Under the pieces are notes generated by a model. It did no database searches. It saw only the letters and a list, made by a program, of their open reading frames with translations, and was not told the DNA's origin. From Antarctobacter aquimaris (GTDB lineage: Bacteria > Pseudomonadota > Alphaproteobacteria > Rhodobacterales > Rhodobacteraceae), in contig NZ_FXYF01000001.1 of NCBI RefSeq assembly GCF_900184945.1, positions 310,001 through 374,000 on the forward strand: a DNA stretch of 64,000 bases, given 5' to 3'. Shown one piece after another: positions 1 through 64,000 of the stretch; position 1 is the stretch's first letter, and every line of letters begins with the position of its first letter. The translations under genes were made by a program, and so were the position numbers.

Positions 1-28
1 GCCCCCGTTTTTTATCGGGCAACGGCCG

Positions 29-427
29 CTAGAACAGGGTCAGAACGACTCCCATCAGCGCGCAGGCCAGCGTCGCATAGCCGCCGTCGATCAGCGTCAG
101 CCGCCAGGGCCGCATTCCGTAGAGATTGTTGATCGCCACCCAGGGCGAGATCAGGAACAGCCCGATCCCGGCCCCGGACACCAGCCCCGCACCCAAAGTC
201 ACGATCCCGGCCGCCCCGAAGATGTGCCGCATCATCCCGGCCACGATCAGCTGCATGACGAAGGTCGTGGCAAAGATCGCCGGGCTCTGGCCACCCTCCG
301 GCTTGCCGTCGGCATCCCGGTTGATTCCGGCGGCAACCATCCACGGCTCGGCCAGCACCATGTACCACACCGCCCCGGCGGCGAATCCGACGCCCGCGGC
401 GACGATCACGTTGATGAGTTCCAGCAT
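29..427 (-). CDS. DUF1761-type small membrane protein
   Basis: Encodes 132 residues. The start at 427 is chosen over upstream in-frame codons because a strong GGGAGGA ribosome-binding site lies just before it and the protein then opens directly into a hydrophobic helix. Four hydrophobic segments are visible (about residues 3-25, 50-70, 75-97 and 110-130), with a W-Y-x-V motif at the end of the first, the pattern of DUF1761-type inner-membrane proteins. The family has no established biochemical role. The gene is separated from the EVE gene by about 110 bp, so it is probably its own unit or the end of the minus-strand housekeeping run. Family assignment rests on remembered pattern only. Confidence 0.7.
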   Translation of the reverse strand: MLELINVIVAAGVGFAAGAVWYMVLAEPWMVAAGINRDADGKPEGGQSPAIFATTFVMQLIVAGMMRHIFGAAGIVTLGAGLVSGAGIGLFLISPWVAINNLYGMRPWRLTLIDGGYATLACALMGVVLTLF

Positions 428-541
428 GGCAGTCCTCCCCTGTCCGGCCGGCACGGCTGCTGCGCCCGGCTCTTGCTGGCGCTCAGTATAGGGGACAGTC
501 TGCGCAGACCCCAAGCCCGCTGAACGCAGCCATTCGCCCGT

Positions 542-957
<416 letters not shown>

Positions 958-961
<4 letters not shown>

Positions 962-1239
962 CCGATCACCCGTTTCCACGCGGTCAGCGTGACGCTGTCG
1001 AACAGCCCGGCCTTGGCGTAGGGGTCGTTTGCGGCCCAGTCTTGGGCGGCGGCAATGTCGGTCACGTCGAGGATGATCAGCGATCCCTTCATCTCGCCCG
1101 CATCGTCCAGCAGCGGACCGGCCTGTGCGACGACGCCGGTCGCCTTGATGTAGTCGAGATGCGCGTCGCGGGTGTCCTTGCGGATCTGGAGCGCGCCGGG
1201 TTTGTCGTGGGCGATCAGGGCAATCAGCATGTCATTCAT
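958..1239 (-). CDS. YciI family protein
   Basis: 93-residue ferredoxin-like alpha/beta protein of the YciI family. Visible family features are the opening strand L-I-A-L-I-A-H-D, the R-x-x-H-L-D-Y-I helix around residues 23-31 with its conserved histidine, the G-P-L-L-D-D segment (41-46) with the conserved aspartate, and the F-x-x-D-P-Y-like stretch here written A-N-D-P-Y-A. YciI proteins are small dimers proposed to use a His-Asp pair; only a few members have a known reaction, so no function is assigned. The start overlaps the end of gpsA by 8 bp and its stop overlaps the EVE start, so all are co-translated. Confidence 0.85.
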
Positions 1240-2182
1240 CCTTGAGGGGGCGGGAAAGAAGGGTGTCCATCGCCTGCCGGACCGTCAGGCGACCCTGGGT
1301 CAGGTCGGACACGGCGGTGCAGACCGGCAGCGGCAGGTCCAGGTCGCGCGCGAGCTGCGCTGCGGCGCGGGCGGTGGCGGCGCCCTCGACCGTCACGGCG
1401 GGGTCAAAGCCTTCGCCCCGGCCCAGCGCCAGCCCGAAGCGGTAATTGCGCGACAGGTCCGAGGTGCAGGTCAGCGTCAGGTCGCCGAGGCCCGAAAGGC
1501 CCATCAGCGTCTCCGGTTTCGCGCCCAGCCGCGCGGCAAGGCGCACCATCTCGGCAAAGCCGCGGGTCATAAGCGCGGCGCGGGCGCTGTCGCCCAGCCC
1601 GGCGCCGATGCAGACACCGCAGGCGATGGCGATCACGTTCTTCAGCGCGCCGCCCAGTTCCGCGCCGGCGGTGTCGTCGCTGCGGTAGAGCCGCAGCACC
1701 GGGGTGGACAGCTGTTCCTGCAAGGCGCGCCCGGTCGCCTCATCGCCGCAGGCCAGCGTCAGCGCCGTGGGCAGGCCACGCGCGATGTCCGCGGCAAAGC
1801 TGGGGCCGGTCAGGATGGCGGGCAGGGCCGCGGGCTTGTGCCGGGCGATCAGGGCACAGGGGCCGACGGTCTCGCTCAGGTCGATGCCCTTGCAGCAGGC
1901 GACCAGCGCCTGCCCGGTCAGCGGCGCGTCGATCACGTCCAACAGGGACGAGAGCTGCTGCATCGGCACCGCCAGAAGCAGGGTGTCGTGACGGGCGGCG
2001 GTCTCCAGGTCGGCCTCCAGCGACACCGGGTCGGGCAGGGTCACGCCGGGCAGGCGCGGGCTCTGCCGTGTCTCGGCCAGCGCGGAAACATCGCGCGCCC
2101 AGAGCGTCACCGGCCCCTTGCGCCCCAGCGCCACCGCCAGCGCGGTGCCAAAGGCGCCGCCGCCCAGGACCGTGACGCTCAT
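1232..2182 (-). CDS. gpsA: NAD(P)-dependent glycerol-3-phosphate dehydrogenase
   Basis: 316 residues, normal family length. It reduces dihydroxyacetone phosphate to sn-glycerol 3-phosphate in the cytoplasm for phospholipid synthesis. The N-terminus carries the Rossmann motif [10 protein letters not shown] (residues 7-16). The C-terminal helical domain contains [10 protein letters not shown] with the expected catalytic lysine, and the diagnostic G-D-L-T-L-T-C-T-S stretch followed by S-R-N-Y-R-F-G. The start overlaps the tsaD stop by ATGA, so it is translationally coupled to tsaD. Nothing unusual is seen. Confidence 0.96.
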
Positions 2183-3261
2183 GCTTTGGCCCCCTTCTTG
2201 CCAGAGCCGATCAGCGGTGCCGCGTCGCGGTCCAGCGGCCAGCGCGGGCGGGCGGACAGGGTCATGTCGTGGGACACGCCCGCCGCCAGAAGCTCACCCC
2301 CGGCATAGGCGATCATCGCGGCGTTGTCGGTGCACAACTTCAGCGGCGGCGCGGTAAAGCGCAGGCCGGTCTCAACGCACAGTGTCTCCAGCGCCATACG
2401 CAGGGGCGTATTGGCCGCAACGCCGCCCGCCACGGCCAGCGCCGGGGCATCGGGGGATTCGTCGAGGTAGAGGGCAACCGCCCGCCGCGCCTTTTCCGTC
2501 AGCACGTCGCGCACCGCCGCCTGGAACCCGGCGCAAAGGTCGGCCACGTCCTGTCGGTGCAGCCCGCCCTGCGCCGCGGCCAGTTGGTCGCGCTGGCGCA
2601 ACAGCGCGGTCTTGAGGCCGGAAAAGGACAGGTCACAGCCGGGGCGGTCCAGCAGCGGCCGGGGAAAACGGAAGCGGCGTTCATCGCCCTCGCGCGCCGC
2701 GGCCTCGACCGAGGGGCCGCCGGGCTGCGGCAGGCCCAGCAGGCGCGCGGTCTTGTCAAAGGCCTCTCCCGGCGCATCGTCGATGGTGCCGCCGAGGCGG
2801 GTGAAATCCTGCGGTCCGCGCACCACCAGGAACTGGCAGTGCCCGCCCGAGACCAGCAGCATCAGGTAGGGAAAAGGCAGGTCGTCGGTCAGGCGCGGTG
2901 TCAGCGCGTGCCCGGCCAGGTGGTTCACGCCCACCAGCGGCACGCGCAGGCCCGTGGCCAGCCCCTTGGCCAGCATCACGCCCGACAGCACCCCGCCGAT
3001 CAGCCCCGGACCGGCGGTCACCGCCACGGCATCGACCTCGGACAACGCCACCCCGGCCGTCTCCAACGCCTCTTCGACGCAGAGGGCCAGCACCTCGGCA
3101 TGGGCGCGCGCGGCGATCTCGGGGACCACCCCGCCAAAGGAATCGTGCAGCGCCGCCTGCCCGCGCACGACAGAGGCCAGCACCTCGCGCCCACGCAGCA
3201 GGGCGGCGGCGCTGTCGTCGCAGCTGCTCTCGATACCCAGGATCAGCGGCGCGGTCATCAT
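2179..3261 (-). CDS. tsaD: tRNA N6-adenosine threonylcarbamoyltransferase TsaD
   Basis: 360 residues. TsaD transfers the threonylcarbamoyl group to A37 of ANN-decoding tRNAs with TsaB and TsaE. The ASKHA-type fold is evident: [14 protein letters not shown] at residues 8-21, the metal-binding HLAGH motif with H114 and H118, and [11 protein letters not shown] at about 135-145. The third region with N and D metal ligands appears as C-T-D-N-A-A-M-I near the C-terminus. Two adjacent ATG codons begin the frame; the first is used here. It heads the minus-strand run and is divergent from hemD over 70 bp, the usual arrangement in Rhodobacteraceae. Confidence 0.96.
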
Positions 3262-3331
3262 GCGTTTCCGTTGCGTTGCATGGCGGCAGCAGGTACCACC
3301 GCAGCGCGCGCCTCACAATCCCGGAGACCGG

Positions 3332-4051
3332 ATGCCCGACCCGCTGCCCGTGCTCCTTCTGACCCGGCCAAGGGACACCTCGGAGCGGTTCGCGCGGGTG
3401 CTGGAGGCGCGGGGCCAGCGGTTTCGCGCCGTTATTTCTCCGCTGTTCTCGATCGCGGTGCAGGGGCCTTTGCCCGATGCCTCGGCGATGCGTGGCCTGA
3501 TCTTCACCTCCGCCAACGGGGTCGAGTCCTGGCGCGCGCTGGGCGGACGCACGGATCTGCCGGTCTGGTGTGTGGGCGACGCCACCGCCGCCGCCGCCCG
3601 GGCCGCCGGGATGACGGCGCAGAGCGCCGGAGGCACCGCCGACGACCTCGTCGCCTGGCTGTCGCGGTCGCGGCCGCCTGCACCGCTGTTGCACCTGCAC
3701 GGCAGCAATGCGCGCGGCGCCGTCGCCGACCGGCTGACCGAGGCCGGTTTGCCCTGTACCTCGGCGGTGATCTACGACCAGCCCGCGCAGCCGCTGACCG
3801 CCGAAGCACACGCCGCGCTGGCCGGGATTGCGCCCGTCGTGGCCCCGGTGTTTTCGCCGCGCACGGGGAAATTGCTGGCAGATCAGCCGGTCAAAGCGCC
3901 TCTTCTTGTCGCGGCCATGAGTGAAGCTGTGGTCAAGGCGCTCGCATCCCTGCATAAACGGGAACTGAAAGTGGCCCTGCGGCCCGAGTCGGAGGCCATG
4001 ACGGATGTCGTGTGCGATCTTCTCGACCGGGCGGCGACGGGCAAATATTGA
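3332..4051 (+). CDS. hemD: Uroporphyrinogen-III synthase
   Basis: 239 residues from the ATG at 3332, which follows GGAGACC and sits where the family start is expected; the frame is open further upstream only as antisense to tsaD. The enzyme closes and inverts ring D of hydroxymethylbilane in tetrapyrrole synthesis. Visible features are the opening L-L-L-T-R-P-R-D-T-S, the F-T-S-A-N-G-V hinge motif (about residues 55-61), V-G-D-A-T-A in the second domain and a weakly conserved C-terminal half, as usual for this divergent family. It leads the plus-strand run with the mitofilin-like gene and hemY. Confidence 0.88.
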   Translation: MPDPLPVLLLTRPRDTSERFARVLEARGQRFRAVISPLFSIAVQGPLPDASAMRGLIFTSANGVESWRALGGRTDLPVWCVGDATAAAARAAGMTAQSAGGTADDLVAWLSRSRPPAPLLHLHGSNARGAVADRLTEAGLPCTSAVIYDQPAQPLTAEAHAALAGIAPVVAPVFSPRTGKLLADQPVKAPLLVAAMSEAVVKALASLHKRELKVALRPESEAMTDVVCDLLDRAATGKY

Positions 4052-4099
4052 TCCGGTCCACTTGCCGGGACCGTAGAGGCTTGAGGGGGGTGTGACCAC

Positions 4100-5530
4100 G
4101 TGGCGAAGTCGAAACAGGATAAGTCCGCAGACAAGGACACGGCCGAGGACAAGGTGCCGGAGGCCGAAACGCTGAACCCGGACACCCCGTCCGACACGCC
4201 CGAGACGGTCGCGGACGCGCCCGACACGCTGGCGGCGGAGGCTGATTCGATTGCCCCCGAGGACACGCCAGATGCGGCTGACCCCGCGGACATCCCGCCC
4301 GACAATGCGCCGGATGACGGCGCCGACGTGGCTTCGGCCGAGGCGGACGACACCCTGGGGGCCGACACGGTCCCGCCCGGAGCTTCGCCCGAGCCGGAGA
4401 CCGAGCGCGCCGTATTTGCCGCCGCACCCGAGCCGCAGGTGATCCGCGAAACCGTGGTGCAGCGCAAGGGCGGCTTTGTGCCGATGCTGCTGGGCGGTGT
4501 CGTGGCCGCCGGCCTGGGCTATGTCGCAGGGGCCTATCCCGACCTGCCCTTCATGGCGCCCGCCGAGGCGGTCGAAGACCCCTTCGTGGCCGAAACCAAC
4601 GCCGCGCTACTGGCTCAGGCCGAACAGATCGCGGCGCTGTCCGGGCGCGCCGACGAGACCGCCGCCGCCGTCGCCACCATCGACCTTGCGCCGATCACGG
4701 CGTCTGTGACCCAGATCCAGGGCGCGCTGGGCGAGATCGGCGCCACGGTCGATGCTCTGGACGCGTCGGTCGCCGGCCTGTCGGCGCAGTTGACCGCGCT
4801 GGATGCACGCCTGACCGAGGTCGAGAAACAGCCGCTCAAGGATGCCGTCGCGCCCGAGGCGATCGCCGCCTACGAACGCGAGATCGACGCGCTCAAGACC
4901 GACGTCGCCGCGCAGCAGGCCGCCATCGCCGCCGCGCAAAAGGCGCAGCTGGACACGCTCGAGGCGGCCCGGGCCGAGATCGAGGCCATCGCCGCCCGCG
5001 CCCGCCAGGCCGAGGCCAGCGCCAGCGATCGCGCCACGCTGGCCGCCAGCCGCGCCGCGCTGGCGGACCTGACCACGCGCGCCCGCGACGGCCGCCCCTA
5101 TGCCGAGCCGCTGGCGGTGTTGACGGCGAACGGCGTCGCCGTGCCCGCCCCGCTGGCCGAGGGCGCGGCCGAGGGCCTGCCGACGACCGCGCAGCTGATC
5201 TCGACCTTTCCCGACGTTGCCCGCGGCGCCCTGACCGCCGCCCGCGCCGCTGGCGAAGGCGGGGCCGAGCCGGGGTCCGTCACCGGTTTCCTGCAGAGGC
5301 AACTGGGCGCTCGGTCGGTCACGCCGCGCGACGGCGACGATCCCGACGCGGTGCTGTCGCGCGCCGAGGCGGCGCTGCGCGGCGGCGACCTGGACACCAC
5401 GCTGTCCGAGCTCGCCAGCCTGCCGGAGGCGGCACAAACCGTAATGTCCGATTGGGTGGCCCAGGCCCAGCTGCGGCGCGACGCGCTCGCCGCCGCGGCT
5501 GAACTCACCCAGGAACTGAACCAGGAATAA
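4100..5530 (+). CDS. Mitofilin-like inner-membrane coiled-coil protein
   Basis: 476 residues from a GTG start preceded by GAGGGGGG. Layout: a low-complexity acidic, Pro/Ala/Thr-rich N-terminus (1-115), a single membrane helix (about 128-150), then a long alanine-rich coiled coil (about 165-325) and a compact C-terminal helical domain. This architecture and its place between hemD and hemY match the COG4223/mitofilin-related proteins of Alphaproteobacteria, proposed relatives of mitochondrial Mic60 that shape inner-membrane folds. Seen: the segment layout. Known: the conserved hemD-x-hemY neighbourhood. Inferred: a membrane-organising role linked to heme/respiratory membranes. Confidence 0.82.
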   Translation: MAKSKQDKSADKDTAEDKVPEAETLNPDTPSDTPETVADAPDTLAAEADSIAPEDTPDAADPADIPPDNAPDDGADVASAEADDTLGADTVPPGASPEPETERAVFAAAPEPQVIRETVVQRKGGFVPMLLGGVVAAGLGYVAGAYPDLPFMAPAEAVEDPFVAETNAALLAQAEQIAALSGRADETAAAVATIDLAPITASVTQIQGALGEIGATVDALDASVAGLSAQLTALDARLTEVEKQPLKDAVAPEAIAAYEREIDALKTDVAAQQAAIAAAQKAQLDTLEAARAEIEAIAARARQAEASASDRATLAASRAALADLTTRARDGRPYAEPLAVLTANGVAVPAPLAEGAAEGLPTTAQLISTFPDVARGALTAARAAGEGGAEPGSVTGFLQRQLGARSVTPRDGDDPDAVLSRAEAALRGGDLDTTLSELASLPEAAQTVMSDWVAQAQLRRDALAAAAELTQELNQE

Positions 5531-5541
5531 GGGTCCGAACC

Positions 5542-7083
5542 ATGCTTTGGTCACTCATCAAGATCTTTGTGTTCGTCGCGCTGGTCGCGGCTCTGACCCT
5601 TGGCGCCGGCTACCTGCTCGAAAGCGAGGGTGGCGCGAAGATCACCGTCGCCGGGATGGAATACAACCTGGGGCCGCTGCAATCGGTCATCGCCGCGGTC
5701 ATCATTGTGCTGCTGGTCTGGGTCTTCTTCAAGCTGTTCGGCCTGATCATCGCGACGCTGAAATTCATCAACGGCGACGACACCGCGCTCAGCCGCTACT
5801 TTGACCGCAACCGCGAACGCAAGGGCTACGAGGCGCTGTCCGAAGGCATGATGGCGCTGGCCTCCGGCGAAGGACGCCTGGCCATCGCCAAGGCGACCAA
5901 GGCCGAGAAATACCTGCACAAGCCCCAGCTGACCGACCTGATCACCGCCCAGGCGGCCGAGATGGTGGGCGACACCAAGAAGGCCGAGGAAGTCTACAAG
6001 CGCCTGCTCAAGGACGACGCCACACGTTTTGTCGGCATCCGCGGCATCATGAAGCAAAAGCTGGCCTCGGGCGACACCACCACCGCGCTGCAACTGGCCG
6101 AGCGCGCCTTTGCGATCAAGCCCAAGCACAGCGAGGTGCAGGACACGCTGCTCCAGCTTCAGGCCGAAAAGCACGACTGGGCCGGCGCGCGCAAGACGCT
6201 GGCCGCCAAGCTCAAGCACGGCACCCTGCCACGCGACGTCTACAGGCGCCGCGACGCGGTGCTGGCCTTGTCCGCCGCCACCGAGATCGACGACATCGAG
6301 GCCAGCGGCAAGGCCGCCGAGAGCGCGATCGAGGCCAACCGCGCCTCGCCCGACCTGGTGCCCGCCGCCGCCATCGCCGCCCGCGCCTTTTCCGAGCAGG
6401 GGCGCAAGCGCAACGCGATCAAGGTGCTCAAGAAGGCCTGGGAATCGCATCCGCACCCGGATCTTGCCGCGGCCTTTGCCGCCATCGAGCCGGACGAGAC
6501 CCCCGAGGCCCGCGTCAACCGCTTCATCCAGCTGACCCGCATCCAGCCCGAGCACCGCGAGACGCGACTGCTGAAGGCCGAGTTGAACCTCGCGGCCGAG
6601 AACTTCCCCGAGGCGCGGCGTGCGCTGGGCGACCTTGTGGAAAAGGATCCGGATGCCCGCGTGCTGGCGATCATGGCGGCGATCGAAAAGGGCGAAGGCG
6701 CGCCGGACCGGGTGATCCGCGGCTGGCTGGCCAAGGCGCTGACCGCGCCGCGCGGCCCGCAGTGGGTCTGCGACAAGTGCAACACCATCCACGCCGAATG
6801 GCGGCCGATCTGCTCGAACTGCTCGGCCTTCGACACGCTCAGCTGGACGACACCGCCGCAGTCCGAGGTCGTTCTGCCCGCCGGGGCCAACATGCTGCCG
6901 CTGATCGTCGGCGCGCTGGAGGACAAGGCCTCCGACGCCAAGGAGGAAACCGCCGACATCATCGACATCGGTCCCAAGTCGACGTCCTCCACCGCGGCGG
7001 CCGGCGCGAGACCCGGCCGGCCCGAGCCGGAGGACGCCGAAGTCATCAACGTGGACCAACCTGCCCGGGAAGGCGCAAAATAA
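5542..7083 (+). CDS. hemY: HemY-type TPR membrane protein
   Basis: 513 residues. Two membrane helices at the N-terminus (about 3-24 and 47-72) precede a long helical region with tetratricopeptide character, the HemY_N layout. Near residues 408-435 is a zinc-ribbon-like W-V-C-D-K-C followed by I-C-S-N-C, an addition typical of alphaproteobacterial HemY, and then a disordered C-terminal tail. The protein is linked to late tetrapyrrole synthesis by genome context rather than by a known catalytic activity; it is unrelated to the Bacillus protoporphyrinogen oxidase of the same name. Only 11 bp separate it from the mitofilin-like gene. Confidence 0.92.
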   Translation: MLWSLIKIFVFVALVAALTLGAGYLLESEGGAKITVAGMEYNLGPLQSVIAAVIIVLLVWVFFKLFGLIIATLKFINGDDTALSRYFDRNRERKGYEALSEGMMALASGEGRLAIAKATKAEKYLHKPQLTDLITAQAAEMVGDTKKAEEVYKRLLKDDATRFVGIRGIMKQKLASGDTTTALQLAERAFAIKPKHSEVQDTLLQLQAEKHDWAGARKTLAAKLKHGTLPRDVYRRRDAVLALSAATEIDDIEASGKAAESAIEANRASPDLVPAAAIAARAFSEQGRKRNAIKVLKKAWESHPHPDLAAAFAAIEPDETPEARVNRFIQLTRIQPEHRETRLLKAELNLAAENFPEARRALGDLVEKDPDARVLAIMAAIEKGEGAPDRVIRGWLAKALTAPRGPQWVCDKCNTIHAEWRPICSNCSAFDTLSWTTPPQSEVVLPAGANMLPLIVGALEDKASDAKEETADIIDIGPKSTSSTAAAGARPGRPEPEDAEVINVDQPAREGAK

Positions 7084-7094
7084 CGCTTTTCCTC

Positions 7095-7122
7095 GCGCGG
7101 GCCGTTTGCTAATAGCCCGCGC
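7095..7122 (+). terminator. GC-rich hairpin between hemY and tRNA-Thr
   Basis: A perfect 8-bp inverted repeat, GCGCGGGC at 7095-7102 and GCCCGCGC at 7115-7122, brackets a 12-nt AT-rich loop immediately after the hemY stop and 6 bp before the tRNA. It has no following T-run, so it could be a weak terminator for hemY, a processing signal ahead of the tRNA, or part of the tRNA promoter region (the loop contains TAATA). Confidence 0.35.
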
Positions 7123-7128
7123 ACCAGT

Positions 7129-7204
7129 GCCGGTGTAGCTCAGCTGGTAGAGCACGTCATTCGTAATGATGGGGTCGGGGGTTCGAGTCCCTTCACCGGC
7201 ACCA
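7129..7204 (+). tRNA. tRNA-Thr (anticodon CGT)
   Basis: A complete 76-nt cloverleaf can be folded by eye. The acceptor stem GCCGGTG pairs with CACCGGC, the D arm is GCTC/GAGC, and the anticodon stem CGTCA/TGATG holds the loop TTCGTAA with CGT at 7162-7164. The T arm is GGGGG-TTCGAGT-CCCTT, and ACCA is genome-encoded at 7201-7204. The anticodon CGT reads ACG threonine codons. No integrase or duplicated 3-prime end is seen nearby, so nothing marks it as an occupied attachment site. Confidence 0.97.
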
Positions 7205-7331
7205 CTTCTCCCGGAAAGCCCTTGGCGCTTCCCTCTCGGGGGCCCGACACGGCGCTGGTCTCAGCGGACATGGGCGGCCACGTGCCCTTTTTGCCCGCGC
7301 GTCGCGGCCCTCTCTCTCCGCCGCCGCCGTC

Positions 7332-7345
7332 TAAGACCTTAGGAC
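7332..7345 (+). promoter_or_regulatory. Half-conserved copy of the PQQ-island palindrome upstream of the response regulator
   Basis: TAAGACCTTAGGAC lies about 75 bp before the regulator start. It resembles TACGACCTTAGGCG at 45541 and TTAGACCTTGGTCG at 41872 within the PQQ island, and the left half of the full palindrome CGACC-TT-GGTCG. It may be an autoregulatory binding site for the regulator at 7416. The remaining sequence between the tRNA and this site shows no other recognisable element. Confidence 0.4.
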
Positions 7346-7415
7346 AAGTGTGGCGCCACCTTGCCTTTGCTAGGATCATCTGACACGACTTCAGGCGGTT
7401 CAGGGGAGGGGAGCG

Positions 7416-8114
7416 TTGCCAGAGCCAGACCATCATCGGCGTTTCGCCTCCGCGCTGATCGTCGATGATCATCCGCTGTTCTGCGACGCGCTTGCCATGA
7501 CGCTCAAGACCGTCGCCGGGATCGAGGAGATCGAGACCGCCAGCCTGCTGTCGGACGCGCTGGACGCGCTGGACGAAGGCGCGCACCCGGATGTCATCGT
7601 ACTGGACCTCAACCTGCCCGACGTGAACGGGCTGGACGGGCTGATCCGGCTCAAGACCGCCGCCGGGGGCACGCCGGTCGTGGTCGTTTCGTCGATGGCG
7701 GACAACCGGATGGTCAGTTCGGTCATGCGGGCGGGCGCGCGCGGCTTTGTCCCCAAGCACAGCCAGCGCGGCATCTTCCGCCAGGCCTTTGACGCGCTGT
7801 CGCGCAACGAGGTGTTCCTGCCCGAGGGATTCGTCGACGTGGCCGACGCCGGCTTTCCCGGCGACACGCCGGACGACGCGGTGTCGCGGCTGTCGACGCT
7901 GACCAACCAGCAGGCGCGGATCCTGCAACTGATCTGCGAGGGCAAGCTGAACAAGCAGATCGCCTATGACCTGTCGATCGCCGAAACCACGGTCAAGGCG
8001 CATGTCACCGCCATCATGCGCAAGCTGGGCGTCCAGAGCCGGACGCAGGCCGTCCTGCTGGCCGGTGAGGCGAGCTTTTCGAACCTCTTGCCAAAACAGG
8101 CCGACCCTTCATAA
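7416..8114 (+). CDS. LuxR/NarL-type response regulator
   Basis: 232 residues from a TTG start preceded by the strong site GGGGAGGGGAG. The receiver domain (about 12-130) shows the acidic pair D17-D18 and the phosphoacceptor D64 in V-L-D-L-N-L-P-D. The C-terminal GerE/LuxR helix-turn-helix (about 165-225) has L-T-x-x-Q-A-R-I-L, K-x-I-A-Y-D-L and V-K-A-H-V-T-A-I-M-R-K-L. It heads an operon with a FIST sensor and a hybrid kinase. This set resembles the regulators that control PQQ-dependent alcohol oxidation in pseudomonads and Paracoccus (ErbR/FlhR type); that link is inferred from domains and the shared promoter motif, not from an alignment. Confidence 0.92.
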   Translation: MPEPDHHRRFASALIVDDHPLFCDALAMTLKTVAGIEEIETASLLSDALDALDEGAHPDVIVLDLNLPDVNGLDGLIRLKTAAGGTPVVVVSSMADNRMVSSVMRAGARGFVPKHSQRGIFRQAFDALSRNEVFLPEGFVDVADAGFPGDTPDDAVSRLSTLTNQQARILQLICEGKLNKQIAYDLSIAETTVKAHVTAIMRKLGVQSRTQAVLLAGEASFSNLLPKQADPS

Positions 8115-8156
8115 TCGCCCTCCAGACATAAGGGAAAATCCCGGGGAGGAGACCCG

Positions 8157-9344
8157 ATGGACGGAAACGGCACTCCGTCCGCGGGCGGCGTCTGGGACGA
8201 CGCCATACTGCGGACCGCCTGCGTCGATCTCGACGCGCCGGACCCGATCGACACGCTCGTGGATGCGCTGGGAACCGGGCCTTTCGCGCTCGTCGCGCTG
8301 TTTTGCAGCCCCACTGCGCGCTTTCCGGACCTGATCGCCCAGGCGCAGGCCCGGCTGGCCGGGGCGCAGGTGATGGCCTGCACCACCGCCGGAGAGATCG
8401 CCATGGGCGCCGGCTATTGCGAGGGCACCCTGGTGGCCGTCGCGCTGCCGTGCCTCTGCTTCGAGGCCGAGGTGCTGCTGTTCGATGATCTGGACCACTT
8501 CACCAGCGAGGATCTTGTCGAACGGACGATCCGTGTCCGCGCCGGGCTGACCGACCGCGCGCCGGACATGCCGCATGAATTCGCTTTCCTGATGGTCGAC
8601 GGGCTGTCGATGCAGGAGGACAAGCTGGCCTCGTCTTTGACGGCGGGACTGGGGGCGACCCAGCTGTTCGGCGGGTCGGCCGGGGACGGGGTGCGGTTCG
8701 AACACACCTATGTCGGGCTGAACGGGCAGGTGCACGAACGCGCCGCGGTGCTGGCGCTGGTGCGCAGCCGCTGCCGGGTGCGCGTGTTCACGCTCAATCA
8801 TTTCACCCCCACCGATCTGCGCATGGTGGTGACCAGTGCCGACCCCTCGCGCCGCCTCGTCCACCAGATCAACGCCGAACCGGCCGCGCGCGAACTGGGG
8901 CGCCTGCTGGGCAAGGACCCGAACCAGATCGACACCTTCACCTTTGCCGACAATCCGATGGTGGTTCGGCTGGGCGGCAGCCACCATGTCCGCGCCATCA
9001 AGCGTGTGACCGAAGACGGCGACCTGGAGTTCTTTTCCGCCATCGACGAAGGGCTGGTGCTGACCCTGGCCGAGGCCGCCCCGATCACCGAACACCTGGA
9101 CGCCGAACTGTCCAAGCTGTCGGCCAACGGCGCGCCGGCGGCGATCCTTGCCTGCGACTGTGTCCTGCGGCGGATCGAGGCCGAGAAGAAACAGCAGAAA
9201 CGCGGGCTGGACACGGTGCTGGCGCGGCACCGGGTGACCGGCTTTTCGACCTACGGCGAACAGATCAACGGCATGCATGTCAACCAGACCATGACCGGCG
9301 TGGCGATCTACCCCCCGGACGGTGGACCGTGCAAAGAGACATGA
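8157..9344 (+). CDS. FIST-domain sensor protein (NosP-like)
   Basis: 395 residues, well-placed ribosome-binding site GGGGAGGAG. The FIST N and C domains fill the protein. Recognisable parts are the M-A-C-T-T-A-G-E-I segment (about 75-83), a G-G-S-A-G-D-G motif (about 173-179) and a C-terminal region ending in T-G-F-S-T-Y-G-E-Q. FIST proteins are ligand sensors that work on partner kinases or cyclases; in Pseudomonas the FIST protein NosP is encoded beside the hybrid kinase NahK and responds to nitric oxide. The same pairing is seen here, as the kinase gene overlaps the stop codon. Ligand and heme binding cannot be judged from the sequence. Confidence 0.88.
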   Translation: MDGNGTPSAGGVWDDAILRTACVDLDAPDPIDTLVDALGTGPFALVALFCSPTARFPDLIAQAQARLAGAQVMACTTAGEIAMGAGYCEGTLVAVALPCLCFEAEVLLFDDLDHFTSEDLVERTIRVRAGLTDRAPDMPHEFAFLMVDGLSMQEDKLASSLTAGLGATQLFGGSAGDGVRFEHTYVGLNGQVHERAAVLALVRSRCRVRVFTLNHFTPTDLRMVVTSADPSRRLVHQINAEPAARELGRLLGKDPNQIDTFTFADNPMVVRLGGSHHVRAIKRVTEDGDLEFFSAIDEGLVLTLAEAAPITEHLDAELSKLSANGAPAAILACDCVLRRIEAEKKQQKRGLDTVLARHRVTGFSTYGEQINGMHVNQTMTGVAIYPPDGGPCKET

Positions 9345-11563
9345 CGCACTACCTGATCGACCCGGCCGACCCGGTCGAGCGGCAGAACGAAAAGCTGCTG
9401 CAGATCTCCGAAGCGCTGATGCGCCGCGTCGAGCAGTACACCGACCAGACCGGCGCCGCCTATGCGCAGTTCGAACGTGCCGCCATGCTCGAGGACCAGG
9501 TCCGCACCCGCACGCGGGACCTGGAATACACGCTGGACCTGCTGAACCAGTCGAACGCTGCGCTGGCCAAGGCCAAGCACGAGGCCGAGGACGCGCGCAA
9601 GAACCTGGCCAATGCCATCGAGGCGGTGCACGAGGGCTTTGCCCTGTTCGACCAGCGCGACAAACTGGTGATGTGGAACAGCCGCTTCAGCCGGCAGCTG
9701 CACGACGTGCAGAAGACCCTGACCGTCGGCCTGCCCTTCGATGTATTCGTCCAGGAGGTCAGCCGCAGCCGCTTTCTGGAACTGCCGGAACACGTCACCG
9801 CCGACCAGTGGGCGGAACAGCGGCGGCGGCGGCACAAGGACCAGCACGCGATCTTCAACGTGCGGCTGGTCTGGGACCGCTGGATCCAGGTCAGCGAACA
9901 TCGCACGCCGGACGGCGGCACCGTGGTGTTGCAGACCGACGTGACCGACATCATGCGGCTGGAGCGGCAGGAGCGCGACAAGCTGCTGGACACCCAGGCG
10001 CGGATGCTGCGGGCGACGCTGGACCACCTCAACCAGGGGGTCTGCATCTTTGACCGCGATGCGCGGCTGGTCGGCTGGAACACCAAGACTGCCGAGATGC
10101 TGTCGCTGCCGGTGGCGATCCTGCGCATCGGCGTCAGCTTCAGCCGGCTGATCGAGGAACTGGAAGCACGCTTTCGCGCCGACACCATCACCGCGCAGGA
10201 CCTGCGCGACCTCGCCTACCAGGAGGGCGGGCGCAAGCCGCTGCGCTTCGAGATCCACACCCGCACCGGCGTCACGCTGGACGTCTTTGCCCAGGAGATG
10301 CCCGACCGCGGCTTTGTGATCTCGTTCACCGACGTGTCGGCGGAACGGCAGGCGGCGCGGGCGTTGGCCGAGGCCAACGAACTGCTGGAACGGCGGGTGC
10401 TGGAACGCACGCTGGAACTGGAAGACGCGCTGGTCACGGCCGAGCGGGCGAATGCGTCCAAGTCGCGCTTTGTCGCGGCGGCCAGCCATGACCTGCTGCA
10501 ACCGCTGTCGGCGGCCAAGCTCTACATGTCGGCGATCTCGGAAAGCGGCGACAGCGCCGAGACGGTGCAATCCGCCACCAAGGCGCTGAACGCGCTGGGC
10601 AGCGTCGAGTCGATCATCGACGCGCTGCTGGACATCTCCAAGCTGGATTCCGGGGCGGCCAGCCTCGATATCACTGCCGTTTCAATCGAACGGCTGTTCT
10701 CCGGCCTGCGCGACGAATTCGCGCCGATGGCCGCGCTCAAGGGGCTGGACCTCAAGATCCTGCCCGCCAGCGGCGCGGTGGCCAGCGACCCGGGCTTTCT
10801 GCGGCGCATCCTGCAGAACCTGATCGCCAACTCGATCCGCTATACCCAGAGCGGGCGGGTGCTGGTGGGCGTCCGGCGCCAGGGCGGATCGGTGCGTTTC
10901 GAAGTGCTGGACACCGGGCCGGGCATCGCCGAGGCCGACCAGGAGCGGATCTTTCGCGAGTTCGAGCGGCTGGACCGCCACGGCAGCGTGAGCGAGGGGC
11001 TGGGCCTGGGCCTTGCCATCGTCGAACGGGCCTGCGCGCAGCTGCATCACCCGCTGGGGGTCAGCTCGGTCGTGGGCAAGGGCACGCGCTTTTTCTTCAG
11101 CGCGCAGCGGGTGGACGGGCAGAAGCCGGTGACAACGCTGCCCAAGGCGCCGGTGTCGCGGCAGCGGTTGCTGGACAGCGGGCTGATCGTGCTGCTGGTG
11201 GAAAACGACGAGGAACTGCGCCGCGCGCTGGGCCTGCTGATCGAACGCTGGGGTGGCAGCGTGCTGGACGCCGGCAGCGTCGAGGAGGCGCAGGCGCTGC
11301 TGCACGACATCGGCATCCTGCCGGATGTGCTGCTGGCCGATTACCACCTGGGCAAGGGGCAGACCGGCGTGGACCTGGTGCGGCAGTTGCGCGCCCGCAA
11401 TGCCGGGCTGCCGGCGCGGGTGATGTCGGCGGACCGCTCATCCGATCTCCAGGCGCTGTGCGAGCAGGTGCAGGTGGGCCTGATGACCAAGCCGATCGAC
11501 ACCGAGGCACTGGAGGTTTTTCTCTACACCGCCGCCATGCGCAGCGGGCTGCCGACGCAGTAG
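9341..11563 (+). CDS. PAS hybrid sensor histidine kinase/response regulator (NahK/ErcS-prime-like)
   Basis: 740 residues. The ATG at 9341 overlaps the FIST stop as ATGA and is preferred to a GTG 12 bp upstream. Order: coiled coil (about 25-90), PAS domain (about 90-200), second PAS (about 235-345), short coiled coil, HisKA with the phospho-site H383 in A-A-A-S-H-D-L-L-Q-P-L, HATPase_c with N and G boxes (D-T-G-P-G-I and G-L-G-L-G-L-A), and a C-terminal receiver domain with D667 in L-L-A-D-Y-H. There is no membrane segment, so it is cytoplasmic. The A-S-H-D-L-L-Q-P-L kinase subtype is the one seen in NahK/ErcS-prime proteins. It probably receives a signal from the FIST protein and phosphorylates the regulator at 7416. 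Confidence 0.9.
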   Translation: MTHYLIDPADPVERQNEKLLQISEALMRRVEQYTDQTGAAYAQFERAAMLEDQVRTRTRDLEYTLDLLNQSNAALAKAKHEAEDARKNLANAIEAVHEGFALFDQRDKLVMWNSRFSRQLHDVQKTLTVGLPFDVFVQEVSRSRFLELPEHVTADQWAEQRRRRHKDQHAIFNVRLVWDRWIQVSEHRTPDGGTVVLQTDVTDIMRLERQERDKLLDTQARMLRATLDHLNQGVCIFDRDARLVGWNTKTAEMLSLPVAILRIGVSFSRLIEELEARFRADTITAQDLRDLAYQEGGRKPLRFEIHTRTGVTLDVFAQEMPDRGFVISFTDVSAERQAARALAEANELLERRVLERTLELEDALVTAERANASKSRFVAAASHDLLQPLSAAKLYMSAISESGDSAETVQSATKALNALGSVESIIDALLDISKLDSGAASLDITAVSIERLFSGLRDEFAPMAALKGLDLKILPASGAVASDPGFLRRILQNLIANSIRYTQSGRVLVGVRRQGGSVRFEVLDTGPGIAEADQERIFREFERLDRHGSVSEGLGLGLAIVERACAQLHHPLGVSSVVGKGTRFFFSAQRVDGQKPVTTLPKAPVSRQRLLDSGLIVLLVENDEELRRALGLLIERWGGSVLDAGSVEEAQALLHDIGILPDVLLADYHLGKGQTGVDLVRQLRARNAGLPARVMSADRSSDLQALCEQVQVGLMTKPIDTEALEVFLYTAAMRSGLPTQ

Positions 11564-11570
11564 GCGCCCG

Positions 11571-12788
11571 CTATGGCAGAGCCACCGCCTGCCCCTCGGC
11601 CAGGTCGGCGCGCAGGTCGGTGACCAGCAGCCGCCCGTCGCCGCCGGGAATACGGGCAATGGTTTCCCGCGTGCCCAGGTGCAGGATCTCGACCGCGACG
11701 GCCTGCAAGGTCATCGCGGATTCGTCGACCAGGTAGACGCGGTCGTCATCGGTCAGCGCCCCGGTGGGGATCTCGTAGGTGTCGTCGCCGGTCTCCAGCA
11801 GCGCCTCGACCTCGACCGCCTCGTTCAGGAACAGGTCCGGCGCGCAGGCCGTGTCCACCGCGATGGTCGCCTTGACGAACTGGTTTTCCAGGTCGGCCTC
11901 GGTGTCGAAACGGGTGATGGTGCCGCCGCAGGTCTGGCCGTTGACGCGGGTGACCTGCACCGCGGTGCCGCGGGTGATGCCGGTGGGGCCGGTTTCGGCC
12001 AGCCGCCGGATCAGGATGAATACCTCGACCGATTTCTCCGAGGGCGCGTAGATCTGTGCCGCGCGCTCGCCTTCCTGCACGCAGTCGCCCACATTGGTGT
12101 CAAAGCCCACCAGCACCCCGTCAAAGGGCGCGGTCAGCACCAGCATCTCCAGCGACAGTTGCGCGGTCTGCACGTCCAGCTTGCCGATCTCGTGGGCGAT
12201 CTCGGCGCGGCGCTTGGCGGCCTCGGCGGTGGCGATGGCCTCCTGCGCCCGATCGGCGGCAAAGCGCGCGTCCATGAAACGGCGCTCGACCCCCTCCATC
12301 GTCGTCTCGTTGATCAGGCCGCGGCCCAGCATGGTGCTGTTGCGCTCGTACTCGGCCTTGGTCAGGTCCAGTTCCTGGCGGCGGCGCGTGTCGTCGGCGG
12401 TGGCGGACTGGATCGCCAGTTCGCGTTCCAGCACCTGGGCCTCCAGTTCGGCCAGCCGCGCCTCGGCGGTGCGCAGCGCCAGCATCGTGCGCTTGTCGTC
12501 CAGCCGCACCAGCACCTGCCCGGCGCTGGCCACCCGCTCGCGCTTGGCCTCTTCCGATACCTCGATGACGCAGCCGCGCGCCTCGTAGGACAGCCCGGCG
12601 ATGTTGCTGGCCTGCACGGTGCCAAAGAAGGTGTCCGAGGCCATGACCTTTTCGGCCTTCAGGCGCTGTGTCTCGACCGGGACGGCCTGCGCCAGTGCCG
12701 CGCTGACCGGCATCGCCAGCGCCAGCGCCAGCAGCGCGCCCAGGCGGCGGGTGCGCGGCCGCGTCGTGCTGAGGGTTTGCGGTGTCAT
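11571..12788 (-). CDS. RND-type efflux periplasmic adaptor (HlyD/MFP family)
   Basis: 405 residues from the ATG at 12788, giving a signal peptide (hydrophobic about 16-33, cut after A-L-A-Q). It shows a lipoyl-like half-motif around R-L-D-D-K, a long alpha-helical hairpin (about 105-205), the return strand L-T-A-P-F-D-G-V-L and a beta-barrel/membrane-proximal domain. Adaptors of this family bridge an inner-membrane pump and an outer-membrane channel. No pump or channel gene is adjacent: the gene is convergent with the kinase and divergent from a LysR gene, so it is an orphan in this window. The substrate is unknown. Confidence 0.82.
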   Translation of the reverse strand: MTPQTLSTTRPRTRRLGALLALALAMPVSAALAQAVPVETQRLKAEKVMASDTFFGTVQASNIAGLSYEARGCVIEVSEEAKRERVASAGQVLVRLDDKRTMLALRTAEARLAELEAQVLERELAIQSATADDTRRRQELDLTKAEYERNSTMLGRGLINETTMEGVERRFMDARFAADRAQEAIATAEAAKRRAEIAHEIGKLDVQTAQLSLEMLVLTAPFDGVLVGFDTNVGDCVQEGERAAQIYAPSEKSVEVFILIRRLAETGPTGITRGTAVQVTRVNGQTCGGTITRFDTEADLENQFVKATIAVDTACAPDLFLNEAVEVEALLETGDDTYEIPTGALTDDDRVYLVDESAMTLQAVAVEILHLGTRETIARIPGGDGRLLVTDLRADLAEGQAVALP

Positions 12789-12984
12789 GGTGGTTTCTCT
12801 TCTCCCTGTCGCGCGTCGGAAATGCGCCCGTGCCCGACATACCATAGGCCCGGATCAGTGTTTGTCTCGGGTTTCCCGCCGACTCCGCGGTGGATTTCAC
12901 GGCAGCGTGACGCGCCTTGGCGGTTGTCAAAGCGGCCAATCCGGGGTGCAGTTGTGGACATGGCATCGGCGGGGACACAGGCAC

Positions 12985-13929
12985 ATGATGGATATCAAGC
13001 AGATGGAGGTGTTCGAGGCAATCATGCGGTCCGGCACCGTGTCGGCCGCCGCGCGCGAACTGGGCATGACGCAATCGGCCGTCAGCCGCATCCTCGCCCG
13101 GTTCGAGACGGAGATCGGGTATGAGCTGTTCCAGCGCACCAACGGCCGGCTGGCATCGACCAGCCGCGCCGAAGCGGTGCTGGTGCATGTGCGCGAGGTG
13201 CTGGCCTCGGTCGCCGGGCTGCGCGACATGCGGGCCGATGCGGTCACCCGGCGCGAGGACCTGCTGCGCTTTGTCACCGTGCCCAGCCTGGCCCATGCGC
13301 TGCTGCCTTCGGTCCTGAGCGCCTACCTGGAGCGGCGGCCCGGCACGCGCTACGCCTTTGACGTGCGCACCACCGAAAACGCCGTGGAGGCGACGGTGCG
13401 GCGGCAGGCGGATTTTGCCATTGTGGCGCTGCCGGTCTCGCATCCGACGCTGACGGTCACGCCGCTGTACCGCTCCACCAGCTGCTGCATCCTGCGCCGC
13501 GATCACCCGCTGGCCACGCGCGACAGGATCACCGCGCGCGACCTGCGCGACGAACGGCTGATCTTTCTTCACCGCCGCCAGCCGACCCGCAAGCTGATCG
13601 AAGAGGCCTTTGCCCGCGCCGGCGTGCTGCCCAACATCGCGATCGAGACGGCCAACGTCATCACCGCCTGCCGCTGCACCGCGCGCGGCCTGGGCATCAG
13701 CGTGGTCAACGGGCTGATGGCCAGCTACGCCAGCGACGAGGACCTGGTGATCCTGCCGTTCGAGCCGCGCATTCACCACACGCTGGCCTTTGTCGAACCC
13801 ACCGGGCGCGACCGGCCCGATCACATCTGGGAGTTCCTCGACTGCCTGGCCGAGGACATCCGCGACACGGCGGCGCGGCGCGGGGTGGTGGCGGTGGACC
13901 TGCGGCAGGGGCATTCCGATCCGGAATAG
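12985..13929 (+). CDS. LysR-type transcriptional regulator
   Basis: 314 residues. The N-terminal winged helix-turn-helix (3-62) reads K-Q-M-E-V-F-E-A-I-M, A-A-R-E-L-G-M-T-Q-S-A-V-S-R-I and F-x-R-T-N-G-R, followed by a periplasmic-binding-protein-like effector domain (about 90-300). Two adjacent ATG codons open the frame. It lies 78 bp before, and in the same direction as, the oligopeptide ABC transporter operon, the likely regulatory target. The 196 bp between it and the divergent adaptor gene must hold both promoters, but no clear box was identified. Confidence 0.92.
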   Translation: MMDIKQMEVFEAIMRSGTVSAAARELGMTQSAVSRILARFETEIGYELFQRTNGRLASTSRAEAVLVHVREVLASVAGLRDMRADAVTRREDLLRFVTVPSLAHALLPSVLSAYLERRPGTRYAFDVRTTENAVEATVRRQADFAIVALPVSHPTLTVTPLYRSTSCCILRRDHPLATRDRITARDLRDERLIFLHRRQPTRKLIEEAFARAGVLPNIAIETANVITACRCTARGLGISVVNGLMASYASDEDLVILPFEPRIHHTLAFVEPTGRDRPDHIWEFLDCLAEDIRDTAARRGVVAVDLRQGHSDPE

Positions 13930-14007
13930 GGTCAGTCCCAAGCCTAATAAGATTGTGCCGCCCCTTGCCAGCGTCGACAGTCGCAGCATCAACAGGGAGC
14001 ATAATCC

Positions 14008-15621
14008 ATGAAACAGATGTCCACCGCCCTTGCGGCGCTGGTGGCGACGGCCATTTCCGCCCAGCCCCTTGCGGCGCAGTCGCTGACCGCCGGTTTCGCC
14101 TCGGAACCCAGCTCGGTCGATCCGCTGTACCACAACCTTGGTCCCAACAACGCCACCCGCAAGCACATGTTCGAATCGCTGGTCGGCGAGGACGAGAACC
14201 TGGGCATCGTGGCCGAGCTGGCCGAAAGCTGGGAAACCTCGGACGACGGGCTGACCTGGACCTTCAAGCTGCGGCCGGGGGTCAAGTTCCACGACGGCGG
14301 CGATTTCACCGCGCGCGACGTGCTGTATACCGCCTGCCGCATTCCGAACGTGCCGAATTCGCCCTCGTCCATGGCCGGTTTCATCAAGTCGGCCGAGACG
14401 ATCACCGCGCCGGACGACATGACGATCCAGATCACCACCGCCGCGCCCTACCCGCTGCTGCTGACGGATTTCGCCAGCTTCGGCATCGTCTCGGCTGCGG
14501 CCAATGGCCATGACGGTCCGGTGACCTACACCGCCGAGGGCTGCCCGGGCATCGACAGCTACCTCGATTCGAACGCCTACAACGACGGCACAGCGACGAT
14601 CGGCACCGGGCCGTACAAGTTCGTCAGCTTCACCCCCGGCGAAAGCGTCAAGCTGGCGCGCTTTGACGACTACTGGGGCGACAAACCGCACTGGGAGGAC
14701 ATCACCATCCGCCCGATCACCAACGACGGCGCGCGTGTCGCGGCGCTGCTGGCGGGTGACGTGGACGTGATCGAAAAACCCCCGGTGCAGGATCTCGAGC
14801 GGCTGCGCGGCGATCCCAACGTCAACGTCGTGCAGGGCCCATCGAGCCGGGTGATCTACCTGCACTTCGACCACGTTGGCGAACCGTCGCCCGGGATCGA
14901 CGGCACCGACGGCAAGAATCCCCTGAAGGACGTGCGCGTGCGACAGGCGATTTCGCTGGCGATCAACCGGCCGCTCATCGTCGACCGCATCATGGGCGGC
15001 CTCGCCGTGCCGGCGCGCCAGCTGGTGCCCGACTTCATGCGCGGCACCGACCCCGACATCGCGCTGGAAGAGCCGGATGTCGAAAAGGCCAAGGCGCTGC
15101 TGGCCGAGGCGGGGTATCCCGACGGCTTTACCCTGGTGATCGGCACGCCGAACGACCGCTACATCAACGACAGCAAGATCGCGCAGGCGGTGGCGCAGAT
15201 GCTGACCCGCATCGGCATCAAGACGGAGGTCGACGCGATGACGGCCTCGGTCTTCTTCTCGCGGCGCAACGCCTACGAGTTCTCGGTCTACCTGGCGGGC
15301 TGGGGCGCGTCGGGGGCGGGCATGGCCTCGCCGCTGCGGGCGCTGGTCGCCTCGCAGGACAAGGACAAGGGCCTGGGTGGCACCAACCGCGGGCGCTATT
15401 CCAACCCGGACCTGGATGCGGTGATCGAAGAGGCGCTGGCCACGGTCGAGCCGGGCAAGCACGACGAACTGCTGCGCAAGGCGTCGCGGATCGTGGTCGA
15501 TGACGTGGCGATCCTGCCGTTGCACTTCGAGGTGACACCCTGGGCGCTGCGGGCCGGTCTGACCATGCTGCCGCGCGCCGACCAGCACACGGTGCTGACC
15601 ACGGTGCGGCCGATCGAGTGA
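14008..15621 (+). CDS. ABC transporter substrate-binding protein, peptide/opine family 5
   Basis: 537 residues with a signal peptide (1-23, ending A-A-Q), start preceded by CAGGGAG. The SBP_bac_5 fold is indicated by P-S-S-V-D-P-L-Y, L-A-E-S-W-E-T-S-D-D-G-L-T-W-T-F-K-L-R and F-H-D-G-x-D-F-T-A-R-D-V at about 65-105. These proteins bind peptides, opines or related solutes in the periplasm and deliver them to the permease pair encoded next. Co-encoded gamma-glutamyltransferase and M20 amidohydrolase suggest a gamma-glutamyl or N-acyl amino acid ligand, which is inference. Confidence 0.93.
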   Translation: MKQMSTALAALVATAISAQPLAAQSLTAGFASEPSSVDPLYHNLGPNNATRKHMFESLVGEDENLGIVAELAESWETSDDGLTWTFKLRPGVKFHDGGDFTARDVLYTACRIPNVPNSPSSMAGFIKSAETITAPDDMTIQITTAAPYPLLLTDFASFGIVSAAANGHDGPVTYTAEGCPGIDSYLDSNAYNDGTATIGTGPYKFVSFTPGESVKLARFDDYWGDKPHWEDITIRPITNDGARVAALLAGDVDVIEKPPVQDLERLRGDPNVNVVQGPSSRVIYLHFDHVGEPSPGIDGTDGKNPLKDVRVRQAISLAINRPLIVDRIMGGLAVPARQLVPDFMRGTDPDIALEEPDVEKAKALLAEAGYPDGFTLVIGTPNDRYINDSKIAQAVAQMLTRIGIKTEVDAMTASVFFSRRNAYEFSVYLAGWGASGAGMASPLRALVASQDKDKGLGGTNRGRYSNPDLDAVIEEALATVEPGKHDELLRKASRIVVDDVAILPLHFEVTPWALRAGLTMLPRADQHTVLTTVRPIE

Positions 15622-15680
15622 CCGGCGGCGGCGGCCGGGGGTCCCTCACCCGGCTGCCGCGTCCATGATCGACGGGGTTG

Positions 15681-15747
15681 GGGGCGCTGCCCCCGCCCCG
15701 GATCAAGTCCGGGGCTCCCCCGGGGGATTTTTCCAGAGAAGAAACCC
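15681..15747 (+). repeat. Dispersed palindromic repeat, copy A
   Basis: About 67 bp in the gap between the binding protein and the first permease. It consists of a GC palindrome (GGGGCGCTGCCCCC), a second inverted repeat (CCGGATC/GATCAAGTCCGG region), a CTCCCCCGGGGG block and the tail ATTTTTCCAGAGAAGAAAC. The same elements in the same order occur, inverted, at 38967-39032, and the tail recurs at 40629-40648. It may act as an attenuating hairpin within this operon. Confidence 0.7.
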
Positions 15748-15767
15748 GGAAAGGCCGGTTTGCCCCG

Positions 15768-16745
15768 ATGACAGCCTATCTGATCCGCCGTCTTGGCCAG
15801 GCGCTTGTCGTCATGGCGGTCATGGCGACCATCGTGTTCTTTGGCCTCTACACCGTGGGCAACCCGGTGGACCTGCTGATCAACCCCGAGGACGACCTGG
15901 CCGCGCAGGAGGCGGCGATGGCTCGGCTGGGGCTGGACAAGCCGATCCACGTGCAGTTCGGCTATTTCCTGTCGGGGCTGGTGCAGGGCGACCTGGGCAC
16001 CTCCTTTGTGCACAACCGTCCGGCGCTGGACCTGATCCTGTCGCGGCTGCCGGCAACGCTGGAGCTGGCCTTCCTGGCGATGATCCTGGCGGTGCTGCTG
16101 GGCGTGCCGCTGGGCATGATGGCGGGGCTGCGGCCCAACGCGCCGTCCAGCCGGGTGATCATGGCGGCCTCGGTCGTGGGTTTTTCGACGCCGAATTTCT
16201 GGCAGGGGCTGATGCTGATCATGCTGTTTGCCGTATTCTGGGGCGTGCTGCCCGCCGGCGGGCGTGGCGACACGGTGGACGTCTTCGGCATTCCCGTCAG
16301 TTTCCTGACCTGGGACGGGCTGAGCCACCTGATCCTGCCGGCGCTGAACCTGGCGATCTACAAGATGTCGCTGGTGATCCGGCTGGCGCGGGCGGGGACT
16401 GCCGAAGTCGCCTTGCAGGACTATGTGAAATACGCCCGCGCGCGCGGGCTGTCGCCGACCCGGGTGGTGGGGGTGCATGTGCTCAAGAACATCCTGATCC
16501 CGGTGGTGACGGTGCTGGGGCTGGAGACCGGCAACGTGATCGCCTTTGCCGTGGTGACGGAAACGGTCTTTGCCTGGCCCGGCATCGGCAAGCTCTTGAT
16601 CGATTCCATCGGGCTGCTGGACCGGCCCGTGGTGGTCGCCTACCTGATGCTGACCGTCTTCCTGTTTGTCATGATCAACTTTGCCGTGGACGTGGCCTAT
16701 TCGCTGCTGGATCCGCGCGTGCGGGTGAAGGGGGGTGGAAAATGA
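15768..16745 (+). CDS. ABC transporter permease (DppB/OppB-type)
   Basis: 325 residues from the ATG at 15768; further upstream the frame runs into repeat copy A and does not look like protein. Six hydrophobic segments are present, beginning L-I-R-R-L-G-Q-A-L-V-V-M. The permease consensus E-A-A-like loop is seen around Y-A-R-A-R-G-L-S-P-T-R-V-V-G-x-H-V-L-K-N. The product forms half of the membrane channel for the peptide-type transporter. Its stop overlaps the next start (ATGA). Confidence 0.93.
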   Translation: MTAYLIRRLGQALVVMAVMATIVFFGLYTVGNPVDLLINPEDDLAAQEAAMARLGLDKPIHVQFGYFLSGLVQGDLGTSFVHNRPALDLILSRLPATLELAFLAMILAVLLGVPLGMMAGLRPNAPSSRVIMAASVVGFSTPNFWQGLMLIMLFAVFWGVLPAGGRGDTVDVFGIPVSFLTWDGLSHLILPALNLAIYKMSLVIRLARAGTAEVALQDYVKYARARGLSPTRVVGVHVLKNILIPVVTVLGLETGNVIAFAVVTETVFAWPGIGKLLIDSIGLLDRPVVVAYLMLTVFLFVMINFAVDVAYSLLDPRVRVKGGGK

Positions 16746-17626
16746 GCGTGGCCGAGGCCAGCCCCGCCGCCCGCTTTGCCGGCGATTTTCTCAAGAGCCC
16801 GGTCGCGGTGGCCGCCGCCATCGGCCTGCTGGTCATCGTGCTGTCGGCTGTTTTTGCGGGCTACGTCACGCCGCAGAACCCCTATGACCTGATGCAGATC
16901 GACATCCTGGACGGATCGCTTCCACCGGGGACCGAGGGCTTTGCCGGCAACACCTACCTGCTGGGCACCGACGAGCAGGGGCGCGACATGTTCTCGGCCA
17001 TGATCTACGGGCTGCGCATCTCGCTTTTGGTGAGCTTCATCGCCGTGGGATCGGCCGTGTTGATCGGGCTGACGCTGGGCCTGCTGGCGGCCTGGCGCGG
17101 TGGCTGGATCGAGACGGTGATCATGCGGGTGGTGGACATCCAGCTGAGCTTTCCGGCGCTGCTGGTGGCGCTTCTCTTGCTGGCGGCGCTGGGCAAGGGC
17201 GTGGACAAGGTGATCCTGGCGCTGATCCTGGTGCAATGGGCCTATTTCGCGCGCACGGTGCGGGGTGCCGCGCTGGTCGAGATCCGCAAGGATTACGTGG
17301 TGGCGGCGCGCTCATTGGCCCTGCCGGGATGGCGCATCCTGTTCGGGCACCTGCTGCCCAACGTGCTGCCGCCGGTGATCGTGATCGCCACGGTGCAGGT
17401 GGCCAACGCCATCGCCATCGAGGCTTCGCTCTCGTTTCTGGGTGTCGGCGTGCCGATCACCGAACCGTCGCTGGGCCTGCTCATTGCCAACGGCTTCGAT
17501 TACCTGCTGTCGGGGCGGTACTGGATCAGCTTCTACCCGGGCGTCGCCCTGCTGATCACGCTGGTCTGCATCAATGTCGTCGGCGACCACGTCCGCGACA
17601 TCCTGAACCCGAGGATGCAGCGATGA
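16742..17626 (+). CDS. ABC transporter permease (DppC/OppC-type)
   Basis: 294 residues. The N-terminal helix and periplasmic loop with L-L-G-T-D-E-Q-G-R-D-M-F-S (about 75-87) are the signature of the C-type peptide permease, and the coupling loop is A-A-R-S-L-A-L-P-G-W-R-I-L-F-G-H-L-L-P-N. Overlaps both neighbours by ATGA, so stoichiometric production with the B-type subunit and the ATPases is expected. Confidence 0.93.
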   Translation: MSVAEASPAARFAGDFLKSPVAVAAAIGLLVIVLSAVFAGYVTPQNPYDLMQIDILDGSLPPGTEGFAGNTYLLGTDEQGRDMFSAMIYGLRISLLVSFIAVGSAVLIGLTLGLLAAWRGGWIETVIMRVVDIQLSFPALLVALLLLAALGKGVDKVILALILVQWAYFARTVRGAALVEIRKDYVVAARSLALPGWRILFGHLLPNVLPPVIVIATVQVANAIAIEASLSFLGVGVPITEPSLGLLIANGFDYLLSGRYWISFYPGVALLITLVCINVVGDHVRDILNPRMQR

Positions 17627-18597
17627 GCGCGCCGGTGCTGTCGGTCAAGAACCTGGTGACCGAGTTCGAGACCCGCGCCGGGACGGTGCGGGCGGTGAAC
17701 GACGTGTCGTTTGACGTCGGCCCCGGCGAGGTGCTGGGGCTGGTGGGCGAGAGCGGCTCGGGCAAGACGATCACCGGGTTTTCCATCCTGGGGCTGATCG
17801 ACCCGCCGGGGGTGATCCGGTCGGGTCAGGTGCTGCTCAAGGGGCAGGACCTGCGCGGGCTGGGGCCGGAGGCGCTGCGCCGGCTGCGCGGCGACCGCAT
17901 CGCCATGATCTTTCAGGACCCGATGATGACGCTGAACCCGGTGCTGCGCGTCGACACCCAGCTGATCGAGACGATCCGCGCGCACCGCGACGTGTCCAAG
18001 GCGCGTGCCCGCGAGATGGCGCGCGACGCGCTGGCGCAGGTGGGCATCCCCGCCCCGGACGAGAGGCTGCGCGCCTACCCGCACGAGATGTCGGGCGGGA
18101 TGCGGCAGCGCGTGGTGATCGCCGCTGCGCTGATGCTGGAGCCCGACCTGATCATCGCCGATGAGCCGACGACGGCGCTGGACGTGACGATCCAGAGCCA
18201 GATCCTCTACGAGATGCAAAAGCTGATGGCCGAGCGCGACACCGCGCTGATCTGGATCACCCATGACCTGACGGTGGTGGCCGGTCTCGCGCAGCGGGTG
18301 GCGGTGATGTATGCTGGACGGATCGTCGAGATCGGGCCGGTGGACGCGCTGCTGGACGCCCCGGCGCATCCCTACACGCGGGGTCTGATCTCCTCGATCC
18401 CCTCGGCGACGGCGCGCGGCCAGCGGCTGAACCCGATCAAGGGCATGACGCCCAGCCTGCTGAACCTGCCCACGGGTTGCGCCTTTGCCCCCCGCTGCGC
18501 CTATGCGGATGCCGCCTGCGGCACGGTGCCCGGCATGGTGGAGACGGGCGGCGGGCGCGCGCTGCGCTGTCATCACCCGCTGGAGGGCGTGGCATGA
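17623..18597 (+). CDS. ABC transporter ATP-binding protein (DppD/OppD-type)
   Basis: 324 residues; start at 17623 in an ATGA overlap. Walker A is G-E-S-G-S-G-K-T (about 44-51), the signature loop is M-S-G-G-M-R-Q-R, and Walker B is L-I-I-A-D-E-P-T. The C-terminal extension has the oligopeptide-specific cysteine-rich stretch [11 protein letters not shown]-x-A-C, as in OppD proteins that can carry an iron-sulfur cluster. One of two ATPases energising the transporter. Confidence 0.94.
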
Positions 18598-19595
18598 CGG
18601 CGCTCCTGTCGCTGCACGAGATCAGCCAGACCTACGTCAACAGCCCCGATTTCGCCGAGCGGATGGCCGGGCTGATCGGCGCGGGCCGCGCCGAGACCCG
18701 CGTGCACGCCGTCGACCGCGTGAGTTTCGACATCGCCCCGGGCGAGGTGCTGGGGCTGGTGGGCGAATCCGGCTGCGGGAAATCCACGCTGGGGCGCATG
18801 GTGGCCGGGGTCGAGTCGCCCAGCGGCGGGTCGCTGTCCTACCTGGGCGCGCGGCTGGAGGACATGAGCCCGGCCCAGCGCCGGGCCTGGCAGCTTCAGG
18901 TTCAGATGATCTTTCAGGATCCCTTCGCCTCGCTCAATCCGCGGATGCGGGTGGAAAAGATCGTCGGTGAGGCGCCGGTGGCGCACGGACTGATCCGCGC
19001 GTCCGAGCGGCGCGATTACGTGGCGGACCTGCTGGGCAAGGTCGGGCTGTCGCCGGACGTGATGACGCGCTATCCGCACCAGTTTTCCGGCGGGCAGCGG
19101 CAGCGGGTGGGCATCGCGCGGGCTTTGGCGCTGAAGCCGCGCCTGATCGTCTGCGACGAGGCGATCTCTGCGCTCGACGTGTCGATCCAGGCGCAGGTGC
19201 TGAACCTGTTCGAGGACCTGCGGGCCGAGTTCGGCTTTGCCTACCTCTTCATCAGCCATGACCTGGGCGCGGTGGCGCATGTGGCCGACCGGGTGGCGAT
19301 CATGTACCTGGGCCGGCTGGTCGAGATCGGCACAGCGGACGAGGTGTTTTCCGACCCGCGCCACCCCTACACCCGCGTCCTGCTGGACGAGGCCCCCCGT
19401 CTGGACCGCCGCGCGCAGGACTACACCCCGATCAAGGGCGAGATCCCTTCGCCGCTGAACCCACCTTCGGGCTGCGCCTTTCACCCGCGCTGCCCGGTGG
19501 CCGCGCCCCTGTGTGCGCAGCGTTTGCCCGCGTTGAAGCCGGGACCTGAAGGACGGCTGGCTGCCTGCCTGCGCGCGACCGGGGAAGTGGCATGA
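18594..19595 (+). CDS. ABC transporter ATP-binding protein (DppF/OppF-type)
   Basis: 333 residues from the ATG at 18594 overlapping the previous stop. Walker A G-E-S-G-C-G-K-S-T, signature F-S-G-G-Q-R-Q-R-V, Walker B L-I-V-C-D-E-A-I-S-A-L-D, and the C-terminal cysteine cluster C-A-F-H-P-R-C-P at about 297-304. A small insertion after the first strand (F-A-E-R-M-A-G-L-I-G-A-G-R-A-E) is unusual but falls before Walker A and should not affect catalysis. Partner of the preceding ATPase. Confidence 0.94.
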   Translation: MTALLSLHEISQTYVNSPDFAERMAGLIGAGRAETRVHAVDRVSFDIAPGEVLGLVGESGCGKSTLGRMVAGVESPSGGSLSYLGARLEDMSPAQRRAWQLQVQMIFQDPFASLNPRMRVEKIVGEAPVAHGLIRASERRDYVADLLGKVGLSPDVMTRYPHQFSGGQRQRVGIARALALKPRLIVCDEAISALDVSIQAQVLNLFEDLRAEFGFAYLFISHDLGAVAHVADRVAIMYLGRLVEIGTADEVFSDPRHPYTRVLLDEAPRLDRRAQDYTPIKGEIPSPLNPPSGCAFHPRCPVAAPLCAQRLPALKPGPEGRLAACLRATGEVA

Positions 19596-21232
19596 GCGCG
19601 CTGCACCGCATCCTGCTGGGCGAGGTTCCGGCGGCAGAGCGCCGCGCCGAGTGGCTGGGGCTGCCTGGCTTCGGGTCTGTCGCTGATGCGTTGGCCGCGG
19701 CGCGCCCGGCGGGGCAGGCGCTGCACGCCTCGGGGCCGGGGTTTGCCATTGCCTGCGGGTCGCCCCACGCGGCGCGGATCGGGGCCGACCTGTTGCGCGC
19801 GGGTGGCAACGCGGCGGATGCGGCGGCAGGGGCGGCGCTGGCCATGATGGTGGCCGATCCGCCCAATGCCTCGCCCGCAGGACGCGCGCACATCTTGTAT
19901 GCAGGTTGTGGACAAGAGGCGCGCGCCATTGACGGGGCGACTTTTGCACCTGCGACCCTGCCCGAGGGGGTGCACCACCTGCCCGATGCCCAATCGCTGC
20001 CCATTCCCGGCGCGGTGCGGGCGATCCTGCGGCTGAGCGCCGAGGCGGGCAGGCTGCCGCTGCGAGATGTTGTCGGTCCCGCGCGGGACCTTGCGCGGGA
20101 GGGGTTTGCCGTGCCGCCGGAGCTGGCGCGGATCTGGGCCTGGCGCGCGCCCGAGCTGCGCGACCCGGACGCACGGCGCTGCTACCTGCCCGGCGGCCGC
20201 GCGCCCAAGGCGGGTGAGACCTTTGCCCAGCCGGGGCTGGCCGGGTTCTTCGATCACCTGATCGAGACCGGCCATGACCCCTTTGCCGACCCGGACTATG
20301 CCGGGGCCTTTGCCGCGCGCATGGCCGACAAGGGCGCGTTCTGGACCGCCGAGGACCTGCTCTCCGCCGACCCGCCGGAGGGGGAGACGGTGACGCTGGA
20401 CCGCGATGGCTGGCGGCTGACCAGCATCGGGCGGCAGGGCTGGGGCCATACGCTGCTGCGCATCGCCGGGCTGAGCGCGCAGCGCACCGGCGATCTGCTG
20501 GAGGCCGCTCTTGCGCACCTGCTGGCGATCCTGCGCGCCTTCGAGGAGCGACCCGAGCACCTGCGCTCGCTCAGCCCCTTGCCCGATCCGCTGCCCTGGG
20601 GGGACCTGGAATCGCGTCTGCGTGACCCGCTGCCCGGCCTGGCCGAGACCCCGCGCGAACTGCACGCGGCGGTGAGCCGCCTCAGTGCGTCCCATGCCGA
20701 GGACCGCGACACCACCCACCTGTCGGTGATCGACGGGGACGGGATGCGCGTGGCGCTGACGCAGTCCATCGGCCCGCATTTCGGCGCGCGGGTGGCCGAC
20801 CCCGACACCGGCATCCTGATCGCCCATTCCTACCGCATGGCCGAGGCTCCCGCCCCCGGCGCGCGCGACGTCACCGAACAGTGCCCCTGCCTGCTGGACA
20901 TCGGCGCGGCGCGCTACGCGCTGGGCGGCGCGGGCAGCGAGCGGATCCCGGGCGCCGTCACAGCGGTGATCTGCGGGCTGCTGGAGGGGCGGGGCCTGCG
21001 TGACGCGATCTGCGCGCCGCGCGTCAACTGGGTCGGCGACACGGTGCGCGCCCATGTCGATGCCCCACGCGGGCTGGAACAGCGGCTGGCCGCAGCAGGC
21101 GCGCCGCTCAGCTTTACCGGGCGCGGGCCGGTGGACCACCTCGGGATCGTGCAGGCGGCGGGCCGTCGCGCGGATGGCACCTGTGAGGCCGCCGCCGACC
21201 CTGCCTATTCCGGCGCGGCACTCGCCGGCTGA
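19592..21232 (+). CDS. Gamma-glutamyltransferase family protein (transporter-linked)
   Basis: 546 residues without an evident signal peptide. The N-terminal part has the A-D-L-L-R-A-G-G-N-A-A-D-A-A segment of the family. The autocleavage/nucleophile site R-D-T-T-H-L-S-V-I-D places the catalytic threonine at residue 374, so an Ntn-hydrolase large/small subunit split is expected there. Members hydrolyse or transfer gamma-glutamyl groups or related N-acyl bonds. It is translationally coupled to the peptide-type transporter, suggesting it works in the cytoplasm on the imported substrate. A second, exported paralogue lies at 56795. Confidence 0.88.
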   Translation: MSALHRILLGEVPAAERRAEWLGLPGFGSVADALAAARPAGQALHASGPGFAIACGSPHAARIGADLLRAGGNAADAAAGAALAMMVADPPNASPAGRAHILYAGCGQEARAIDGATFAPATLPEGVHHLPDAQSLPIPGAVRAILRLSAEAGRLPLRDVVGPARDLAREGFAVPPELARIWAWRAPELRDPDARRCYLPGGRAPKAGETFAQPGLAGFFDHLIETGHDPFADPDYAGAFAARMADKGAFWTAEDLLSADPPEGETVTLDRDGWRLTSIGRQGWGHTLLRIAGLSAQRTGDLLEAALAHLLAILRAFEERPEHLRSLSPLPDPLPWGDLESRLRDPLPGLAETPRELHAAVSRLSASHAEDRDTTHLSVIDGDGMRVALTQSIGPHFGARVADPDTGILIAHSYRMAEAPAPGARDVTEQCPCLLDIGAARYALGGAGSERIPGAVTAVICGLLEGRGLRDAICAPRVNWVGDTVRAHVDAPRGLEQRLAAAGAPLSFTGRGPVDHLGIVQAAGRRADGTCEAAADPAYSGAALAG

Positions 21233-21247
21233 AACAAGGAGAACCCC

Positions 21248-22669
21248 ATGCAGAACGCCAACCCCCTCTGGGAACTCGTCGATGCCCGCAAGGATCGCTT
21301 CATCGACCTGGCCGACCGGGTCTTTGACACGCCGGAAACGCTGTACCGCGAATACCGTTCGGTCGCCGAGCACCGGCAGGCGCTGCACGAGATGGGCTTT
21401 CGCGTCACCGAGGGACCTGCGGGCATCCCCACGGCGATCCTGGGAGAGGCGGGTGACGAAGGCCCGGTGATCGCCATCCTGGGCGAATACGACGCGCTGC
21501 CCGGCCTCAGCCAGGCGCCCGGCGTCGCCGAGCACAGGCCGCTGGAGCAGGGCGGCAACGGCCACGGCTGCGGCCACAACCTGCTGGGCGCGGCGGCCCT
21601 GCTGGCGGCGACGGCGGTCAAGGACTGGTTGGAGACGGCGGGCATCAAGGCCCGTGTGCGCTACTACGGCTGCCCCGCCGAAGAGGGCGGCGCGGCCAAG
21701 ACCTACATGGTGCGCGAGGGGCTGTTCGACGACGTGACCGCCGCGATCAGCTGGCACCCGGCCACGTTTACCGCCGTGAACGAGGCGCGGTCGCTGGCGA
21801 ACACGCGCATCGACTTTACCTTTCACGGCAAGGCGGCGCATGCGGCGGGTGCGCCGGAACTGGGCCGCAGCGCGCTTGACGCGGTCGAGCTGATGAACGT
21901 CGGCGTGAACTACATGCGCGAGCACATGCCCGACGATGCGCGTATACACTATGCATATCTCGATGCCGGCGGCGTCGCGCCCAACGTGGTGCAGGCCCGC
22001 GCCACGGTGCGCCAGCTGATCCGCGCGCGCCACCTGCCGGACCTCCAGGGGCTGGTGGCCCGCGTGCGCAAGATCGCCGAAGGGGCGTCGCTGATGACCG
22101 AAACGCGCGTCACCTCGCATGTCTATTCCGGCGTGTCGAACCTGCTGGGCAACCGCCCGCTGGAAGAGGCGATGCAGGCGGAACTCGAGCGGCTGGGGCC
22201 GGTCCCCTTCGACGAGGACGACCGCGCCTTTGCCCGCGAGATACAGAAGACGCTGACCCCGGAGGAGATCCGCGCCACCTTTCGCCGGATCGGCATGAAG
22301 CCGGACCCCTCGCTGGCGCTGTGCGACTTCATCGCGCCGCTGGATCGCACGCACGAGGGCGGCGATGGGTCGACCGACGTGGGCGATGTCAGCTGGGCGG
22401 TGCCGACGGTGCAGGCGCGGGTGACGACCTGCGCGGTGGGCACGCCGTTCCATACCTGGCAGACCGTGGCGCAGGGCAAGACGCCCGCCGCGCACAAGGG
22501 CATGGTCTACGCGGCCAAGGTCATGGCGGCCACGGCGCGCGCGGTCATGCAGAACCCCGCGCTGGCCGAGGCGGCGGCGCGGACCCACCGCGAGCACCTC
22601 AATGAGACGCCCTATGCCTGCCCGATCCCGCCCGAGATCACGCCGCCGGTGATGGTCGAGGACGGCTGA
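21248..22669 (+). CDS. M20 family amidohydrolase (AbgB-like)
   Basis: 473 residues, ribosome-binding site AAGGAG. M20/M20D peptidase features: the E80-Y-D82-A-L-P-G strand end, the metal motif G-H-G-C-G-H-N (residues 105-111, C108 and H110), the acidic pair in C-P-A-E-E-G-G-A, and a dimerisation domain starting F-H-G-K-A-A-H-A. The overall pattern resembles p-aminobenzoyl-glutamate hydrolase subunit B and related amidohydrolases. It probably removes an N-acyl group from, or splits an amide in, the compound brought in by the upstream transporter. It is the likely last gene of the operon. Confidence 0.9.
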   Translation: MQNANPLWELVDARKDRFIDLADRVFDTPETLYREYRSVAEHRQALHEMGFRVTEGPAGIPTAILGEAGDEGPVIAILGEYDALPGLSQAPGVAEHRPLEQGGNGHGCGHNLLGAAALLAATAVKDWLETAGIKARVRYYGCPAEEGGAAKTYMVREGLFDDVTAAISWHPATFTAVNEARSLANTRIDFTFHGKAAHAAGAPELGRSALDAVELMNVGVNYMREHMPDDARIHYAYLDAGGVAPNVVQARATVRQLIRARHLPDLQGLVARVRKIAEGASLMTETRVTSHVYSGVSNLLGNRPLEEAMQAELERLGPVPFDEDDRAFAREIQKTLTPEEIRATFRRIGMKPDPSLALCDFIAPLDRTHEGGDGSTDVGDVSWAVPTVQARVTTCAVGTPFHTWQTVAQGKTPAAHKGMVYAAKVMAATARAVMQNPALAEAAARTHREHLNETPYACPIPPEITPPVMVEDG

Positions 22670-22745
22670 GGACGCCAGAGGACGGCTTTACCGCCGGCTC
22701 CGGCCGTTTATGGTGGCGTCGAGCCAGCCCCGCAGGAGATCCCGC

Positions 22746-23276
22746 ATGACCCCGCAGACCGTGCCCGACGCCGTCTTTCACACGAGGGTGCGCAACCCCG
22801 AACTGGAAGGCGACAACCCCTTCGAATGGAAGGACGTCACCAGCAACGAGATCTTTGCCGGACGCCGCGTGGTGCTGTTTGCCCTGCCCGGCGCCTATAC
22901 CCCGGCCTGTTCGGAAAGCCATCTGCCCGGGTATGAGCGCCTGCACGACGATTTCTGGGCACAGGAGGTCGACGAGGTGATCTGCCTGTCGGTCAACGAT
23001 GCCTTTGTCATGTACCAGTGGGCCAAGGCGCTGGGCATCCAGAAGGTGCGGATGCTGCCCGACGGCAACGGCGAATTCACCCGCAAGATGGGGATGCTGG
23101 TGGACCGCTCCGCCACCGGCATGGGGATGCGCAGCTGGCGCTATTCGATGCTGGTCGAGGACCGGCAGATCGTGCAGCTGTTCGCCGAGCCGGGGTTTGG
23201 CGACAACCCGCCCGGCGTCCCGGTCAAGGTTTCGGGGGCCGAGACCATGCTGGACTACCTGCGCGCGGCGAAGTGA
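22746..23276 (+). CDS. Peroxiredoxin, Prx5 type
   Basis: 176 residues from the ATG at 22746 preceded by AGGAG. The peroxidatic cysteine is C55 in the diagnostic P-G-A-Y-T-P-A-C-S motif, with the conserved arginine in R-S-W-R-Y-S. No second conserved cysteine at the usual Prx5 resolving position is apparent, so glutathione or another thiol may resolve it. It reduces hydrogen peroxide and alkyl hydroperoxides in the cytoplasm. It is 76 bp from the amidohydrolase and convergent with the aminotransferase gene (3-bp gap), so it probably has its own promoter. Confidence 0.93.
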   Translation: MTPQTVPDAVFHTRVRNPELEGDNPFEWKDVTSNEIFAGRRVVLFALPGAYTPACSESHLPGYERLHDDFWAQEVDEVICLSVNDAFVMYQWAKALGIQKVRMLPDGNGEFTRKMGMLVDRSATGMGMRSWRYSMLVEDRQIVQLFAEPGFGDNPPGVPVKVSGAETMLDYLRAAK

Positions 23277-23279
23277 CGC

Positions 23280-24557
23280 CTAGCGCGCGGCAATCGCCTG
23301 CGCGGCCTTGCGCACGGCGGCTTCGGTGAGGTCCAGGTCATCCTCGGTCAGGGCGAGCGAGGGGTAGAGCTTGCCCGGCGACTTGAACACGCCGTTTTCC
23401 CGCAGCGTGGCGTTCCAGAGGGCGCTGGCCTGCGGGTCGCGGTGCCGCGCGCTGCGGTAGTCGACCGGATCGGCGTCGGTGAAATACAGATCGAACAGCG
23501 TGGGGTCGCCGCAGACGCGGTACGCGATGCCGGCCTCTGTCAGCGCGGCGCTCTGCATGTCCATCAGCCGCTGGCCCAGGGCGCGCAGCCTGTCATACTG
23601 GCCGGGGCGGCGCAGCACTTCCATGGTCTTCAGCCCGGCCACGGCGGCCACCGGGTTGCCCGACAGCGTGCCCAGCTGCATCAGCCAGCGGTCGGCCCCC
23701 ACCAAGGCCTTGTCGAAATGTGCCATGATCTCTGTGGATGCGCCCAGCGCGGCGAGGGGAAAGCCGCCGCCGATGATCTTGCCCAGGGTGACGATGTCCG
23801 GCACCACGCCATAGCGTTCCTGCGCGCCGCCATAGGCGAGGCGAAAGCCGGTCACGATCTCGTCGAAGATCAGCAGCACGCCGTGCCGGGTGCAGAGGTC
23901 GCGCAGGCCTTGCAGGTAGCCGGGGCGCGGCGGGATGATCCGTTGCAGCGGCTCCACGATGATGGCGGCGATGTCACCGTGTTCGGACAACAGGGAGGCG
24001 ACGGCGTCGAGATCGTTGAACGGCGCGATCAGCATTTCGTCCGCCACGCCCTGCGGAATGCCGGCGCTGTCGGGGACAGGGGTCGGAAAGTTGACCTCGC
24101 GCGCGGGGGCGAGGCTCATCTGCGCCTCGGCGGACATGCCGTGGTAGCCGCCTTCGAACTTCAGGATCTTCGGCTTGCCGGTATAGGCGCGGGCAAGGCG
24201 CATCGCGTACATGTCCGCCTCGCCGCCCGAGGCGACAAAGCGCACCTGTTCGCAGCAGGGCACAGCGGCGACAATCGCCTCCGCCAGTTCGATCCCGCGC
24301 GCGTTGTTGGCGAAAAAGGTCATGCCAAGGGGCAGCTGTTCCAGCACCGCTTCCATGACCTCGGGGTGGCCGTGGCCCAGCAGCATGGGACCGGAGCCGA
24401 TCAGGTAGTCGACATACTCGGTGCCGTCCTCATCCCAGACGCGCGATCCCTGGCCGCGTGCGATGACGATGCCGGGATCGAAGTTGCCAAAGCCGCCAGC
24501 GGGCAGCACGGCGCGGGCGCGGGCGATCCATTCGGCCTGGCTGTGCAGTCTGTTCAT
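23280..24557 (-). CDS. Class III aminotransferase (glutamate-1-semialdehyde aminomutase-like)
   Basis: 425 residues. PLP-binding features: S110-G-G-E-A-D phosphate-binding turn, F-E-G-G-Y-H-G (about 134-140), D232-E-I-V-T-G-F-R and the Schiff-base lysine K260 in T-L-G-K-I-I-G-G-G. It resembles glutamate-1-semialdehyde aminomutase-like transaminases rather than hemL itself, since it sits at the end of a catabolic operon. The start is 4 bp after the upstream gene. The probable role is transamination of an amino-aldehyde or amino acid produced by the racemase/dehydratase enzymes encoded upstream. Confidence 0.88.
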   Translation of the reverse strand: MNRLHSQAEWIARARAVLPAGGFGNFDPGIVIARGQGSRVWDEDGTEYVDYLIGSGPMLLGHGHPEVMEAVLEQLPLGMTFFANNARGIELAEAIVAAVPCCEQVRFVASGGEADMYAMRLARAYTGKPKILKFEGGYHGMSAEAQMSLAPAREVNFPTPVPDSAGIPQGVADEMLIAPFNDLDAVASLLSEHGDIAAIIVEPLQRIIPPRPGYLQGLRDLCTRHGVLLIFDEIVTGFRLAYGGAQERYGVVPDIVTLGKIIGGGFPLAALGASTEIMAHFDKALVGADRWLMQLGTLSGNPVAAVAGLKTMEVLRRPGQYDRLRALGQRLMDMQSAALTEAGIAYRVCGDPTLFDLYFTDADPVDYRSARHRDPQASALWNATLRENGVFKSPGKLYPSLALTEDDLDLTEAAVRKAAQAIAAR

Positions 24558-24561
24558 CGTC

Positions 24562-25665
24562 TCACTCCAGGGTCAGGTCGGGCGCGCCCAGTGCCGCGCG
24601 GTCGGGGATGATGCCCAGGCCGGGGCCTTCGGGCGGGGCGATGCGGCCGTTGCGGCGGGTCGGCGCCTCGGGCGCAAGGCGGGGGGCGACATAGCCCGAC
24701 AGGTCGCAGACGTTCAGCAGGCGGGCCGGGTCGGTCGCGGCCCCCAGGTGCAGGGCGGCGGCGGTGACGATGTCCGACCCCCAGGTGCATTCGATGCACA
24801 TCTGCGGGCCAAGGTGCAGGCAGAGGTCGCGCGCCCGGCGCAACGGCGACAGCCCGCCGAACTTGGACAGCTTCAACGCCAGCGCGTCCATGATGCCCAG
24901 TCGGTGCGCCTCCAGCAGGCTGGCGGTGTCATGCACCAGCTCGTCCAGCTTCATCGGCAGGCCGGTGGCGGCGCGGACACGGGCGCAATCGGCCAGCGTG
25001 GCGCAGGGCTGTTCCAGCATGATGTCCAGGTGCGCCACGGCGCGACCCACCCGTGTCGCCGCCAGGCTGGTGGCGCCGCAGTTCCAGTCGCCGTAGACCA
25101 GCGGTCCGGGGCCGACTGTTTCGCGCACCCTTGTCAGGCGCTCCACGTCCGTCTGCCAGTCGCCCGAGGCGCCCAGCTTGACCTGGAACTGGGTGATGCC
25201 CTCGGCCTGCGCCTCTCGCGCGATGCGCGCCATTTCCTCCGGGGCGACGCAGGTGATGGAGTGGTACAGCGGCATATCCGCCTGCCTGCGTCCGCCAAGA
25301 AGCGCATAAAGCGGCAGCCCCGCGACCTGCCCGCAGAGGTCCCACAGGGCAATGTCCAGCGCGGACTTCGCGTAGACATGACCGGGCAGATAGGCGTCGG
25401 CGCGGGCCATCAGCGCCTCCGGCCCCACCGGGTCCGCCCCCAGCAGGACCGGGGCCAGGTCGGCCAGTGCGGGGGCGACGCCGCGCGCGTAGGCGGGCAG
25501 GTAGTGCGGGATCGGGCAGACCTCGCCCCAGCCGGTCAGGCCGCTGTCGGTGTCCAGCGCGAGGACCACGGTTTCCACCGTGTCGCAGGTCTTGCCTTCG
25601 GCCATGTAGTAGGCGGCGTGGCTGGTCAGCGGGACGTGCCACAGGCTGAGGCGGGTGATCTTCAT
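24562..25665 (-). CDS. Mandelate racemase/muconate lactonizing enzyme family protein 1
   Basis: 367 residues from the ATG at 25665, which overlaps the stop of the next enzyme gene (ATGA). Enolase-superfamily signs: capping domain (1-120), second-strand lysine in F-Q-V-K-L-G-A, metal ligands in V-Y-G-D-W-N, I-M-L-E-Q-P-C and M-K-L-D-E-L, and the sixth-strand lysine in L-A-L-K-L-S-K-F-G-G-L. Two lysines on opposite faces fit the MLE subgroup with racemase, epimerase or syn-dehydratase activity. The N-terminal half resembles hydroxyproline-betaine 2-epimerase-like proteins from roseobacters. Substrate inferred only from neighbours. Confidence 0.88.
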   Translation of the reverse strand: MKITRLSLWHVPLTSHAAYYMAEGKTCDTVETVVLALDTDSGLTGWGEVCPIPHYLPAYARGVAPALADLAPVLLGADPVGPEALMARADAYLPGHVYAKSALDIALWDLCGQVAGLPLYALLGGRRQADMPLYHSITCVAPEEMARIAREAQAEGITQFQVKLGASGDWQTDVERLTRVRETVGPGPLVYGDWNCGATSLAATRVGRAVAHLDIMLEQPCATLADCARVRAATGLPMKLDELVHDTASLLEAHRLGIMDALALKLSKFGGLSPLRRARDLCLHLGPQMCIECTWGSDIVTAAALHLGAATDPARLLNVCDLSGYVAPRLAPEAPTRRNGRIAPPEGPGLGIIPDRAALGAPDLTLE

Positions 25666-26768
25666 GCGCCATACTCTGCAATCGCGGGGCCAAGGCTGTC
25701 GAAATCGGGTGTGACGCCCAGGCCGGGCGTATCGGTGGCGTACAGGCGACCCTCCCGCGCCATGGGACCGCCAAGGCCCGTCGAACGGGTGTTGTAGTTC
25801 ATCAGGTCGGTGGTGTTCTGAAGGTACTCGGCCGGTGTGGAGGCGGCGAAATGCGCGACGGCGGCCGAGGCGATCTCGCCGCCCCAACTGTCCTCGGAGA
25901 CCACCGGGATGCGGTTGTCGATGAGAAAGTCGCGCACCCGTCGCGCCTTGGACAGGCCGCCGAGGTTGGAGATCTTGAGACAGCAGATCTCGGCCCCCCG
26001 GTCGGCCACGATGCGCTGCGCGGCCAACATGCCGGTCACGCATTCGTCCAGCTTCATCGGCTGTTCGGCCACCCGGCGCACCTGCTGGCACTCCTCGTAG
26101 GTGCGGCAGGGCTGTTCCAGGATGTAGTCGAGCGCCCGCGTTGCCCGCGCCACGCGGATCGCGTTGTCCACCCGCCAGCCCTGGTTGGCGTCGGCCATGG
26201 CCTTTTCGCCCGGCTCCAGCAGGGCCACCCCGGCATGGATGCGGTCGATGTCGCCAGACCAGTCGGCGCCCACCTTGATCTGGAACTGCCGGTAGCCCTG
26301 CGCGCGGTAGCCGCGCATTTCCGCCTCGGTCTCCTTGACCGGCTTTTGCGGCGCGACGCGGTACATCGGTGCGCCATCGGTCAGCTTGCCGCCCATCAGC
26401 ACCCAGATAGGTTGCCCGCAGGCCTGGCCGAGGATGTCCCAGCAGGCGGCGTCAAACGGTGCCTTGGCATAGCCGTGGCCCTGCACGGTGGCGTCCATGA
26501 GACCCTCGATCCAGGCCAGCTGGCGCGGGTCCTCGCCCAGCAGGCGTGGCGCGACCAGCCGGGCCAGAGCGGCGACCCCCTCGGAATGGGCGACCATGTA
26601 ATTTTCACCGCAGGGCGTGAACTCGCCGCAGCCTTGCAGCCCCGCATCGGTGTCGATCACCACGACGCTGGCCTGCGCCGTCTCGATGACGTTGCCCGCA
26701 CCCCAGCGGTAGGCGCCGCCGACGTAAGGCAGGCCGGTGCGGTAGAGGCGGATGCGGGTGATTTTCAT
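25662..26768 (-). CDS. Mandelate racemase family protein 2, cis-3-hydroxy-L-proline dehydratase-like
   Basis: 368 residues from the ATG at 26768. MLE-subgroup residues: K in F-Q-I-K-V-G-A-D-W, metal ligands in M-A-D-A-N-Q-G, Y-I-L-E-Q-P-C and M-K-L-D-E-C, and K in C-C-L-K-I-S-N-L-G-G-L. The opening R-I-R-L-Y-R-T-G-L-P-Y-V-G-G, the M-Y-R-V-A-P-Q-K segment and the N-Y-N-T-R-S-T-G-L-G-G-P stretch match what I recall of cis-3-hydroxy-L-proline dehydratases. It shares the fold and start (M-K-I-T-R) with the adjacent paralogue but is clearly diverged. Specific substrate is moderate confidence; family is firm. Confidence 0.88.
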   Translation of the reverse strand: MKITRIRLYRTGLPYVGGAYRWGAGNVIETAQASVVVIDTDAGLQGCGEFTPCGENYMVAHSEGVAALARLVAPRLLGEDPRQLAWIEGLMDATVQGHGYAKAPFDAACWDILGQACGQPIWVLMGGKLTDGAPMYRVAPQKPVKETEAEMRGYRAQGYRQFQIKVGADWSGDIDRIHAGVALLEPGEKAMADANQGWRVDNAIRVARATRALDYILEQPCRTYEECQQVRRVAEQPMKLDECVTGMLAAQRIVADRGAEICCLKISNLGGLSKARRVRDFLIDNRIPVVSEDSWGGEIASAAVAHFAASTPAEYLQNTTDLMNYNTRSTGLGGPMAREGRLYATDTPGLGVTPDFDSLGPAIAEYGA

Positions 26769-26784
26769 CGCGCGCCTGTCGGGG

Positions 26785-27868
26785 TCACGGCAGCACGACG
26801 ATGTTGCCGGTGTGTCGCTTGGCGACAAAGGCGGTCTGCGCGGCGCGCAACTCTTCCAGCGGGTAGGTCGCGGCCAGCGCGGGCCTGATCTCTCCGTCTT
26901 CGATGTAGCGGATCAGGTTGGGCATCACCTCGGGGTCCGATCACGGTGGAGCCGGTGAAGGTCAGGTCGCGCAGGTAGAGCGTGCGCAGGTCCAGCTCGA
27001 CCATCGGCCCGGCGATGGCGCCGGAACAGGTGTAGCGCCCGCCGCGCTCCAGCACGTCGATCAGGGTCGACCAGTAGGGGCCGCCGACCACATCGGCAAC
27101 GACGGTGATCCGGTCATCGCCTAGCGCGGCCCGCAGGTTGTCCGGTGCGCGGGGCAGGACGCGGTCGGCCCCCAGAGCCGTCACATCGGCGTGCTTAGGC
27201 TCGGAGGCCAGCGCGATCACCCGCGCGCCGCGCCGCTTGGCCAGCTGCACCAGCGCGCCGCCCACCCCGCCCGAGGCGCCGGGCACCAGCACGGTGTCCG
27301 AGGTGTCGACATGCGCGCGGGTCAGCATGCCCTCGGCGGTGGAGTAGGAGCAGGAGAAGGTGGCCAGTTCGGCATCCGACAGGGGCGAGTCGATGGCCAG
27401 CGCGTTCTGCGACGGCATCGTGGTGTACTCGGCAAAGCCGCCGTCCCGCTCGGAGCCAAAGTAGCCTGCCTTGGACTTGTCCAAGGGAGCCTGCGGGTCG
27501 CGCAGCCAGTTGTCGGTGATGACGCGCTGGCCGATGCGCGCGGGGTCCACGCCGTCGCCCACGGCGACGATCTCGCCGCAGGCGTCCGCGCCCTGGATGC
27601 GCGGAAAGGCGATGGGCGCGCCGCCCCAGGCGGGGTCCTCCTGACCGACCTTGTCATAGATGCCGCCGGTGGTGGCGCTGGTGACCGTCTTGGAATACCA
27701 ACCGGTGCGCGTGTTGATGTCGGTGTTGTTCAGCCCGCAGGCGAGGACGCGGACCAGCACCTCGCCCGGGGCGGGGTCGGGGCGCGGCCAGTCGGTGCGG
27801 AAGACAAGCTGGTCCATGTCGCCGTGGCCCATCGTGACCATGGCGCGCATCGTGTCGGGCAGGGTCAT
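26785..27868 (-). pseudogene. MDR-superfamily alcohol dehydrogenase, frameshifted near the C-terminus
   Basis: The frame from the ATG at 27868 encodes a medium-chain dehydrogenase with a Rossmann motif G-A-S-G-G-V-G-G-A and the N-terminal G-A-D-A-C-G-E-I-V. It is intact up to G-S-T-V-I-G-P near 26936. There the reading passes into Arg/His/Gln-rich nonsense and runs on to 26765. Removing one base from the run of four G at 26932-26935 (plus strand) restores E-V-M-P-N-L-I-R-Y-I-E-D-G and the family-typical ending H-T-G-N-I-V-V-L-P with a stop at 26785. It overlaps the GcvT gene by ATGA. It may be a true mutation or an error in a homopolymer. Oxidation of an alcohol intermediate in the cluster would be its role. 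Confidence 0.82.
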
Positions 27869-30351
27869 GGCGTTGTCTCCATCGGGGCGTCGGTCCGGGG
27901 TTTCAGGCTGTCGGGATCGTAGGCCGGCGCGCCCAGCACGCGGGCGTCGCGCGGCTGGCCCAGGATCACCACCTGGAGCGCGGTGCCGGGGGCGGCGGCA
28001 CCGGGTTTCAGGTAGGCAAAGGCCAACCCCGTGCCGACCGTGTGACCGTAGACCACCGAGGAGGTGGAGCCGACCACGCGCCCATCTATCAGCACCGCCT
28101 CGCCGCCGTGGCCATCCGCGTCGCCGTCGGGGTCGATCTCGAGGTAGGCGCAGACCCAGGGCAGATCGCTGTTCTGGGTGTGGGCCTTGCCGAGGTAGTC
28201 CTTGTCGGGGCGGGCAAAGCGCGTCACGTCCGCTTCGGCCAGCGTGACCTCGTTGGTCAGCTCCGACGCGCCCTTGAAGCCCTTTTCCATCCGCAGAACG
28301 TTCATCGCAAAGCTGCCGTAGTCGGCGATGCCGTGCACCGCGCCCGCCGCCATCAGCGCCGAGTAGACGTCGACCATGGCGGCAAAGGGCATGTGCAACT
28401 CCCACCCCAGTTCCCCGGCGTAGGACAACCGCAGCGCCCAGACCTTATGCCCCGCCACGGTGATCTCCTGCGCGGACAACCAGCGGAACGCGGCATTGTC
28501 CAGCCGGGCATCGGTGACCGCCGCGAGCACGTCGCGTGCGCGCGGTCCGTTCAGCGCAAGCGCCCCCCATGTGTCCGACAGCGGAGTGATGCGGACCAAA
28601 TCTCTTGCGAAGAGATTTGCAAATTCCTCTCCGAGGAATTTGGCCGCGCGCAGGTTGTCCAGCAGGCGCTGTTCGAAGAAGGCCGCGCAGACCAGGTAAT
28701 ACCGGTCCTCGGCCATCCGGACCACGGTGCATTCCAGCTCGATCCGGCCGCGCCGGTTCAGCATGTGGGTCAGGGTGATCGCCCCCACCCTTTGCGGCAT
28801 CCGGTTCGCCGTCAGCCCGTCGAGCAAGGCATAGGCCCCCGGCCCCTCGACCAGCACCTTGGCAAAGCCGGTGACATCCATCACGCCCACCCGCTCGCGC
28901 ACTGCGCGCACCTCGGCGCCGACAAGGTCATGCACTGCCGTGCGGCGAAACCCGTAGTGGTCGCGCTGCTCCACACCCTCGCGGGCAAAGAAGCGCGGCC
29001 GCTCAAAGCCGTAGACCTCTTCGTGCACCGCGCCCTTTGCCTTCAGGATCTCGTGCAGCGGCGAGGGTTTGACCGGCCGCCCGGCCAAGCGGTTCAGATG
29101 CGGAAAGGGGATCTCGTGCCGCAGGCAGTAATCCTCCTTGGCCTTCACCACCTGCCAGTCCCTGGTGGCATAGCCACCAAAGCGGCGCGGGTCGTAGTCG
29201 CGCATGTTGATGTCGGCCGCGCCGTGGACCATCCAGCGCGCCAGTTCGCGGGTCAGGCCCGGCCCCCAGCCGATGCCGATCTGCGTGCCGCAGCAGCACC
29301 AGTAGTTGGACACCCCCGGCGCCGGGCCGATCAGCGGGTTGCCGTCCGGCGGGTGGCTGATCGCGCCGTGCACCTCGCGCTGGATGCCGAGGTCGGCAAA
29401 GACTGGCATCCGCACCATCGCCTCCTCCAGCCAGGGCATCACGCGGTCATAGTCGGCGTCGAACAGCTCGTTCTCGGCCTCCCAGGGGCAGTGATCCTCC
29501 CACACGGTGTTGGGGTTGGTCTTTTCATAGATGCCGATCAGCCCGCGCTTCTGCTCCATCCGGATGTAGCCGGACACCTTGCGGTCATCGCGGATCACCG
29601 GCAGTTCGCGGTCGAGGTCCTGGAACTGCGGCACCGGTTCGGTGACAAAGTAGTGGTGCGTCATCGAGGTCATCGGCAGCTGCAGGCCGGACCATTCGCC
29701 CATCTGCCGCGCATAGGTGCCGCCAGCGTTCACCACATGCTCGCAGGTGATCGTGCCCTGCTCGGTCTCGACGATCCATGCGCCCGAGGGCGCCTGGGTG
29801 ATGTTTGTCGCGCGGCAGCGGCGGAAGATTCGCACGCCTTTGGCCCGCGCCCCCGCCGCCAGCGCCATGGTGACGTTGGTCGGGTCGACATGGCCGTCAT
29901 CCGGCGTGTGCAGCCCGCCCAACACGCCGTCGAGGTTGTAGAAGGGGTGCAGTTGGGCGATGCGGTCCGGGCCGACCAGCTCCATGTTGAATTTCAGCGC
30001 GCGGCCCACCGACAGGGTGTGGCGCAGCCAGTCCATCTCGTCCGGGGTATAGGCCAGCCGGAACGACCCGCAGCCGTGCCAAGTGACCGCCTGCCCGGTC
30101 TCCCGCTCCAGCCCGCCGGAATAAAGCCCGATGTTGTAGTCGACGCATTTGCCCAGGCTGAAGCTGGAGGTGGAATGGGTGATCTGCCCCGCCGCGTGCC
30201 AGGTGCTGCCCGAGGTCAGCTCGGCCTTTTCCAGCAGCACGGTCTCCGGGCCCCAGCCCTCGTGCCCCAGGTGATAGGCCATGCCGACGCCCATGACACC
30301 ACCGCCGACGATGACCACGCGCGCGTGGTCGGGAAAGGCCTTGCCGGTCAT
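27865..30351 (-). CDS. FAD-dependent oxidoreductase/GcvT fusion (dimethylglycine/sarcosine dehydrogenase-like demethylase)
   Basis: 828 residues. The N-terminal DAO domain has V-V-I-V-G-G-G-V-M-G (about 12-21) and S-G-S-T-W-H-A-A-G, where the histidine is the usual covalent FAD site. The C-terminal half is GcvT-like (about 430-800), with R-x-G-V-M-D-V-T-G-F and Y-A-G-E-L-G-W-E-L. Such fusions oxidatively demethylate tertiary amines and pass the one-carbon unit to tetrahydrofolate. Start at 30351 has AAGGAA upstream. Oddity: a 44-bp AT-rich pair of palindromes (28598-28641) adds about 15 residues, K-F-L-G-E-E-F-A-N-L-F-A-R, inside the GcvT part. It is the first gene of the minus-strand catabolic operon. 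Confidence 0.92.
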   Translation of the reverse strand: MTGKAFPDHARVVIVGGGVMGVGMAYHLGHEGWGPETVLLEKAELTSGSTWHAAGQITHSTSSFSLGKCVDYNIGLYSGGLERETGQAVTWHGCGSFRLAYTPDEMDWLRHTLSVGRALKFNMELVGPDRIAQLHPFYNLDGVLGGLHTPDDGHVDPTNVTMALAAGARAKGVRIFRRCRATNITQAPSGAWIVETEQGTITCEHVVNAGGTYARQMGEWSGLQLPMTSMTHHYFVTEPVPQFQDLDRELPVIRDDRKVSGYIRMEQKRGLIGIYEKTNPNTVWEDHCPWEAENELFDADYDRVMPWLEEAMVRMPVFADLGIQREVHGAISHPPDGNPLIGPAPGVSNYWCCCGTQIGIGWGPGLTRELARWMVHGAADINMRDYDPRRFGGYATRDWQVVKAKEDYCLRHEIPFPHLNRLAGRPVKPSPLHEILKAKGAVHEEVYGFERPRFFAREGVEQRDHYGFRRTAVHDLVGAEVRAVRERVGVMDVTGFAKVLVEGPGAYALLDGLTANRMPQRVGAITLTHMLNRRGRIELECTVVRMAEDRYYLVCAAFFEQRLLDNLRAAKFLGEEFANLFARDLVRITPLSDTWGALALNGPRARDVLAAVTDARLDNAAFRWLSAQEITVAGHKVWALRLSYAGELGWELHMPFAAMVDVYSALMAAGAVHGIADYGSFAMNVLRMEKGFKGASELTNEVTLAEADVTRFARPDKDYLGKAHTQNSDLPWVCAYLEIDPDGDADGHGGEAVLIDGRVVGSTSSVVYGHTVGTGLAFAYLKPGAAAPGTALQVVILGQPRDARVLGAPAYDPDSLKPRTDAPMETTP
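28598..28641 (-). repeat. Tandem perfect palindromes inserted in the GcvT coding frame
   Basis: Two adjacent perfect 9-bp inverted repeats with 3-nt loops: AAATCTCTT-gcg-AAGAGATTT (28598-28618) and AAATTCCTC-tcc-GAGGAATTT (28621-28641). They are strikingly AT-rich against the surrounding GC-rich gene. The reading frame stays open across them. No second copy was noticed in the window. This looks like a small palindromic repeat element that has entered a gene in frame. Confidence 0.75.
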
Positions 30352-30407
30352 GTACGTTCCTTTGCGAAGCGGGCAGGGGAGAGGATTTCTGCTCGACAGG
30401 CTAAGAG

Positions 30408-30446
30408 GACAGATGTACCACTGTCAATCATGAATGGCACAGATGT
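30408..30446 (+). promoter_or_regulatory. Candidate RpiR operator between the demethylase and rpiR genes
   Basis: The 78-bp divergent gap holds GACAG-ATGTACCA-CTGTC (30408-30425), an inverted repeat. ACAGATGT is repeated at 30409-30416 and 30439-30446, spaced 30 bp, about three helical turns. The second copy lies inside the first codons of the regulator gene. The placement suits a site by which the RpiR protein controls both directions. Confidence 0.4.
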
Positions 30447-31317
30447 TTCATATGCGGTCCTGGGCCGCCTGCGGTCCGAATGGGACGCGCTGACGCCCGA
30501 GGCGCAGAAGGCGGCGCGCTACGTGCTGGAAAACCCTCAGGACGTGGGCGTCTCGACCGTGCGCGAGATTGCCGAGGCGGCGAACGTGAAGCCCAACACC
30601 TTTGTCCGCATGGCCCGCCAGGTGGGCTTTGACGGCTACGAGGATTTCCGCGCCCCCTTCCGCGAGGCGATAAGGCAAGGCGGCGTCAGCTTTCCCGACC
30701 GCGCCCGTTGGTTGCAGGACATCCGCAAATCGGGCGACCTGGGCGGGCTCTATGCCGACATGGCCGAGGCGGCGATGCGCAACCTGGAGGACACTTTTGC
30801 CGGGATCGAGGCCGATGCATTGAAGGCGGCGGCCGAGGCGGTCTGGGCCTCGCGCAAGGTCTACGTGCTGGGGGTCGGGGTGAACAGCGCCAACGCGCGC
30901 AACTTCACCTACCTCGCCTCCACCGGCATGACGGATTTCCACACGATCCCGGCGCAGGGGTCCACCGCCATCGACGACCTGGCCTGGGCCGATGGTCGCG
31001 ACGTGCTGATCGCCATGACCTGCCGCCCCTACCGCACCGAGGTGGTCGAGGCGGTGCGCGTCGCGCGTGACCAGGGGCTGACCGTGATCGCCCTGTCCGA
31101 CAGCCCGGCCAGCCCGATCATCCGCGCCGCACAGCACGGGTTCGTCGTGGCCGCCGACACGCCGCAGTTCTTCCCGTCCTCCGTGGCGACCATCGCCGTC
31201 CTGGAAACCCTGCTGAGTTTCGTCATCGCGGTCGCCAGCGAAGAGATCGTTGACCGCGTCGACCGCTTTCACCGCCGCCGCCACCAGTTCGGCCTCTACA
31301 TGGACGATCCCGAATGA
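30430..31317 (+). CDS. MurR/RpiR family transcriptional regulator
   Basis: 295 residues from the ATG at 30430. The N-terminal HTH_6 domain (about 5-80) has L-T-P-x-x-Q-K-A-A-R-Y-V-L-x-N-P and V-K-P-N-T-F-V-R-M-A-R-Q-V-G-F-D-G-Y. The C-terminal SIS domain (about 125-265) opens with V-Y-V-L-G-V-G and includes I-A-L-S-D-S. RpiR proteins with SIS domains sense phosphosugars or, in betaine/amine clusters, other metabolites. It is divergent from the demethylase operon and overlaps the Rieske oxygenase start by ATGA, so it probably regulates both arms of this catabolic cluster. Confidence 0.93.
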   Translation: MNGTDVSYAVLGRLRSEWDALTPEAQKAARYVLENPQDVGVSTVREIAEAANVKPNTFVRMARQVGFDGYEDFRAPFREAIRQGGVSFPDRARWLQDIRKSGDLGGLYADMAEAAMRNLEDTFAGIEADALKAAAEAVWASRKVYVLGVGVNSANARNFTYLASTGMTDFHTIPAQGSTAIDDLAWADGRDVLIAMTCRPYRTEVVEAVRVARDQGLTVIALSDSPASPIIRAAQHGFVVAADTPQFFPSSVATIAVLETLLSFVIAVASEEIVDRVDRFHRRRHQFGLYMDDPE

Positions 31318-32402
31318 CCGTGCATCCCGCTCCCGTCCGCTCACTTGCCGCGCGCTACTACACCGATCCGCAGGTCTTCGAGATCGAGAAGGCGGGTCTG
31401 TTGTCCCGGACCTGGCAGTTCGCCGGCCACGCCAGCCAGCTGGAAAACCCCGGCGACTACTTTGCCTTCGATCTCGTCGGCGAAAGCCTGTTCTGCATCA
31501 AGGGGCAGGATGGCGTCATCCGCACCTTCTACAACGTCTGCCAGCATCGCGCGCACCAGCTGGTGCAGGGGGCGGGCTCGACGCGGGTGGTGGTCTGCCC
31601 CTACCACGCCTGGACCTACGAGCTGACCGGCGCCCTGCGCGCCGGGCCGAACACCAAGGCCGTGCCGGGCTTCGACCGCAAGACGATCTGCCTGACCGAG
31701 GTGCGGACCGAGGTCTTTCTGGGCTTTGTCTTCGTCAACCTCGACCGCGATGCCGCGCCGATGGACGACTGGTTCCCCAGGGTGCGCGGCGAACTGGAGC
31801 AGTTTGTGCCGCACTGGGCCACGCTGAAGCCGCTGGAATGGGTCGAGATCCCCGAGGCCTGCAACTGGAAGGTCTCGGTCGAGAACTATTCGGAATGTTA
31901 CCATTGCAGCCTGAACCACCCGACCTTTTCCACCGGCGTGATCCGTCCCGAAACCTACGACATCCAGCCCCAGGGCTACTGCCTGCGCCACACGACCGAG
32001 TGCAATGACCTCAGCCGGATGACCTACGACATCGCCAGCGGCTATCCGAACAACGACCGCTATTCGTCATGGTTCCTCTGGCCGATGTTTTCGTTCCAGG
32101 TCTACCCGGGCAACCTGCTGAACACCTACCACTGGCGGGCGGTGGATGCGGGGCGCGTGGTGGTCTGGCGCGGCTGGTATTCCGTCGATGGGCAGGACAA
32201 CGAGACAGTGCGGCGCATGGCGATCCAGGACCGTGCCACCACGGTCGAGGAAGACATACGGCTGGTGGAATCGGTGCAGCGCGGGCTAGGCTCACGCGGC
32301 TACGTGCCCGGCCCGCTGGTGATCGACCCGGCTTGCGGCGTGAATTCGGAACATTCGATCCTGCATTTGCAGCGCTGGATGCGCGACGCCGTGGACGGCT
32401 GA
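31314..32402 (+). CDS. Rieske non-heme iron oxygenase alpha subunit (quaternary-amine demethylase-like)
   Basis: 362 residues. The Rieske [2Fe-2S] ligands are C76-x-H78 and C95-x-x-H98 in V-C-Q-H-R-A-H and C-P-Y-H-A-W. The mononuclear iron site is in E-N-Y-S-E-C-Y-H197-C-S-L-N-H202, with the acidic third ligand expected in E-E-D-I-R-L-V-E. The C-Q-H-R-A-H / C-P-Y-H-A-W type is that of glycine-betaine and stachydrine demethylases. A reductase subunit is not encoded nearby. With the FAD/GcvT demethylase and the proline-type enolase enzymes, it likely performs the first N-demethylation of a betaine. That assignment is inference. Confidence 0.92.
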   Translation: MTVHPAPVRSLAARYYTDPQVFEIEKAGLLSRTWQFAGHASQLENPGDYFAFDLVGESLFCIKGQDGVIRTFYNVCQHRAHQLVQGAGSTRVVVCPYHAWTYELTGALRAGPNTKAVPGFDRKTICLTEVRTEVFLGFVFVNLDRDAAPMDDWFPRVRGELEQFVPHWATLKPLEWVEIPEACNWKVSVENYSECYHCSLNHPTFSTGVIRPETYDIQPQGYCLRHTTECNDLSRMTYDIASGYPNNDRYSSWFLWPMFSFQVYPGNLLNTYHWRAVDAGRVVVWRGWYSVDGQDNETVRRMAIQDRATTVEEDIRLVESVQRGLGSRGYVPGPLVIDPACGVNSEHSILHLQRWMRDAVDG

Positions 32403-32521
32403 GCGGCGGCGGTCTTGGCGAAAAGCACACGCCGTACAAGAGCCCGGCGTCGGGACATCCGGACCATAGCCCGGGGTTTCATGCCTTCGGTTGAGAAACG
32501 CTCAGGGCATGGTTCGATGGA

Positions 32522-33340
32522 TCACCCCTTCGCCGGTGCCACAGCCCGCTGGTAGAGGTGCCATGTGGCGTGGCCCAGGATCGGCAGGGTGAAGATCAGG
32601 CCCAGGAACGCCGGCACCAGCGACACCAGCATGGTGAGTGAGATGACCGCCGCCCAGGTGATCATCACCACCGGGTTTTCCGTGACAACGCGCACCGAGG
32701 TAATCATGGCGGTCACGAAATCGACGTCCCGGTCCAGCAGCAACGGCATGGCGACGACGGTGACAGAGAACAGAACCAAGGACAGCAGCGCGCCGACGCA
32801 GGTGCCGATGGCCAGAAAGGTCCAGCCCTCCGGCGTAAAGAAGACCGTGTTCAGGAACCCGTCCAGGTCAGAAAAGGACGAATCCTTCAGGACGATCACC
32901 AGCACGGTCCGGAACTGGTAAAACCATATCCACAAGACGAACAGGGTGACAAAGGCCATCCAGCCCATCTCGCGCTTGCGTTGATTGGCCATGACGGTGA
33001 GGATTTCGGACCAGCCGAAACGCTCTCCGTGCTGCAACCGGCGGGACATTTCGTATAGCCCGGCAGCGGCGAAAGGCGCGACCAGCGGAAAGCCCAAAGC
33101 GGCCGGAAAGATCATCCAGATCGCGCCCAGCCAGACCGCGCCCCAAACAAGCAGGAGACCGAACACCGCGTAGAACAGGCCGAAAAAGCCGCTCATGACA
33201 GGGCGCGCCATGAAATCGGAGAACCCGGCCTTCAGCGACGCGGTGATATCGTCCGCAGTCACCCTGTTGACCTTGGGCGACGCCCCCTGCGGCGGCGTCA
33301 GCTTGTCCGGTGGTTTGGGCCCCGACGCCCTGGATGTCAT
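32522..33340 (-). CDS. DUF2189-type integral membrane protein
   Basis: 272 residues from the ATG at 33340, which has GGGAGGA 8 bp upstream; earlier in-frame ATGs lack such a site. After a soluble N-terminus (1-55) there are six hydrophobic segments, starting near G-F-F-G-L-F-Y-A-V-F-G. The pattern P-V-M-S-G-F-F-G-L-F-Y, the Y-E-M-S-R-R-L-Q-H-G-E segment and the ending H-A-T-W-H-L-Y-Q-R match DUF2189-type membrane proteins found beside cytochrome oxidase genes in some Alphaproteobacteria. Function unknown. It converges with the Rieske gene and appears monocistronic. Confidence 0.8.
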   Translation of the reverse strand: MTSRASGPKPPDKLTPPQGASPKVNRVTADDITASLKAGFSDFMARPVMSGFFGLFYAVFGLLLVWGAVWLGAIWMIFPAALGFPLVAPFAAAGLYEMSRRLQHGERFGWSEILTVMANQRKREMGWMAFVTLFVLWIWFYQFRTVLVIVLKDSSFSDLDGFLNTVFFTPEGWTFLAIGTCVGALLSLVLFSVTVVAMPLLLDRDVDFVTAMITSVRVVTENPVVMITWAAVISLTMLVSLVPAFLGLIFTLPILGHATWHLYQRAVAPAKG

Positions 33341-33639
33341 GACACAGTCCTCCCAAGTCATGGACGCGCGCGGGACCATTTTCCAACGGAGCGAACGGTG
33401 AAACGGACATCCCTCCTGCGCCAACCAGCTTGCATCAGGTGGGGCACAAGGACAAGGCGCGAGTACGCCGGCCCAGTCCCGCAACGCCGTCATCCGATCG
33501 CTGAAAACGTTGCGCGATGAACAAAGGGCCGACAGGTGCCCCGGTGTGGCTGCCCGGTCCCCGACTTGCCGCAGCCCCGTTTCGGGCCGGTCCGGTAATC
33601 CCGGGACCAAGAGACGTCCAGCCGTCCTGGGCCCCGTCG
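33341..33639. other. Non-coding gap with one repeat arm
   Basis: About 300 bp between the start of the DUF2189-type gene and the end of a LysR gene. I see no gene with credible composition. It must hold the DUF2189 promoter. A 45-bp stretch at 33486-33530 resembles 35758-35802 (described separately). Confidence 0.5.
33486..33530 (+). repeat. Left copy of an imperfect direct repeat
   Basis: Begins GCCGTCATCCGATC, continues with TGAAAAC and TTGCGCGATGA. It aligns over about 45 bp with 35758-35802 in the same orientation, with 14 identical bases at the left end and roughly three quarters identity overall by eye. The two copies flank the LysR-sulfotransferase-VOC cassette. Confidence 0.55.
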
Positions 33640-34575
33640 TCAGCCGTCATGGAGGCCCTTGGCATCGTCGCAGAGCGCCTCGAAGGCGCCGATGACGATC
33701 TCCCGCAGCCATCTGTTGCCCGGGTCTGCCGTCAGGCGTGCGCTCCAGAAGAAGCGGAACGTGATCGTCGGCAGATCGACGGGTGGAGGGCGCCAGACAA
33801 GGCCGTAGGTCGTGATATCGGCGCCGAGAAAGGGTTTCAAGTTCGTCGCCAGCATGTTCGAGCCCGACAGGAGAGGGCCGATGCCCGAGAACTCCGGGAT
33901 GTGCGCGCCAATGCGACGATTCAGGCCGTCGCGCTTGATGCTGTCCTCGACGGTCTGGCGGGCGGCGTCCGACAGGCCCACGACGACATGCGGCCAATCA
34001 AGCCAGGCCTTCTTGCCCCAGTTCCCGAGCGCGGGGTGGCCACGCCGCATGAAGGTGTAGCGCGTCAAGGGCGGCATGACGTGCTCTACCAACCCCTCAG
34101 GCAATTGCTTGTCCGCGCCGAGAAACCCCAGGTCGATCCGTTCGTCGGCGACCGCGGCGTAGACATGCGGGCCCAGTCCCACCCATTCGAGAGAGACCCC
34201 CGGCGCATCTTCGGAGAGGCGGGCAAACACCGCGTTGATCAGGCTGGGGATTGCCGGCACGGCGATCCGGAACGTGCGTGTGCTGGTCGCCGGGTCGAAA
34301 GTTTTCGGCGGCGCCACCACGCGCTGGATGCTGCGCAGGATCGGGCGCACCTCCTCGATCAGGGTGAGGGCAAAGGGACTCGGCTGCATCTTGCCACCGA
34401 CCTTGACCATCAGCGGATCGCCCACCTGTTCGCGGAGTCGCGCCAGCGCATGACTGACTGCCGAGGGCGTCTTGCCGAGTTTCTCGGCCGCGCGGGCGAC
34501 GCTGCCCTCGTCCATGAGCACCTCGAACGTGACAAGCAGATTGAGGTCGAGGCGGTGCAGCTGAATTTCACTCAT
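33640..34575 (-). CDS. LysR-type transcriptional regulator
   Basis: 311 residues from the ATG at 34575 (a GTG at 34620 is an alternative). The helix-turn-helix region is L-D-L-N-L-L-V-T-F-E-V-L-M, A-R-A-A-E-K-L-G-K-T-P-S-A-V-S-H-A-L-A-R-L, the NodD/PcpR-like type with L-N-L-L-V. The effector domain follows (about 95-300). It is divergent from a sulfotransferase gene over 93 bp, and the LysR box GTGAA-N5-TTCAC lies between them, so it likely regulates that gene and itself. Confidence 0.92.
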   Translation of the reverse strand: MSEIQLHRLDLNLLVTFEVLMDEGSVARAAEKLGKTPSAVSHALARLREQVGDPLMVKVGGKMQPSPFALTLIEEVRPILRSIQRVVAPPKTFDPATSTRTFRIAVPAIPSLINAVFARLSEDAPGVSLEWVGLGPHVYAAVADERIDLGFLGADKQLPEGLVEHVMPPLTRYTFMRRGHPALGNWGKKAWLDWPHVVVGLSDAARQTVEDSIKRDGLNRRIGAHIPEFSGIGPLLSGSNMLATNLKPFLGADITTYGLVWRPPPVDLPTITFRFFWSARLTADPGNRWLREIVIGAFEALCDDAKGLHDG

Positions 34576-34605
34576 GATGCATGAAATCGTTTCGCTTTGA
34601 TTGTG

Positions 34606-34620
34606 GTGAATTCTGTTCAC
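34606..34620 (+). promoter_or_regulatory. LysR-type palindromic box
   Basis: GTGAA-TTCTG-TTCAC is a perfect 5-bp interrupted palindrome with the T-N11-A core of LysR boxes. It sits 31 bp upstream of the LysR start and 49 bp upstream of the divergent sulfotransferase. A second, nested palindrome, ATGATGCAT, overlaps the LysR start. Confidence 0.5.
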
Positions 34621-34668
34621 ACTCTAACCCATCACGACAACGACGAACAGCAGCACAGGAGAAACGTC

Positions 34669-35304
34669 ATGTCCTTGAAAGTCATCGGATCAGGTTTTGG
34701 ACGGACCGGCACCATGTCGACGAAGATCGCGCTGGAACAGCTCGGCTTCGGTCCCTGTCATCACATGGTCGAGGTCATGGGGAATCCGGCCCAGCCAGCA
34801 CATTGGCAGGCCCATGCGGCGGGCGAGGAGGTCGACTGGGCCGAGGTCTTTGCAGGATACCAGGCGCAGGTGGATTTCCCTGGCGCCGCGGTCTGGCACG
34901 AACTCTCGATCGCCTTTCCGGAGGCCAAGGTCATTCATACCGAGCGCCCGGTCGAGGACTGGTGGCAAAGCTACTCGGCCACGATCAACAAGTTCTGGCG
35001 GCATCGTGGGCAGATCGACCTGCCTCCGCCGATCGCCGCAATCTTCGAAACGATGGACCAGATCCTCGTGCAGGACCTGGTCGGCGGCACCGACCGCGAC
35101 GCTGCCATCGCCGCCTACCGGCGCAACAACGAAAAGGTGCGCGACACGATCCCGGCAGACAGGTTGCTGGTGTTCACGCCTGCCGATGGCTGGGAGCCGC
35201 TGTGCCGGTTCCTTGGCGTGCCCGTCCCGTCGGGCAATTTCCCGCGCAGCAATGCCCGCGCGGAATTCTGGGCCCTGTTCGGGGGCGAACCGGCCACTGC
35301 CTGA
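34669..35304 (+). CDS. Sulfotransferase family protein
   Basis: 211 residues from the ATG at 34669 with AGGAGA upstream. The 5-prime-phosphosulfate loop is G-S-G-F-G-R-T-G-T-M-S (residues 7-17), followed by A-L-E-Q-L-G-F-G-P-C-H-H-M, the pattern of the P-loop sulfotransferase family seen in bacteria and protists. The 3-prime-phosphate region is likely T-E-R-P-V-E-D-W-W. It would transfer sulfate from PAPS to a small acceptor; the acceptor is unknown. It lies divergent from a LysR regulator and 43 bp before a VOC protein. Confidence 0.9.
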   Translation: MSLKVIGSGFGRTGTMSTKIALEQLGFGPCHHMVEVMGNPAQPAHWQAHAAGEEVDWAEVFAGYQAQVDFPGAAVWHELSIAFPEAKVIHTERPVEDWWQSYSATINKFWRHRGQIDLPPPIAAIFETMDQILVQDLVGGTDRDAAIAAYRRNNEKVRDTIPADRLLVFTPADGWEPLCRFLGVPVPSGNFPRSNARAEFWALFGGEPATA

Positions 35305-35347
35305 TCACAGGCGACATCCACGGGAATGCAACAAAGGAGCCCGAGCC

Positions 35348-35776
35348 ATGCCGCTTCTGGCCTTTGATCACGTCAACATCCGCACTGTCCACCTGGACAG
35401 GATGGTCGCCTGGTACGAACAGGTGCTCGGGCTCAGGTCCGGCGCGCGGCCCGAATTCCCTGTGCCCGGCGCCTGGCTCTACCTGGGTGAGACCTGCGTC
35501 CTGCACCTGATCGGGGCCGATCCCCCACCGATGGTTCATTCGGACGGGGAGAGTCTTCGGATGGAGCACATCGCGTTTCGGGCCGAAGCAATGGCGCCCT
35601 TCCTCGAGCACCTCGATGGGTGCGGCGTGCCCTACAAGCTTGTTCCATTCGAGGCATTGGACATCATTCTGGTGTTTGTCCGCGATCCGGATGGCAATCG
35701 GATTCATGTGGACTTTCCTGCCTCCGGGCAAGGATCAGGGGCGACTTGGTCCGCACGGCCGTCATCCGATCCGTGA
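35348..35776 (+). CDS. VOC family (glyoxalase/bleomycin-resistance fold) protein
   Basis: 142 residues with ribosome-binding site AAGGAG. One vicinal-oxygen-chelate module pair is recognisable: F-D-H-V-N-I-R-T at the start (metal H8), M-E-H-I-A-F-R in the middle and R-D-P-D-G-N-R-I-H-V-D-F at the end. The reaction is not predictable from the fold. The last 20 or so residues fall into the direct-repeat sequence (35758-35802), so the C-terminal tail may have been replaced. It probably forms a unit with the sulfotransferase. Confidence 0.85.
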   Translation: MPLLAFDHVNIRTVHLDRMVAWYEQVLGLRSGARPEFPVPGAWLYLGETCVLHLIGADPPPMVHSDGESLRMEHIAFRAEAMAPFLEHLDGCGVPYKLVPFEALDIILVFVRDPDGNRIHVDFPASGQGSGATWSARPSSDP

Positions 35777-35802
35777 AACCGCCGCGCGATGACGGAAAAG
35801 CC
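35758..35802 (+). repeat. Right copy of an imperfect direct repeat
   Basis: Begins GCCGTCATCCGATC like 33486-33530, then GTGAAACCGCCGCGCGATGA. It covers the stop codon of the VOC gene. No transposase or integrase is present between the copies, so its nature (scar, small mobile element, or chance) is open. Confidence 0.55.
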
Positions 35803-35899
35803 GGTCTGGGGGTGTCGTCGCGCGGCATGCGCCTCCTCGGCCAGTGATGTTCCTGGGCCGACTCCATCCTTTCCCCCGCGCCGCGATCGCGCACCCACG

Positions 35900-35924
35900 A
35901 AAAAGGGCGCCCCGAAGGGCGCCC
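35900..35924 (-). terminator. Rho-independent terminator of the quinoprotein dehydrogenase gene
   Basis: Read on the minus strand, GGGCGCC pairs with GGCGCCC across a six-base loop and is followed by TTTTT (35904-35900). It begins 23 bp after the stop codon of the dehydrogenase at 35947, the classic position and form. Confidence 0.88.
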
Positions 35925-35946
35925 TCGCACTCGTCAAGGACAGGCG

Positions 35947-37713
35947 TCAGTTGAGGCTGGCCAGTTCCTTGGGCAGCTTGAAGGTCCAGAGGGTGCCACC
36001 CTGGTTGAGGTAGTTCACCTTGCTGGCCACTTCGCCGCCCCAGAGCGGAACCGCGCCGCCCCAGCCGGAGATGATCGAGACATACTGTTCGCCGTCCATG
36101 TCCCAGGTCACCGGCTGGCCGACGATCCCCGAACCGGTCTGGAACGACCACAGGATTTCGCCGGTCTCGTCGTCGAAGGCGATGAACTTGCCTTCCGGGG
36201 TCCCGGTGAACACCAGGCCGCCGGCGGTGGTCATAACGCCACCCCACAGCGGGGCGGTGTTCTTGTATTCCCACTTCAGCTCGCCGGTGTCGGGGTCGAT
36301 CGCCTTGAGCGACCCGATGTGGTCCTCGTAGTTCGGCTTGATGGTAAAGCCGGCGCCCAGGTAGGCGGCGCCCTTCTTGTAGGTGATCGGCTCGTTCCAG
36401 ATGTCCATGCCCCATTCGTTGGAGGGCACGTAGAAGTTGCCGGTCTTCTGGCTGAACGCCATCGGCATCCAGTTCTTGCCCCCCAGGAAGGACGGCGAGG
36501 CAAAGATCACCTCACCCTTCTTGCCGTCCGCGGCGGCGGTCGGGTCGCCGGGGCGGTTGGCCTCGTTGTAGATCGGGCGGCCGTTCTCATCCAGGCCGGT
36601 GGCCCAGGTGATGTCCTTGACGAAGGGCACGCCGCGCACGAACTTGCCGTCCTCGGCGTTCAGCACGTAGAAGAAACCGTTCCGGTCAGCAGTGGCAAGA
36701 CGCATGTTGCCGTCGCGGTCATTGTAGGCGACCACTTCGTTCACGCCGTCATAGTCCCAGCCTTCGCGCGGGGTGGTCTGAAAGTGCCACTTGATCTCGC
36801 CGGTTGCCGGGTCGATGCCGATCCGCGAGGCGGCATAGAGGTTGTCGCCCTTGCCGGTGTTGTCCTGACCCGCGTCGCGCAGCCAGCTGTTCCAGGGCGC
36901 GGGGTTGCCGGCGCCAAAGATCAGCGTGTCGGTGCGGTCGTCGTAGGATCCGCCCAGCCAGGTCGCGCCGCCGCCGGTCTTCCACATGTCGCCCGGCCAG
37001 GTCGCGTTCAGCGTGCCGGTCATGGTGGATTCCTGACCGTTCAGGGTGCCCATGTGGCCTTCGATCACCGGGCGGGTCCAGACCATTTCGCCGTTTTCGG
37101 CGTTGCGCGCCTGCACTTCGCCGATGATGCCGAATTCACCGCCCGAGTTGCCGGTGATGACCAGCCCGTTCACGATCAGCGGTGCGGCGGTGTAGGAATA
37201 GCCGGCCTTGTAGTCGGCGATCTTGTCGCGCCAGACGACATCGCCGGTCTTGGCGTTCAGCGCCACGATGCGCGCGTCGAGCGTGCCGAAGATCACCAGG
37301 TCGCCGTACAGCGCGGCGCCACGGTTGATCACGTCGCAGCAGGGCAGGATGCCTTCGGGCAGGCGGGCGTCGTACTGCCACAGTTCATCGCCGGTCATGA
37401 CGTCGATGGCATAGATCCGGGAATACGACCCGGTGATGTACATGACGCCGTCCTTGATCAGCGGCTGGGTTTCCTGTCCACGCTGCTTTTCGCCGCCAAG
37501 GCTGAAGGCCCAGACCGCCTGCAGGTACTTGACGTTGTCCTTGTTCAGGATGTCCAGCGGGCTGTAGCGCTGAAGATTGCGGCCCATGCCGTTTGTCACG
37601 ATCTGCGTGGTGATGGTCTGATCGTTCGCCAGGTCGGCTTCGGTCACTTGTGCGGTGGCGGCGGTGCCTGCCAGCAGGATGCTGGCAGTCGCTGCCAGAA
37701 TGAATCGGTTCAT
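35947..37713 (-). CDS. PQQ-dependent alcohol dehydrogenase, lanthanide type (ExaF/PedH-like)
   Basis: 588 residues with a signal peptide (1-21, ending T-A-T-A-A-T-A-Q) and an SD GGGAGGG. The eight-bladed propeller enzyme oxidises alcohols in the periplasm and passes electrons to cytochrome c. Visible active-site features: the vicinal disulfide C125-C126 in [10 protein letters not shown], metal ligands E193 (G-G-E-F-G) and N270 (A-G-N-P-A-P-W-N), catalytic D320 and, two residues on, D322 in G-W-D-Y-D-G-V-N. The extra aspartate marks lanthanide rather than calcium use. The surrounding sequence ([20 protein letters not shown]) fits the ExaA/PedE/PedH branch rather than true XoxF. Clade naming is from memory. 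Confidence 0.93.
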
Positions 37714-37810
37714 GAGATCCCTCCCTATTTCGCCCAGGCGGCGTGAGTGCACGCGCCCCTCCCGGGCGCAGCCATCAGTATTCCGGGAACACCGGTAAAG
37801 AGGTATTGCA

Positions 37811-37892
37811 CCAAGGTCGTACGCAATGGGCATCGGGGGCAATGTCGTGCGTTTCCAGCGCGCTACCCGTCCCTTCGACCAAGGTCGTATGC
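37811..37892. promoter_or_regulatory. Two copies of the PQQ-island palindrome upstream of the alcohol dehydrogenase
   Basis: CCAAGGTCGTACGC at 37811-37824 and CCAAGGTCGTATGC at 37879-37892, 68 bp apart, the second within the full palindrome CGACC-AA-GGTCG (37877-37888). They lie about 100 and 170 bp upstream of the dehydrogenase start (minus strand) and just upstream of a decayed gene on the plus strand. Confidence 0.55.
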
Positions 37893-37924
37893 CTGAGTCG
37901 GCGGGTTCGCACCCGGTCTGCGCA

Positions 37925-38442
37925 ATGACTCGCGTTGCCGCCTTCCCGGCGCTTGCCCTGGTGCTGCCCCTCGGGGCGGCCGCGGACCCGCCCGTCGGCG
38001 ATCGTGCCGCCTGTCTCCTGGACAGCGACGGCACGCGCATCCACATCGCCGACATCCGCTTTGATCCGGACGGCCGCTATGCCGTGACCATGTCCTGTCG
38101 CTGCGCCCGTTCCGCGGCATCGAGGGACCCGGATGGTACTGGGGCCTCCTGTCCTATCCCTACGCGCCGGCGCGGCAGGTCGGTGACGACGATCTGACCG
38201 CCCTGGAGCATGGCTTTCTCTTCCTGTGGAAAGGCGCCGGGGCCTGCGGCATCAACATGAGGAATGGCGCCGACGACCGCCTCACGCCCGAGGGCGACAG
38301 GCTGGTCGGCGGCTGCACGAGATGGACAAGGACATCCTGTCGGCGCCGCCGGCACCGGGTGACCCGTCCGGCGCCCGAGTTCGACCTCGAAGAGGCGGAT
38401 CCGGACAGCCACTGGCTGCCCGACCCGGTCATCGAGGAGGCC
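37925..38442 (+). pseudogene. Decayed secreted protein gene of the PQQ/methanol-oxidation type, several frameshifts
   Basis: Pieces of one protein can be read in successive frames. Frame 2 from the ATG at 37925 gives a signal peptide and D-P-D-G-R-Y-A-V-T. Frame 1 from about 38094 gives F-R-G-I-E-G-P-G-W-Y-W, L-S-Y-P-Y, F-L-W-K-G-A and G-I-N-M-R-N-G. Frame 3 near 38320 gives L-H-E-M-D-K-D-I-L-S-A-P-P. Frame 1 again near 38375 gives E-A-D-P-D-S-H-W-L-P-D-P-V-I-E-E. The order and motifs match a conserved alphaproteobacterial protein (typically with M-R-P-F-K-C-x-E-G-P and V-W-K-G-A) found near PQQ dehydrogenase genes. At least three frame changes mean it is not functional as read. Confidence 0.72.
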
Positions 38443-38844
38443 CTATTTCGAGATCGCGGAATTGTCCTGCGTGGTGATGCTGGACAGGTAGGCCAGGATA
38501 AAGTCCTGAACCGTGCGGTCCTCGATGCCGACATGGCGCATCTTGGTGCCCGGCATGAAGCCGTCGTTGTCTTCCATCCATGCGCGCAGCGCGGCCGGGG
38601 TCCAGACGATGCCCGACGCCTCCAGCGCGATGGAATAGTCGTAGTCCGGATAGCTGCCGGCGGCGCGGCCGACGACGTTTTCCAGCGGCGGGCCATAGGA
38701 CGGGTCCTTGGCGTCCACGGCGTGGCAGCGGCGGCACTCGGCCTCGTACAGCGCCTTGCCGGCGGATATCTTGACCTCTGCAAACGTGTCGGCATACGCC
38801 GGGCCGGCGATCAACGCGGCCGCGAGAAGGGTGGCGATCTTCAT
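38443..38844 (-). CDS. Periplasmic class I cytochrome c
   Basis: 133 residues with a signal peptide (1-18, A-Y-A-D), SD GGGAGAG. Heme is attached at C37-R-R-C40-H41 and the axial methionine is M102 in P-G-T-K-M-R-H-V-G. The layout, with Y-E-A-E-C-R-R-C-H and Y-G-P-P-L, is that of cytochrome c550-like electron carriers. It lies among the quinoprotein genes on the same strand and is a likely electron acceptor or relay for the alcohol dehydrogenase. Its 3-prime end abuts the decayed gene read on the other strand. Confidence 0.92.
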   Translation of the reverse strand: MKIATLLAAALIAGPAYADTFAEVKISAGKALYEAECRRCHAVDAKDPSYGPPLENVVGRAAGSYPDYDYSIALEASGIVWTPAALRAWMEDNDGFMPGTKMRHVGIEDRTVQDFILAYLSSITTQDNSAISK

Positions 38845-38924
38845 TTTGTCTCTCCCGAGGGAAGCGCGAGTCCTGTGTCCTGTGGCGCGATCCTGTCCCC
38901 GCGGGCTGCAAAATCCATCCCGTG

Positions 38925-38938
38925 CTTTGGTCGTACGC
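38925..38938 (-). promoter_or_regulatory. PQQ-island motif upstream of the cytochrome c gene
   Basis: CTTTGGTCGTACGC; on the minus strand GCGTACGACCAAAG, matching the TACGACC half of the palindrome. It is about 85 bp upstream of the cytochrome start at 38844, the same spacing seen at other operons of the island. Confidence 0.5.
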
Positions 38939-38966
38939 GCGCCCTTTGTCGCGGGTGCCGTCCCCA

Positions 38967-39032
38967 GGGGCTTCTTCTCTGGAAAAATACTCCCGGGGGA
39001 GTCGCCCGCAGGGCGGCGGGGGCAGCGCCCCC
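38967..39032 (-). repeat. Dispersed palindromic repeat, copy B
   Basis: Read on the minus strand it begins GGGGCGCTGCCCCCG, has a GC palindrome (GCCCTGCGGGC), then CTCCCCCGGGAGTATTTTTC and CAGAGAAGAAGCCCC. This is the same order of parts as copy A at 15681-15747, with a different central palindrome. It occupies the gap between the cytochrome and SEL1-type genes. Confidence 0.72.
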
Positions 39033-39059
39033 TCGCGCGCCATCCACCCGCTCCGCCGT

Positions 39060-39596
39060 TCAGAACAGCGGCGCGTATTTCCAGGTGTCGGCGTCCGGGG
39101 TGACCTCGTCGGGGTCGTAGTCCGCGCCCTGCATCCGCTGCGCGATGTCGAGACCCGCCGCGGCGGCCATGTCGACGTAGCGCCGGCCCTCGGTCTCGTC
39201 CCGCGCCACGCCGTGGCCGCGGATCAGCGCCAGGCCATAGTTGAACTGACCCACCGGGTCGCCCGCCTCGGCGGCGCGGCGGTCCCAGTCGGCAGCGGCG
39301 TCGGGGTCGTATTCGCCGCCCAGGCCGTTGTTGTCCAGCTGCCCCATCCAGGTCATCGCGGCGGTGTAGCCGCCCTTGGTGGCGCAGAGCTCGAAGATGT
39401 CACGGGCATCGCCGTGGTCACCCTTCTTGGTGAAGTAGTAGCCGGCGGCGCAGGTCGTCATGTCGGTCTGGCCGCGGCGGATGTTGTCCATCACCCGGTC
39501 CATGCCCATCTCGGGCGGGTTGAGCGCACCAAGGTCTTCGTCGGCCAGGGCCGGCAGCGCGATCAGGCCCGCAAGGGCGATGGCAGTTCGAAACAT
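39060..39596 (-). CDS. Secreted SEL1/TPR-repeat protein
   Basis: 178 residues from the ATG at 39596, preceded by GGGAGGA, with a signal peptide (1-18, ending A-L-A). Two SEL1-like helical repeats are visible: A-R-D-I-F-E-L-C-A-T-K-G-G-Y-T-A-A-M and A-A-D-W-D-R-R-A-A-E-A-G-D-P-V-G-Q-F-N-Y-G. Such repeats mediate protein contacts. It is in the minus-strand group of the PQQ island, so a role in assembly or interaction of the periplasmic alcohol-oxidation proteins is inferred. Confidence 0.82.
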   Translation of the reverse strand: MFRTAIALAGLIALPALADEDLGALNPPEMGMDRVMDNIRRGQTDMTTCAAGYYFTKKGDHGDARDIFELCATKGGYTAAMTWMGQLDNNGLGGEYDPDAAADWDRRAAEAGDPVGQFNYGLALIRGHGVARDETEGRRYVDMAAAAGLDIAQRMQGADYDPDEVTPDADTWKYAPLF

Positions 39597-39662
39597 GGTG
39601 GTCCTCCCTGAGCCAAGCATAGCACGGATCGTCGCCGAACCCAGCCGCGACTCCTGTCTGCA

Positions 39663-40649
39663 TCACGGCCGCAGCGCCGCGCCCCAGGGGTAGCGGCCGA
39701 CCTTGATGGTCTTCAGCGGCTTGCGGCTGGCCACGTCGATCACCGTCACGTCTCCCGACACCCCGTTGGTGGTGAACAGCAGCGTCTTGTCGCTGTTGAA
39801 GGCCATGTGCCAGACCCGCCGTCCGACCAGGATGTACTCCAGAACCTCGTAGGTCTGCGCGTCGATCACCGCGACGTGGTTGGCGGGGCCCAAGGCGAGA
39901 AAGACGGTCTTTTCGTCGCCCGCCACCTCGAACCCCACGGGTTGGATCTTGTCCTGGTGCACACCCTTGATCTCGAAGCTGATTTTTGCCTTCTCGGCCT
40001 TGGTCTCGACGTCGAAGACCGACACCGTGCCGCCGATCTCGGCCGAGACCCAGAGCTCGGTCCCGCCATGCACGAACTCGGCGTGACGCGGGCGCGAATC
40101 GACCAGCGTGTTGGCGACCAGTTCCTGTGTCGTCGTGTCGATCCAGTGCGCCATGTTGGTCGTCTCGGAGGTGGTGATGACGTATCTGCCATCGGGCGAG
40201 ACGGCCATGCCCTCGGGTTCGATGCCGACGTCGATCTGCGCCACCACGCGCCGGGTCTCGACGTCGACCACGGTGGTGATCGCGTCGTCCTCGTTAGCGA
40301 TGTAGAGGTGGCGGTTGCCGGGGTGCAGGATGAACTGCTCGGGGTCCTCGCCCGAGGGCAAGTCATGCAGGATCTTGCCGGTTTCCGGGTCCATGACCTG
40401 CACCGTGTCGCTGTCCGAGGCGCAGATGTAGACCACCTTGTGATCGAGCGAAAAGGTGATGCCGCGCGGCCGTTCGCCGGTGGGGATGGTGCGGACGACC
40501 TCCAGCGTGGCAACGTCGATCACGCTGACGGTGTCGTCCTTTTCGTTGGTGACCCAGATTTCCTCGGCCTGTGCCGAGGCGCCCGGAAGGCCCAGCGTCA
40601 CGAGGACGGCCAGGGCGGCAAGTGGGGTATTTTTCCAGAGAAGAAACAT
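39663..40649 (-). CDS. PQQ-dependent catabolism-associated beta-propeller protein (YVTN repeats)
   Basis: 328 residues with an N-terminal signal segment and a propeller made of YVTN-type repeats: I-W-V-T-N-E-K-D-D-T-V-S-V-I-D, V-Y-I-C-A-S-D-S-D-T-V-Q-V-M-D, L-Y-I-A-N-E-D-D-A, R-Y-V-I-T-T-S-E-T-T. This is the family regularly encoded next to the PQQ-type ABC binding protein in quinoprotein clusters; its role is not established. The ATG at 40649 has TGAGGA upstream and lies 10 bp after the previous gene. The first nine codons (M-F-L-L-W-K-N-T-P) coincide with the tail of the dispersed repeat. Confidence 0.9.
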   Translation of the reverse strand: MFLLWKNTPLAALAVLVTLGLPGASAQAEEIWVTNEKDDTVSVIDVATLEVVRTIPTGERPRGITFSLDHKVVYICASDSDTVQVMDPETGKILHDLPSGEDPEQFILHPGNRHLYIANEDDAITTVVDVETRRVVAQIDVGIEPEGMAVSPDGRYVITTSETTNMAHWIDTTTQELVANTLVDSRPRHAEFVHGGTELWVSAEIGGTVSVFDVETKAEKAKISFEIKGVHQDKIQPVGFEVAGDEKTVFLALGPANHVAVIDAQTYEVLEYILVGRRVWHMAFNSDKTLLFTTNGVSGDVTVIDVASRKPLKTIKVGRYPWGAALRP

Positions 40650-40655
40650 GGGGCG
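40627..40655 (-). repeat. Dispersed repeat tail, copy C, overlapping a gene start
   Basis: GTATTTTTCCAGAGAAGAAAC on the plus strand, identical over its last 18 bases to the tail of copy A and nearly so to copy B. On the minus strand it spans the ATG and first codons of the beta-propeller gene. No GC palindrome part is attached. Confidence 0.65.
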
Positions 40656-40658
40656 TCC

Positions 40659-41837
40659 TCAGTTGCCGAAGGCGGTGCAGGCGGAATCGGGCCGGTCGAG
40701 GCCAAGCGTGTCGAGCTCGTTGACCTGGTGCAGGAAGCCCTCGAGCGGGGCCTGCGCGACCAGCGCGCGTTCGGTCACCAGCGGGATCGGCTGGCGCAGC
40801 TGGCCGTTCCAGTCGCGGAACGACAGCGGGCGGCCGAGAAAGGCGGCCAGCTCGAACTCGGGGCCCAGCAGGTAGGCGCGCAGGGTGGCGGTGTCGCCCG
40901 AGTTGGTGCGGGTCACCGCCTCGCCGATGACGCGCAGGGCAGCCCAGGCGGCGTAGTCCTCGGGGCGCATGTCGCGCGCCGCGAGATCTGTGAAGCGCGA
41001 TTGCAGCTGCGCCGCGCCCCACTGTTCCACGACCGGCGCCCAGGCCTGCGGCACCAGTCCCTCGGATCCGGCGACGGGGCGCGGCTGCCAGGTGTTGTAG
41101 GCGATGTAGCGGCCGAAATCGTGCAGCTCGTCGGCGATCAGCAGGATGTCGTGGTCCTTGAGGTCCTGGGTGAACAGCGGCACCTCCTGCGCGGCGTTGC
41201 GGCGCATGTCGGCGTCGAAGGCCCAGGTCTTTTCCGAGCGCAGCTTCAGCCCGAACTTGGCCAGGCTGGCGCGCAGGCTGTCGGCAAAGACCCTGTCCTG
41301 CGGGTGGGTGCCCTGGATCAGCGCCAGCTGGTCCCAGCGGCGCATCACCAGGAACTGCGCCAGCGCGTCGGTGCGCATGGCGTTGCTGGCGGCCGTGTGC
41401 AGCAGGTTGGCGCGGCAGTCGGCACTGCGCAGGCGTTCGTCGGGCGCGGTGGCGTTGAACAGCAGCGCGTCTTGCGCCTCGGGCAAGTCGGCGATGGCCA
41501 GCAGCGCGTCGGCCGGCGCGTCGATCACCACGAGGTCGGTGGCGCCCAGGGCCGCGCGCGCGGCCTCCAGCAGGTCGCCGCCCACCGGCACCTCGGTCAC
41601 CTCCAGCGCGTAGCCCTGGCCCAGGAATCGGCCTGTCGTGGTGTTGTCGTTCAGGCCCAGCTGCGCCCCGGCGAGGCCCAGGTCGTCGGGCACGGGGTCG
41701 AGGTTCGACAACACGGGGGGCAGGTCCACCAGCTGGCGCAGGTAGTGGACGGTGACCGACACATCGGCCACGGCGGCACCTGCGGCCAGGCCGACAGCCA
41801 GCGTTGCGCAGGACAAAAGGCGTGATATCTCTCTCAT
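40659..41837 (-). CDS. Quinoprotein-associated ABC-type substrate-binding protein (PQQ_ABC_bind type)
   Basis: 392 residues with a signal peptide (about 1-25, ending A-A-V-A). Type I periplasmic binding protein fold similar to branched-chain amino acid receptors but of the group tied to PQQ-dependent alcohol oxidation. Recognisable parts: V-H-Y-L-R-Q-L-V-D-L-P-P, D-N-N-T-T-G-R-F-L-G-Q-G-Y, and C-R-A-N-L-L-H-T-A-A-S-N-A-M-R-T-D-A-L. In other genomes the genes for a matching ATPase and permease follow; here only the beta-propeller gene does. Transcribed from the motif-bearing divergent region shared with the pedF-like gene. Confidence 0.88.
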   Translation of the reverse strand: MREISRLLSCATLAVGLAAGAAVADVSVTVHYLRQLVDLPPVLSNLDPVPDDLGLAGAQLGLNDNTTTGRFLGQGYALEVTEVPVGGDLLEAARAALGATDLVVIDAPADALLAIADLPEAQDALLFNATAPDERLRSADCRANLLHTAASNAMRTDALAQFLVMRRWDQLALIQGTHPQDRVFADSLRASLAKFGLKLRSEKTWAFDADMRRNAAQEVPLFTQDLKDHDILLIADELHDFGRYIAYNTWQPRPVAGSEGLVPQAWAPVVEQWGAAQLQSRFTDLAARDMRPEDYAAWAALRVIGEAVTRTNSGDTATLRAYLLGPEFELAAFLGRPLSFRDWNGQLRQPIPLVTERALVAQAPLEGFLHQVNELDTLGLDRPDSACTAFGN

Positions 41838-41871
41838 GACGCCACACTAGGCAGGCGCGGGGGACAGGGAA

Positions 41872-41918
41872 TTAGACCTTGGTCGAAGTTCCCCGCCGAT
41901 TTGGACTTAGGTCCAATA
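41872..41918. promoter_or_regulatory. Divergent promoter region with two palindromic motif copies
   Basis: TTAGACCTTGGTCGAAG (41872-41888) carries GACC-TT-GGTC, and TTGGACTTAGGTCCAA (41901-41916) is a related palindrome. They lie 35-80 bp upstream of the binding-protein gene (minus) and 57-100 bp upstream of the cytochrome gene (plus), so one regulator could drive both operons. Confidence 0.55.
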
Positions 41919-41974
41919 GCCCAAGGGGCGGTTGCGCTCGTAAGAACGGGCCAACCGCTAGAGGAGGAACTGCA

Positions 41975-42658
41975 ATGACCCGCAAGACGACCCTTTGGAC
42001 CCTCGCCTTGGTGATGGCCGCCACCTCCGCGCTGTCGCACGGCGATGTCGCGCCGCAGCCCGTCAACACCGATGCCCTGCCCGACGTGGGCGAGGAGTGG
42101 CTGACCGAGAACCCCTACCGCGACCAGGGGGTCGAAGTCTGGCAGGCCGCGGTGGAGATCGGCGCCTCGGGCTACAACCAGAACTGCGCGCGCTGCCACG
42201 GGCTCGAGGTGATCTCGGGCGGGCTGGCGCCCGACCTGCGCTTTCTCGAGGCGGAGGAATATGGCGACGAATGGTTCATGGAGCGGTTCCGCCACGGCTA
42301 TACCCAGAACGGCACCACCAAGATGCCGGCCTTTGGTGACCTCTTGGGCCAGAAGGCCGCCTGGGCGATCCGCACCTACGTCGAGGCGCGCCCGGATGAT
42401 GCCCAGATCGCCGATGCCACGGATGACCTGAAGGTGCTGCGCGACCAGCTGGCCGCCTGGGCCGAGGATCCCTCGGCCGCCGATCCGGACGGCATGAAGG
42501 CGCAGCTGGACGAGATTGCCGCAGGGATCGAGACGCTGAGCGGCGCCCCCATCGCCGACAGCGCGCCGTTCCGCGCCTCGGCGCTGATCGACGGCACCGA
42601 GGTCGGCTATCGCCATGCCGCCGAGGCGCTGACCATCGGCCTGTCGGCCGCGCATTGA
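41975..42658 (+). CDS. pedF: Cytochrome c-550, PedF/ExaB type
   Basis: 227 residues from the ATG at 41975 with GAGGAGG upstream, signal peptide about 1-22. The heme motif is C71-A-R-C74-H75 and the axial methionine M117 in T-T-K-M-P-A-F-G. The N-terminal H-G-D-V-x-P-Q-P-V-N-T-x-x-L-P stretch and G-x-x-W-L-x-E-N-P-Y-R are typical of the PedF cytochromes that accept electrons from PQQ alcohol dehydrogenases. The C-terminal 90 residues are an acidic alpha-helical extension. First gene of the plus-strand PQQ operon. Confidence 0.93.
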   Translation: MTRKTTLWTLALVMAATSALSHGDVAPQPVNTDALPDVGEEWLTENPYRDQGVEVWQAAVEIGASGYNQNCARCHGLEVISGGLAPDLRFLEAEEYGDEWFMERFRHGYTQNGTTKMPAFGDLLGQKAAWAIRTYVEARPDDAQIADATDDLKVLRDQLAAWAEDPSAADPDGMKAQLDEIAAGIETLSGAPIADSAPFRASALIDGTEVGYRHAAEALTIGLSAAH

Positions 42659-43566
42659 TGACGACCGCGGCGCGCCGTCTGCTGACGCTTTGCCTGACGC
42701 TCGGCCTCTGGGCCGGGCTGGCGGTCGGGGTGCAGGCGCGCTGCGAGGACTGGAAACCCCAGCCCAAGCCGCAGAACGCCAGCCGCGACATCGTCGGCCA
42801 GGAGCTGGACGTGATCATCGAGCGCGGCTGGATCGAATTCGCGGTCTACGAGGATTACCCGCCCTACTCATTCGAGGAGGGCGGGCAGCCGCGTGGTGTC
42901 GACATCGAGGTCGGCCGACTGATCGCCGAGGATCTCGGAGTCGAGCCGCGGTTCAAGTTCGTCGCCGCCGGTGAAAACCTGGATGCCGACCTGCGCAATA
43001 CGATCTGGCAGGGCCCGGTTGTCGGCGGGGCGGTGTCCAACGTGATGCTGCGCGTGCCCTACGACAGCAATTTCACCTGCCGGGTCGAGCAGGTGGTCTT
43101 TACCGGGCAATACGCGAAAGAGAGCATCGCCATCGCCTACCGCAAGGACGCCTACCCCGAGGACAAGCCGGTGCCGGCCTATTTCCGCTTTGACACCGTG
43201 GCGGTCGAGAACGATTCGATCGCCGATTTCTACCTCACCTCGCTGGCGGGCGGGCAGCTGAACGCCAACATACGCCGGTTTCCGACGATGCAGCAGGCCA
43301 TGGCCGCGCTGGCGGCGGGCGAGGTCAAGGCCGCCATGGGCCCGCGCGCGCAGCTCGACTTTGGCCTGACGCCGGATCTGGAGGTGCACCAGCCGCCGCT
43401 GCCCGGCTTTTCGGTCGGGTCGTGGACCGTGGGGGTGGGCGTGCATTTTGCCTATCGTCCGCTGGGCTACGCGGTGGACGATGCCATTGCGGCGGCACTG
43501 GCCGACGGGCGCATCGCCGCTATTTTTGCAGACTACGGGTTGAGTTTCGCGCCGCCAGAGCGTTGA
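42658..43566 (+). CDS. Quinoprotein dehydrogenase-associated substrate-binding protein (XoxJ/PedG-like)
   Basis: 302 residues; the ATG at 42658 shares its A with the preceding stop (TGATG). Signal peptide about 1-28. A family 3 binding-protein fold is suggested by R-G-W-I-E-F-A-V-Y-E-D-Y-P-P-Y-S-F, G-V-D-I-E-V-G-R-L-I-A and P-T-M-Q-Q-A-M-A-A-L. Such proteins accompany lanthanide or PQQ dehydrogenases and are thought to activate them or deliver a cofactor; they are not linked to a transporter here either. Confidence 0.9.
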   Translation: MTTAARRLLTLCLTLGLWAGLAVGVQARCEDWKPQPKPQNASRDIVGQELDVIIERGWIEFAVYEDYPPYSFEEGGQPRGVDIEVGRLIAEDLGVEPRFKFVAAGENLDADLRNTIWQGPVVGGAVSNVMLRVPYDSNFTCRVEQVVFTGQYAKESIAIAYRKDAYPEDKPVPAYFRFDTVAVENDSIADFYLTSLAGGQLNANIRRFPTMQQAMAALAAGEVKAAMGPRAQLDFGLTPDLEVHQPPLPGFSVGSWTVGVGVHFAYRPLGYAVDDAIAAALADGRIAAIFADYGLSFAPPER

Positions 43567-43587
43567 GTGTCCAATTGTGAACGGGCA

Positions 43588-43618
43588 CCGGGCGGCGGGC
43601 GACGCCCCCGGGCCTTTT
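43588..43618 (+). terminator. Possible attenuating hairpin before coxG
   Basis: CCGGGCG and CGCCC/CCCGGG face each other over a short loop and are followed by CCTTTTGC, about 20 bp after the binding-protein stop. The stem is imperfect and the T-run short, so this may only reduce transcription into the cox-like genes. Confidence 0.3.
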
Positions 43619-43639
43619 GCAATGGGATGAGGGACTCAC

Positions 43640-44182
43640 ATGCAGATGAACGACAGCCGCGAGATCGCGGCCCCGCGCGACGTGGTCTGGGCCGCGATCC
43701 TGAACCCGGAGGTGCTCAAGGCCTGCGTGCCGGGCTGCACCGAGATGAGCGGCTCGGCCGAAGAGGGCTTCGAGGCGACCGTCGTTCAGAAGGTCGGCCC
43801 GGTGAAGGCCACCTTCAAGGGCCAGGTCACCCTGACCGAGATGGACGCGCCCAACGCCGTGACCCTGACCGGCGAAGGCAAGGGCGGCGCGGCCGGCTTT
43901 GCCAAGGGCGATGCCCGCGTCCTGCTGTCGGACGGCGACTCGGGCGGCACCCTGCTGACCTACGAGGTCGAGGCCAAGGTCGGCGGCAAGCTGGCTCAAC
44001 TGGGCAGCCGGATCATCGACGGCTTTGCCAAGAAGATGGCCGACCAGTTCTTTCAGAACTTCCAGGACGCGGTCGAAGGCCCCGCCGACCCCGCCGAGGC
44101 CGAGGCTGTCGCCGATGGGCCGGTCGAAGGCGGCGAGGACGCCCCCAAGAAGGGCTGGTTCAAGCGGATCCTCAAGACCTGA
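43640..44182 (+). CDS. coxG: CoxG-like SRPBCC-domain protein
   Basis: 180 residues, start preceded by GAGGGA. The START/SRPBCC fold of CoxG is clear: [23 protein letters not shown] (about 10-32), [10 protein letters not shown] and [10 protein letters not shown]-x-N-F. The C-terminal tail is acidic and ends in K-K-G-W-F-K-R. CoxG helps assemble or anchor molybdenum hydroxylases such as CO dehydrogenase at the membrane. It is followed by small and medium subunit genes but no large subunit gene. Confidence 0.9.
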
Positions 44183-44229
44183 GCCGCCCAACCGGCCCAG
44201 GCACACCCCAAGACGGCGAGAGAACACCC

Positions 44230-44715
<486 letters not shown>

Positions 44716-44733
44716 CGGCAGGAGGACAGGCAC

Positions 44734-45525
44734 ATGTATTCGTTCGAAATCCTTCGCCCCACCAGCCTTGCCGACGCGGTCGAGGCGCTGGGCCATGAAG
44801 AGGCGCAGATCCTCGGCGGCGGGCAGACCCTGATCCCGACGCTGAAACAGCGCCTCGCCAGCCCCGCCGTGCTGGTCAGCCTGACCGGCATCGCCGAGCT
44901 GAAAGGCGTCTGCCGCGAGGACAACGGCGACCTGTCGATTGGCGGCGGCACCACCCATGCCGACGTCGCGCGCGAGGCGGCGGCGATCTACCCCGCGCTG
45001 GCCGCGCTGGCCGGTGGCATCGGCGATCCGGCGGTGCGCAACCGGGGCACCATCGGCGGCAGCCTCGCCAACAACGACCCCTCCGCCTGCTACCCGGCGG
45101 CGGCTCTGGCTTCGGGCGCGACCGTGGTCACCAACACCCGGCAGATCGCGGCGGACGACTATTTCCAGGGCATGTTCGCCACCGCTCTGCACGATGGCGA
45201 GATCGTCACCATGGTCCGCTTTCCGGTGCCGCAGGTCGCGGCCTACGCCAAGTTCGACCAGCCCGCCTCGCGCTTTGCCCTCACGGCGGTCTTCGTGGCG
45301 AAATACCCAAGCGGCGTGCGCGTCGCGGTGACCGGCGCCTCCGAGGGCGGCGTGTTCCGCTGGACCGAGGCTGAGGCGGCGCTGTCAGCAGATTTCACGC
45401 CAGGGGCGCTGGCCGGCCTGTCCGTCCCGGCCGAGGGCATGATCTCGGACGTGCACGGCTCGGGCGCCTACCGCGCGCACCTGGTCGGCGTGATGACCCG
45501 CCGGGCCGTCGCCGCCGCCGGCTGA
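44734..45525 (+). CDS. coxM: Molybdenum hydroxylase FAD-binding medium subunit (CoxM-like)
   Basis: 263 residues. FAD-binding signature A-Q-I-L-G-G-G-Q-T-L-I-P (about 24-35) and the second motif I-G-G-S-L-A-N-N-D-P-S-A-C-Y-P (about 109-123) with T-I-G-G. The C-terminal CO_deh_flav_C part is present. It would pass electrons from the CoxS-type clusters to a quinone or other acceptor. The expected large molybdopterin subunit gene does not follow; instead come the quinoprotein accessory genes. Confidence 0.93.
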   Translation: MYSFEILRPTSLADAVEALGHEEAQILGGGQTLIPTLKQRLASPAVLVSLTGIAELKGVCREDNGDLSIGGGTTHADVAREAAAIYPALAALAGGIGDPAVRNRGTIGGSLANNDPSACYPAAALASGATVVTNTRQIAADDYFQGMFATALHDGEIVTMVRFPVPQVAAYAKFDQPASRFALTAVFVAKYPSGVRVAVTGASEGGVFRWTEAEAALSADFTPGALAGLSVPAEGMISDVHGSGAYRAHLVGVMTRRAVAAAG

Positions 45526-45540
45526 CAGGCGCACCCCGTC

Positions 45541-45554
45541 TACGACCTTAGGCG
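45541..45554 (+). promoter_or_regulatory. PQQ-island motif upstream of the SoxYZ-like gene
   Basis: TACGACCTTAGGCG, about 65-78 bp before the start at 45619. It matches the TACGACCTT half found before the alcohol dehydrogenase and cytochrome genes and TAAGACCTTAGG before the response regulator. Confidence 0.5.
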
Positions 45555-45618
45555 GGGTGAATCGCCGCCCTCTCCGTGCTAGCCTCCATGCGCCGCGACA
45601 CGTCTGGGAGGACCCGTC

Positions 45619-46404
45619 ATGCTATTTCGTACCGCGCTTGCCGCCGTCGCCCTGACCGCCGCCACAGCCGCGCTGGCGCTGGACGATCCGCAGACGCCGC
45701 TGAGCGATCCGATGCAATCCGGCATGTGGGACTACCACCAGAAGAAATTGCTGGGCGATCCCGCCGACATCCGTTTCGATGACCGGGTGATCCTGCGCGC
45801 CCCCGACAGCGCCGAGGACAGCCTGAACGTCCCCGTCCTGGTCGACGCCACCGCCATCCCGGATGTGAAACGAATCGTGGTCAGCGCCGATTACGGCCCG
45901 ATTCCGCACATCCTGACCTATTACCCCGAACAGGCCGCGGCAAAGCTGGCGCTGCGGTTCAAGATCGACCAGGCGACAGCGGTCCGCGCCAGCGTCGAGA
46001 CGCACAGCGGCACCTGGCACGTCGGTTCGGTCTACATCGACGCGGCGGGCGGCGGCTGCACCGCGCCGTCGCATGCCTATGCCTCGGACGACTGGGAGGA
46101 AAAGCTGGGCGAGATCCACGGCCGCCTCTGGTCGGCCTCGGGGCGCGCGCGGGTGATTGTCGATCACCCGATGGACACCGGCCTCGCCGACGGCATCCCG
46201 GTCTTCATCATCCAGGACCTGGCCTTGCAGGCCGAGGACGGCACCGAACTGGCCCGCGTGGAACTGCACGAGCCGGTGAACGAGGACCCGGCCTTCACCT
46301 TCTACTTTGCCGAGGGTGCGCTGCCCGGCACGGTGCAGGTGGTCGGACGCGACAACAACGGCAACCGCATCCGCGGCCTGCTGACTGAAGGCGAAACCCA
46401 CTGA
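45619..46404 (+). CDS. Quinoprotein dehydrogenase-associated SoxYZ-like carrier
   Basis: 261 residues, SD GGGAGGA, signal peptide 1-20 (ending A-L-A). A SoxY-like N-terminal part (V-P-V-L-V-D-A-T) leads to G144-G-G-C147-T-A-P, the counterpart of the SoxY swinging-arm cysteine, and is fused to a SoxZ-like domain (about 165-255, with F-I-I-Q-D-L and E-P-V-N-E-D-P-A-F-T-F-Y-F). The paired fusion is found in quinoprotein clusters, where it may carry a substrate or sulfur-bound intermediate; its role there is not established. The next gene overlaps its stop. Confidence 0.9.
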   Translation: MLFRTALAAVALTAATAALALDDPQTPLSDPMQSGMWDYHQKKLLGDPADIRFDDRVILRAPDSAEDSLNVPVLVDATAIPDVKRIVVSADYGPIPHILTYYPEQAAAKLALRFKIDQATAVRASVETHSGTWHVGSVYIDAAGGGCTAPSHAYASDDWEEKLGEIHGRLWSASGRARVIVDHPMDTGLADGIPVFIIQDLALQAEDGTELARVELHEPVNEDPAFTFYFAEGALPGTVQVVGRDNNGNRIRGLLTEGETH

Positions 46405-47345
46405 TGCTGACCCGCCGCGCGGCGCTGGGCCTGCTGGCCTCCCTCCCACTTGCCCCCAGGGCCTGGGCGCAGGCCCGCCTCAGCTATGACCTCGTGCCGA
46501 AACCGCTGGTCGATGGCATCTGGATGATCGAGGGCGCGACCGAGTATTTCTCAATGGAGAACGGCGGCGCCATCGTCAACGTCATCCTTATGCAGGGCGA
46601 TACCGGGCTGATCCTGATCGACACCGGATCGTCGCGCCGCTACGGCGAGGCGCTGGCCACCGCCGCGCGCCACCTCGACATCCGGGGCATTTCGGCGGTG
46701 GTGAACACCCACCACCACCCGGACCATTTCTTTGGCAACCAGGTCTTTGCCGACCGGCCGATTCACGCGCTGGGCGGCACCCTGCAAGCGGTGCAAGAGC
46801 AGGGCGATGCGCTGGCCGACAACATGTACCGCCTGCTGGGCGACTGGATGCGCGGCACCGAGGTGATGCCGCCGACGCAAGTGGTCGCAGGCGGGGACCT
46901 GACGCTGGACGGCCGCGACTTCACCGCGCTGCCGCTGGGCGGGCACACCGGGGCGGACCTCGCCCTGCTCGACCGCACCGCCGGCACGCTGGTCACCGGC
47001 GACCTCGCCTTTCTCAACCGTGCGCCGACAACGCCCAACGCCGACCTGCCGCGCTGGCACGCCTCGCTGGATGCGCTGGCCGCGGAACGCCCGGCCCTGA
47101 TCATTCCCGGCCACGGCCCCGCCGACCCCACCGGCGAATCGCTGCGCCAGACGCGCGACTACCTCACCTGGCTCGAGGACACGCTGCGCAACGGCGCGCG
47201 CCAGGGGCTGGACATGGTCGAGCTGATCGAAACCCCGCTGCCCGAACGTTTCGCCGCCATGGGGGCGCAGCCGCAGGAATACCGCCGGTCGGTCGCGCAC
47301 CTGTTCCCCGGGATCGAACTTCAGGAACTGCCGCGCGGCAACTGA
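46404..47345 (+). CDS. Quinoprotein relay system zinc metallohydrolase
   Basis: 313 residues with a twin-arginine-like start (M-L-T-R-R-A-A-L-G) and export signal ending A-W-A-Q. Metallo-beta-lactamase motif T-H103-H-H105-P-D107-H108, G-G-H-T-G-A-D and the closing P-G-H-G-P. Its start shares a base with the stop of the SoxYZ-like gene. Such hydrolases are regularly paired with the carrier protein in PQQ alcohol oxidation clusters and may process a carrier-bound intermediate; reaction unknown. Confidence 0.92.
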   Translation: MLTRRAALGLLASLPLAPRAWAQARLSYDLVPKPLVDGIWMIEGATEYFSMENGGAIVNVILMQGDTGLILIDTGSSRRYGEALATAARHLDIRGISAVVNTHHHPDHFFGNQVFADRPIHALGGTLQAVQEQGDALADNMYRLLGDWMRGTEVMPPTQVVAGGDLTLDGRDFTALPLGGHTGADLALLDRTAGTLVTGDLAFLNRAPTTPNADLPRWHASLDALAAERPALIIPGHGPADPTGESLRQTRDYLTWLEDTLRNGARQGLDMVELIETPLPERFAAMGAQPQEYRRSVAHLFPGIELQELPRGN

Positions 47346-47395
47346 CCCGGCCGTGCGCGTCTTCTCTCGCCAAGGACCTCCGGCATGACGCCCCC

Positions 47396-47974
47396 TCACT
47401 CCACTGCCACAGGCACCGGGTCGACCGGCGCCAAGTCACCGCCGATATCCAGCCAGCCATCCGTGCCCAGCCGGAACCAGTAGACCCGGAGATACCCCAT
47501 CGCCGCGATCCGCTGCGCGGCGTTCCAGCTCATCCAGCAATCCGCCACGCAGAACACCACCAGCGGGCGCGTCCTGTCGCCGCCGGTCAACCGCTCCAGG
47601 TTGTCACCCAGGTAACGCGTCATGTCCTCCGACAGCACCCCGCGCCCGACCTCCGGCAGCCAGACGGCCCCCGGCAGGCTCAGCCGCGCCTCCGACACCA
47701 GCCAGGTGCCGTCCAACTCGTCGAACCGGGACTGCTGCGCCGCAAAGACATCCAGCGCCACCGCCCCCGCCGCCAGCAAGTCCCGCGCCTCCAGCGGCGA
47801 GACCAGCAGCGCGGGCCCCGGAATGTCGTCCGGCGTCGGCGCGCGTTGCCGGCCGATGCGATAGCCGGTCTGCGGGTCGAACAGGTCCGGCCGCCTTGCC
47901 TGATGCTCGGCATAGGGCGCGGCACCCGGCGGGGTGGCGAGCAGCATCAACAACAGGACAAGCGCACGTTTCAT
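47396..47974 (-). CDS. PQQ-dependent catabolism-associated CXXXCW rhodanese-like protein
   Basis: 192 residues from the ATG at 47974, with a signal peptide (1-19) directly after the start. The rhodanese-type C-terminal part carries V-F-C142-V-A-D-C146-W147, the family-defining cysteine-tryptophan motif, with W-x-S-W-N-A-A-Q-R following. This protein type co-occurs with quinoprotein alcohol dehydrogenases. It is convergent with the metallohydrolase gene and 120 bp from the divergent phosphomannomutase gene. Confidence 0.9.
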   Translation of the reverse strand: MKRALVLLLMLLATPPGAAPYAEHQARRPDLFDPQTGYRIGRQRAPTPDDIPGPALLVSPLEARDLLAAGAVALDVFAAQQSRFDELDGTWLVSEARLSLPGAVWLPEVGRGVLSEDMTRYLGDNLERLTGGDRTRPLVVFCVADCWMSWNAAQRIAAMGYLRVYWFRLGTDGWLDIGGDLAPVDPVPVAVE

Positions 47975-48095
47975 GGCCGCAGGATAGGCCTCCGCGCCGC
48001 GCGGCGGAAGCCGCTCTTGCCTTCCGGGACGAGACTGGGGAAAAGGGCCGCAGCCCCAGCGGCGCCCGGGCATTCCAGGAACAGGGATTGCAGAC

Positions 48096-49496
48096 ATGGC
48101 CCCCAAATTCGGCACAAGCGGCCTTCGTGGCCTTGTGGAGGACCTGACCGAAGACCTGGTCAAGGACTATGTCACCGCCTTCCTGCAAGCCTGCCCGCAC
48201 GGCGGCGCGGTCCATGTCGGGCGCGACCTGCGCCCCTCATCGCCGCAGATCGCCGAATGGGTGATCGAGGCCATTCTGGACAACGGCATTGACGCGGTCG
48301 ATTGCGGCGTGGTGCCGACCCCGGCGCTGGCGCTGTCCTCGCTTCAGTCCGCTTCCGCGGCGGTCATGGTCACCGGCAGCCACATCCCCGCCGACCGCAA
48401 CGGGCTGAAGTTCTACGTGCCCACCGGCGAGATTTCCAAGGAGGACGAGATCCGGATCAACGTCCGGCTTGGCGCCGACACGCTGCGCGGCGCGCCCGGC
48501 GCCCGGTCGCAGGCCGACGCCCGCGCCGCCTATGTCGCCCGCTACACCGATGCCTTCGGTCCACAGGCGCTGGGCGGCCTGCGCGTCGGCGTCTACCAGC
48601 ACAGTTCCGTCGCGCGCGACATCATGGTCGAGGTGGTCGAGGCGCTGGGCGCCACCGCGCTGCCCATCGCCCGCTCCGACAGCTTCATCCCCGTTGATAC
48701 CGAGGCGCTGGACCCCGAGACGCAGACCCTCTTTGCCGGGTGGTTCGCCGAGCACCGGCTGGACGTGCTGATCTCCACAGACGGCGACGCCGACCGCCCG
48801 ATGCTGGTGGACGACACGATGCGCGTGGTCCCGGGCGACGTGCTGGGCGCGGTCACCGCCCGGGCGCTGGACGCGCGGACCGTCTGCACGCCGGTGTCCT
48901 CCAACACCATGATCGAGGCCCAGGGCGGTTTCCCCTTCACCGCGATCCACCGCACGAAGATCGGCTCACCCTTCGTGATTGCCGCCATGGAAGAGGTCCT
49001 CAAGGCCGATCCGGTGGCGCGCGTGGTGGGCTACGAGGCCAACGGCGGCTTCCTGCTGGGGTTCGCCGCGGAGGCTCCCGCCGGTCCGCTGGCGCCCCTG
49101 ATGACCCGCGATTGCCTGCTGCCGATCCTGGCGCCGCTGACGGCAGCCCGCGCGGCCGGCCAACCGCTGTCGCAATTGCTGGACGCGCTGCCGCCGCGCT
49201 TTACCGCCGCCGACCGGATCCAGGGCATCGAGACGGATTCCTCCCGGGCCTTCATCGAAAACCTGTCGTCCGATGCGACGGCCCGCGCGGGGTTCTTTGC
49301 CGACACCGGCCGCGAAGCCGCTCTGGACGAGACCGACGGCCTGCGCGTCACCTTTGAAAGCGGCGCCGTCGTTCACCTGCGCCCCTCGGGCAATGCACCC
49401 GAATTCCGCTGCTACGCCGAGGCGGAGTCGCGTGAGGTCGCGACTGCTCTGCTGACGCACTATTTACAAAAGCTGCGCGTGACGCTGTCTGCCTGA
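48096..49496 (+). CDS. Phosphomannomutase/phosphoglucomutase family protein
   Basis: 466 residues. Four-domain alpha-D-phosphohexomutase: active-site serine S95 in V-T-G-S-H-I-P, metal-binding D229-G-D231-A-D233-R-P, sugar-binding G-Y-E-A-N-G-G-F and the phosphate-binding R-P-S-G-N-A-P-E-F-R near the C-terminus. The H-I-P and E-A-N-G-G-F variants point to the phosphomannomutase (ManB/CpsG) branch rather than GlmM. It interconverts hexose 1- and 6-phosphates for polysaccharide precursors, consistent with the KDO and UDP-glucose dehydrogenase genes that follow. Confidence 0.92.
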   Translation: MAPKFGTSGLRGLVEDLTEDLVKDYVTAFLQACPHGGAVHVGRDLRPSSPQIAEWVIEAILDNGIDAVDCGVVPTPALALSSLQSASAAVMVTGSHIPADRNGLKFYVPTGEISKEDEIRINVRLGADTLRGAPGARSQADARAAYVARYTDAFGPQALGGLRVGVYQHSSVARDIMVEVVEALGATALPIARSDSFIPVDTEALDPETQTLFAGWFAEHRLDVLISTDGDADRPMLVDDTMRVVPGDVLGAVTARALDARTVCTPVSSNTMIEAQGGFPFTAIHRTKIGSPFVIAAMEEVLKADPVARVVGYEANGGFLLGFAAEAPAGPLAPLMTRDCLLPILAPLTAARAAGQPLSQLLDALPPRFTAADRIQGIETDSSRAFIENLSSDATARAGFFADTGREAALDETDGLRVTFESGAVVHLRPSGNAPEFRCYAEAESREVATALLTHYLQKLRVTLSA

Positions 49497-49523
49497 GCGA
49501 CCCACCCGGACCGACCGCCGCAT

Positions 49524-49579
49524 GAGTATTTTGACCAAGAAGAAGCACAGGTCGCGGCTTCTTCTGGTCTGGAATACTC
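49524..49579 (+). terminator. Long inverted repeat between phosphomannomutase and kdsA (dispersed-repeat relative)
   Basis: Left arm 49524-49546 starts GAGTATTTTGACC and ends GAAGAAGC; right arm 49557-49579 is its near-complete reverse complement, with GGTC and AATACTC. The arms pair over about 20 of 23 positions around a 10-nt loop. It lies between convergent genes, so it could terminate both. The arms resemble the GAGTATTTTTCCAGAGAAGAAG tail of repeats A-C. Confidence 0.6.
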
Positions 49580-49615
49580 AACTTCGACGGAAAAACGGGG
49601 TTAGCCGTTCGAAAG

Positions 49616-50437
49616 TCAGCGCCCCTTGGTCAGCCGGTCGATGGCGCGCAGGCCGGTCAGCAGGCGCCCTAGGTCGTCGATCGGCACCATGTTGGGCCCG
49701 TCGCTGGGCGCGTTGTCCGGATCGTCATGGGTCTCGATGAAGACGGCGGCGCATCCCACGGCGACGGCGGCGCGGGCCAGCGGCTCGACATATTTTCGCT
49801 GGCCGCCCGACGATGTCCCCTGGCCACCCGGCAACTGCACTGAATGGGTCGCGTCGAACACCACCGGGTAGCCGGTTTCAGCCATGATCGGCAGCGCGCG
49901 CATGTCCGACACCAGCATGTTGTAGCCGAAGGTCGCGCCGCGCTCGCACAGCAGGATCCGCCGGTTGCCAGTCGAGGCGATCTTGTCGGCGACGTTTGCC
50001 ATGTCCCAGGGTGCCAGGAACTGCCCTTTTTTGACGTTGATCGCCGCGCCCGTCTCGCCTGCCGCCAGCAGCAAGTCGGTCTGGCGCGACAGGAAGGCGG
50101 GGATCTGCAGCACGTCCACCGCCGAGGCCACCGTCGCGCATTGCTCGGGGCCGTGCACGTCGGTCAGCACCGGCACGCCGAACTCCTGGCGGATGGTCGA
50201 GAGGACGTGCAGCCCTTCCTCCATGCCGATGCCGCGCTTGCCCGTGAGCGAGGAGCGGTTGGCCTTGTCGTAGCTGCCCTTGAAGATCCAGGCGACGCCG
50301 GCGGCCTCGGCCGCCTCGGCAATGCGGGTCGCCAGCATGCGGGCGTGGTCCAGCGATTCGATCTGGCAGGGGCCGGCGATCAGGGTGACGGGGGCGGCGT
50401 TGGAGACCGTCAGGTCGCCGATGGGAACGTCGGTCAT
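49616..50437 (-). CDS. kdsA: 3-deoxy-8-phosphooctulonate synthase
   Basis: 273 residues. It condenses phosphoenolpyruvate with arabinose 5-phosphate to KDO 8-phosphate. Signature parts: A-G-P-C-Q-I-E-S (about 21-28), F-K-G-S-Y-D-K-A-N-R (about 52-61), V-L-T-D-V-H, I-N-V-K-K-G-Q-F-L and H-S-V-Q-L-P-G-G-Q-G-T-S-S-G-G. The opening A-G-P-C cysteine suggests a metal-dependent form. Its start overlaps the kdsB stop by ATGA, making kdsD-kdsB-kdsA one operon. Confidence 0.96.
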   Translation of the reverse strand: MTDVPIGDLTVSNAAPVTLIAGPCQIESLDHARMLATRIAEAAEAAGVAWIFKGSYDKANRSSLTGKRGIGMEEGLHVLSTIRQEFGVPVLTDVHGPEQCATVASAVDVLQIPAFLSRQTDLLLAAGETGAAINVKKGQFLAPWDMANVADKIASTGNRRILLCERGATFGYNMLVSDMRALPIMAETGYPVVFDATHSVQLPGGQGTSSGGQRKYVEPLARAAVAVGCAAVFIETHDDPDNAPSDGPNMVPIDDLGRLLTGLRAIDRLTKGR

Positions 50438-51222
50438 GTGATGCCTTCCTTTTGCAGAACGGCCTCGATGCGGGCCACGTCGACGGGGTTGTTGAGTTCC
50501 CAGAACACCCGGCCCTTTGCCTCGACCGGCACGCAGGTCACCGGCACGCCGTGTTCGAGAAAGCGCAGCTGTTCCAGCCCCTCGGCCCTTTCCAGCGCGC
50601 CTTCGGGCCAGCCCATGTAGGCGCTCAGCGCCGTGGGCCGGTAGGCGTAGACGCCGACGTGGTGCCAGACCTCGGGCGGTTGCTCCAGCGAGGCCACAAA
50701 AGGCAGCACTTCCTTGGAGAAGTAGAGCGCGGTGCTGTCGGCGCGGCAAACGGCGGTGGTGCCGCCGACGCGGCCGTTCTGGCGGTCGGTGACGAGGTTG
50801 GTCAGTGTTTCGGTATCACAGCGCAGGATCGGCGTGGCCATCTGCACCTGCGGGTCCGCCATCCGGGCAATCAGCGCCTCGACGAACCAGGGCGGGGTCA
50901 GCGGTGCGTCGCCTTGCAGGTTCACCACGCAATCCGGCGCCTTCGGCAGCTGCGCTACCGCCTCGGCGCAGCGTTCGGTGCCGTTGCGCGCCTGGTCGGA
51001 AGTCATCAGAACGTCAGCGCCAAAGCCGCGCGCCGCCTCGGCGATGCGGGCGTCGTCGGTCAGGACATAGACCGCGTCCGCGCCCCGCACCGCCTGCGCC
51101 GCCTCCCAGCTGCGCTGGATCAGCGGTTTGGCCACGCCGGTGGCGCCGGTCAGCGGCACCAGCGGCTTGCCCGGGTAGCGGGTCGAGGCGTAGCGCGCGG
51201 GGATGAAGATGACGGCGCTCAT
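50434..51222 (-). CDS. kdsB: 3-deoxy-manno-octulosonate cytidylyltransferase
   Basis: 262 residues. It activates KDO with CTP to CMP-KDO. Nucleotidyltransferase motifs: I-P-A-R-Y-A-S-T-R-Y-P-G-K-P-L (about 7-21), the S-D-Q-A-R-N-G-T-E-R and V-V-N-L-Q-G-D-A-P-L stretch (about 97-106), and the H-H-V-G-V-Y-A-Y-R. Overlaps kdsD and kdsA by ATGA. Confidence 0.96.
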   Translation of the reverse strand: MSAVIFIPARYASTRYPGKPLVPLTGATGVAKPLIQRSWEAAQAVRGADAVYVLTDDARIAEAARGFGADVLMTSDQARNGTERCAEAVAQLPKAPDCVVNLQGDAPLTPPWFVEALIARMADPQVQMATPILRCDTETLTNLVTDRQNGRVGGTTAVCRADSTALYFSKEVLPFVASLEQPPEVWHHVGVYAYRPTALSAYMGWPEGALERAEGLEQLRFLEHGVPVTCVPVEAKGRVFWELNNPVDVARIEAVLQKEGIT

Positions 51223-52169
51223 GCGACACCCGCCCGCAGCGCGTCATGGATGTGCAGCAGGCCCACCAGGGTCTCACCCTCGGTCACCAGCAGCACGGTG
51301 CGTTTGGTCTTGTTCATGATGCCCAGGGCCTCGATCAGCAGGGTGTCGGGGGCGGTGACCAGCGGTCCGCGCGTGGCGACCTGGCCGGCGCTGCGGGTCA
51401 TCAGCCCCTCCATGTTGCGGCGCAGATCGCCGTCGGTGATGATCCCGGCCAGCTTGCCGTCCTCGATCAGCGCGGCCACGCCGAACCCCTTGCGGCTCAT
51501 CACCAGCAGGCATTCCGACATCGGCGTGTCGGGGGCCACGACGGGCAGTTCCTCGCCCCGGTGCATCACCGCCGAGACCCGCAGCAGCTGCGCGCCCAGC
51601 GTGCCGCCGGGATGGAAGGCGGCAAAGCGCGCCCGGTCGAACCCGCGGTGCTGCATCATCGCCACCGCCAGCGCGTCGCCAAGCGCCATGGCCATGGTGG
51701 TCGAGGTTGTCGGCGCCATGCCGATGGCGCAAGCCTCCGGCGCGTCGGGCATCAGCAGCACGAAGTCGGCGGCGCGCGCCAGGGTGCTGTCGGCCTTCTT
51801 GGTCATCGCGACCAGCGGGATGGAAAACCGCGCGCAATGGGCGATCATGTCGGCCAGTTCGCGCGTCTCGCCCGAGTTCGAGATCAGGATCACCGCGTCG
51901 GCGGGGGTGATCATGCCCAGGTCGCCATGGCTCGCCTCGCCCGGGTGGACGGTCTGCGCCGGGGTCCCGGTCGAGGCAAAGGTGGCGGCGATCTTGCTGG
52001 CCACGTGCCCAGACTTGCCCATGCCCGACACGATGACGCGCCCCTGCACCTGCAACAGCCGCGCCACCACGGCGTCGAAACTGGCGGGCAGTTCCTCGGC
52101 CAGCCGGTTCAGCGCGGCGCTCTCGATGGCAAGGACGCCGCGGGCGACCTCTGTGGGCGTCTGACTCAT
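51219..52169 (-). CDS. kdsD: Arabinose-5-phosphate isomerase KdsD/KpsF
   Basis: 316 residues from the ATG at 52169; upstream in-frame sequence lacks protein character. SIS domain (about 30-170) with V-S-G-M-G-K-S-G-H-V-A-S-K and S-N-S-G-E-T-R-E-L, followed by two CBS domains (about 205-316). It makes arabinose 5-phosphate for KdsA. In this three-gene order it provides the whole KDO activation path. KpsF (capsular) and KdsD (lipopolysaccharide) cannot be told apart from sequence alone. Confidence 0.94.
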   Translation of the reverse strand: MSQTPTEVARGVLAIESAALNRLAEELPASFDAVVARLLQVQGRVIVSGMGKSGHVASKIAATFASTGTPAQTVHPGEASHGDLGMITPADAVILISNSGETRELADMIAHCARFSIPLVAMTKKADSTLARAADFVLLMPDAPEACAIGMAPTTSTTMAMALGDALAVAMMQHRGFDRARFAAFHPGGTLGAQLLRVSAVMHRGEELPVVAPDTPMSECLLVMSRKGFGVAALIEDGKLAGIITDGDLRRNMEGLMTRSAGQVATRGPLVTAPDTLLIEALGIMNKTKRTVLLVTEGETLVGLLHIHDALRAGVA

Positions 52170-52331
52170 GGGGTCCACTTGGCTCTTGTCCGTGGCGGGT
52201 GCTTTAGCGGCTCTGACAGGGCTTGTCCAACCGCGCAACAGTTTGCCATCGCCGCGCGCCGCCGCGTTGACATTTTCCCGCGTCGCGGCCCAAGACAGGC
52301 ACGACACAACGCCGTGAAGAGGAGTGCCAGT

Positions 52332-53654
52332 GTGAAAATCGCCATGATCGGGACGGGCTACGTGGGCCTGGTATCGGGGGTCTGCTTTTCGGATTTCGGG
52401 CACGAGGTGGTCTGCGTGGACAAGGACCCGCGCAAGATCGCCATGCTGGAGCGCGGCGAGGTGCCGATCTACGAGCCGGGGCTGGACACGCTGATGGCGC
52501 GCAACGTCGAGGCCGGGCGGCTGAGCTTTACCCTCGATCTGGCGGCGGCGATCGACGGCGCCGAGGCGGTGTTCATCGCCGTGGGCACGCCGACCCGGCG
52601 CGGCGACGGCCATGCCGACCTCAGCTATGTCATGGCCGCCGCCGAGGAGATCGCCCGCGCCGCGACCGGCTACATGGTGGTGGTGACCAAGTCGACCGTG
52701 CCAGTGGGCACCAACCGCGCGGTCAAGGCGGCGATCGCGGCGGCAAAGCCGGAGCTCGACTTTGACGTCGCCTCCAACCCCGAGTTCCTGCGCGAGGGCG
52801 CTGCGATCGACGATTTCATGAAGCCCGACCGCGTGGTCGTGGGCGTCGAGACCGAGCGCGCCGCCAAGGTCATGGCCGAGATCTACCGCCCGCTCTACCT
52901 GCGCGATTTCCCGATCATCAGCACCGACCTGGAATCGGCCGAGATGATCAAGTACGCCGCCAACGCATTCCTTGCGACCAAGATCACCTTCATCAACGAG
53001 ATCGCAGCGCTGTGCGAAAAGACCGGCGCCGACGTCAAGCAGGTGAGCCGGGGCATGGGGCTGGACGGCCGCATCGGCAATAAGTTCCTGCACGCGGGCC
53101 CGGGCTACGGCGGGTCGTGTTTCCCCAAGGATACCAAGGCGCTGGCCCGCATCGGCCAGGATTTCGCAGCGCCTGTGTCGATCGTCGAGACCGTCATCAA
53201 GGTCAACGAGGAGGTCAAGCGGCGGATGATCGACAAGCTGGCCGACCTCTGCGGCGGCAGCTTCAACGGGCGGACGGTGGCGGTGCTGGGGGTGACCTTC
53301 AAGCCCAACACAGACGACATGCGCGACGCGCCCGCGCTGACCATCGTGCCGGCGCTGGTGGGCGGCGGGGCAGCGGTGCGCGCGGTCGACCCACAAGGCC
53401 GCCGCGAGGGTGAACAGCTGCTGCCCGGCGTGACCTGGATGGAGGACCCCTATGCCGCGGCGCAGGGCGCCGACCTGCTGGTGATCCTGACCGAGTGGAA
53501 CGAGTTCCGCGCGCTGGACCTGTCGCGCCTGGCCGGGACCATGGCGCGCCCCGCGCTGGCCGACCTGCGCAACATCTACACCGCCGAAACCGCCCGCGCC
53601 GCCGGTTTTACCGCCTACGACAGCATCGGCCGCAAGGGCTACACCGAAGGCTGA
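52332..53654 (+). CDS. UDP-glucose 6-dehydrogenase
   Basis: 440 residues from a GTG at 52332 preceded by AGAGGAG; the frame is open upstream only as antisense to kdsD. NAD-binding motif M-I-G-T-G-Y-V-G-L-V (about 5-14), the K-S-T-V-P-V-G-T strand, and the catalytic cysteine C263 in Y-G-G-S-C-F-P-K-D, with a C-terminal UDP-binding domain. It makes UDP-glucuronate for capsule or exopolysaccharide. Divergent from kdsD over 160 bp. Confidence 0.95.
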   Translation: MKIAMIGTGYVGLVSGVCFSDFGHEVVCVDKDPRKIAMLERGEVPIYEPGLDTLMARNVEAGRLSFTLDLAAAIDGAEAVFIAVGTPTRRGDGHADLSYVMAAAEEIARAATGYMVVVTKSTVPVGTNRAVKAAIAAAKPELDFDVASNPEFLREGAAIDDFMKPDRVVVGVETERAAKVMAEIYRPLYLRDFPIISTDLESAEMIKYAANAFLATKITFINEIAALCEKTGADVKQVSRGMGLDGRIGNKFLHAGPGYGGSCFPKDTKALARIGQDFAAPVSIVETVIKVNEEVKRRMIDKLADLCGGSFNGRTVAVLGVTFKPNTDDMRDAPALTIVPALVGGGAAVRAVDPQGRREGEQLLPGVTWMEDPYAAAQGADLLVILTEWNEFRALDLSRLAGTMARPALADLRNIYTAETARAAGFTAYDSIGRKGYTEG

Positions 53655-53672
53655 GCGCCGGCAACGTGACCG

Positions 53673-53699
53673 CCGCGCCACAGCGGCGCGGGGTTTCTC
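53673..53699 (+). terminator. Likely terminator of the UDP-glucose dehydrogenase gene
   Basis: CCGCGCC (53673-53679), loop ACAGC, GGCGCGG (53685-53691), then GGTTTCTC. It begins 18 bp after the stop. The T-run is short. Confidence 0.5.
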
Positions 53700-53793
53700 G
53701 GCGGCGCGGGCGGCCGGTGCAGCCGCGCCTTTGCGAAAGCCGGCTTTCGCGCTAGGATTCCGGCAACGATAACAAGAAAGCAGGCAGACAGGC

Positions 53794-54861
53794 ATGGGAA
53801 CGGGCTTTCGCGGCACGTTCGTCATCTCCTGGGCACAGACACAGATCGACGGGCAGCGCGACGCGCCGCTGCCGGCGCTTCAGGTCGGGGCCAGCTGGTC
53901 CTGGGAGGGGCAGCCGGTGCGGGTCGACGGCCCGTCGACAGTGTTGTTGCTGGGGGATCCGGATGGACAGGACGACATCCGCAGCCGCGCGGCGCGGATG
54001 GTGCGGCGGCTGGTCGGGTTGCCCCCCGCCCCTGCGGCGCGCGCGGGCGAAGACGCACCCGACTCGATGCAGCGTGGCGATTTCGGCTTTGTGGTGACCG
54101 ACGGGCGGCGGGGCTACAGCGTGACGGTGATCCCGGCCGGACACCGGGCGCCGCCGCTGCTGATGTTCGTCGACGAGGTGCCGCCCGCCGGCACCGATCT
54201 CTGGGTCGTGCACCACGCCCGCGCGCTGGCCGCCACTTCGGCGGGACCCGAGGCGGCCGGCAGCGTGATCTGTTTCACGCCGGGCACCCACATCCTGACG
54301 CCGACGGGCGCCATCCCGGTGGAGCAGCTGCGCGAAGGCGACCTGGTGCAGACCAAGGACAACGGCGCCCAGCCGGTCTGCTGGACCGGCAGCCGCAGGA
54401 TGAGCGGCGCGCGCCTCTTCACCTCACCGGCGCTGCGCCCGATCCGCCTGCGCGCCGGCGCCTTCGGCATCGGCCACCCCGAGCGTGACCTGCTGGTGTC
54501 ACCCGATCACCGGATGCTGATCAAGGGCCGCGCCGCGCAGGCGCTGTTCAACACGCCCGAGGTGCTGGTCGCAGCCCGCGACCTGATCAATGGTGACAGC
54601 GTCGTTCAGGACCTGCGCGTGCCCGAGGTGACCTACATCCACCTGCTGCTGCCGCGCCACGAGGTGCTGTTTGCCGAAGGGCTGGAGACCGAAAGCTTTC
54701 ACCCCGCCAACACCGCGCTGACCTCGCTGACCGACGATGACCGCGCGCGTCTGGTGCAGGTGCTGCCGGGGGCGCTGGCCGATCCGCAGGGCTACGGCGA
54801 CTACGCGCGACGCAACCTGTCGCGCTCCGAGGCGGCGATCCTGATGCACGACGCCGCCTGA
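53794..54861 (+). CDS. Hint (Hedgehog/intein)-domain protein
   Basis: 355 residues. The C-terminal half is a Hint_2-type module beginning at C160 in V-I-C-F-T-P-G-T-H-I-L-T-P-T-G, with I-P-V-E-Q-L-R-E-G-D-L-V and the S-P-D-H-R-M-L block. The N-terminal 155 residues include W-S-W-E-G and V-V-H-H, with no signal peptide. In roseobacters such proteins are numerous; the module presumably cleaves or ligates the peptide bond before the cysteine, but what is released here is unknown. The gene stands alone between ugd and the SH3 gene. Confidence 0.85.
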   Translation: MGTGFRGTFVISWAQTQIDGQRDAPLPALQVGASWSWEGQPVRVDGPSTVLLLGDPDGQDDIRSRAARMVRRLVGLPPAPAARAGEDAPDSMQRGDFGFVVTDGRRGYSVTVIPAGHRAPPLLMFVDEVPPAGTDLWVVHHARALAATSAGPEAAGSVICFTPGTHILTPTGAIPVEQLREGDLVQTKDNGAQPVCWTGSRRMSGARLFTSPALRPIRLRAGAFGIGHPERDLLVSPDHRMLIKGRAAQALFNTPEVLVAARDLINGDSVVQDLRVPEVTYIHLLLPRHEVLFAEGLETESFHPANTALTSLTDDDRARLVQVLPGALADPQGYGDYARRNLSRSEAAILMHDAA

Positions 54862-54884
54862 CGAACAGAGCGCCGCGCCGGTCT

Positions 54885-54945
54885 TTCCTCGGCCGATAAT
54901 TATCCCGGAGAGCGCGAGGGGCTGGCCCCTCGCATCGCGCCCTCA
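54885..54945 (-). repeat. Hairpin and relative of the dispersed repeat between convergent genes
   Basis: GCGAGGGG and CCCCTCGC (54914-54933) form an 8-bp stem between the convergent Hint and SH3 genes. Next to it, read on the minus strand, stands TCCGGGATAATTATCGGCCG, which has the same order (GC palindrome, then CCGGG and an AT block) as copies A and B. It may serve as a bidirectional terminator. Confidence 0.45.
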
Positions 54946-54956
54946 CCGCCGCCGCG

Positions 54957-55457
54957 TCAGTCGCGGATCTCGTCCGGACGCACGCCCCAGAGGGCGGATT
55001 TCTGCGCCCAGCCGCGGTAGCCCGCCACGCTCAGGCGGCACCAGTCCGGATCGCAGTCGCCCAGCCGCGCGATCACGCCCGCCTCCAGCCGCGCGGTCAC
55101 CGGGCTGTTCAGGTCGGGCCGCTGGTAGAGGCTCAGCATATCGGTCTCGACGATCACGGTGCGCACACCCGACAGCATCGAGTAATGCACCCAGCCGCCC
55201 GCGCCGTCACGGTCGCGCACCTGCCGCCAGTGGCCGTATTCGGCGGTGATCTCCAGCGGCATTTCGCGCCGGGTGTAGACCCAGTCGATGCGGTGCGTCA
55301 TCGACGGCCCGCGGCGCACGTTGCTTTCCGACGCCTTGAGCGAGACGAACCGCGGCAAGGGCAGGGTGGTCACCGATCCGCGCCGCTCTTCGGCGGCGCC
55401 GGTCGGCCCGGTCATCACGACAACGGCCATCGCCAGGGCGATCGCTTTCTTGAACAT
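54957..55457 (-). CDS. Secreted bacterial SH3-domain protein
   Basis: 166 residues with a signal peptide (1-22). Two SH3-like modules are visible: S-E-S-N-V-R-R-G-P-S-M-T-H-R-I-D-W-V (about 43-60) through G-G-W-V-H-Y-S-M-L, and M-L-S-L-Y-Q-R-P-D-L-N-S-P-V-T-A-R through R-G-W-A-Q-K. The S-N-V-R-x-G-P motif is characteristic of SH3_4-type cell-wall or protein-binding domains. Divergent from the 2-hydroxyacid dehydrogenase gene, as in related genomes. Confidence 0.88.
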   Translation of the reverse strand: MFKKAIALAMAVVVMTGPTGAAEERRGSVTTLPLPRFVSLKASESNVRRGPSMTHRIDWVYTRREMPLEITAEYGHWRQVRDRDGAGGWVHYSMLSGVRTVIVETDMLSLYQRPDLNSPVTARLEAGVIARLGDCDPDWCRLSVAGYRGWAQKSALWGVRPDEIRD

Positions 55458-55563
55458 GGGTTGCGTCCTGCTCAGGTTTTTCCGGCGGGGTTCTTGTGCC
55501 CCGTCCCTTCCTGACGCAGTCTACGCCCCGAGGGCCCCGGTGGGGAAGTTTGGGAGAGGCTGC

Positions 55564-56550
55564 ATGCCATCAAAACGTCTGAGTGTTGTCGTGACGCGAC
55601 GCTTGCCAGAGGTGGTCGAGACGCGCCTGACGGAATTGTTCACCGTCCGCCTGCGTGCCGACGACACGCCGATGAGCCGGGGCGAGCTTGTCGACGCGGT
55701 CCAGGAGGCCGACGTGCTGGTGCCCACCGTGACCGACCGGATCGACGCCGGGCTGATCGGGCAGGCGGGGGAACGGCTGAAGCTGATCGCCAACTACGGC
55801 GCCGGGTTCGACCATATCGACGTGGCGACGGCGCGGTCGCGCGGGATCCTCGTCTCCAACACCCCGGGCGTGGTGACCGAGGACACCGCCGACATGGTCA
55901 TGGCGCTGATGCTGGGCGTCACCCGCCGCATCCAGGAGGGGCTGGCCGTGATGCAGGACGGCAGCTGGCAGGGCTGGGCGCCGACCGCCTTCCTGGGCGC
56001 GCGGATGAGCGGCAAGCGGCTGGGTATCCTGGGCATGGGCCGGATCGGCCAGGCCGTGGCACGCCGCGCCGCCGCCTTTGGCATGCAGGTGCATTACCAC
56101 AACCGCCACCGCCTGCGCCCCGAGATCGAGGACGCGTTGCAGGCCACCTACTGGGAAAGCCTCGACCAGATGGTCGCGCGGATGGACATGCTCAGCGTGA
56201 ACTGCCCCTCGACCCCCAGCACCTATCACCTGCTGAACGCGCGCCGGTTGCAGCTGATGAAGCCTTCGGCGGTGATCGTGAACACCTCGCGCGGCGAAGT
56301 GATCGACGAGAACGCGCTGACCCGGATGCTCAAGGCGGGGCAGCTGGGCGGTGCGGGGCTGGACGTCTACGAACACGGCTCGCAGGCCAATCCGGACCTG
56401 CGCAACATGCCCAACGTGGTGATGCTGCCGCACATGGGATCGGCCACGGTCGAAGGCCGGGTCGAGATGGGCGAAAAGGTCATCATCAACGTCAAGACCT
56501 TTGCCGATGGCCACCGGCCGCCGGACCAGGTGCTGCCCGCGATGCTGTGA
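55564..56550 (+). CDS. D-2-hydroxyacid dehydrogenase (glyoxylate/hydroxypyruvate reductase-like)
   Basis: 328 residues from the ATG at 55564. NAD(P)-binding G-I-L-G-M-G-R-I-G-Q-A-V (about 154-165), the catalytic arginine in N-T-S-R-G-E-V, the glutamate in G-L-D-V-Y-E, and the histidine in L-P-H-M-G-S-A. The P-H-M-G-S-A ending and N-Y-G-A-G-F-D-H-I-D-V fit glyoxylate/D-glycerate dehydrogenases. It reduces glyoxylate or hydroxypyruvate. Likely monocistronic. Confidence 0.92.
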   Translation: MPSKRLSVVVTRRLPEVVETRLTELFTVRLRADDTPMSRGELVDAVQEADVLVPTVTDRIDAGLIGQAGERLKLIANYGAGFDHIDVATARSRGILVSNTPGVVTEDTADMVMALMLGVTRRIQEGLAVMQDGSWQGWAPTAFLGARMSGKRLGILGMGRIGQAVARRAAAFGMQVHYHNRHRLRPEIEDALQATYWESLDQMVARMDMLSVNCPSTPSTYHLLNARRLQLMKPSAVIVNTSRGEVIDENALTRMLKAGQLGGAGLDVYEHGSQANPDLRNMPNVVMLPHMGSATVEGRVEMGEKVIINVKTFADGHRPPDQVLPAML

Positions 56551-56794
56551 TCGCGGGTCCTTGAACCCTGCGCCGCGGCGGTCCGGTTCCCGGCCGGCGC
56601 GTCTGTCCGCCCCTTGAACGCTGCGGCGCAATCAGGCGTTTGACGCTGTGACTGCCGTGGCGGCGGCAGTCCCCGTCAGAAAGAAATGCAGCCGCCCTGG
56701 ACGGGTCGTTCCGCAATGCGGGCAAAAGAGGCTTGGACACTCGCCGTATGGCTGCAAGACTGTCCAGAGATTCGTGCAATAGGGAGTTGATCAG

Positions 56795-58588
56795 ATGCGT
56801 TTCATTCCGAGTCTTGCCCTGGCCCTGGGCCTGGGTCTTGCGGGGGCATCGTTTGCCCAGCAGGCCACCGATGCCGTCGATCCGGAACAGACGGTTGTCA
56901 ATGACGCCGGTTTTGCCGCGCTGTCGCCCGAGGTTGCCGACGCGCTGGCCGCCAAGGCCGCCGGAACGCCGGTCGCGGCACAGGACTGGATGGTCGTCGC
57001 GGCCAATCCGCACGCGGTGCAGGCCGGCGCCGAGGTGCTGCGCGCCGGGGGATCGGCGGCGGATGCCATGGTGGCCGTGCAGACCGTCCTTGGCCTGGTC
57101 GAGCCGCAAAGCTCGGGCATCGGCGGCGGGGCCTTCCTCGTCTGGCACGACGGCGCCAGCGGCGAGATCACCACGCTGGACGGGCGCGAGACTGCGCCGC
57201 TGGCGGCGACGCCCCGGCTGTTCCAGGACGCGGCGGGTGAGCCGCTGAAGTTCTTCGACGCGGTGGTTGGCGGCCGGTCGGTCGGCGTGCCGGGCACGCC
57301 CGCACTGATGCAGGCGGCGCACGACCGCTGGGGCAAATCCGAGTGGGCCGGGCTGTTTGACGCCGCCACGCGGCTGGCGGACGAAGGATTTGCAGTGTCG
57401 CCAAGGCTGGCCGGGCTGGTCGAGGGCGACGCCGAGCGGCTGGGCCGTCACCCGGCGACCGCCGCCTATTTCCTGCCCGGCGGTCAGCCGCTGGCAGCGG
57501 GCGACCTGCTGAAGAACCCGGATTACGCGCAGGTCATGCGGCGCATGGCGGCCGAGGGCGCCGGGGCGATCTACGAAGGGCAGATCGCGCAGGACATCGT
57601 CGACACGGTGACGGGCTTTGACGCCAATCCCGGCGTCCTGAGCCTGCGCGACCTCGCGCAGTATGAGGTCAAGGAGCGCCCGGCGGTCTGCGGCGCGTTT
57701 CGCGGCCACGAAGTTTGCGGCATGGGGCCGCCGTCCTCGGGCGCGCTGACCGTGGGGCAGATCCTGGGGATGCTGGACGCCACGGCACCCGGCGCGCCGG
57801 ACGATGCGGACACATGGCGGCGGATCGGCGATGCCTCGCGGCTCGCCTTTGCGGACCGGGGCCGCTACATGGCGGACAGCGATTTTGTGCCGATGCCGAC
57901 CAGGGGGCTGCTCGATCCCGCCTACCTGGCGCAGCGCGCGGCGCTGCTGGACGGCGACGACGCCCTGCCCGAGGTCGCGCCCGGCACCCCCGCCTGGGAT
58001 CACGCGATGCTGCTGGCCGATGACGAGAGCCTGGAGCTGCCGTCGACCTCGCATATCTCCATCGTCGACCAGTACGGCAACGCGCTGTCGATGACGACGA
58101 CCATCGAGAACGGCTTTGGCTCGCGGTTGATGACCAACGGTTTCCTGCTGAACAACGAGCTGACGGATTTCTCCTTCCGCAGCCATGCCGACGGCGTGCC
58201 CATCGCCAATGCCGTGGCGCCGGGCAAGCGGCCGCGGTCCTCGATGGCGCCGACCATCGTGCGCAAGGACGGCGCGCCGGTGCTGGTGGTCGGCTCTCCG
58301 GGCGGGTCGCGGATCATCGGCTATGTGACGCAGGCCATCGTGGCGCATCTTGACTGGGGGATGGACGTGCAGGCGGCGGTGGCCATGCCGCATGGCGTGA
58401 ACCGCTTCGGCACCTTCGACCTGGAGTCCGGCACGGCGATGACCGACCTTCAGGCACCGCTGGAGGCGCTGGGCTACGAGGTCAGCGTGACCGGCCTGAC
58501 CTCGGGCCTGCACGCCATCGCCATCGGTGCGGAGGGGCTGCAAGGCGGCGCCGATCCCCGCCGCGAGGGGATTGCGCTGGGCGACTGA
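56795..58588 (+). CDS. ggt: Gamma-glutamyltransferase, exported
   Basis: 597 residues with a signal peptide (1-21, ending S-F-A-Q). Precursor of the two-subunit Ntn enzyme: the nucleophile T418 is in L-P-S-T-S-H-I-S-I-V-D, with R in the R-E-T-A-P segment and the small subunit containing N-G-F-L-L-N-N and P-G-K-R-P-R-S-S-M-A-P. It hydrolyses glutathione and gamma-glutamyl peptides in the periplasm. It differs from the transporter-linked paralogue at 19592, which lacks a signal. The 244-bp leader region holds a short direct repeat. Confidence 0.95.
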   Translation: MRFIPSLALALGLGLAGASFAQQATDAVDPEQTVVNDAGFAALSPEVADALAAKAAGTPVAAQDWMVVAANPHAVQAGAEVLRAGGSAADAMVAVQTVLGLVEPQSSGIGGGAFLVWHDGASGEITTLDGRETAPLAATPRLFQDAAGEPLKFFDAVVGGRSVGVPGTPALMQAAHDRWGKSEWAGLFDAATRLADEGFAVSPRLAGLVEGDAERLGRHPATAAYFLPGGQPLAAGDLLKNPDYAQVMRRMAAEGAGAIYEGQIAQDIVDTVTGFDANPGVLSLRDLAQYEVKERPAVCGAFRGHEVCGMGPPSSGALTVGQILGMLDATAPGAPDDADTWRRIGDASRLAFADRGRYMADSDFVPMPTRGLLDPAYLAQRAALLDGDDALPEVAPGTPAWDHAMLLADDESLELPSTSHISIVDQYGNALSMTTTIENGFGSRLMTNGFLLNNELTDFSFRSHADGVPIANAVAPGKRPRSSMAPTIVRKDGAPVLVVGSPGGSRIIGYVTQAIVAHLDWGMDVQAAVAMPHGVNRFGTFDLESGTAMTDLQAPLEALGYEVSVTGLTSGLHAIAIGAEGLQGGADPRREGIALGD

Positions 58589-58602
58589 CCCGGCCTGTCA
58601 CG

Positions 58603-59565
58603 TCAGCCCGAGCGCCGCGTCGCGGCGTCGGGCGCCGGTTTGTCGGCGTACATGCGCTGATCGGCGCAGGCCAGCAGGGTTTCGACGTCGCTGCCGTCCA
58701 CGGGTGCGCTGGCCGCGCCGATGGCGGCCTCGACCCGGGGCAGCAGGATGGATGGCCCGCCGTCGACCTGCCACCAGATCGGGCGGGACAGCTGCGCCCG
58801 CAGGTGGTGCTTGCGCCGCTCCAGGGTGTCGGTCGTGGCGCCGGGCAGCCAGACGGCGAATTCGTCGCCACCCAGGCGCGCGCAGATGTCCTGATGGCGC
58901 AGGGAGTCCGACATGCGTCGTGCGATGGTCCGCAGCAGGTGGTCGCCGGCATGGTGGCCAAAGCGGTCGTTCACCGGCTTGAACCCGTTGAGGTCCATGA
59001 AGAGGACACCGACGGATGTTGCCGGATCGGACAGCAGCCGATAACCCGCCTCGCGGAAGCTGCGGGCATTCAGAAGGCCGGTCAGCTGGTCCGTCATCGC
59101 TAGGGCCGACAGCCTGCGGGCGTCCTTGCGCAGGCGGTCGCGTTCCCGTTCGGTCTGTGACAGGCGCTGGCGGGTCTGTTCCTGGGCGCGTTCGAGACTG
59201 TTCAGGCGCGCCGCGAAATAATTCGACGGGGCGGCCTTCAGCATGACCAGCGGTTCGTCCAGTCCGGGCAGCGGGTCGATCCGCCAGGCCTGGAAGGTCA
59301 GCTCATCCTCTCCGATCGACAGCCGCAAAGGCACGTTGCGCGAGGTGGTCAGCGCCTGCTTCAGGCCATGCACGGTCTGCTCTGGCGGGGTCTGAACCAG
59401 GGCCGGAAAGGTGGTGCCGAGGCTCAGCCCCGGCAGGTCGCGCGCCAGGCGGTTCGCCACGCGCACCTGCCAGTGCCGGTCCAGCACGACCATGGCGCGC
59501 GGCGCCCGCTCCAGCGAGAGCGCGAGCACGTCGAGGGCAAGGTTCTGGGTCAGTTCCTGGGGCAT
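58603..59565 (-). CDS. Diguanylate cyclase with PAS-like N-terminus
   Basis: 320 residues, cytoplasmic. PAS-like region (about 15-110), coiled coil (about 118-152), then a GGDEF domain with the active site G232-G-D-E-F236 in A-R-L-G-G-D-E-F and an intact inhibitory I-site R223-H-Q-D226 five residues before it. Therefore an active, product-inhibited cyclic-di-GMP synthase is expected. It is preceded by the metOD1-type gene, with a 51-bp gap, a pair that probably forms a sensory unit. Confidence 0.94.
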   Translation of the reverse strand: MPQELTQNLALDVLALSLERAPRAMVVLDRHWQVRVANRLARDLPGLSLGTTFPALVQTPPEQTVHGLKQALTTSRNVPLRLSIGEDELTFQAWRIDPLPGLDEPLVMLKAAPSNYFAARLNSLERAQEQTRQRLSQTERERDRLRKDARRLSALAMTDQLTGLLNARSFREAGYRLLSDPATSVGVLFMDLNGFKPVNDRFGHHAGDHLLRTIARRMSDSLRHQDICARLGGDEFAVWLPGATTDTLERRKHHLRAQLSRPIWWQVDGGPSILLPRVEAAIGAASAPVDGSDVETLLACADQRMYADKPAPDAATRRSG

Positions 59566-59616
59566 GGGGCCTGCGGGGAGGACGGCATCCCTGTCTTGTG
59601 TGGCGTCGCGCGCGGG

Positions 59617-60126
59617 TCAGCCAAAGAATTCATGCAGTTCGGACCCGGTGCTGCGGGTCAGGTGGACGGTCACGCGACAGCGCGAATGACCCAGCGACAG
59701 CGCCTCGTCGATCCGCACGCTGGCATAGCCGGTGGCCTCGGCGGCGATCCGGCCAAAGACGTTGGTCGTCATCATGCACAGCGACGGCCGCCCCTCGACC
59801 TGCTTGCCAAAGGGGCAGCGCGAGGCGGTGAACACGATCCGCTCGGGGCTGGCCTCGGTCATTTCGAAATGGCCGCCGATGCGCGCCTTGAGATCGCACA
59901 GGATCCGGCCGATCTGTTCGGGCTCATGCGGCAGGGTGCCGTCCGGCTGGCGGTATCGGTCGGCGATGCCGCGGCCCATGTCGTCGCCGACGCGGGCGAT
60001 GAAGGCGCAGGTGTCCTCGACCCCCACGACCTCCTGCAATGTTCCGGACAGGGAGCCGATCAGCTCGGCAAAGAACGCGTCGGCGGTCAGTGCTGTGGGG
60101 TTGGCCTGCGGTCTGGTTTCATTCAT
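59617..60126 (-). CDS. Cysteine-containing sensor-like protein (methanogen output domain 1-like)
   Basis: 169 residues from the ATG at 60126, which has GAGG upstream; an ATG at 60150 in the same frame is an alternative. Conserved-looking cysteines fall in I-L-C-D-L-K, S-R-C-P-F-G and S-L-C-M-M-T-T-N-V-F-G, within a predicted alpha/beta fold, the arrangement of metOD1-type sensory or output domains. A cluster or thiol-based sensing role is inferred. It shares an operon with the diguanylate cyclase, so it may act on cyclic-di-GMP output. Family call is tentative. Confidence 0.72.
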   Translation of the reverse strand: MNETRPQANPTALTADAFFAELIGSLSGTLQEVVGVEDTCAFIARVGDDMGRGIADRYRQPDGTLPHEPEQIGRILCDLKARIGGHFEMTEASPERIVFTASRCPFGKQVEGRPSLCMMTTNVFGRIAAEATGYASVRIDEALSLGHSRCRVTVHLTRSTGSELHEFFG

Positions 60127-60233
60127 CGGCGGCAAGACCTCGTCAGTCATTGTTGACAAAGGGTTAACCGACAAATCCTTAATTTGGGGTAAACAAATAT
60201 CGCGAGGGCGAAATTCCGTCCGGCCCGGCAGGG

Positions 60234-60265
60234 GGGACCGGCGCCGAGTGTCCGGCGCCGGTCCC
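60234..60265 (-). terminator. Strong hairpin downstream of leuA
   Basis: A perfect 12-bp stem, GGGACCGGCGCC (60234-60245) with GGCGCCGGTCCC (60254-60265), and an 8-nt loop, starts 8 bp after the leuA stop. There is no clear T-run on the leuA strand. Confidence 0.65.
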
Positions 60266-60272
60266 TTGTTCG

Positions 60273-61838
<1,566 letters not shown>

Positions 61839-61848
61839 CGGTCTTTCC

Positions 61849-61956
61849 TCAGAAATGGGGCCGGGGGGCAGGGCGGCTCCCGCGGGGACGGAGGCGGCTG
61901 GGGGACGTCCCGCAGGGGACGGACCTGTGCCGGTCAATCGGTCCGATCGCTGTCAT
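61849..61956 (-). CDS. Possible second upstream ORF before leuA
   Basis: ATG at 61956, preceded by AGGAAGC, opens 35 codons beginning M-T-A-I-G-P-I-D and ending 10 bp before the leuA start. It has only one leucine codon and is Arg/Pro-rich. The ribosome-binding site lies within the attenuator pairing segment 61966-61973, so translation of it could be gated by that structure. It may equally be chance. Confidence 0.3.
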   Translation of the reverse strand: MTAIGPIDRHRSVPCGTSPSRLRPRGSRPAPRPHF

Positions 61957-61965
61957 GAGAGCTTC

Positions 61966-62050
61966 CTAACTCGTGCGTGAAGTGGGTCGGCGCGTCACAC
62001 ATCTCCTCTGAGCACGCGCGCCGAAGGGGCCACGCTCAGAGGCGAGTTAG
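61966..62050 (-). promoter_or_regulatory. leuA attenuator: mutually exclusive RNA pairings
   Basis: On the leuA strand three pairings are possible. (1) CTAACTCG inside the leader codons (62050-62043) with CGAGTTAG (61973-61966), 8 bp. (2) CCTCTGAGC, spanning the leader stop (62042-62034), with GCTCAGAGG (62013-62005), 9 bp. (3) GGCGCGCGT (62022-62014) with ACGCGCC (61995-61989), which encloses the second arm of pairing 2. Pairings 2 and 3 cannot form together. A ribosome stalled on the leader Leu codons would cover the first arms. No U-run follows, so the output may be Rho-dependent termination or translational. Confidence 0.7.
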
Positions 62051-62074
62051 CAGTAGAGCCGCGCCAATGGCCAT
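62036..62074 (-). CDS. leuA leader peptide
   Basis: Twelve codons, M-A-I-G-A-A-L-L-L-T-R-L, then TGA. Four of twelve residues are leucine and the consecutive run is CTA-CTG-CTA; CTA is very rare in this GC-rich genome. No clear ribosome-binding site precedes the ATG at 62074. An in-frame ATG pair at 62122/62119 lies almost at the predicted transcription start, so a 27-28-residue leaderless version ending in the same codons is possible. The position about 200 bp before leuA and the alternative RNA pairings make a leucine-sensing attenuator very likely. Confidence 0.75.
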   Translation of the reverse strand: MAIGAALLLTRL

Positions 62075-62129
62075 CGGCGCCGGAAAAGGCGCAACAGGGG
62101 CGATATGGCGAGCGGTCATCATGGGCGGA

Positions 62130-62157
62130 ACTATACGCCGCAAATCGCAAATGAAAA
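62130..62157 (-). promoter_or_regulatory. Predicted sigma-70-type promoter of leuA
   Basis: On the minus strand TTTTCA (62157-62152), a 16-bp spacer and TATAGT (62135-62130). The predicted start near 62123 falls directly before the leader ATGs. This lies in a locally AT-rich patch in otherwise GC-rich sequence. The rest of 62158-62281 holds the divergent gene's promoter, with no recognised box. Confidence 0.5.
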
Positions 62158-62281
62158 CCCGTCTTTTGCAGGCAGAGCCGCGCCGACTGCGGAGGCGCGG
62201 GGGCAAGGCGGGCCGCTCCACGCTTGCCCCGTTGGCCGCATCGGGCATACTTGGACCTGAGGCAGGACAACGAGGCACGAC

Positions 62282-64000
62282 ATGAAAGCTTGGCTGGCGG
62301 TGCTCTTTGCGCTGTGCACGACCGTCGCGGCGGCGGAGGGGCGCGATGCGTCCCGCGTCTACGTCTTTGGCAATTCTCTGGTGCATCACCTGGGCGAGAC
62401 GGAGGGGCACACAAACGTCCCGCACTGGCTGAACGAGATGGCCAGGGCGGATGGAAAGACGCTGGCGCTGGACGGCCAGTGGGGATTCCTGCGCAACTTT
62501 GCCGACGGGTTGCCGCCGACGGCCAACTGGTCCTTTCCCGGCGTGGCCGGGGCCTGGTCGCCCGGTCAGGGCGGCTTTCGCGATGGCCGCTTTGACGCCG
62601 TGGTCATCACGCCCGCCAACTTCATCCAGTACCAGCTGCCCGACGTGCCCTATGACGGCGGCAATCCCACCAAGGAAAGCCCGCTGGGCGCGGTGCAGCG
62701 ACTGCTGGATTGGGTGAGCGCCAACAGCCCGGACTCGCGCCTGTTCATCTACGAGGGCTGGTCGGCGATGGACGGCCACGCCGCCCGCTTTCCGCCCGAT
62801 GCGGCCGAGACGGTGGCCTACCACGCCTACAACGCCGGTGAGTATCACCAGTGGTACAAGGACCTGGTGAACGTGCTCGCGGTCACGCGCCCGAACGTGC
62901 CGGTGACGCTGATCCCGGTGGCGGCGACCCTGGCCGAGCTGTTCGGTCCCGGCGGGGTGCTGGAGGATGTGCCGGTCGAGGCGCTGTATGTCGACGACGC
63001 GCCGCACGGCACGCCCACGCTGTACCTGCTGGCGGCCATGGTGAGCTATGCCTACCTCTACGAGGCGCCGCCGCCCGCGGGCTTTGCCCCGCCTGTGACG
63101 CTGCACCCGGACGTGGTGGAGAAATACCCCGAGATTGCCGCCAGGATCTGGGCGACGGTTTCAGGCCAGGCCGCCGCTCCCGCCGGCACGGCCGCACCCG
63201 CAGCGGCCGCGCCCGCCCCCGCCGTGGCCGCGCCGACCCCCCTGCCAGAGCGCCAGCCCGTCGCCCTGCCGCCGCCCGGACAGCGGCCCGAAGGGTTGCC
63301 CGCGCTGGCGATCGGGCTGAACGGCATTTCCGACTGGTCGACGCAGCATCCCTTTCTGAACCTGATGAAATCCTCGCGCGGCTGGGTCGGCAACATCGGC
63401 GACACCTGGGGTGCGGTCCGCACCGAAGAGCTGCGCGCCGGTGGCCACCTCGATGAAAACGACTGGCCGCTGCGGATCCCCGAAGGCGTCGATGCGCTGG
63501 AAACCGTGATCCTGACCGAACAGCCCGCCGAGGCAACCTCGCTGCGCGGCGATTACGTCATGACATGGCAGGGCAAGGCAGAGCTGAAGCTGGTCGGGCG
63601 GGCCAGGCGCGTACGCACCGAGGAGGGGAGGCTCACCTTTTCCTACGAGCCGGGCGAGGGGCTGGTGGCGATCTCGATCACCGCCATCGACCCGGACGAC
63701 CCGATCCGCGACATCGTCATCCTGCGCGCCGAGCATGTTCCGCTGTACGAGGCGGGGGCGATCTTCAACCCCGACTGGCTGGCGCGGATCGAGGATGTGC
63801 GCGCGGTGCGCTTCATGGACTGGATGGTGACCAACGGCTCTCCGGTGTCCACCTGGGACCAGCGGCCGGTGATGCAGACGGCCAGCTGGGGCGAATGGGG
63901 CGTGCCGGTCGAGGTCATGGTGCGGCTGGCCAACCTGATCGGGGCGGACCCCTGGTTCAACATGCCCCACCGCGCCGACGACGATTATGTCCGCCGCTTT
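62282..64000 (+). CDS. Secreted SGNH-hydrolase-like/glycosidase-like protein (C-terminus beyond window)
   Basis: An uninterrupted frame from the ATG at 62282 to the window end gives 573 residues with no stop, so the gene continues. Signal peptide 1-18 (V-A-A-A-E). The first part (20-275) resembles an SGNH hydrolase: F-G-N-S32-L with the putative nucleophile serine and D239-A-P-H242 as the D-x-x-H pair. A Pro/Ala linker (about 297-335) leads to a second domain with L-N-G-I-S-D-W-S-T-Q-H-P-F, F-M-D-W-M-V-T-N and D-P-W-F-N-M-P-H, typical of extracellular carbohydrate-active or adhesin-type roseobacter proteins. It is divergent from leuA. Function not known. Confidence 0.8.
   Translation, partial: MKAWLAVLFALCTTVAAAEGRDASRVYVFGNSLVHHLGETEGHTNVPHWLNEMARADGKTLALDGQWGFLRNFADGLPPTANWSFPGVAGAWSPGQGGFRDGRFDAVVITPANFIQYQLPDVPYDGGNPTKESPLGAVQRLLDWVSANSPDSRLFIYEGWSAMDGHAARFPPDAAETVAYHAYNAGEYHQWYKDLVNVLAVTRPNVPVTLIPVAATLAELFGPGGVLEDVPVEALYVDDAPHGTPTLYLLAAMVSYAYLYEAPPPAGFAPPVTLHPDVVEKYPEIAARIWATVSGQAAAPAGTAAPAAAAPAPAVAAPTPLPERQPVALPPPGQRPEGLPALAIGLNGISDWSTQHPFLNLMKSSRGWVGNIGDTWGAVRTEELRAGGHLDENDWPLRIPEGVDALETVILTEQPAEATSLRGDYVMTWQGKAELKLVGRARRVRTEEGRLTFSYEPGEGLVAISITAIDPDDPIRDIVILRAEHVPLYEAGAIFNPDWLARIEDVRAVRFMDWMVTNGSPVSTWDQRPVMQTASWGEWGVPVEVMVRLANLIGADPWFNMPHRADDDYVRRF

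Follow-up and report, generated by a model that had tools for sequence, protein, structure and literature searches.

A leaderless, leucine-rich leader ahead of leuA as a probable translational attenuator in Alphaproteobacteria

The leuA gene of Antarctobacter aquimaris, which encodes 2-isopropylmalate synthase (60273–61838, ATG at 61838, 521 aa, with the Pfam domains PF00682 HMGL-like and PF08502 LeuA_dimer), lies on the minus strand of the 64,000-nt stretch of DNA analysed here (the window). An initial annotation had placed a leucine-rich leader peptide and attenuator upstream of it at 62036–62157, which raises the question of whether such an element exists, how far it extends and at what level it would act on leuA. 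The proposal is supported by conserved leucine codons, three RNA pairings and a promoter that sits almost on the leader ATG, and the alignment of relatives that the annotation had suggested as its own test returned covariation in all three pairings and conservation of the leucine codons, not their loss. The annotated extent holds promoter and leader and stops short of the structure, which runs past 62036 to 61964.

A recognisable promoter precedes the leader on the minus strand. A −35-like hexamer, TTTTCA (62152–62157), is separated by 16 nt from a −10 hexamer, TATAGT (62130–62135), and the seven nucleotides TCCGCCC lie between TATAGT and ATG ATG ACC, with the transcript predicted to start at or adjoining A62122. 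This promoter is the sole match within 1.1 kb, where shuffled sequences lead one to expect 0.1. Because the ATG stands only 7 nt past TATAGT, we regard a leaderless mRNA as almost certain, as had been suspected; the A of the ATG sits at the expected transcript start, and therefore no upstream Shine-Dalgarno sequence is possible. The geometry is kept in relatives: 61 of 71 leaders have an in-frame ATG 6–9 nt (mostly 7–8) after TATNNN, an arrangement shared by 10 of the 332 remaining ATGs of that DNA. Their TTTTC-like −35 stands at a fixed distance, and among aligned relatives T is its first letter in 61/61 and its second in 60/61. The open reading frame (MMTARHIAPVAPFPAPMAIGAALLLTRL followed by a stop; 62036–62122) comprises 28 codons plus TGA, and 28 codons is also the modal length in relatives. 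The 12-codon frame originally proposed, which starts at an internal ATG, was dropped in favour of the start at 62122 with its conserved promoter spacing.

Two further features were seen at this end of the locus. The N-terminal part of the leader peptide (62122–62096 and relatives) contains a conserved HI around codons 6–7 (of 61 leaders, 32 have the H and 45 the I), distant from the leucine codons and the pairing arms. A gene divergent from leuA (62282–64000, plus strand), without a Pfam match at E ≤ 0.001 across its first 572 residues, has an upstream region that overlaps the leader promoter.

At its 3′ end the leader reads CTA CTG CTA ACT CGC CTC TGA, with the putative regulatory codons CTA CTG CTA at 62048–62056, the annotated fourth leucine codon, CTC, at 62041–62039 and the stop at 62038–62036. 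Leucine occupies codons −7, −6, −5 and −4 before the stop in 56, 65, 63 and 69 of 69 leaders, the last three counts being those for the CTA CTG CTA positions. Codons −7 to −5 keep CT as their opening bases but accept any of the four letters in third place, and we take this to indicate that selection acts on the encoded amino acid as well as on the RNA. Codon usage, for which leuA genes and the window served as sources, is skewed: at codons −7 to −5 of the relatives' leaders, CUA and CUU make up 15% and 30% of leucine codons versus 1.1% and 7.5% in leuA at those loci, an enrichment at the leucine codons preceding −4. The rarity of CTA that had been proposed to sensitize stalling is real (1.5% of leucine codons in the long ORFs of the window), and we dropped it as the only cause of CUA since the last codon of the run, −4, is CUU or CUA and the choice tracks the complementary downstream arm (arm 1′, below). 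UUG is almost missing from leader leucine codons (1 of 184, versus 11% in leuA); the first-position C may be required by pairing, or one particular tRNA may be the sensor. The stop codon stands at the identical place in 29 of 29 examined matches, as UGA, UAG or UAA; a second tally was left out because its search pattern itself demanded a stop.

The RNA from the leucine codons to the next Shine-Dalgarno sequence contains six arms on the minus strand that form three pairings. Arm 2 (CCUCUGAGCG, 62033–62042, holding the last leucine codon and the stop codon) and arm 2′ (UGCUCAGAGG, 62005–62014) form a hairpin; arm 3 in its loop (UCGGCGCG, 62017–62024) reaches beyond arm 2′ to arm 3′ (CGCGCCGA, 61987–61994) as a pseudoknot; and arm 1 (CUAACUCG, 62043–62050), which covers leucine codons and reads as an anti-Shine-Dalgarno sequence, closes a basal helix with arm 1′ (61964–61973; CGAGUUAG at 61973–61966), which overlaps the Shine-Dalgarno sequence UUAGGA (61969–61964). 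The annotation had foreseen mutually exclusive arms, one on the leucine codons and another on the leader stop, and all three pairings covary. Helix 2-2′ shows two-sided changes at 8 of 10 pairs in the wider set, and the whole structure at 10 of 13, with the observed covariation reached by none of 500 shuffles, uncorrected for relatedness. Two alignments were used, A4, fitted to the structure, and A2, which was not. The inner pairs are 92.6% formed across relatives with two-sided changes at none of them, and at two pairs in a wider, structure-fitted alignment.

The two longer-range pairings were assessed by exchanging partners among species. Own-species partners scored 19.6 for the pseudoknot 3-3′, versus 17.1 ± 0.3 after exchange, and 16.1 for helix 1-1′, versus 12.6 ± 0.3 with mismatched species, while a neighbouring leader stretch put through the same test as 1-1′ gave 12.4 versus 11.9 ± 0.26. 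Such shuffles ignore kinship; the compensatory changes in 1-1′ are nonetheless several and distinct (CUUAGCC/GGCUAAG, CUAAGCC/GGCUUAG, CUAACC/GGUUAG, CUAAUC/GAUUAG and CUUACGCU/AGCGUAAG, against CUAACUCG/CGAGUUAG in the window). The folding energy of the single window sequence is unremarkable (z = −0.9), and the evidence for the element is comparative.

We assessed the distribution of the element with covariance models. Among 80 leuA loci fetched by protein similarity, nearly all carry a leucine-rich leader ORF ending at a stop; 69 of them were used to build model R1, and R2 is a broader model restricted to Alphaproteobacteria. R1 has a single significant match in the genome of the window (E = 5.6e-12) and matches 119 of 121 Rhodobacteraceae genomes, sampled at one per genus. 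Across Alphaproteobacteria, R1 matches 43 of 289 genomes and R2 matches 99 of 378 good-quality genomes (about a quarter), and in a phylum-wide draw, with an unstated number of genomes from other classes, 90 of 90 matching genomes were alphaproteobacterial. leuA lies just downstream on the same strand in 109 of 111 matched loci, some of them overlapping; leuA itself was not used in the search. Weak extra matches in six genomes (L182, L244–L248) were taken as chance rather than second copies because no leucine leader stood ahead of a leucine gene. No known Rfam 15 family matches the element, either in the window or among seven relatives, and a match to the livK family inside leuA is weak and far below the family cut-off. 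In the open literature we found no report of the element from Alphaproteobacteria; an earlier report in the subscription literature is possible.

Related arrangements were seen at other loci. Neither R1 nor R2 matches the loci of yeast-type leuA in two alphaproteobacteria (L081, L082). Leucine-rich short ORFs do occur upstream of yeast-type leuA, at L081:1126–1185 and on pSymB of Sinorhizobium meliloti (L268:463–588); the latter reads MTQADAHKIAAIFSGHDANRAPARAFASLLLLGLIRGCRVR before its stop, has TATAGG 7 nt upstream of its ATG and is not matched by R2. A 17.9-kb plasmid of Phaeobacter inhibens M650 (L269) carries leuA together with a LEU element of its own (R2 E = 5.9e-14).

The gene whose Shine-Dalgarno sequence is paired by arm 1 differs among genomes. 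In the window, UUAGGA lies 7 nt ahead of the ATG (61956) of a 35-codon ORF (61849–61956, minus strand), whose stop codon TGA (61851–61849) overlaps the leuA Shine-Dalgarno sequence GAGGAAAG (61850–61843). In eight loci (L008, L020, L104, L106, L152, L166, L249, L252) a cupin gene (PF07883) lies between leader and leuA, and in seven of the eight arm 1′ is the cupin Shine-Dalgarno sequence (AGGA core), 4–8 nt before the cupin ATG, with compensated 1-1′ flanks (CCUAACC/GGUUAGG, CCUAAUC/GAUUAGG and CCUUAGCC/GGCUAAGG). These insertions amount to a natural experiment: the anti-Shine-Dalgarno pairing goes with the first gene, whatever that gene is. The 35-codon ORF is itself probably a decayed cupin gene with start and stop signals kept, because its end resembles that of a cupin gene (best score 37, reached by 0 of 200 shuffles; mean 18 and maximum 31 for non-cupin loci), with a weaker score against the other cupin loci. 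A decayed cupin version is also seen in L006. In cupin-free loci, arm 1′ is the leuA Shine-Dalgarno sequence at 6–11 nt in a minority and mostly lies 15–30 nt upstream of the ATG. Counting against the translational reading set out below, in about two thirds of loci with a strong helix 1-1′ arm 1′ ends at that distance from the leuA ATG, beside the best Shine-Dalgarno sequence and not on it. CUC CUU and CUC CUA complement AAGGAG and UAGGAG, such that the sensing codons are themselves the anti-Shine-Dalgarno sequence.

We then quantified how a stalled ribosome would alter access to this site in silico. In the window, UUAGGA in the free RNA is unpaired with a mean probability of 0.20; a ribosome-sized mask placed over any leucine codon raises this to 0.65–0.70, and a mask elsewhere in the leader has no effect (0.20), indicating that stalling on the leader would change access to the next Shine-Dalgarno sequence. 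Among 168 relatives not selected for helix 1-1′ (a separate set of 72 loci for accessibility was chosen for strong 1-1′), the leucine-codon mask opens the stretch from −30 to −5 ahead of the first gene in 130, and a control mask brings no change. A mask on the stop codon frees the Shine-Dalgarno sequence as much as masks on the leucine codons do, and the response must therefore rest on how long ribosomes dwell at the leucine codons. Dwell times are not obtainable from folding, and the pseudoknot is not representable in the folding model.

Taken together, we consider it likely that the alphaproteobacterial LEU element is a leaderless, leucine-rich leader gene that acts as a ribosome-mediated translational attenuator; from sequence and folding we infer the stalling, the response to leucine, the coupling and control exerted on translation. 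With leucyl-tRNA plentiful, ribosomes would complete the leader and depart, and the ribosome-free RNA would fold into hairpin 2-2′, locked by pseudoknot 3-3′ and closed by helix 1-1′, in which the leucine codons would mask the next Shine-Dalgarno sequence and leave the first downstream gene untranslated. With leucyl-tRNA scarce, a ribosome would pause on the leucine codons and occupy arm 1, freeing the Shine-Dalgarno sequence. The gene served would be leuA directly in most relatives, the cupin gene ahead of leuA in some, and the 35-codon ORF in the window, whose stop, overlapping the leuA Shine-Dalgarno sequence, would hand ribosomes to leuA by coupling.

Control at the level of translation is favoured because the Shine-Dalgarno sequence opens under leucine-codon masks and no terminator is present. 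As the annotation had stated, the window leader lacks a terminator U-run; the one terminator-like match in the region lies upstream of the predicted transcript start, and TTTTT occurs between hairpin and leuA in 1 of 169 loci. This leaves classical attenuation of transcription at an intrinsic terminator, the mechanism of enterobacterial leu operons, with a negligible chance: a leucine leader before leuA and mutually exclusive pairings are what it would predict, and the missing U-run, in the window as in nearly all relatives, and the lack of a match to the Rfam leucine leader largely refute it. The same absence of an intrinsic terminator fits a Rho-dependent mechanism, in which the leader and fold would be the same and the output would be premature termination: with the Shine-Dalgarno sequence in arm 1′ closed, the C-rich stretch up to leuA would go untranslated and Rho would halt the polymerase, from which a translated 35-codon ORF would protect the transcript in the window. 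There the stretch from arm 1′ to leuA is indeed visibly C-rich and exceeds 120 nt, but in most relatives only 75–95 nt, much of it structured, separate the leader stop from leuA, leaving little room for a rut site, and the conserved parts finish at the Shine-Dalgarno sequence, not at a terminator. We consider Rho as the main output unlikely; it is possible as a second layer on translational control, at best in genomes with long spacers like that of the window.

A different reading removes the ribosome from regulation altogether and has a regulatory protein recognise the fold, the leucine codons being conserved only through pairing. This was the interpretation preferred in 2005 for the actinobacterial LEU element (PMC1262725), on the argument that changes of leucine codons in the Streptomyces coelicolor leuA leader gave effects inconsistent with classical attenuation, a result that counts against ribosome-mediated control here as well. 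The compact and strongly conserved fold would suit a binding protein. Under this reading one would not expect leucine to persist at codons −7 to −5 with any of the four letters in third place, a leader ORF to have its own promoter-to-ATG geometry, or the stop to hold its position in all 29 matches examined, and the protein proposed in 2005 is reported from Actinobacteria only (PMC1262725). We therefore regard recognition by a protein as improbable, more so than termination by Rho, and retain translational attenuation as the preferred reading.

The closest described system is that actinobacterial LEU element, a relation that the annotation had not drawn. It has a pseudoknot and a leucine leader whose leucine codons form a base stem with the leuA Shine-Dalgarno sequence (PMC1262725, Seliverstov et al. 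2005), and leuL1 of S. lividans, MRFGLLLLSCRGEGL followed by a stop, is reported to be leaderless and without a terminator (PMC8079986). Shared with the element described here are the leader ORF with a run of leucine codons upstream of leuA, the hairpin with a pseudoknot from its loop to downstream sequence, the base stem (formed in the window with the Shine-Dalgarno sequence of the 35-codon ORF), a probable alternative inner hairpin and no evident transcription terminator. The S. lividans and alphaproteobacterial leaders have the core peptide LLLLSC in common, and several of the latter end in LLLLSCL directly before the stop. In four actinobacterial leuA upstream regions, R2 matches two leaders in place (Nonomuraea, E 4e-5; Microbacterium, E 4.5e-4), all four have a 10–12 bp hairpin and a 5–7 bp loop pairing, and three have a leucine-codon pairing 4–9 nt before the leuA ATG, the best pairing in Tsukamurella being 22 nt away. 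The main difference is the stop codon, which falls within the 5′ arm of hairpin 2 here and in the loop in the Actinobacteria examined. The leaders are also longer here (about 28 versus about 15 codons), the helix sequences differ, a cupin gene rather than leuA is the first gene served in some alphaproteobacterial genomes, and the host is a member of the Rhodobacteraceae whereas the described range is Actinobacteria.

We class the window element as a LEU element in a new phylum; its profile relation to the actinobacterial examples may still reflect convergence. More tentatively, and at somewhat less than even odds in our estimation, Actinobacteria and Alphaproteobacteria could share by descent or transfer one regulator, a leaderless, ribosome-operated switch whose sensing codons are the anti-Shine-Dalgarno sequence and which also serves an inserted cupin gene. 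Three other known systems were compared. The enterobacterial leu attenuator (Leu_leader, RF00512) likewise has leucine codons in a leader upstream of leuA, but the element here lacks an intrinsic terminator and an Rfam match, is leaderless and pairs with a Shine-Dalgarno sequence. The rnTrpL/peTrpL trp attenuator of S. meliloti (PMC10117765) has a leaderless leader peptide ORF in an alphaproteobacterium, but responds to Trp through transcription attenuation, with no Shine-Dalgarno-sequestering pseudoknot element described. The uORFC-8-2 cysS motif of Rhodobacterales (PMC8632094) is a candidate for ribosome-mediated attenuation in the same order, but involves Cys codons and cysS, with transcriptional read-through proposed.

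These results re-open the question posed in 2005 of how the LEU element works, and the comparative data favour ribosome stalling over a bound protein. The switch is missing from Rfam 15, and the literature at hand places the LEU element only in Actinobacteria; in Alphaproteobacteria it is present in culturable genera, including Paracoccus, Phaeobacter and Rhodobacter. For the Rhodobacteraceae, a large family of marine and soil bacteria, leucine synthesis is thus probably under the control of an RNA switch in almost every genus, as it probably is in a good part of the Alphaproteobacteria.
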